Shown in pieces: positions 1 to 20,359 of a stretch of 20,359 bases of DNA. Each line of letters starts with the position of its first letter. Position 1 is the first letter of the stretch. The notes beneath the pieces were generated by a model. That model saw only the letters and a list, made by a program, of their open reading frames with translations, had not been told where the DNA came from and searched no databases. The position numbers were made by a program, and so were the translations under genes. The stretch is from a virus: positions 1-20,359 of IMG/VR virus record IMGVR_UViG_3300009537_000224; one strand, 5' to 3'.

Positions 1-2
1 TA

Positions 3-566
3 AAGCAAAAGAAACTAAAAACATTCTTAAAACTTTGTGAAAACTTTTTAGAAACTAAAGTAGAATATTATGATAACTTTATTAAAATCTCTGTCCCTAA
101 ACTATTGAAAAAGCGGGACAACCATACAAAAAACTTGCAAGTAACTAACAAGAAACTTATAAGCAAAGAAGTAGAAGTAGAAGTAGAAGTAGAAGTAGAA
201 GAAGATAAACCAATAGCGCAAAAAAAAGATTTTGCGCAGTGCTGGGGAGAACACTTTGATACCATTTGGGACCATTACCCGGAAAAAAAGGGTAGGGCGA
301 AGGCTAAACGGCATTTTCATGCGCAAGTTACAAGCAAGGTGCTGTGGGGCGATATCCAAAAAGCCTTGGAAAATTATAAAATTGACATGGCGCGAGTCAG
401 GGCAAACGGTCACCCCGACAGGGCGTGGATGCACGGCTCGACCTGGTTTAATGCGAACTGGCGGGATTATATTAATTACGAGCCGCCTCCGGCCCCGGAG
501 ACCGAGGATGAGAAACGGCAACGCGAGATTGATGAACTATCAAAAAAATATGAGGGGGTGGGGTGA
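3..566 (+). CDS. Phage replication initiator-like protein, C-terminal part (5' end off window)
   Basis: The frame is open from the left edge, so this is the last 187 codons of a longer gene. The TTG at 105 is internal and not the start. The visible protein has three parts. A stretch ending around KISVPKLLKKRDNHTKN resembles the end of the winged-helix domain of phage replisome-organiser proteins. A highly charged Glu-Val linker follows. The C-terminal domain runs from about FDTIWDHYPEKKGRAKAK through WMHGSTWFNANWRDY, a pattern common at the C-terminus of phage and plasmid replication initiators (O/DnaD-like), where it is thought to contact helicase or loader. The next gene starts inside its stop codon (GTGA), so the two are translationally coupled and probably work together in replication. 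The family assignment is by pattern recognition. The role at an origin is inferred, and no origin repeats are seen in the visible part. Confidence 0.72.
   Translation, partial: KQKKLKTFLKLCENFLETKVEYYDNFIKISVPKLLKKRDNHTKNLQVTNKKLISKEVEVEVEVEVEEDKPIAQKKDFAQCWGEHFDTIWDHYPEKKGRAKAKRHFHAQVTSKVLWGDIQKALENYKIDMARVRANGHPDRAWMHGSTWFNANWRDYINYEPPPAPETEDEKRQREIDELSKKYEGVG
168..200 (+). repeat. Hexanucleotide tandem repeat (GAAGTA x5 plus GAA) coding a Glu-Val linker
   Basis: Five perfect GAAGTA units at 168-197 are followed by GAA. Because the unit is six bases, gain or loss of a unit changes the linker by one Glu-Val pair and keeps the reading frame. It lies between the N-terminal and C-terminal domains of the replication protein. 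Its length could vary between relatives by replication slippage. Confidence 0.9.
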
Positions 567-1123
567 ACGTTCAGGAGTTCACAACAGGCATGGAGGCTAT
601 TGCAGGGCGGTTATTAAAGGCCCCACCGTCATCAAAGCAGATCGACGCATTGTTCCCGAAGGTATCAGGGTTTGATGCTAAAATATTTGCAGATGCCGTC
701 GAAAGTTTGTCAATGGGCGAGTATATGCCACGCCTTAAAGAGCTTTACGAGGCGTATTACATTGCAAAATCTAAGGCCAGGGCCGGCAATCCTGATTGGC
801 AAGGGTGTAAATTTTGCGAAAGGGGCAAGGTTTTTTATGAGCGAAAAAACCCGGCGAGCAGGCTTGGATTATGGCATTCGTACATTGGATATTGCGGCCA
901 TTGCAATCCGCCGATAAACAAATCAGGCAAGTTCAAAATTTATAGTGGCCAAAAATATAAAGACATCCGGTTTCCTGATATGCACGCTCAGGCAGATGAG
1001 AACCCATCGCCGCAAGAGGTTAAGCGGGCCGTGAAAGCGTACACCGGGGAAGCGGACCCGGAAAAAGAACGTGACAGGAAGAGGAATATTGAAAAATATG
1101 AAACTGAGGATTTCCCGTTTTGA
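563..1123 (+). CDS. Zinc-ribbon protein, probable replication accessory (helicase-loader position)
   Basis: 186 aa from a GTG start that overlaps the preceding stop by four bases (GTGA). A G-rich ribosome binding site (GAGGGGG) lies just upstream. The N-terminal 65 residues are helical and resemble the N-terminal part of small phage helicase-loader proteins. Residues 82-114 carry two CxxC pairs (C82, C85 and C111, C114) separated by 25 residues, which should bind zinc. The last 35 residues are very charged and end in an aromatic tail (DFPF). Position directly after an initiator-like gene and before a nuclease suggests DNA replication or recombination, most simply loading of the replicative helicase. 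No ATPase motif is visible. Homology is not certain, so the role is inferred from context. Confidence 0.6.
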   Translation: MNVQEFTTGMEAIAGRLLKAPPSSKQIDALFPKVSGFDAKIFADAVESLSMGEYMPRLKELYEAYYIAKSKARAGNPDWQGCKFCERGKVFYERKNPASRLGLWHSYIGYCGHCNPPINKSGKFKIYSGQKYKDIRFPDMHAQADENPSPQEVKRAVKAYTGEADPEKERDRKRNIEKYETEDFPF

Positions 1124-1428
1124 GAATTAACCGCCATAAATTCAATGCTAAGCGGACGATCCGCGATGGGATAAATTTTGATTCCGAAAAAGAAGGCCGC
1201 TATTATGACAAGCTAAAAATTGCCAAGATCAGCGGGGATCTTTTATTTTTCCTCCGCCAGGTACCCTTTGATTTGCCCGGTAAAACTAAGTACCGCCTGG
1301 ATTTTATGGAGTTTTGGGCCGACGGGTCCGTCCGGTGCGTTGATGTCAAGGGATACGTTACGGCAGGCTATAAGGCGAAAAAGAAACAGGTGGAAGCCCT
1401 GTATCCTGTAATAATTGAGGAAGTATGA
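1120..1428 (+). CDS. DUF1064-family PD-(D/E)XK endonuclease-like protein
   Basis: 102 aa from a TTG start overlapping the previous stop (TTGA), with GAGGA about ten bases upstream. The protein matches the DUF1064 pattern of phage replication/recombination regions: KFNAKRTIRDGINFDSEKEG at the N-terminus, YRLDF in the middle, then VDVKGY. E25, D61 and D75-x-K77 form a PD-(D/E)XK nuclease-type active site. Members are small phage proteins assumed to cut DNA, possibly recombination intermediates, but biochemistry is scarce. It closes the coupled three-gene replication unit. Length is usual for the family. The fold assignment is reasonably firm from the motif order, while the substrate is unknown. 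Confidence 0.72.
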   Translation: MRINRHKFNAKRTIRDGINFDSEKEGRYYDKLKIAKISGDLLFFLRQVPFDLPGKTKYRLDFMEFWADGSVRCVDVKGYVTAGYKAKKKQVEALYPVIIEEV

Positions 1429-1481
1429 GCAGGATACCGCCTGTAAAGCGATTCTATAGGGGTAGAATTGATTTAATTTAA
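1425..1481 (+). CDS. Possible 18-codon ORF coupled to the nuclease gene
   Basis: An ATG overlaps the nuclease stop (ATGA) and has GAGGA four to five bases upstream. It encodes MSRIPPVKRFYRGRIDLI and ends at TAA 1479-1481. The peptide is basic, with no recognisable family. The same 4-base overlap joins its upstream neighbours, which is the only reason to list it. It may be untranslated, or serve only to carry ribosomes forward. The 74 bases that follow, up to the next gene, are purine-rich and AT-rich, and I see no convincing -35/-10 promoter or terminator hairpin in them. Confidence 0.28.
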   Translation: MSRIPPVKRFYRGRIDLI

Positions 1482-1555
1482 AGATAGGGTAAACGGTATA
1501 GGTTAAAAAGAAAATAGAAAATAGACGGGTATACGACGGTAAAAAGGGGGATTAG

Positions 1556-1804
1556 ATGAAAGAACAAGCAAAGCTCTTTGTGGTTGAAACAGAATATGAG
1601 AAGGAATGGTACGGGATGCCTGAATATAAAAATCAGGATTTAAGCCCTAAATATCAAATTATAGTTAGTTTTGCAACTAAACAGGATTTAAAAGATTTTG
1701 CTCAATTAGTTGGGCAACCGCTAACAACGAAAACGCAGAGTATATGGTTCCCAGCGGTAGAAATCGGCAGGTATAGCAATAAGAGGTTTATCGATGAATC
1801 CTAA
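1556..1804 (+). CDS. Small phage protein with SIWFP motif, partner of the glycosyltransferase
   Basis: 82 aa, ATG start with AGGGGG five bases upstream. The protein contains YQIIVSFATKQDLKDFAQLVGQ followed by KTQSIWFPA. This layout (strand, helix, GQ, then T-x-SIWYP-like motif) recurs in small phage proteins next to TET-associated glycosyltransferases and in ParB-like contexts. I recognise the pattern but no function is established to my knowledge. The last 11 bases overlap the glycosyltransferase gene, so the pair is co-translated. The AT-rich codon use matches that of the next gene and differs from genes on either side, suggesting the two travel as a unit. It may be an accessory subunit or DNA-binding adaptor, which is inference only. 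Confidence 0.6.
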   Translation: MKEQAKLFVVETEYEKEWYGMPEYKNQDLSPKYQIIVSFATKQDLKDFAQLVGQPLTTKTQSIWFPAVEIGRYSNKRFIDES

Positions 1805-2654
1805 ATACCCTATTTATGTTATTTCAAAAAATAGATGGGAAACGCGGCTGACTTCAAAAGCATTAGAGGCTATGGGAGTACCATATTCTATTGTCATTGA
1901 GCCTCAAGAGTATGCCCATTATGCCGCTGTTATTGATCCAGGAAAAATTCTAGTATTACCCTTTTCTAATTTAGGACAAGGCTCAATTCCAGCAAGGAAT
2001 TGGGTATGGGAAGATTCAATTGAAAAAGGGCATAAATGGCATTGGATTTTAGACGATAATATAAACGGGTTTTACCGATATAATAACAATCTTAAAGTAC
2101 CTATAAAATGTGGATCAACTTTTCGTGCCGCTGAAGATTTCGTTGAGAGGTATGAAAATATAGCTCAGGCGGGGTTTAATTATTTTATGTTTGTATCGCG
2201 AAAAGACCCGAAGCCTGTATATCAACTAAATACCCGCATTTATTCTTGTATATTAATTAGAAATTCTCTGCCCTTTAGGTGGCGCGGTAAATATAATGAG
2301 GACACAGACTTATCGATCAGGATATTAAAAGACCGTGAGTTTAATTGGTGTACAGTTCTTTTTAACGCATTCTTATGTAAGAAATCCCAGACAATGACAA
2401 TGAAAGGCGGTAATTCGGATGAATTATATAAGGGTAATGGGCGGCTATTAATGGCTCAATCATTAGCCGAACAGCACCCCGCAATAGTTAAAATAACCGA
2501 AAAATGGGGAAGGCCGCAACACCAGGTTGATTATAGGTTTTTTAAGAAGAAAAAATTAATAAGAAAACCTGGGTATGATTACCCGGAAAAGGTTGATAAT
2601 TTTGGGATGGTATTGCAAGAGAAAATTGACGGAAGATGGCATACAATAAAATAA
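1794..2654 (+). CDS. TET-associated-type glycosyltransferase (TAGT family)
   Basis: 286 aa, ATG start overlapping the upstream gene by 11 bases, with GAGG seven bases before it. The protein fits the phage TET-associated glycosyltransferase family: YPIYVISKNRW at the N-terminus (Rossmann-like sugar-nucleotide end), SIPARNWVWE at 64-73, a WILDDNI metal-binding acidic motif at 84-90, and NEDTDLSIR at 168-176 as the likely catalytic acidic region of a GT-A fold. Family members are predicted, and some shown, to add sugars to 5-hydroxymethylated pyrimidines in phage DNA. No TET/JBP dioxygenase or hydroxymethylase is visible in this window, so the acceptor base is open. Sampled lines are 33-37% G+C (1801-1860, 2101-2160) against 55% in the next gene (2761-2820), which suggests separate acquisition. 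Confidence 0.75.
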   Translation: MNPKYPIYVISKNRWETRLTSKALEAMGVPYSIVIEPQEYAHYAAVIDPGKILVLPFSNLGQGSIPARNWVWEDSIEKGHKWHWILDDNINGFYRYNNNLKVPIKCGSTFRAAEDFVERYENIAQAGFNYFMFVSRKDPKPVYQLNTRIYSCILIRNSLPFRWRGKYNEDTDLSIRILKDREFNWCTVLFNAFLCKKSQTMTMKGGNSDELYKGNGRLLMAQSLAEQHPAIVKITEKWGRPQHQVDYRFFKKKKLIRKPGYDYPEKVDNFGMVLQEKIDGRWHTIK

Positions 2655-2672
2655 CCCTAAAGGAGTAAAATG

Positions 2673-3311
2673 ATGAAAAAGATTATTATAGCATTGATTA
2701 TGTTAGCTTTACCTGCTGTTGCGCAAGCGGAAACTTATTCATGGATAAAAGGCGGGGCGAGTTATTGGGGCACGTTTGATGCCTGTTTCCCCGGCACCTG
2801 CTACGAAAACGGGGAAATCGAGACCAGCAACGACTTTTTTGTCCAGATCAGCCCGGTAGCAGTGAGGAAAAAGTTGAGTCGCAGGTTTGGCTTGCGAATG
2901 GAGCCTTATGCGGGCTATGCGGAACGCGATTTAGATTATAATGCCCGCGGTGTAAGGTTCAGCCAGGCCGAGGTGAAAGAGATTCAGATCGGGGGCAACT
3001 TGTTTCTTGATTATCAGATAACCCCTGGAATTGCGGTCTATATGGGGCCAACGGCGGGTGTTGAGTTCAGCCAGGTTGAGGGCAAATTTACGTCCGGCAG
3101 AGGGAGTATGCTGGCTAATACCGATATGACGTATAATTTCTACCCTGGGGCTGAGGCAGGCGCGGAATACCGCTGGAATAATCTTGCGATTGGCGGGTTC
3201 TGGCGTTGGACGAATCCTGATACTTACCAGGATCAGACATACCAGGTGAGATACGATTACGATCGAGGTCACCAGATCGGCGGTTCCCTAAAATTCTATT
3301 GGGGGAATTAA
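2673..3311 (+). CDS. Phage-encoded outer-membrane beta-barrel protein with signal peptide
   Basis: 212 aa from the second of two adjacent ATGs. AAGGAG at 2660-2665 is seven bases from ATG 2673 but only four from ATG 2670, so I prefer 2673. Residues 1-19 form a classical Sec signal peptide (MKK, hydrophobic core, AVAQA cleavage before E20). The mature part has alternating aromatic/polar strands rich in Gly and Tyr, such as LRMEPYAGYAERDLDY and GAEAGAEYRWNNLAIGGFWR, and ends SLKFYWGN. This suits a small outer-membrane barrel of the OmpX/OmpA-N type. C38 and C43 could form a disulfide. Phages carry such genes as morons that change host surface, block superinfection or aid serum resistance (Lom-like). 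Which applies here is unknown. It precedes the lysis genes. Confidence 0.72.
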   Translation: MKKIIIALIMLALPAVAQAETYSWIKGGASYWGTFDACFPGTCYENGEIETSNDFFVQISPVAVRKKLSRRFGLRMEPYAGYAERDLDYNARGVRFSQAEVKEIQIGGNLFLDYQITPGIAVYMGPTAGVEFSQVEGKFTSGRGSMLANTDMTYNFYPGAEAGAEYRWNNLAIGGFWRWTNPDTYQDQTYQVRYDYDRGHQIGGSLKFYWGN

Positions 3312-3381
3312 TCTGTATTTTTCTTTGATTTTATTATAGTATTTAAGGCGAGAGTATTCGCCAACTAACTTTGGTGGTAAT

Positions 3382-3735
3382 TTGCTCACTAAAAATTTTT
3401 CTCGAACAGAGTTCGCTTGTTCCTGCGGTTGTGGGTTAGATGATATTGATTTAACCCTCGTCCGCCAGCTACAGACCGCCCGCGATCTTTTCGGGGAACC
3501 CATCTCAATAACATCCGGCCTCCGGTGCCCATCGCACAACGAGCAGTCCGGGGGGAAGCCGCATTCTGCCCATCTATCAGGCTTCGCGGCTGATATCTCC
3601 TGCCCATCATCCAGTTTCCGCTTTAAAATTCTTCCCATCCTCCTTATATTCTTCTGTCGTATTGGCATCGGGGCCGGGTTTTTACACGTGGATAATGATT
3701 CCACAAAACCTCAGGGAGTGATATGGGTCTACTAA
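3382..3735 (+). CDS. Endolysin, peptidase M15 (D-Ala-D-Ala/L-Ala-D-Glu peptidase-like)
   Basis: 117 aa. The frame has no ATG or GTG before the domain, so TTG 3382 is the likely start, with a weak GGTGGT ribosome binding site. The sequence is a compact M15A zinc peptidase domain: an ITSGLRC segment at 43-49, SAHLSGFAADI at 62-72 supplying H64 and D71, and FLHVD at 100-104 supplying the third zinc ligand H102. The N-terminal CSCGCG at 13-18 is common in phage members of this group. The enzyme would cut peptide bonds in peptidoglycan at the end of infection. There is no signal peptide, so it needs the holin that follows. The length is typical of single-domain Gram-negative phage endolysins. Confidence 0.85.
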   Translation: MLTKNFSRTEFACSCGCGLDDIDLTLVRQLQTARDLFGEPISITSGLRCPSHNEQSGGKPHSAHLSGFAADISCPSSSFRFKILPILLIFFCRIGIGAGFLHVDNDSTKPQGVIWVY

Positions 3736-3771
3736 CAACAAAGGACTTATTAATTTATAGGAGATAACAAA

Positions 3772-3969
3772 ATGGATAAAGCAAAACCTTGGTATCAATC
3801 AGAAGCAATCTGGGGCGGCGCTGCCGCTTTTATAGCTGGTATTTCCGGGATGTTCGGCTTTGAACTGGTAGCCGCTGATGTTAATAGCGTGTTGATGAGC
3901 GCAATGGCGACTGTAGGCGGAATTATGGCTATTGTCGGGCGGTTTAAAGCCAGTTCCAAGATCAAGTAA
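3772..3969 (+). CDS. Holin-like small membrane protein
   Basis: 65 aa, ATG start preceded by TAGGAGA at 3758-3764. The N-terminus KPWYQSEAIWGG is followed by two hydrophobic segments, about 14-34 and 42-57, and a basic tail (GRFKASSKIK). WYQSEAIWGG followed by a two-segment membrane protein is a common form of phage holin-like proteins found next to endolysins. It would make holes in the inner membrane that release the M15 endolysin. Position immediately after the endolysin supports this. The holin call is by size, topology and context; no residue signature proves it. Confidence 0.65.
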   Translation: MDKAKPWYQSEAIWGGAAAFIAGISGMFGFELVAADVNSVLMSAMATVGGIMAIVGRFKASSKIK

Positions 3970-3980
3970 GGGGGTCTGTT

Positions 3981-4082
3981 ATGTGGCCCTCAATAATTAT
4001 TATTGGCGGCGCGATAGCCGTCTTTATTGTGCTTTATGCTATGATTGCCGCGGGGGATGACAATCACCGGACGAGAGAATGA
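3981..4082 (+). CDS. 33-residue single-span membrane protein in the lysis cassette
   Basis: An ATG at 3981 follows a strong AAGGGGG (3967-3973) at seven bases spacing. The peptide starts MWPSIIIIGGAIAVFIVLY, a single hydrophobic segment, then AMIAAGDDNHRTRE. Its stop overlaps the next start (ATGA at 4079-4082), so it lies in a coupled chain between the holin-like and i-spanin-like genes. Tiny membrane proteins of this shape are frequent in phage lysis regions and may be holin regulators, but function is unknown. Ribosome binding site, overlap and composition together make translation likely. Confidence 0.6.
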   Translation: MWPSIIIIGGAIAVFIVLYAMIAAGDDNHRTRE

Positions 4083-4333
4083 TCTCTGCGATATTAACGA
4101 TCCTCGGCGGCATCATAACCATATGGATATTCTATGCCAGAAAGAATGCAAAAAAGAAAACGGCAAAGGAAAAGTATGACGCGGACAAGCAAAAGTTTGA
4201 TGAGCATTTGGCTAATGGTGACGGTCGCGCTTTGTCTGCTGATTTCAGGCGGATGCAGGACGAGTACCGGGCCGGAGATAGTAATTATTCCAGCGGACAA
4301 GGAGGTCAAGATGCTCCCGAACGGGAACATTGA
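4079..4333 (+). CDS. i-spanin-like protein (Rz-like)
   Basis: 84 aa, starting inside the previous stop (ATGA). A hydrophobic N-terminal anchor (about residues 2-19, ISAILTILGGIITIWIFY) is followed by a basic, helical stretch with many Lys, Asp and Glu (KKKTAKEKYDADKQKFDEH) and a hydrophilic Gly/Ser/Gln-rich C-terminus. This is the topology of an inner-membrane spanin subunit: N-terminal anchor, then periplasmic coil reaching outward. A second lipoprotein-like gene is embedded in the +1 frame, as in Rz/Rz1 pairs. The periplasmic part is shorter than that of lambda Rz. Spanins fuse inner and outer membranes in the last step of Gram-negative lysis. The call rests on topology and nested arrangement, not sequence identity. 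Confidence 0.6.
   Translation: MISAILTILGGIITIWIFYARKNAKKKTAKEKYDADKQKFDEHLANGDGRALSADFRRMQDEYRAGDSNYSSGQGGQDAPEREH
4165..4170 (+). promoter_or_regulatory. Ribosome binding site that sets the o-spanin start
   Basis: AAAGGA lies five bases before ATG 4176, inside the i-spanin coding region. The earlier in-frame ATG at 4134 has no such site and would add 14 very basic residues ahead of the signal sequence. This favours 4176 as start. Confidence 0.6.
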
Positions 4334-4418
4334 GGTGACCAAGGCATGGATGTTAGAACGGTATCAAACCGAGCGCGGGTTATTAATGCGGATTGAGGAG
4401 TGTAGAAATGCCAGGTGA
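4176..4418 (+). CDS. o-spanin-like lipoprotein (Rz1-like), overlapping the i-spanin gene
   Basis: 80 aa in the +1 frame relative to the i-spanin gene, overlapping its last 158 bases and extending 85 bases beyond. From ATG 4176 the protein begins MTRTSKSLMSIWLMVTVALC and continues LLISGGC, a basic start, hydrophobic core and terminal Cys as in a lipoprotein signal. The lipobox is imperfect (S-G-G-C rather than L-x-G-C). The mature part includes EIVIIPADKEVK and NGNIEVTKAWMLERY, a pattern seen in second-position lysis-region lipoproteins of other phages. As o-spanin it would be anchored in the outer membrane and bind the i-spanin across the periplasm. Partial embedding is an accepted Rz/Rz1 architecture. 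Confidence is limited by the unusual lipobox. Confidence 0.6.
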   Translation: MTRTSKSLMSIWLMVTVALCLLISGGCRTSTGPEIVIIPADKEVKMLPNGNIEVTKAWMLERYQTERGLLMRIEECRNAR

Positions 4419-4443
4419 CGAACGCTGGCATAGGTGTAAATAA
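4408..4443 (+). CDS. Possible 11-codon leader/coupling ORF
   Basis: A strong GAGGAG (4395-4400) stands seven bases before ATG 4408. The frame encodes MPGDERWHRCK and stops at TAA 4441-4443, sharing one base with the ATG of the next gene (TAATG). It starts inside the end of the lipoprotein gene. The next gene has no good ribosome binding site of its own, so the mini-ORF may deliver ribosomes to it. The peptide itself may have no function. Confidence 0.35.
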   Translation: MPGDERWHRCK

Positions 4444-4727
4444 TGAGCGCCTCAAAGAAAGACTATAACCCCGGTGGTTATACGCAGGGGATTATGGACC
4501 CTGTTATTGGCCGACATGGTGAAATCAGGGTCTATGACGGCAAAGGCAATCTCAAGCGCATAGAACAGCCTGTGGTGAGTGCCAAGAAAAAGTCGCAAAG
4601 GCGAGTCCATGACGGGCATGAAACGTTTATCTGCATTGAATGCGGACTGCTAGAGGGCAGGAAAGACCCAAGTGTAGTCCGGTGCGCTGATTGCCGAGCC
4701 AAATATGAAGGGGAATTTGCGAACTAA
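4443..4727 (+). CDS. Small zinc-finger protein, unknown function
   Basis: 94 aa, start overlapping an 11-codon ORF (TAATG). The N-terminal half is polar and basic (MSASKKDYNPGGYTQG, later AKKKSQRR). The C-terminal half has ICIECG at 63-68 and RCADCR at 80-85, so C64, C67, C81 and C84 could hold a zinc ion in a treble-clef or ribbon finger resembling DksA/TraR-type fingers (C-x2-C-x13-C-x2-C), although spacing is not a close match. I do not recognise a named family. It could bind nucleic acid or a host protein. It sits downstream of lysis genes in a series of accessory small genes. Confidence 0.6.
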   Translation: MSASKKDYNPGGYTQGIMDPVIGRHGEIRVYDGKGNLKRIEQPVVSAKKKSQRRVHDGHETFICIECGLLEGRKDPSVVRCADCRAKYEGEFAN

Positions 4728-4766
4728 GGGCAACAACAAAATTCCCATAAAACCCGGAGACAGCAG

Positions 4767-5000
4767 TTGAGATACTTCATCCCAGTCATATCAATATTAA
4801 TCATTGCCATTGTTGTTGTTCTGATGTGGCGTCAACCAGCAACCCCTGACCCTATGCCAAGACTGGTGTCATTGCCAGAACTGCAAGCATGTTCATGTGA
4901 TTCGGCTTTACGCTGTATGACGGATCAGGATTATATGCAGTTGATTGCCTGGCAACAGGAGAACGAGTGGATTATTGAAACGTATTGCGTGGGATGTTGA
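4767..5000 (+). CDS. Small membrane-anchored protein, unknown
   Basis: 77 aa from a TTG start with GGAG eight bases upstream (4755-4758). Residues 4-21 are strongly hydrophobic (FIPVISILIIAIVVVLMW), giving one membrane anchor or uncleaved signal. The rest is soluble and has five cysteines, including CSC and a C-terminal CVGC, suggesting disulfides in the periplasm. No family is recognised. It ends one base before the next gene's start, so the two are co-translated. A role in superinfection exclusion or lysis control would suit its form and place but is conjecture. Confidence 0.5.
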   Translation: MRYFIPVISILIIAIVVVLMWRQPATPDPMPRLVSLPELQACSCDSALRCMTDQDYMQLIAWQQENEWIIETYCVGC

Positions 5001-5001
5001 T

Positions 5002-5211
5002 ATGGGATACCTGCTATTAATCTTTCTGTTAGGCCCGATGCCTAGTGATTCCACCCGTATAGGCGTATTAGATACGAGGGTAGTTGGAACGTTCGCTACA
5101 TTGGGGCATTGCGAACAAAAGGCCATGGAGATGAAAAGCAGGTTGCAGGAACCAAGGTTCAGGGAGTTCAGTGTTGGGTGCCTAGAGTTCACAGAGGTTA
5201 AAGAGATATGA
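5002..5211 (+). CDS. Small secreted or membrane protein, unknown
   Basis: 69 aa from ATG 5002, chosen because GGGA lies seven bases upstream and a longer in-frame start at 4945 would give a polar extension overlapping the previous gene. The N-terminus MGYLLLIFLLGPMPSDS looks like a short hydrophobic signal. The remainder has two cysteines (in GHCEQK and VGCLEF) spaced about 30 residues apart, which could pair by disulfide. No family recognised. Its stop overlaps the next start (ATGA). Confidence 0.5.
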   Translation: MGYLLLIFLLGPMPSDSTRIGVLDTRVVGTFATLGHCEQKAMEMKSRLQEPRFREFSVGCLEFTEVKEI

Positions 5212-5294
5212 TTAACTGGTGGTGGAAATGCCTGATATATGAATTTACCGAAGGCAAGCGAGGTTGCAGGAAATGGCGGTGGATTGAGGAATGA
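5208..5294 (+). CDS. 28-residue Trp-rich ORF in an overlap chain
   Basis: ATG 5208 overlaps the upstream stop (ATGA), and its own stop overlaps the ATG at 5291 in the same way. It encodes MINWWWKCLIYEFTEGKRGC followed by RKWRWIEE. The peptide is basic with five Trp and two Cys. Small Trp/Arg/Cys-rich proteins of this kind occur in other phages, but I know no function. The overlap at both ends supports translation. Confidence 0.45.
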   Translation: MINWWWKCLIYEFTEGKRGCRKWRWIEE

Positions 5295-5479
5295 GATTAA
5301 CAGGGACTCTGGTTATGGCAAATCAAAACGAAGATAAAGACTGGGGATGGAAAGAACGAACTGAGGATTTCTGTAAGTGCGGGGCGCCAAAGCAAAGACA
5401 CGCCAAAAAATGCTGGTTATGCACCGAAACCGACAGACAGGGCAGGATTAAGATTATTGAGGGCAAGGGCCACGATTAG
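5291..5479 (+). CDS. Small Cys-motif protein, last gene of the plus-strand set
   Basis: 62 aa. The start is either ATG 5291, coupled to the upstream stop, or ATG 5315, which has AGGGA eight bases before it; the choice is open. Both contain the core FCKCGAPKQRHAKKCWLC, with C28, C30, C41 and C44 (numbering from 5291), a likely zinc knuckle in which a GAPK-type turn follows the first Cys pair, as in small zinc ribbons. The tail is charged (RIKIIEGKGHD). Function is unknown. It ends four bases from the stop of the converging minus-strand operon. Confidence 0.5.
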   Translation: MRLTGTLVMANQNEDKDWGWKERTEDFCKCGAPKQRHAKKCWLCTETDRQGRIKIIEGKGHD

Positions 5480-5483
5480 GCAG

Positions 5484-5753
5484 TTACCTGAATATTTTGT
5501 CTATCCATGCCGCAACCGCCGCAAGGAACCCCCCGCCTGCTATACCTTTAAACAATTTGATATTATTAACATCTTTAACAAGCCCCGCGTCACCATTGGG
5601 ACCGCGCAAAATAGTACTATGGGTATCCACCCGCTTGATTAATGGCTCTAACATCAGCCTTTCCTGGACCTCATGCGAATTAAACCGCTCGTCAATATGG
5701 GTTTTTATGTCCGTTTTGAATTCATGTAAATCCTTTTTGCTGATATCCGCCAT
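5484..5753 (-). CDS. XhlA-like / holin-accessory membrane protein
   Basis: 89 aa, ATG with AAGGAG upstream. The N-terminal two thirds are hydrophilic and helical (EFKTDIKTHIDERFNSHEVQ), probably coiled coil. A GPNGDAGL turn and VNNIKLFK follow, then one C-terminal hydrophobic segment (IAGGGFLAAVAAWI, about 70-83) and a basic end. This N-out coil plus C-terminal anchor is seen in XhlA-type proteins that cooperate with holins, and in membrane proteins located after tail-fibre genes. It is the last gene of the minus-strand operon. The holin-accessory role is inferred from shape and position. Confidence 0.5.
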   Translation of the reverse strand: MADISKKDLHEFKTDIKTHIDERFNSHEVQERLMLEPLIKRVDTHSTILRGPNGDAGLVKDVNNIKLFKGIAGGGFLAAVAAWIDKIFR

Positions 5754-5766
5754 CCCCTAGCTCCTT

Positions 5767-5967
5767 TTAGTTACCGACTTTCGCTTTTAATGCGGAAACA
5801 TCCTGCCGCAATTCCCCGATAATCTCCCACTGCCTTTTATCCGTATTGCGGATATCATTATAAGCCCCTTTAAGCATAAATCCTAGTAATGCCATGATAA
5901 TAGCGGCAATAGCCGCCACAAGAGCACTTGGTTTTATGACTATATTGGATGTGGTTTCTCTAACCAT
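5767..5967 (-). CDS. Small membrane protein with C-terminal coil, unknown
   Basis: 66 aa. Residues about 14-33 form one transmembrane helix (ALVAAIAAIIMALLGFMLKG), followed by a polar helical tail (KRQWEIIGELRQDVSALKAK) with heptad spacing. No good ribosome binding site is seen. The gene starts two bases after the upstream stop, so coupling is likely. Its topology is the mirror of the next gene's product (anchor first, coil second), which makes a partner pair plausible. It could be a holin subunit, holin regulator or second i-spanin-like protein. No family recognised. Confidence 0.5.
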   Translation of the reverse strand: MVRETTSNIVIKPSALVAAIAAIIMALLGFMLKGAYNDIRNTDKRQWEIIGELRQDVSALKAKVGN

Positions 5968-5969
5968 AA

Positions 5970-6290
5970 TTACGCTTTAGGATGCTTGTCCTGCACCGCT
6001 TTAATTCTGGCTTTCATATTAGCCATTTCCTGCCCGCCTGCCCATAACGCCTCCAATTGCTCTTCAACTGAAGGGTATTCTGCCCTGCGTTTTCGCTCAA
6101 AGTCCTTGCCGTCATGTTCAGCCTGTAGTCGGTTCTTTTCTGTAATAATTTCAGTCCACGTAGGCTTTGGGCCTCCTTTATGGAGAGTGAACCCTGCATC
6201 GTATTGGGCTTGATTCTGCGGGTCGCCCTTGAGACTGAATTCCATCCCCGGCCTGAAACTCTTGATTGCTTTTGCTGTTTTATTTCGCAT
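5970..6290 (-). CDS. Tail-fibre-assembly/XkdW-like small phage protein
   Basis: 106 aa from ATG 6290. An upstream ATG at 6392 would run back through the end of the tail-fibre gene and is less likely. A GGGG lies in the short spacer upstream. The C-terminal segment EYPSVEEQLEALWAGGQEMA followed by IKAVQDKHPK resembles the YPS-x-x-DQLDALW...V...YPK motif of small phage proteins found just after tail-fibre genes (XkdW/DUF-type, sometimes annotated tail-fibre assembly). The middle has a TWTEIITEKNRLQAEHDGKD helix. Position after the fibre supports a chaperone or accessory role in fibre assembly. Function remains unproven for the family. Confidence 0.62.
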   Translation of the reverse strand: MRNKTAKAIKSFRPGMEFSLKGDPQNQAQYDAGFTLHKGGPKPTWTEIITEKNRLQAEHDGKDFERKRRAEYPSVEEQLEALWAGGQEMANMKARIKAVQDKHPKA

Positions 6291-6301
6291 ATTATACCCC
6301 G

Positions 6302-7693
6302 TTAATCCATTTCTATAATCGAAGCAACAATTTTTGGTCCGGTAGAGGCGGCTTCCAATTCCCCGATCCATCCGGCATTCCCTACTTTCCAATAAAGAGT
6401 GAATGTGGTTGATCCAGCGGCAAGACCAGTGAACCTCCCTTGAACGGTATAATTAAATTGATCAGGTGCTCCGCCCTGCCCAAACACTATTAATCCGTTT
6501 GTTTCAGGCGTTGCCGTTCCAGACGAAGCATAATTTGTCCCGTCAAATATATCCAAATAAGTCTCCCCTCCCTCCGTGTCCATACTGTGAGTTCCTGTGA
6601 ATGTCACGAGATGTTCTTTGGAAGCCACTAACGTTGCAGTTATAGCGAATCCAGATGTTACAAAAGATGTGGAGGAGGTGGTTACATTCCCGCTTTCAAT
6701 TAATGACGTATGCAAGGCGCTTGCGCTGGACGCTGTTTCAACAACAGCCTTGCCGTTAGCCTTTGTGTAACTCATTACCTTGGCGGTTGAGGTGGTCAGC
6801 ATCCATATAACGCAGGAATCCCCTGCCGCCGTGGTGATATTCGCCCCTCCGGGTATAATCAGATTCGTGGCATGATGTGTGAACGTCAATATGCCATCAA
6901 ACTGTAATCTAATTTCTGTCCCCGCAACACCACTGAACCCTGTAATGGTAGTTGTCCCTGTAATATCAAAGTAATTGCCGTCTGTCCCAAGAGTAACTGT
7001 CCCTGCACTGGCAATATCAGCGCCCTTTGTCCATGTCTGTGTTTTAGTCCATGTATTTGCAACCGTCAGGGATGGGACTGAAAGATCACTAACCGTCTGG
7101 GCCGCTGTCCTGTTCACCCAATTCGTCCCGTTGTATCTGGCCATATCGCCGCTCGCCAAACCAGACCACAGGACATTGGTAAACGCTGAAATATCGCCGA
7201 CATCAATATTAGACAGATCGTCCCCTGCCGCATTCCAGCCTATCACCTTGTCAGCAACAGGCTCAGGGACCGTTATACCGCTTGTAGAGGACGATTCCAT
7301 GAATTTAGGGGCGCGCCCCAAAGCCTCACTATTCTGCTGGATAAGGCGCGTCATCTGGTCGTCAGCCTGCTCTGCCGCCGAACTGGGGAATTCACCACCG
7401 GCAGGGAACGTGTTGGGTTGGGTATTAGCCCTGTTGCTCTTGATTGTAAGAGTCTCCCCGCTCGCCGGGGTGTAATCAGTCGGGGTTGTGACCACCGTCA
7501 ACGTTCCAGTTGCTCCGCTCCCGCCCGTCAGGTTATATTCCGTCCCATCCGTCCACGTTGTTTCAGCGCCCGTAGAATCAACGGTTAAAATTACCTTTAT
7601 ATCTGTATCATCCCAGAACACAAAGTTAATGGCGAATGAGGTTGTAGAACCATCTCCTGCGTAGGATTCTGGTGTGTATGCGGTGAGACTCAT
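6302..7693 (-). CDS. Tail fibre protein with T7 gp17-like N-terminal attachment domain
   Basis: 463 aa, ATG with AAGGA 7-8 bases upstream. Residues 1 to about 130 follow the phage T7 tail-fibre N-terminal pattern: YTPESYAGDGSTTSFAINFV, a beta-rich TLTIKSNRANTQPNTF section, then an EQADDQMTRLIQQNSEALGR helix that docks the fibre on the tail. The middle is a Thr/Gly-rich low-complexity shaft. The last 130 residues (from about SLIESGNVTTSSTSFV) form a beta-rich head with TGTHSMDTEGGETYLDIFDG, probably the receptor-binding tip. It is a little shorter than T7 gp17 (553 aa). Host specificity is expected to reside in the C-terminus. Attachment-domain assignment is good; the head fold is inferred. 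Confidence 0.8.
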   Translation of the reverse strand: MSLTAYTPESYAGDGSTTSFAINFVFWDDTDIKVILTVDSTGAETTWTDGTEYNLTGGSGATGTLTVVTTPTDYTPASGETLTIKSNRANTQPNTFPAGGEFPSSAAEQADDQMTRLIQQNSEALGRAPKFMESSSTSGITVPEPVADKVIGWNAAGDDLSNIDVGDISAFTNVLWSGLASGDMARYNGTNWVNRTAAQTVSDLSVPSLTVANTWTKTQTWTKGADIASAGTVTLGTDGNYFDITGTTTITGFSGVAGTEIRLQFDGILTFTHHATNLIIPGGANITTAAGDSCVIWMLTTSTAKVMSYTKANGKAVVETASSASALHTSLIESGNVTTSSTSFVTSGFAITATLVASKEHLVTFTGTHSMDTEGGETYLDIFDGTNYASSGTATPETNGLIVFGQGGAPDQFNYTVQGRFTGLAAGSTTFTLYWKVGNAGWIGELEAASTGPKIVASIIEMD

Positions 7694-7708
7694 GATGTTT
7701 TCCTTATA

Positions 7709-10700
7709 TTAGGGCAACGGCACGCCGCCGCCGAATAAACTTTTCCTGGGTTTTTCTCCTGTCAATACTTCTATTTTCTCATCCATTCTTTCAAGCAGGG
7801 CTTTCTGTAATTCAGGGAATTCCGGCTTCCTTTTGGATGGGGCGGGGCCGTCAGATGTCATAATAACACCAGCTAGTTTTTCTATTGCCATTTTTTTATA
7901 GAACTCCTGAATGCTCAATAATATCTTTTCCCGTGTCCCCTGAAATTCATCTGTACTGTCAGTAAGATCATTCTGATATGTGTCACTTGCTATATATTCC
8001 CTTAAAAACTCCCATTGAGTCCTCCCTTTACGGTCTCTCACGCCGTCCGTTTTGTCTCCGTATAATACCCTAAGTCTGTCAAGTTGTTTCATGGACAAAG
8101 GGATACCAAATATCTTTTCTCCTATTTCTACGGTTGACATTTCCAGTCGCATCATTTCATCGGACACAACATCAGGTTTGGCTGTGACCGTATAAATTGG
8201 CGAAACAAAAGGAATTGGCCATGCTGGTTCATAGTATTGAATTTCAGCCCAATGGTTCCTGATAGGTATGGTTTTCTCCGGATCATCCGATATAAAAGGT
8301 GTGCGCTCGCGGAACCTGTTTATCATCTCCTGCATTTTCTGGTATGTCTTTTGCAGTTTACCAGCATCTTCACCAACTTCAGGATCAATAACTCCTGTCT
8401 CTGATTTCTGAGGGGAAATTGTTTTTTCAAACTGAGCGGCGATTGACGGCATTAATGAGCCAGCCAATCCTTTACTCCATGCCAGCGGGTCTTTATTGGT
8501 TACTATGTTATTCATAAATTCCGCTATTCCACGCATAAATGTCTTAGACAGCATTGTGTCATAAAGTAACATCGTTAACCCTGTTACAAGCTCAACAGAA
8601 TCATCTTCACTGAGATGCGTCATTAACTCTTGCGCCTGCGCCCCAATTAAAAATATACCACCAATAGGATCAAACCTGTCTATAGCATAATATTTATCCG
8701 GTTTACCGTCCTTAAAATGAACGACTGAATTCGCCTGCCATCCGGGTTTTAATTCATCCCTGAGTTTTTTAACTTTTTTATCAAACTGCCCACTTCCAGT
8801 AATCCAGCCCTCGGCTTGCATATAACTTCCAAGCATAAGCACGCCGGTCCCCATAGCCATTTTAGCCAGAGCCATATCCCGCCTTGCGCCGCCAGCCATT
8901 AATTCAGTTTGTACCTTTGGTGCCAGAACAGCGACGGGCAACCGCTCTCCTGTGAATTTAAAGATGTTCGCCAGTGTCCGCATAAACGGGACAACTAATG
9001 TGAATGAAGGATGGCTGTTTCTCCATTTCTGGAAATGCTGACCTATATCATCTAAATCTTTTGTGAACGTGATGTACCTGCCAAACTGTTCTGCGTCAGC
9101 ATGGATATCAAGCGGCGGATTTTTAATGTAATCCTGAATGAATTCATCCATATTCTTGCCGCCAATTTCAAATTCCTTTGGCTTGCCGTCAAATCCCTCA
9201 TCCAATGCCTTAAGAAATCCACGCCTGTTCAACTCCATGTAATACCCGATACTTTTCCAGAAATCGTCCCCCGTCATCAACAGCTTGCTTGGTATCCTGA
9301 TAAACTCAGCGAAACCACGAATAACCTTTGCCATCGGGTGAGCGTCATCAATCCCAAGATTCTCAGGGGTGATACTTTTCCTCATGTTCTGTTCAACCTT
9401 TTGCCATTCAGAAAATTCTATCTCATTAAGATTGAATGTATTTTTCAGATTACGCCATAATATCGTCTGGGATGCCACTAATCCCTGCCGCCATCCATAC
9501 CACATGGCTCTGGCTTCGCCTACAGTAACACCCCCTGCCTCAACATCCCTCCCAAGCGTTCTTGCTATTTTAGTGAATTGCGCCCCAACAGCGCGCTCAG
9601 GGATAACCCATAAAGAGGTAAATAGCCCATTTAAATTATTCACCCATTGCGTTGAAATACCTGAAAGCAAACCATTAACCCATACCTCTAGAAACATATC
9701 CATAGCGCCGGGACGTGCCAACTGCCTCGCTATCCGCGTAGCTTCCTCCGGAGTTTCAATGGAATTTTTCATTTTGATCGCAAGTTGCAGGGCATTCATC
9801 CCCGGTTTCATTTCCTGCTTGGCTATCGCTAATCGTTTCCTATAGTCATTCATAGCTAAAGGGATATCAGGGAAATCAGCGTTAAATGCCTGCAATAATC
9901 TCCCCGCCGCCGCACTGTGTTGCTGGAATTGCTTCTCAACCATCGGCTGAACGACATAAAAATGGTCCAGATAAAGTTCGTCTGCGCCCGGTATCCTATC
10001 GTAAACAGCCTGCATTAAATCATAATGATGGGTAGATGCTTCCTGCGCTAATTTTCTCGCTATCAATACATCCACAGGGTCAAATACATCTGTCTCGACA
10101 TTACGTGCAAGAAATTTCTCGTATTCTAATTGCGGATTTTCCTTTAGCCTTGCGGTCGCCTCAGCCTTGATAGCCTCATTATCCATTTTCATGCGCTCAG
10201 GAATTGAGGCCTCAATCTCTTCTCTTGTCTCTAATCTATGTAACGACCTTAATCTCTTGATTTCTTCAGATGATGTCTGAGTTTCCCAGTTAATAGAGTA
10301 CCGCTCGCCTATGTCAATTGACCGCCCTTCGGTGTTGACCCATTTCTCAAAGTCTTCACGGTCAATATCTCTAGGGACTTTAACAACTGTTTTTTTCTTA
10401 CGGAATCCCGGGAACCTGATAGCCCCAACTTCGTTCTCTATATGGGTAAGCTCAGCCTTTCTAGCCTCTTTCAATGCCTTCATGATAGCCGCAGTTAAGC
10501 CGCCTAATCCAAACCCCTCAAGAACATTATTAATCCCTTTCCTTGTCTCGCTTTCAGTTTTTGTATTGTCGAGAAAATCAAGAACGCTTTTTGATAACCC
10601 AGGGTCAAGATCAAGGAACTGATTTAGCATTGATGAAATATTCGCATCTCTGTCAACTGCCAGAAAATCAGCCCCCGCACCAGTAAATAATGGACCGGCC

Positions 10701-11605
10701 CCGGTCGAAGACTTTAACAACCCCATACCTAATAAAAACCCTGTAAGCCCCCTGGCTAACGCCGTACCGGGATCACCAGCGGCTTCCAGCTTTTCAACTT
10801 TTATTTTTACTTTTTTATCAAGTCCGAATACTTTTAAAATATCGTTAACCGTGGCAGGTTCTCCGCTTGGGGTGTTCGCCCCCGGGATCGTTAAATCCCT
10901 AACGTTCTGTCCTGTCCCTTCAGCTTGTGTCAACACATTGACTATGACATCAGAGGAAGCCCCTACGGTTATCTGGTTGATAAACTCAGCCAGTTTTTCG
11001 CCTTCATCCGTACTTGGTCCGCCAAAGTAACTGCCGGGGATAAAAGTAGGAACCTCTGGTGGTAATTCGCCTTGCCTTATAACACCGAATCTTTCTTCCC
11101 GTGTAGGCTGTTTGAACTCTACCGGTCCGGTTTCCTGAGCGGGATGCTCGCCGGGTTTGAATACCTTGTCTTTAAGTTCTTCGGGGATTCCCTCTGCCTT
11201 AGGAACTTTGGTAAATTCTATAGGCTCCTGATCTTCCATCCCAAAGAATCGGCCTTTTAATGACGGGTCCGTGACTCTTTTTTCACCTCCCGCTAAATCA
11301 GCATTAGGATCGAATTCAGGGCCTTTGGAACCGCCCTCAAAAGCTAGTTTCCCTTTTGACAGTTCAACGATTCTTTCCTGTTCTTCCCGTGTTAAATCCC
11401 TGCCTTCCCTGTCTGCGGTATCGAATATAAGGCTCTCTTCCGCATTAGCATCTGGCGGCTGAGCAGTCCCCTCTCCCTGGCGAAGAATAATAGTGAATTC
11501 ATTATCTACTGCCGACATGTAATCTTTCTTTTGTTCGGCAATAGCACTTTCAGTTATATCGTCATTGGGCGGTATAACCGCTTGATGTTGTTCGTTATTT
11601 GCCAT
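7709..11605 (-). CDS. Large internal virion protein (T7 gp16-like position)
   Basis: 1298 aa, ATG start overlapping the upstream gene by 11 bases. Residues 1-250 are charged and Pro/Glu-rich with no recognised fold. A hydrophobic segment near 280-298 (TALARGLTGFLLGMGLL) is followed by GADFLAVDRDANISSMLNQF at about 311-330, a motif style shared by giant podovirus internal proteins. Other amphipathic or hydrophobic parts are near 642-668 (NGLLSGISTQWVNNLNGLF) and about 905-925 (ALAKMAMGTGVLMLGSY). T7 gp16 (1318 aa) is ejected and forms the channel across the cell envelope; this protein has similar size, order and membrane-active character. I see no lytic transglycosylase signature at the N-terminus, unlike T7 gp16. 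Function is by synteny and composition. Confidence 0.72.
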   Translation of the reverse strand: MANNEQHQAVIPPNDDITESAIAEQKKDYMSAVDNEFTIILRQGEGTAQPPDANAEESLIFDTADREGRDLTREEQERIVELSKGKLAFEGGSKGPEFDPNADLAGGEKRVTDPSLKGRFFGMEDQEPIEFTKVPKAEGIPEELKDKVFKPGEHPAQETGPVEFKQPTREERFGVIRQGELPPEVPTFIPGSYFGGPSTDEGEKLAEFINQITVGASSDVIVNVLTQAEGTGQNVRDLTIPGANTPSGEPATVNDILKVFGLDKKVKIKVEKLEAAGDPGTALARGLTGFLLGMGLLKSSTGAGPLFTGAGADFLAVDRDANISSMLNQFLDLDPGLSKSVLDFLDNTKTESETRKGINNVLEGFGLGGLTAAIMKALKEARKAELTHIENEVGAIRFPGFRKKKTVVKVPRDIDREDFEKWVNTEGRSIDIGERYSINWETQTSSEEIKRLRSLHRLETREEIEASIPERMKMDNEAIKAEATARLKENPQLEYEKFLARNVETDVFDPVDVLIARKLAQEASTHHYDLMQAVYDRIPGADELYLDHFYVVQPMVEKQFQQHSAAAGRLLQAFNADFPDIPLAMNDYRKRLAIAKQEMKPGMNALQLAIKMKNSIETPEEATRIARQLARPGAMDMFLEVWVNGLLSGISTQWVNNLNGLFTSLWVIPERAVGAQFTKIARTLGRDVEAGGVTVGEARAMWYGWRQGLVASQTILWRNLKNTFNLNEIEFSEWQKVEQNMRKSITPENLGIDDAHPMAKVIRGFAEFIRIPSKLLMTGDDFWKSIGYYMELNRRGFLKALDEGFDGKPKEFEIGGKNMDEFIQDYIKNPPLDIHADAEQFGRYITFTKDLDDIGQHFQKWRNSHPSFTLVVPFMRTLANIFKFTGERLPVAVLAPKVQTELMAGGARRDMALAKMAMGTGVLMLGSYMQAEGWITGSGQFDKKVKKLRDELKPGWQANSVVHFKDGKPDKYYAIDRFDPIGGIFLIGAQAQELMTHLSEDDSVELVTGLTMLLYDTMLSKTFMRGIAEFMNNIVTNKDPLAWSKGLAGSLMPSIAAQFEKTISPQKSETGVIDPEVGEDAGKLQKTYQKMQEMINRFRERTPFISDDPEKTIPIRNHWAEIQYYEPAWPIPFVSPIYTVTAKPDVVSDEMMRLEMSTVEIGEKIFGIPLSMKQLDRLRVLYGDKTDGVRDRKGRTQWEFLREYIASDTYQNDLTDSTDEFQGTREKILLSIQEFYKKMAIEKLAGVIMTSDGPAPSKRKPEFPELQKALLERMDEKIEVLTGEKPRKSLFGGGVPLP

Positions 11606-13490
11606 TAGTTATTTCACCAAGAAACGACTTTCTCATTTCATCCAGAGTTTTGAAAACTTCTTCTGCAAACTGCTTAAATTCCCCCGGCTCGTTCTTTTTC
11701 TTTTCTTCCTCTAAAGCCTTTTGCCGATCTTGCTCGATTCTTGCGGTCCTGGCATTTTCAGCCAAAAGCAATTTGTCTTGTTTGTCTAATAGCATCCAAC
11801 GCTCAATATCCAGCTCGCTCATTGGCTTTTTATTCTTTAATTTATCAACCAAATCTTCACGCATTGATTGCGGGAACAAGTATTCCATAGCGTCATTAAT
11901 TAACCGCTTGTCCATATCAAACCATATGTCCATCGGCGTTTCCCATTTTTTACCAGCTTTCCTGTTGGCCTCGCCTTCATCAATTCTTTTAATTGCTATG
12001 CTATTAAGACGGGACAATAATTCCCTCCTGACCACATCATCATCGGTAAACTTTGACAATAAATCCCCTGACCGTAAAATTCTGGCCTTTAACTTGCCAG
12101 TGATATCTTTCTTGGCTTTGGCAACTTCCTTGCCTGCATCTGTTTCCAATTCCTTGCGCCATGCCTTGATTTCAGAGGACACAGTTTCCAGGTCAGATGG
12201 CGATATCTCATTTTGCAATCTTGCTGTTATTGCCTTTTCTTCTATATCATCAATGGTTTGCTTGTCCGTAAACCCAAGCCTGGGTTCCCTGAATTTAAGT
12301 CTTGATATGTAATCCCTGGCGGCATTTGTTCCCTCTTTCGCGACTTTGCCGTCAAGAGCGTCACGCATCCCTTTTACCATTGCAGGTTTTGTTACTATTG
12401 GCGGAGTAGTGATTGTGACCTCTCTCCCGTCTATCATTTCTGTCCTCGTTTGGGGCGTAGTTAAATCAAGGAATTCATCATAAGTAGGGGCCGTTTCGCC
12501 TTCGGCAATACCTCCCTCCGTCATTCTCCTGTAGAACGATGATGCCGCTGAATCCTGCGCTATTTTTCTTTGCTTATCATCGTCCTTTTCCAGATTAGTA
12601 TAAAACGCTTTGGTTTCATCAAATGCCTTATCAATATATTTCTGGACATTACCGGGTTTGATATGATATTTATTCCCCCTGATTCCGGCGATTAACTCTT
12701 GCAAATGAGAGGCATCACCAAGATTCTTTATCCTTGATATTTCCTGATCTATAGCGATACCGCCTATTGTATCCGAGAGTTTCAAGTCAAATTTCTTTCT
12801 GTCCTCTTGAGATATTTGATTCCCTGCTTCCATATCTCTCAACTGCCGCCTGATATCAAGAACCCTGTCATTAAATTCTTCCATCAATACAGGATCGGAC
12901 TGGAACCCCGGATTTGTAGCCTGAAAATTTGCCAGACTGTTTCCCATTCCTAAAAGCGTGGTTTTAGCCTCATCAGCCCGCCCTGCCTCTGATTGGATAA
13001 TAGCCTGTTTCTTTAACTCTAAAGCCCTGCGCCCATAATAAATGGATAGCTCGTCATGGCTTTCCTGTAATTGGAGTTCAGATGCAAGAGAGTTCACCCT
13101 GCTGGCATTAAATTTTTCCAATGATTCAGCCGCAAGACCGCTATGGTCGATAATCTTATCCTGCTGGTCCCTGTATGGCAGATTGGCAAATGCCTGTTTT
13201 TCCTGTAAAATATAGTTATCAATGGCAAGTTTAGCTCTGCCAAGGTTTGCGTTATCCTGCCGCTCTATTCTCTGCATTTCCTGTCTTTGCAGAGTTTCCC
13301 CTAAATTTTGTATATTCTGCCCGGCACCCTGCAAAGCCTCTGCCTGAAACTCGCCAAACGCGCCTTCAGGCACACGAACACCGGGGTCGATTACAGGGGC
13401 AATCCTGTCGGCATCACTGCCGGTTAATTGCTTTGCGCCGCGCTGTTGCGGAGGCCTTGATGTGAGTCTTTTAGGTAATATAGTAGCGAT
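11595..13490 (-). CDS. Internal virion protein (T7 gp15-like position), probable ATC start
   Basis: Very alpha-helical, rich in Glu, Lys, Arg, Gln and Asp, without signal or strong membrane segments. The gene begins at ATC 13490-13488 by my reading (631 aa). The stretch from there, ATILPKRLTSRPPQQRGAKQ, then IDPGVRVPEGAFGEFQAEAL and LQGAGQNIQNLGETL, has the usual N-terminal layout of these proteins. No ATG, GTG, TTG or CTG lies in frame between the upstream in-frame stop (13520-13518) and the GTG at 13373, which has no ribosome binding site and would remove 39 matching residues. GAGGTG stands four bases before ATC. With gp14- and gp16-like neighbours, it should form the internal core/ejection channel. 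A sequencing error (ATG read as ATC) is possible. Confidence 0.68.
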   Translation of the reverse strand: MATILPKRLTSRPPQQRGAKQLTGSDADRIAPVIDPGVRVPEGAFGEFQAEALQGAGQNIQNLGETLQRQEMQRIERQDNANLGRAKLAIDNYILQEKQAFANLPYRDQQDKIIDHSGLAAESLEKFNASRVNSLASELQLQESHDELSIYYGRRALELKKQAIIQSEAGRADEAKTTLLGMGNSLANFQATNPGFQSDPVLMEEFNDRVLDIRRQLRDMEAGNQISQEDRKKFDLKLSDTIGGIAIDQEISRIKNLGDASHLQELIAGIRGNKYHIKPGNVQKYIDKAFDETKAFYTNLEKDDDKQRKIAQDSAASSFYRRMTEGGIAEGETAPTYDEFLDLTTPQTRTEMIDGREVTITTPPIVTKPAMVKGMRDALDGKVAKEGTNAARDYISRLKFREPRLGFTDKQTIDDIEEKAITARLQNEISPSDLETVSSEIKAWRKELETDAGKEVAKAKKDITGKLKARILRSGDLLSKFTDDDVVRRELLSRLNSIAIKRIDEGEANRKAGKKWETPMDIWFDMDKRLINDAMEYLFPQSMREDLVDKLKNKKPMSELDIERWMLLDKQDKLLLAENARTARIEQDRQKALEEEKKKNEPGEFKQFAEEVFKTLDEMRKSFLGEITNGK

Positions 13491-13494
13491 GACG

Positions 13495-13500
13495 CACCTC
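13495..13500 (-). promoter_or_regulatory. Ribosome binding site supporting an ATC start
   Basis: GAGGTG on the minus strand lies right after the stop of the upstream gene (13505) and four bases before ATC at 13490 (six from the GAGG core). It is well placed for ATC 13490 and far from the first canonical start at 13373. Confidence 0.55.
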
Positions 13501-13504
13501 TTTT

Positions 13505-14107
13505 TTAAGCGTATCCCTTATAATATCCGTATGTTTTACCGGCCCCGGTCAGTAACGACGAGCCTGCGGATAAATAACTGGCTGTTCTGGCATTTCTCCC
13601 TGACGTTCTTGTTAGTTCAGCCGATTGCAATAACCTGTTGGACGTGACCTTACCCTGATTCTGTAACCGCCTGATATTCAATTCCTTTTCTACAGCGAAA
13701 TCAGAGGCTACCAGCAAAGGACTGCCCGTAGACGGGCTGATACCCGAAGCCCCAAGCATGGCCCTGCTTGTCCCTTGAGCTGCACTTGCCGCTCTCCTGT
13801 AATCCTCCGCCCGCACTTTAGCATTTTCCTTTTCTCTTTGGGCTTGCTGTGTTTGTACCGCCGCCTGATAATTAGCTGATTGCTCAGCGGCCTGCCCCGC
13901 TCTGATCTGGCCTAGAGTACTCACAACAGTGCCTAATGCGGTGACTGCTGTAAAGATATTAGCGGCAGTGAATAATGACGCGCCTCCTGCGGCTGCGGCA
14001 GTTCCAATGGTTGCTGTCCCTGCGGCTAAAGCGGTCGCCCCAGCGGCGGCGCCTGTCCCCGCTACAAATGGGGCTGCGGCAAATGCGACCGGCGCGGCGG
14101 GAGGCAT
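13505..14107 (-). CDS. Internal virion protein (T7 gp14-like position)
   Basis: 200 aa, ATG with GGAGA upstream. The N-terminal half is nearly all Ala, Gly, Thr and Val (AAPFVAGTGAAAGATALAAG) and contains hydrophobic helices. From about residue 75 it becomes a polar coil (AEQSANYQAAVQTQQAQREK), followed by RAMLGASGISPSTGSPLLVA, a conserved-looking turn of podovirus gp14-like proteins, then a Gly-rich end (GAGKTYGYYKGYA). T7 gp14 is 196 aa and inserts in the outer membrane during ejection. Size, helix/coil pattern and place before the gp15- and gp16-like genes match. Sequence identity is expected to be low, so the call depends on pattern plus synteny. Confidence 0.75.
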   Translation of the reverse strand: MPPAAPVAFAAAPFVAGTGAAAGATALAAGTATIGTAAAAGGASLFTAANIFTAVTALGTVVSTLGQIRAGQAAEQSANYQAAVQTQQAQREKENAKVRAEDYRRAASAAQGTSRAMLGASGISPSTGSPLLVASDFAVEKELNIRRLQNQGKVTSNRLLQSAELTRTSGRNARTASYLSAGSSLLTGAGKTYGYYKGYA

Positions 14108-14126
14108 TAGCTATTCTCCAGTATTT

Positions 14127-14582
14127 TTAAATTTTCCATGCTTTTACAACCTCCACGTTCTTTTGAAATACCAGCCCGTTAACACCGGGGATTACCATGA
14201 AATCATTAAACCCCATGATAGCCATCGTAATACCATTCGTCAATCGTACTGCCACAGGGTCAGCGCTTTTCACCTTGACGCAGGCAATGTCGCCTGCCAT
14301 CATTTCATCTGCGTCAATCTCCGGGGCATCAAATTCATCAGCAAGTTTGGTAACGGTTTCCAGTATGGCCCCGCCTGAGTATTCGTGCATAGCCCTTAAA
14401 CCGCCGAAAGCGTCATGATATTTGCCTTTAAACGGCGCCCCCACATCAACGCCGGTGATTGTTTTTACGCCGTCACAGGCCGCCAGACAACAGTCAAACT
14501 GTCCCCACTGAAACGGTCTGTAAGTATTGGTCTCGATAAATTCACCCAATTTCTTTTCCCACCCCTCTATTTTTCTGGTCAT
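14127..14582 (-). CDS. DUF6950-family protein, NlpC/P60-like
   Basis: 151 aa, start overlapping the stop of the tail tubular B-like gene (ATGA). The motif FQWGQFDCCLAACDGVKTIT at 24-43 is the DUF6950 signature, an NlpC/P60-like arrangement in which C31 (or C32) would be the nucleophile. GLRAMHEYSGGAI and the MAGDIACVKV segment near 96-104 also fit. Proteins of this family are frequent in phage tail gene clusters and may be cell-wall peptidases of the virion, but activity is not established and the catalytic His is not obvious to me. Here it stands between tail tubular B and internal virion genes, where a virion murein hydrolase would be useful because the gp16-like protein lacks a visible one. 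Confidence 0.7.
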   Translation of the reverse strand: MTRKIEGWEKKLGEFIETNTYRPFQWGQFDCCLAACDGVKTITGVDVGAPFKGKYHDAFGGLRAMHEYSGGAILETVTKLADEFDAPEIDADEMMAGDIACVKVKSADPVAVRLTNGITMAIMGFNDFMVIPGVNGLVFQKNVEVVKAWKI

Positions 14583-17062
14583 TTTAACGCATTTAATGAA
14601 ATGGTTGGAGCTATCGCCAATAAAGTGAATGGCGCCGGGTCATCGTTCTGGATAAGAATCCTCGCATCCGTATCCCACCCGCCGTCAAATGCGTAATATT
14701 TTTCGCCTGTAAACAACGGCGCTCCTGCGTCTAAAGGGTCGCTAACATCCCTGAATTCGTGAGTTTCCAGATTGTCGGCATCAGGGCCAAAGGTGATCGT
14801 ATGGCTGTTAAGCAGAACGAACGTAACCCCGACAACCCTTTTAGTCTTTCCTATAGACGTCCCCGCCGCATTACCGCCCTCAAATTTCAAGGTTTTCAGC
14901 TTGTGGGTGTATCTTAACCCCATCTGTGCAACAGAAGAGGCTATATCCAATGTGACAGCCCCGCCAGAGACGGTCTTGTCGTCCTGTATAGCCCCATCAG
15001 CCCATACACCGACCGTCTCGCCCTCAAGATGGTCTAACCCGGTCATTGCTGTGGTTGACGTACTGTCATAGGTTACCAGAGAATCAAGGTAATAAGCATC
15101 CTCCTGATCGTCCCCCGTCTCGAAATCACGCTCAAACATCTCGATATAGCGTTTGGTTTCCCCATTAATTGTCCGTTTGACGATAAGCCACACCTCATCA
15201 CGGTTTGTTGAGTCTTGAGTCTGCCCTGAACCGTTCGTGCCGGGGATAGTGGACACGCTTTCAACCACAGAATTTCCGCTCCCAAAAGAACCGCCTATGA
15301 TATGCCGTCCCCACGCCACCACGTCTTCCTTCCTCCTGAACGTCATGGACAGCAATTGACCGTCATTTCTAACCCCCCAGACGATAGAATCAGGTTCTTC
15401 GGCGTAATCCATTTCCTCAACGCCGCCACGGGTGATATGTTCTGCAAGTCTCGTCATATCAAAGCCTTCGTACCCGTCAGATTCAAAAGTGAACCCGAAT
15501 TCCAGAATCTTGCGTTTGCCGCGCTGGATAAACAGAACGACATTATCAACCCGTACAGGCTCAAGATCGGCTGATTGTCTGGTAATCTGCCGCCTTACGG
15601 CTATATTGGACGGGGCTAAAGTTCCTGAGTTCGTTGCCGATGGTATCCATTCACCCCCGGCTGTACCCATAGCCAGCGTATCCTCTCCCGCGCTCATCCA
15701 GAATATAGCATTTACGTCATTAGCCGATATGGTAATAACGAAAGCATCGTCGTCCTGTACGGTTCCATCCCACGTTCCCGCTGTCGGATCGGAATCAGGA
15801 GCCATGTTTTCAATATCAGAGGTCTGAGAGGCCCAAAAGGTTTGCGGCTGATCGCCATTATTAGCGGCAAACATTCTCTGCTCAAAGAATGCCCCGCACG
15901 ATGGATATCCGTCAGTAGCCGACCATGCGCCTAGTGCCCACCGGGTTTCAGCGACAGTTGAAACTACCGTTCTTTTAATATCCACAGTCACCGCTGTGGT
16001 TGACGTGAATCCGGTAATAACGCCCCAACCCCAGTTAACCGTAGCCTCATCAGTCAACCTTATTAATCTGCCTACATCCGTGGTCTTGAACCCCTCGTCA
16101 TTATTAATACCAGTAACAGCCGAGGCTGTGAAAGTGACGCCTAATCCTGTGGCCGCTCCCGCCGTCATCGTGGTGGCAGTCGTGTTCTCATCAAGATAAG
16201 GACCGTCCTGCCACGCAACCTCAACCAAAGACCATGTGGTATGTCCTCTCCTTTCCAGCTTGTATGTCGGGTGTGCCACGTGGAACAAATACAGGACATC
16301 AGCCGATTGAGGCCCGTCCACCTTGGGAATCTGCGCCTCCGTGTAAGGCGTAGTCAATTCTATCGGCGCGTTGTCAATCAAGGACACATCATCAACCTGC
16401 AAGGTCTTGGCGGTCGTATGTAAAAACTGAACATAAAAGTCAACGCCAGTAACATCAAATGCGTAAGTGTGCCAGCCTACATAAGCCTTGAAATCATTGA
16501 CTATTTCAGTTCCCTTGGAACTTGTCCCGACCCTCAGTTTTAGATAATCCCCCGGCGCGCCATAAACCCTGAATCTTAAAACACGTTCTCCTCCCGACGT
16601 GCTTGTAACCTGCTGTTCTGCGTGGCCATCAGTAGTCCCGTTTGACGTGATAGACATTCTGGTATTGCCAGCGTCATGGGATATAGACGAACTGGCCCCC
16701 GATCTGTCCGTCCAGCTTGTGATTCCAGAATCAAACGTACCATTGGTTATCGAATCAGCGATATTATTAGCCGTGATCTGGGCTTGATTGCGGTAAAACC
16801 GGAACATCTGCTCGCCCATTTCGATCTGATAGGCCTGAGTGGTGGAAAACTGGAATTTCTTTAGCCTGCCTTTAACCCCTGACGATTTCAGTTCTTTGAT
16901 AAACCGAGTCCCGCCTCTACGCATAGCCCCGCCTTCCGGCAATGGGATCATGTTCTCCATGATCTCAACACCGCTTGGGTATTTGGCGAAATCTACCCTC
17001 GTAGATAGCCTTTCGGACAATTCTCCGGCATTAAACGAGGGACTTAGAGGCTGAATCTTCAT
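14579..17062 (-). CDS. Tail tubular protein B-like (T7 gp12-like) nozzle/stabilisation protein
   Basis: 827 aa, ATG start nine bases after the upstream gene. The N-terminus MKIQPLSPSFNAGELSERLS, then RVDFAKYPSGVEIMENMIPL and GGAMRRGGTRFI, is a recognisable start of podovirus tail nozzle/stabilisation proteins, and the long beta-rich body fits (many Thr, Gly, Asp and Trp). The section SADVLYLFHVAHPTYKLERR near 260-280 is also typical. In the virion the protein would form the lower tail tube under the gatekeeper protein encoded just upstream. T7 gp12 is 794 aa. Its stop overlaps the DUF6950 start, so the two are co-translated. Confidence 0.82.
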   Translation of the reverse strand: MKIQPLSPSFNAGELSERLSTRVDFAKYPSGVEIMENMIPLPEGGAMRRGGTRFIKELKSSGVKGRLKKFQFSTTQAYQIEMGEQMFRFYRNQAQITANNIADSITNGTFDSGITSWTDRSGASSSISHDAGNTRMSITSNGTTDGHAEQQVTSTSGGERVLRFRVYGAPGDYLKLRVGTSSKGTEIVNDFKAYVGWHTYAFDVTGVDFYVQFLHTTAKTLQVDDVSLIDNAPIELTTPYTEAQIPKVDGPQSADVLYLFHVAHPTYKLERRGHTTWSLVEVAWQDGPYLDENTTATTMTAGAATGLGVTFTASAVTGINNDEGFKTTDVGRLIRLTDEATVNWGWGVITGFTSTTAVTVDIKRTVVSTVAETRWALGAWSATDGYPSCGAFFEQRMFAANNGDQPQTFWASQTSDIENMAPDSDPTAGTWDGTVQDDDAFVITISANDVNAIFWMSAGEDTLAMGTAGGEWIPSATNSGTLAPSNIAVRRQITRQSADLEPVRVDNVVLFIQRGKRKILEFGFTFESDGYEGFDMTRLAEHITRGGVEEMDYAEEPDSIVWGVRNDGQLLSMTFRRKEDVVAWGRHIIGGSFGSGNSVVESVSTIPGTNGSGQTQDSTNRDEVWLIVKRTINGETKRYIEMFERDFETGDDQEDAYYLDSLVTYDSTSTTAMTGLDHLEGETVGVWADGAIQDDKTVSGGAVTLDIASSVAQMGLRYTHKLKTLKFEGGNAAGTSIGKTKRVVGVTFVLLNSHTITFGPDADNLETHEFRDVSDPLDAGAPLFTGEKYYAFDGGWDTDARILIQNDDPAPFTLLAIAPTISLNALK

Positions 17063-17071
17063 CTTACTTCC

Positions 17072-17671
17072 CTACCGCCATCGGCTTGAACGTGCGTCCA
17101 CCCACGACCCGCGCGGTCTGGTTTCCGGTGTTGAACCTAGAGCGTCTACAGACAAGGCATGGCCTAACGCTCTCTTGGCCTTCTTGCTCAACTGCTCCTC
17201 CATGACATTAGACGAGGCCAGGGAAATCGACAAAATCTGTGCTAGCGCAAGTATCAATGCCTTGCGGAACAACGGGGTCATTATATTTGGGTCGGTTTCC
17301 AGTTTGACGTAATCCAGATAAATATCCTCCGCGCTGGATTCCAGTATCCGCTTGGACCCCACCTGCCCCTCCCTGTAAATCATTGTTCCTGTCCCCGCAT
17401 CGTTATTGCTGACAGAATTTGTACGCACCCAGTCGGACGGCAGTTCGTAAGCGTAATCAAACCCATACGCGGGGGCAGTGGATAACCTGCCAAGTTTCAC
17501 TTTGACGCTGGCGAATTTCCAATGGCCAGCCGCCAGAAGGCCCGCAAGAGTTTCGTTATATATATTATTAACAGCCGTGGCCGGGGTGGAATTGCTTTGC
17601 GTAAAAGACGTGATAGTCTTCTCGCCTATCATTCGCAATGCGACATTCGCCATTTCAACTTTATCAGGCAC
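17072..17671 (-). CDS. Tail tubular protein A-like (T7 gp11-like) adaptor/gatekeeper
   Basis: 199 aa from GTG 17671, with AGGAGC six bases upstream. An ATG at residue 7 is an alternative. The beginning EMANVALRMIGEKTITSFTQ, then NNIYNETLAGLLAAGHWKFA (a helix ending HWKFA), is characteristic of tail tubular A family proteins, which join the portal to the tail nozzle. FDYAYELPSDWVR and a C-terminal helix (FRKALILALAQILSISLASS) agree. T7 gp11 is 196 aa. The last residues are Arg/Trp-rich. It overlaps the upstream 171-aa gene by eight bases and is followed closely by tail tubular B, the standard order. Confidence 0.85.
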   Translation of the reverse strand: MPDKVEMANVALRMIGEKTITSFTQSNSTPATAVNNIYNETLAGLLAAGHWKFASVKVKLGRLSTAPAYGFDYAYELPSDWVRTNSVSNNDAGTGTMIYREGQVGSKRILESSAEDIYLDYVKLETDPNIMTPLFRKALILALAQILSISLASSNVMEEQLSKKAKRALGHALSVDALGSTPETRPRGSWVDARSSRWR

Positions 17672-18179
17672 TTAAAGCTCCTACGCCGTTAACGGGAATG
17701 GGGATTTCACCATTCGCTATTTGATGGGCTGTCGCTTTATCATCGACTTCGGCGACGATTTTCCCATCCACTAGTACCAGATGCTTGCGGGAACCAACAG
17801 ACCATTTAACCGTCCCATTACCATTAACAAATCTTTCCTCCGGTTCCTCAATGACTTCCTCCTGAATCGGGTCTTCATGTCTGTACCTGTGGATAGTATC
17901 GCCGACAGGCCGAATCACAACGTTATCGCCCGCCAGTGATATGACGACCGTTTCACAGGATGCTACCAGTTTGTCAATCCTCGGTTCGCCATTGAAATGA
18001 TTGCTGAATTCCATCAGGTGTATGATATCGCCTGGCATGAAATTCCCGCGCAATGATCTGAAAAACCCCTCGCCAAGACACGCTTCCAGCGGGTGCGCGT
18101 AGCATGAATAAGTATAAACTTTGCGTAGCCCGTCTTCCGGTTTTGTCAATTTATCCGCTAATGCCGGTATGTCACTCAT
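17664..18179 (-). CDS. Unknown phage protein before the tail genes (171 aa)
   Basis: 171 aa, start overlapping the upstream stop. No family recognised. Residues 1-100 contain SCYAHPLEACLGEGFFRSLR, MPGDIIHLMEF and a beta-rich VVISLAGDNVVIRPVGDT. A charged linker (EEVIEEPEERF) leads to a C-terminal small domain with GTVKWSVGSRKHLVLVDGKI and EVDDKATAHQIANGEIPIPV. The two-domain design with a Glu-rich hinge suggests a structural or decorating protein. It follows the glycosyltransferase and directly precedes tail tubular A in one operon, so it may be a virion neck/decoration protein or the acceptor of the modification. Both are inference. Confidence 0.6.
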   Translation of the reverse strand: MSDIPALADKLTKPEDGLRKVYTYSCYAHPLEACLGEGFFRSLRGNFMPGDIIHLMEFSNHFNGEPRIDKLVASCETVVISLAGDNVVIRPVGDTIHRYRHEDPIQEEVIEEPEERFVNGNGTVKWSVGSRKHLVLVDGKIVAEVDDKATAHQIANGEIPIPVNGVGALSA

Positions 18180-18343
18180 AAATCCCCCTTGGTTTCGATT
18201 AATTCTTTCAATGATTTATCCCAATTCTTGCTTCTCTCGTATTCCATGTTCTCTTTAATTGCTTTCATATCTATAAGCAGTTCTTCCAGACCGAGAATGC
18301 ACTGCGTAACCGCCTCATATTCCAATTTTTCCTGTTCGTTCAT
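18176..18343 (-). CDS. 55-residue helical protein in an overlap chain
   Basis: ATG 18343 overlaps the stop of the glycosyltransferase gene (ATGA), and its own TGA overlaps the ATG of the 171-aa gene. It encodes MNEQEKLEYEAVTQCILGLE, then ELLIDMKAIKENMEYERSKN and WDKSLKELIETKGDL. It is wholly alpha-helical in character and acidic/basic mixed, likely a coiled-coil dimer. Function is unknown. Overlaps at both ends make it a confident gene despite its size. Confidence 0.62.
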   Translation of the reverse strand: MNEQEKLEYEAVTQCILGLEELLIDMKAIKENMEYERSKNWDKSLKELIETKGDL

Positions 18344-18993
18344 TGCCAATGTTTTTTTACCCAGTCAAGGTGCGTGTATTCATGGTTTTTTTGCCTGCCA
18401 TGAAAGAAAACAATCCTTGCTCTGTCAGGTATGGTTTCCCTGATAGTGTAACGGTCTGGTTTGGCTGAAAACATCTGATCGGGGAATAGATCCTGCCAGT
18501 ATTCCATATTTTCACCTAATTGCTTTTCCAGCCAGAATCTCTCATTCCCGCCCGTATCCTCCCCTGTTTTCTGAGGGTCCAGTTCCAATGCCTTATACAA
18601 TTTTTCCTCTAAATCCTCATCACCGCCCTGCCACGCATTCAAAGCCCCGCATGGTTTTCTTGGCCTGTAAAAATCCTCGATTGTGCAAAACTTGCCTTGA
18701 TAGCCAAGAATGTGGTCAATATTCCCGGTAATGACGACATCCAGATCAAACATGAACTGCGTGCCAAGCAACCCGTAAGACGTGTCATAAGCCGCCATTT
18801 TCTTTAATCTCCTGAACCAATCCACTTTCAGGGGCAGACATTCTATCCCCGTAACTGGCCTGTCTGTAATACAATAAAAATCAAATGGTTGAGTCGTATG
18901 TCGTTCCACCATGTTTTTCAAGGTATGAACATACCGTTCGCCCTCTTTCCAGTCCCCCCATAAATAACAAAGAACATTGACTCTATTTAACAC
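18340..18993 (-). CDS. GT-A-type glycosyltransferase-like protein
   Basis: 217 aa from GTG 18993, with GGAAGAAG upstream; it overlaps the previous gene by 11 bases. It starts RVNVLCYLWGDWKEGERYVH, then FDFYCITDRPVTGIECLPLK, and has QFMFDLDVVITGNIDHIL at 79-96 with D83-L-D85 as the metal-binding DxD of a GT-A fold. This is the layout of family-8-like or capsular-type transferases (large-scale 'FCITD...DLDVVI.GNID' proteins found in many phages and bacteria). Donor sugar and acceptor are unknown. Neighbouring methyltransferases suggest a methylated sugar placed on a virion protein or other polymer. It shows no similarity that I can see to the TAGT at 1794-2654. Confidence 0.7.
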   Translation of the reverse strand: MLNRVNVLCYLWGDWKEGERYVHTLKNMVERHTTQPFDFYCITDRPVTGIECLPLKVDWFRRLKKMAAYDTSYGLLGTQFMFDLDVVITGNIDHILGYQGKFCTIEDFYRPRKPCGALNAWQGGDEDLEEKLYKALELDPQKTGEDTGGNERFWLEKQLGENMEYWQDLFPDQMFSAKPDRYTIRETIPDRARIVFFHGRQKNHEYTHLDWVKKHWQ

Positions 18994-19249
18994 TGTTTAT
19001 TTCTTCTTCCTTGGTTTCGTAAATTAACTCAGCCATTCTCATATTGTAGTTTTCCAGTAATTTATGCCCCATACGGTGAGCCATATCATGCGCTTCATTC
19101 AAAAGATCATGGATTTCAGGATCGTCTGTTTTATTGTATATATCCCGCATGACCTGACATATAGACCTGTAATTGGGATTGGTATATTTTGCCCTGATCG
19201 GGTACTTGATTTCCCTTTTAGGCGGGTTATCATCCAGTTTAAGCCCCAT
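18983..19249 (-). CDS. 88-aa helical protein between methyltransferase and glycosyltransferase
   Basis: ATG 19249 is chosen because GGAGGT (19263-19258) stands eight bases upstream; a longer start at 19285 would add 12 residues inside the methyltransferase. The N-terminus is basic and Pro-rich (LDDNPPKREIKYPIRAKY). The rest is helical: YRSICQVMRDIYNKTDDPEI, then HDLLNEAHDMAHRMGHKLLE. Proteins with a DPEI-x-x-LL-x-EA-x-x-MA helix pair occur in other phages beside methyltransferase genes, but I know no function. It could be an adaptor for the enzymes on both sides. Confidence 0.6.
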   Translation of the reverse strand: MGLKLDDNPPKREIKYPIRAKYTNPNYRSICQVMRDIYNKTDDPEIHDLLNEAHDMAHRMGHKLLENYNMRMAELIYETKEEEINSVK

Positions 19250-19787
19250 AGCCACGGACCTCCATAGGTTTCTGGAACGCGTCAATATGCTTTAATTTCT
19301 CAGCCGCCATCACAAACACCTGCCTGTTTTCCGGCAAACCCGGCATGGGGAATTCGTCTTTCACGGTAAATCCGTTGAGTTCGCAGAATTTGGCTATCCA
19401 TTTGGGGACGGTGCGGTTTATGCCGTGACTGTGCCAACCGCCGTCCGGGTGAACGGATATCAACATGCCGCCAACCTGCACAGCGGATAATGCGTTTGAC
19501 CATGCGCTATGGTTGTCCCATACATGCTCAAGCGTCCCTATATTAATAACTGTTCTGTATTTTTGGAATATGGAGGGTTGGGGGTCGTTCAGGTTGAGCT
19601 TTAAATCACCGCCGTCCAGATCAATGGAGGTGTAATCTGCAACGCCGAGGCTTGCGAAGAAATCTCTTGCGGTATCAAATGATTCCATGCCGCAGGATTG
19701 ATTGCCCATCATTAACACAGGGTCTTTAAACCACCGGAGATTGGAATATTTGGAGTACATAGGCATATGCTTTGGATTGATAGTCAT
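19239..19787 (-). CDS. Class I SAM-dependent methyltransferase-like protein
   Basis: 182 aa, start overlapping the upstream methyltransferase stop (ATGA). The pattern is of a small Rossmann methyltransferase: VLMMGNQSCGMESFDTARDF at 24-43, YTSIDLDGGDLKLNLN at 52-67 (acidic residue binding the SAM ribose), TVINIGTLEHVWD at 79-91 and AVQVGGMLISVHP at 102-114. The first motif has GNQ in place of a G-x-G loop, so SAM binding may be altered. Phage members with NIGTLEHV are often found with glycosyltransferases. There is no target recognition domain as in DNA methylases, so a sugar, lipid or small-molecule acceptor is more likely. Confidence 0.7.
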   Translation of the reverse strand: MTINPKHMPMYSKYSNLRWFKDPVLMMGNQSCGMESFDTARDFFASLGVADYTSIDLDGGDLKLNLNDPQPSIFQKYRTVINIGTLEHVWDNHSAWSNALSAVQVGGMLISVHPDGGWHSHGINRTVPKWIAKFCELNGFTVKDEFPMPGLPENRQVFVMAAEKLKHIDAFQKPMEVRGYGA

Positions 19788-20281
19788 ACGATTTCAATGC
19801 CCCAGCAATAATCAGAGAACTCCGATACCCCGGAGCCAAACTTTTCATCAACAGCTTCAGTCACCCCGGGGAATCTTTCATGGTGGTAATCATGCCCCAT
19901 CATATACCCGCCTGATTTTACTTTAGGCAACCAGGCATTGATCTCACTTCTAACTGATTCATAACTATGATCCGCATCTATAAAAACGTAATCCAATGAT
20001 TTATCCGCAAATTCCAACGCCGCAAGAACAGTATCCATTTTCAATATCTTAATCCTGCCGTTGTACTTCTTGATACCTTCCATGACGACAGTCTCAAAAT
20101 AGTCCATTTGATCTTGAGGTTTGCCGTGAAACTCTTTCCAGATATCAACCCCGGTAATATTGAGATAAGGAAACCGTTTAGCTAAGCGAAGCAGGGTGTC
20201 TCCTTTTAAAACTCCTAATTCCACCCCGTTCTGCCAACCGCGGGATTCTATTAACTCCCCGATAATGTCCCATCTTCTCAT
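19784..20281 (-). CDS. SAM-dependent methyltransferase, Methyltransf_24-like
   Basis: 165 aa from ATG 20281. The stop of the gene before it (TAG 20284-20282) is directly adjacent and no ribosome binding site is visible, so it probably depends on reinitiation. Motif I is NGVELGVLKGDTLLRLA at 18-34, followed by ITGVDIWKEFHG at 42-53, LDYVFIDADHSYESVRSEI at 96-114 and SGGYMMGHDYHH at 123-134. These are hallmarks of the Methyltransf_24 / cephalosporin-hydroxylase-like group often linked to sugar or polysaccharide methylation. The length is compact but complete. Together with the 182-aa enzyme and the GT it forms a coupled modification unit upstream of the tail genes. Confidence 0.78.
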   Translation of the reverse strand: MRRWDIIGELIESRGWQNGVELGVLKGDTLLRLAKRFPYLNITGVDIWKEFHGKPQDQMDYFETVVMEGIKKYNGRIKILKMDTVLAALEFADKSLDYVFIDADHSYESVRSEINAWLPKVKSGGYMMGHDYHHERFPGVTEAVDEKFGSGVSEFSDYCWGIEIV

Positions 20282-20359
20282 CTAGGTGAACCAAGTAATT
20301 CTTTCGTGAACCCTGACATTGAAAATACCAAACCTTTGAAGTAGCTTCTGAACAGATGC
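20282..20359 (-). CDS. C-terminal end of a gene continuing off the right edge
   Basis: The last 25 codons of a minus-strand gene are visible, encoding ASVQKLLQRFGIFNVRVHER then ITWFT, followed by TAG. It touches the methyltransferase start. The piece is too short to name. Frame, direction and abutment agree with membership of the same operon. Confidence 0.5.
   Translation of the reverse strand, partial: ASVQKLLQRFGIFNVRVHERITWFT

Follow-up and report, generated by a model that had tools for sequence, protein, structure and literature searches.

The window analysed here is the whole of the IMG/VR virus fragment IMGVR_UViG_3300009537_000224 (20,359 bases, 20.4 kb). Reading inwards from the contig end, its minus strand encodes a cut open reading frame (ORF), a methyltransferase (MT1), a likely second methyltransferase (MT2), an 88-aa protein, a glycosyltransferase (GT), proteins of 55 and 171 aa, and tail tubular proteins A (TTA) and B (TTB). 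The cut ORF is represented by its 3′ end (20282-20359), an open frame whose TAG directly abuts the ATG of MT1; its final 25 residues read ASVQKLLQRFGIFNVRVHERITWFT, and the remainder lies beyond the contig end. MT1 (19784-20281; 165 aa), which Pfam assigns to the class I SAM methyltransferases of the Methyltransf_24 family, is followed by MT2 (19239-19787; 182 aa), the 88-aa protein (18983-19249), GT (18340-18993; 217 aa, GTG start), the 55-aa protein (18176-18343) and the 171-aa protein (17664-18179), and then by TTA (17072-17671; phrog_394, 8e-39) and TTB (14579-17062; phrog_376, 2e-195). TTA shares about 50% identity with its relatives and TTB about 40% with the TTB of a Pelagibacter phage, and the identities of both tail proteins are certain by sequence comparison.

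Successive genes from MT1 to TTA overlap by 4, 11, 11, 4, 4 and 8 bases. The first-pass annotation had described six overlapping genes leading into tail tubular A, and all six frames are indeed present on the minus strand in the order claimed, although the span it assigned to them (18176-20359) leaves out the 171-aa gene. Other viral contigs contain homologues of GT, MT1, MT2 and the 171-aa protein, so the ORFs of the island are not chance frames. The 88-aa and 55-aa proteins, both helical according to the first-pass annotation, gave no relatives in Pfam, PHROG or the viral contigs, and the exact six-gene set had no second instance among the loci compared. GC content is 37-49% in the island genes versus 50-52% in TTA and TTB. 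No major capsid protein (MCP) gene lies within the 20.4-kb window, and no viral contig overlapped exactly with its MT1 end, which left the capsid gene of the source phage out of reach.

Several further features lie on the plus strand of the window. The N-terminal part of the first ORF (3-566) contains Glu-Val repeats (EVEVEVEVEVEE), a simple repeat of potentially variable length. A TET-associated glycosyltransferase (TAGT, PF20691) is encoded at 1794-2654 (Pfam 1.4e-39), through which the source phage may also glycosylate its own DNA. Judged by eye, a 213-aa protein (2670-3311) has a signal-peptide-like start and the look of an outer-membrane beta-barrel, and possibly alters the host surface, while a small peptidase_M15-like protein (3382-3735) is a candidate endolysin.

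Enzyme families encoded by the island

GT matches phrog_1962 (1e-22), and in the PDB a six-member profile of its family matched Skp1 galactosyltransferase (1e-7) and glycogenin (1e-3), both enzymes of protein-linked glycans; a Pfam search with the single GT sequence gave no match. In the family alignment, the DxD metal motif is intact as DLD at residues 83-85, with D83 and D85 invariant, and the C-terminal histidine-glycine motif is intact as FFHG close to the C-terminus, where F197 and G199 do not vary and the histidine is mostly conserved. On these sequence features the protein is a GT8/glycogenin-like glycosyltransferase, in agreement with its earlier description as a GT-A-like transferase.

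MT1 matches Pfam Methyltransf_24 at 4e-17 (63.4 bits against a curated cut-off of 26.3), and among PDB entries its family profile matched O-methyltransferases such as YrrM and the sugar O-methyltransferase NovP. Conserved in the family are an ExGxxxG motif, a later acidic position (D46) and DA-H...D residues that resemble a metal site, and MT1 is probably a metal-dependent O-methyltransferase of sugars or small molecules. DPPY and PCQ motifs are absent from both MT1 and MT2. MT1 also matches PHROG 2675, a family labelled DNA methyltransferase; part of this family matches a Methyltransf_24 domain, and because another part matches a glycosyltransferase the label looks wrong. A cyanophage gene of PHROG 2675 (L209; NC_047713.1 29141-29695) is flanked by genes for a 2OG-Fe(II) oxygenase and for a weakly GT8-like protein, with tail fibre genes close by.

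For MT2, no Pfam or NCBIfam match and no significant PDB match was obtained, and a pattern search of phages, bacterial genomes and viral contigs returned nothing. Its sole homologue, in the siphovirus-like contig L013, was reached through the GT locus there (9e-11, 28% identity over 109 residues) and itself matches Methyltransf_23 at 6e-5, below the cut-off. A structure model of MT2 from the two sequences reached a pLDDT of 32, and hhalign comparisons with the alignments of the L015-type methyltransferases and of MT1 were negative. Since MT2 has no direct profile match and its homologue falls below the cut-off, it is likely, and only likely, a methyltransferase. The earlier reading of two SAM methyltransferases is therefore upheld for MT1, while for MT2 it depends on this one homologue.

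Position of the enzymes in other phages

The podovirus comparison comprised 36 loci found through TTA. About 20 contigs show portal, scaffold and capsid genes, then one or two small proteins, a homologue of the 171-aa protein, TTA and TTB, with no enzymes recognised. Elsewhere the same interval is occupied by enzymes. For example, one locus (L005) encodes a sulfotransferase-family protein and two sialyltransferase-like proteins (the latter read by eye). In another (L012), the same GT, at 38% identity, is accompanied by an MptE-like protein recognised by eye, a methyltransferase and a weakly matched heptosyltransferase-like protein (E 0.017); a homologue of the 171-aa protein (97% probability by hhalign) and TTA come next. 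In a third (L038), a member of the same GT family and a second GT immediately precede TTA. By this comparison the slot between capsid and TTA is variable among related podoviruses and the island is accessory; as the 171-aa gene is present where the enzymes are absent, it counts as core and the enzymes as optional cargo. The six-gene set as a whole, which the first-pass annotation proposed to look for before TTA in other genomes, was found only here, although the same GT lies between MCP and TTA in the podoviruses L012 and L038.

The 171-aa protein had also been named as a candidate acceptor. A dedicated role of this kind is not supported, given its place directly before TTA in the roughly 20 enzyme-free relatives. 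Searches of viral contigs and annotated phages for close relatives of the protein found none, and those known were reached only via TTA. Its AlphaFold model (pLDDT 78.5) has two beta-rich parts, and a fold search with this model gave no PDB match, returning only uncharacterised phage proteins.

A GT profile search found relatives in 482 viral stretches, of which the best 80 were kept and dereplicated at 80% identity to 66 loci; related loci remain in the counts, and ORF calling in the metagenome contigs was mechanical. These 66 loci (from the best 80 of the 482 stretches) span many phage lineages, and MCP was detected in 40 of them. The capsid models were made from recurrent clusters of the same loci, so the figure of 40 is not independent of the sampling; the result on orientation is unaffected. 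In all 40 loci with a detectable MCP, its gene lies upstream of GT on the same strand, at a median distance of about 1.6 kb, and across the 66 loci tail or connector genes lie downstream of GT far more often than upstream (41 versus 2). Representative neighbours by PHROG include portal, major head, head maturation protease, head decoration, adaptor, neck and major tail proteins.

GT and MT1 are also physically linked in other phages. Fourteen contigs, several of which are almost identical, carry a single open frame that encodes GT, MT1 and an MptE/DUF115-like domain, and these fused genes adjoin portal, capsid and tail genes; the MptE-like central domain gave no match to PDB sequences. As separate genes, MT1 adjoins GT in four loci (L062, L090, L045 and L022) and lies near it in a fifth (L064). 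In the siphovirus-like L013, genes for MT1, MT2, a sulfotransferase-like protein and two GTs, the same GT among them, stand in this order between the capsid and head-tail genes, so that the MT1-MT2 succession of the window recurs there; its MT1 homologue (5188-5765) is split over two frames, through either decay or sequencing error. In L002, a 545-aa protein with collagen-like repeats (1769-3406) is encoded directly before an island of MptE-like, GT, two methyltransferase and further GT genes, and is a possible acceptor in that phage.

GT relatives also occur outside capsid regions, namely in phage P1 (pmgQ) and in cyanophage-like loci. In P1, pmgO and pmgQ (L010, 3060-5618) are relatives of the cassette genes. 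A 166-kb phage contig (L003, 3171-5976) carries the same GT family beside tail-fibre-like genes and a 2OG-Fe(II) oxygenase, an arrangement in which hydroxylation and glycosylation of the fibre is possible.

The TAGT of the same window provides a control. Both it and the island GT are phage glycosyltransferases, but no similarity between them was detected (the island GT has no TAGT match by Pfam) and their genomic neighbourhoods differ. The neighbours of 16 TAGT loci were mostly DNA methyltransferases, polymerase, RusA and ParB-like proteins, and few were structural, whereas those of 18 GT loci were sialyltransferase-like proteins, methyltransferases and head, neck and tail proteins. A capsid model was matched in 2 of 80 TAGT loci, a comparison biased by the origin of the models in GT and TTA loci and by the somewhat shorter length of the TAGT loci.

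Proposed role and comparison with known systems

We propose, with a probability of roughly two in three, that the island serves virion decoration, as an accessory cassette occupying the variable interval from the major capsid gene to TTA. The recurrence of the enzymes behind the capsid gene in many unrelated phages makes a methylated sugar on the particle the most likely product, and their capsid-side position, together with the fusion or adjacency of GT and MT1, argues for a glycan that is built and methylated during particle assembly. In such a scheme the GT8-like enzyme would move a sugar from a host nucleotide-sugar onto a virion protein, or onto a sugar already there, and MT1, and probably MT2, would then O-methylate the added sugar. 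As the capsid genes are the constant neighbour, we infer that the acceptor would most likely be the major capsid protein or a head-fibre-like protein from the same operon, just upstream. The enzymes would be made with the particle proteins, late in infection, as expected from the overlap of their genes with one another and with the tail genes. Possible benefits would be shielding of the particle or tuning of its adsorption.

It is conceivable that the enzymes act instead on surface glycans of the host late in infection, for example on lipopolysaccharide or capsule, blocking superinfection or keeping progeny from sticking to debris. Small soluble glycosyltransferases and sugar methyltransferases do serve surface glycans, and neighbouring islands encode MptE-like proteins and the weakly matched heptosyltransferase-like protein. 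However, no membrane-associated or flippase genes were recognised within the island, phage genes that modify the surface are typically expressed in lysogeny or early in infection, and in many lineages the cassette is embedded among head and tail genes, so that this explanation appears unlikely. We consider it quite unlikely, too, that the enzymes have a small-molecule substrate and no virion role, the capsid-tail interval being merely a tolerated site of insertion. The variability of the slot and the lower GC content of the island relative to TTA and TTB would fit such an origin, but unrelated phages present one theme in the slot (GT, MptE-like, methyltransferase and sulfotransferase genes) rather than random cargo.

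A joint role with the TAGT in modifying phage DNA was rejected as very improbable. The presence of the TAGT in the window and the DNA methyltransferase label of the PHROG family matched by MT1 speak for it, yet that label looks mistaken, the island GT does not match TAGT, MT1 resembles O-methyltransferases, both methyltransferases lack the DPPY and PCQ motifs, and the relatives of GT are not found amid DNA-modification genes. The suggestion of the first-pass annotation that the product modifies the particle and not DNA is thus supported, both by this lack of TAGT similarity and by the ties of the enzymes to virion genes (the capsid position in all 40 loci with a detected MCP, the podoviruses L012 and L038, and the 14 fusions).

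Beyond this island, the virion-decoration reading may extend to a widespread module of tailed phages, in which a glycogenin-like GT is joined or fused to MptE/DUF115-like and Methyltransf_24 domains in a fixed slot after the capsid gene, giving O-methylated, and elsewhere possibly sulfated, coats to many unrelated phages. This generalisation is tentative, and we hold it at somewhat less than even odds. A literature search found no description of the capsid-adjacent enzyme set or of its fixed place, and in the literature found virion glycosylation has been demonstrated in only a few phages. A recognisable cassette at a fixed place would allow glycosylated virions to be predicted from sequence, would name capsid and head-fibre proteins as likely acceptors, and would correct the misleading phage labels 'DNA methyltransferase' and 'alpha-2,3-sialyltransferase'. 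Coated particles would also bear on phage persistence, adsorption and recognition by antibodies.

Among known phages, the closest isolates by TTB are the Pelagibacter phage HTVC010P and its relatives (about 39-46% identity). These HTVC010P-like podoviruses share the TTA-TTB pair and the common portal-capsid-TTA-TTB order; HTVC010P itself has no annotated enzyme genes between capsid and TTA. In phages P1 and P7, pmgQ and hdmD are homologues of GT (26.6% identity) and P1 pmgO is MptE/sialyltransferase-like; pmgO and pmgQ are annotated with a 'putative morphogenetic function', and P1 virions may merit examination for glycans. Unlike the island, the P1/P7 cluster does not lie between capsid and tail genes and has no annotated methyltransferase. 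In Tetraselmis viridis virus S20, an island at the capsid-neck junction, lying between the head maturation protease and the head closure gene, combines the same GT family with a GT2, a methyltransferase and MptE/sialyltransferase-like genes; this virus belongs to another phage lineage and carries another gene set, with a GT of 26% identity. In the mycobacteriophages Che8, Corndog and Myrna, according to the accounts in PMC12363180 and PMC12619734 (citing Freeman et al. 2023), the phages' own glycosyltransferases decorate capsid and tail-tube proteins, and this virion glycosylation shields the particles from antibodies. What the island shares with these systems, as they are described there, is a phage-encoded glycosyltransferase. 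The island instead places a GT8-like enzyme and its one or two methyltransferases in the capsid-tail slot of a podovirus, and would represent a different form of a phenomenon that is known in general from the mycobacteriophages.
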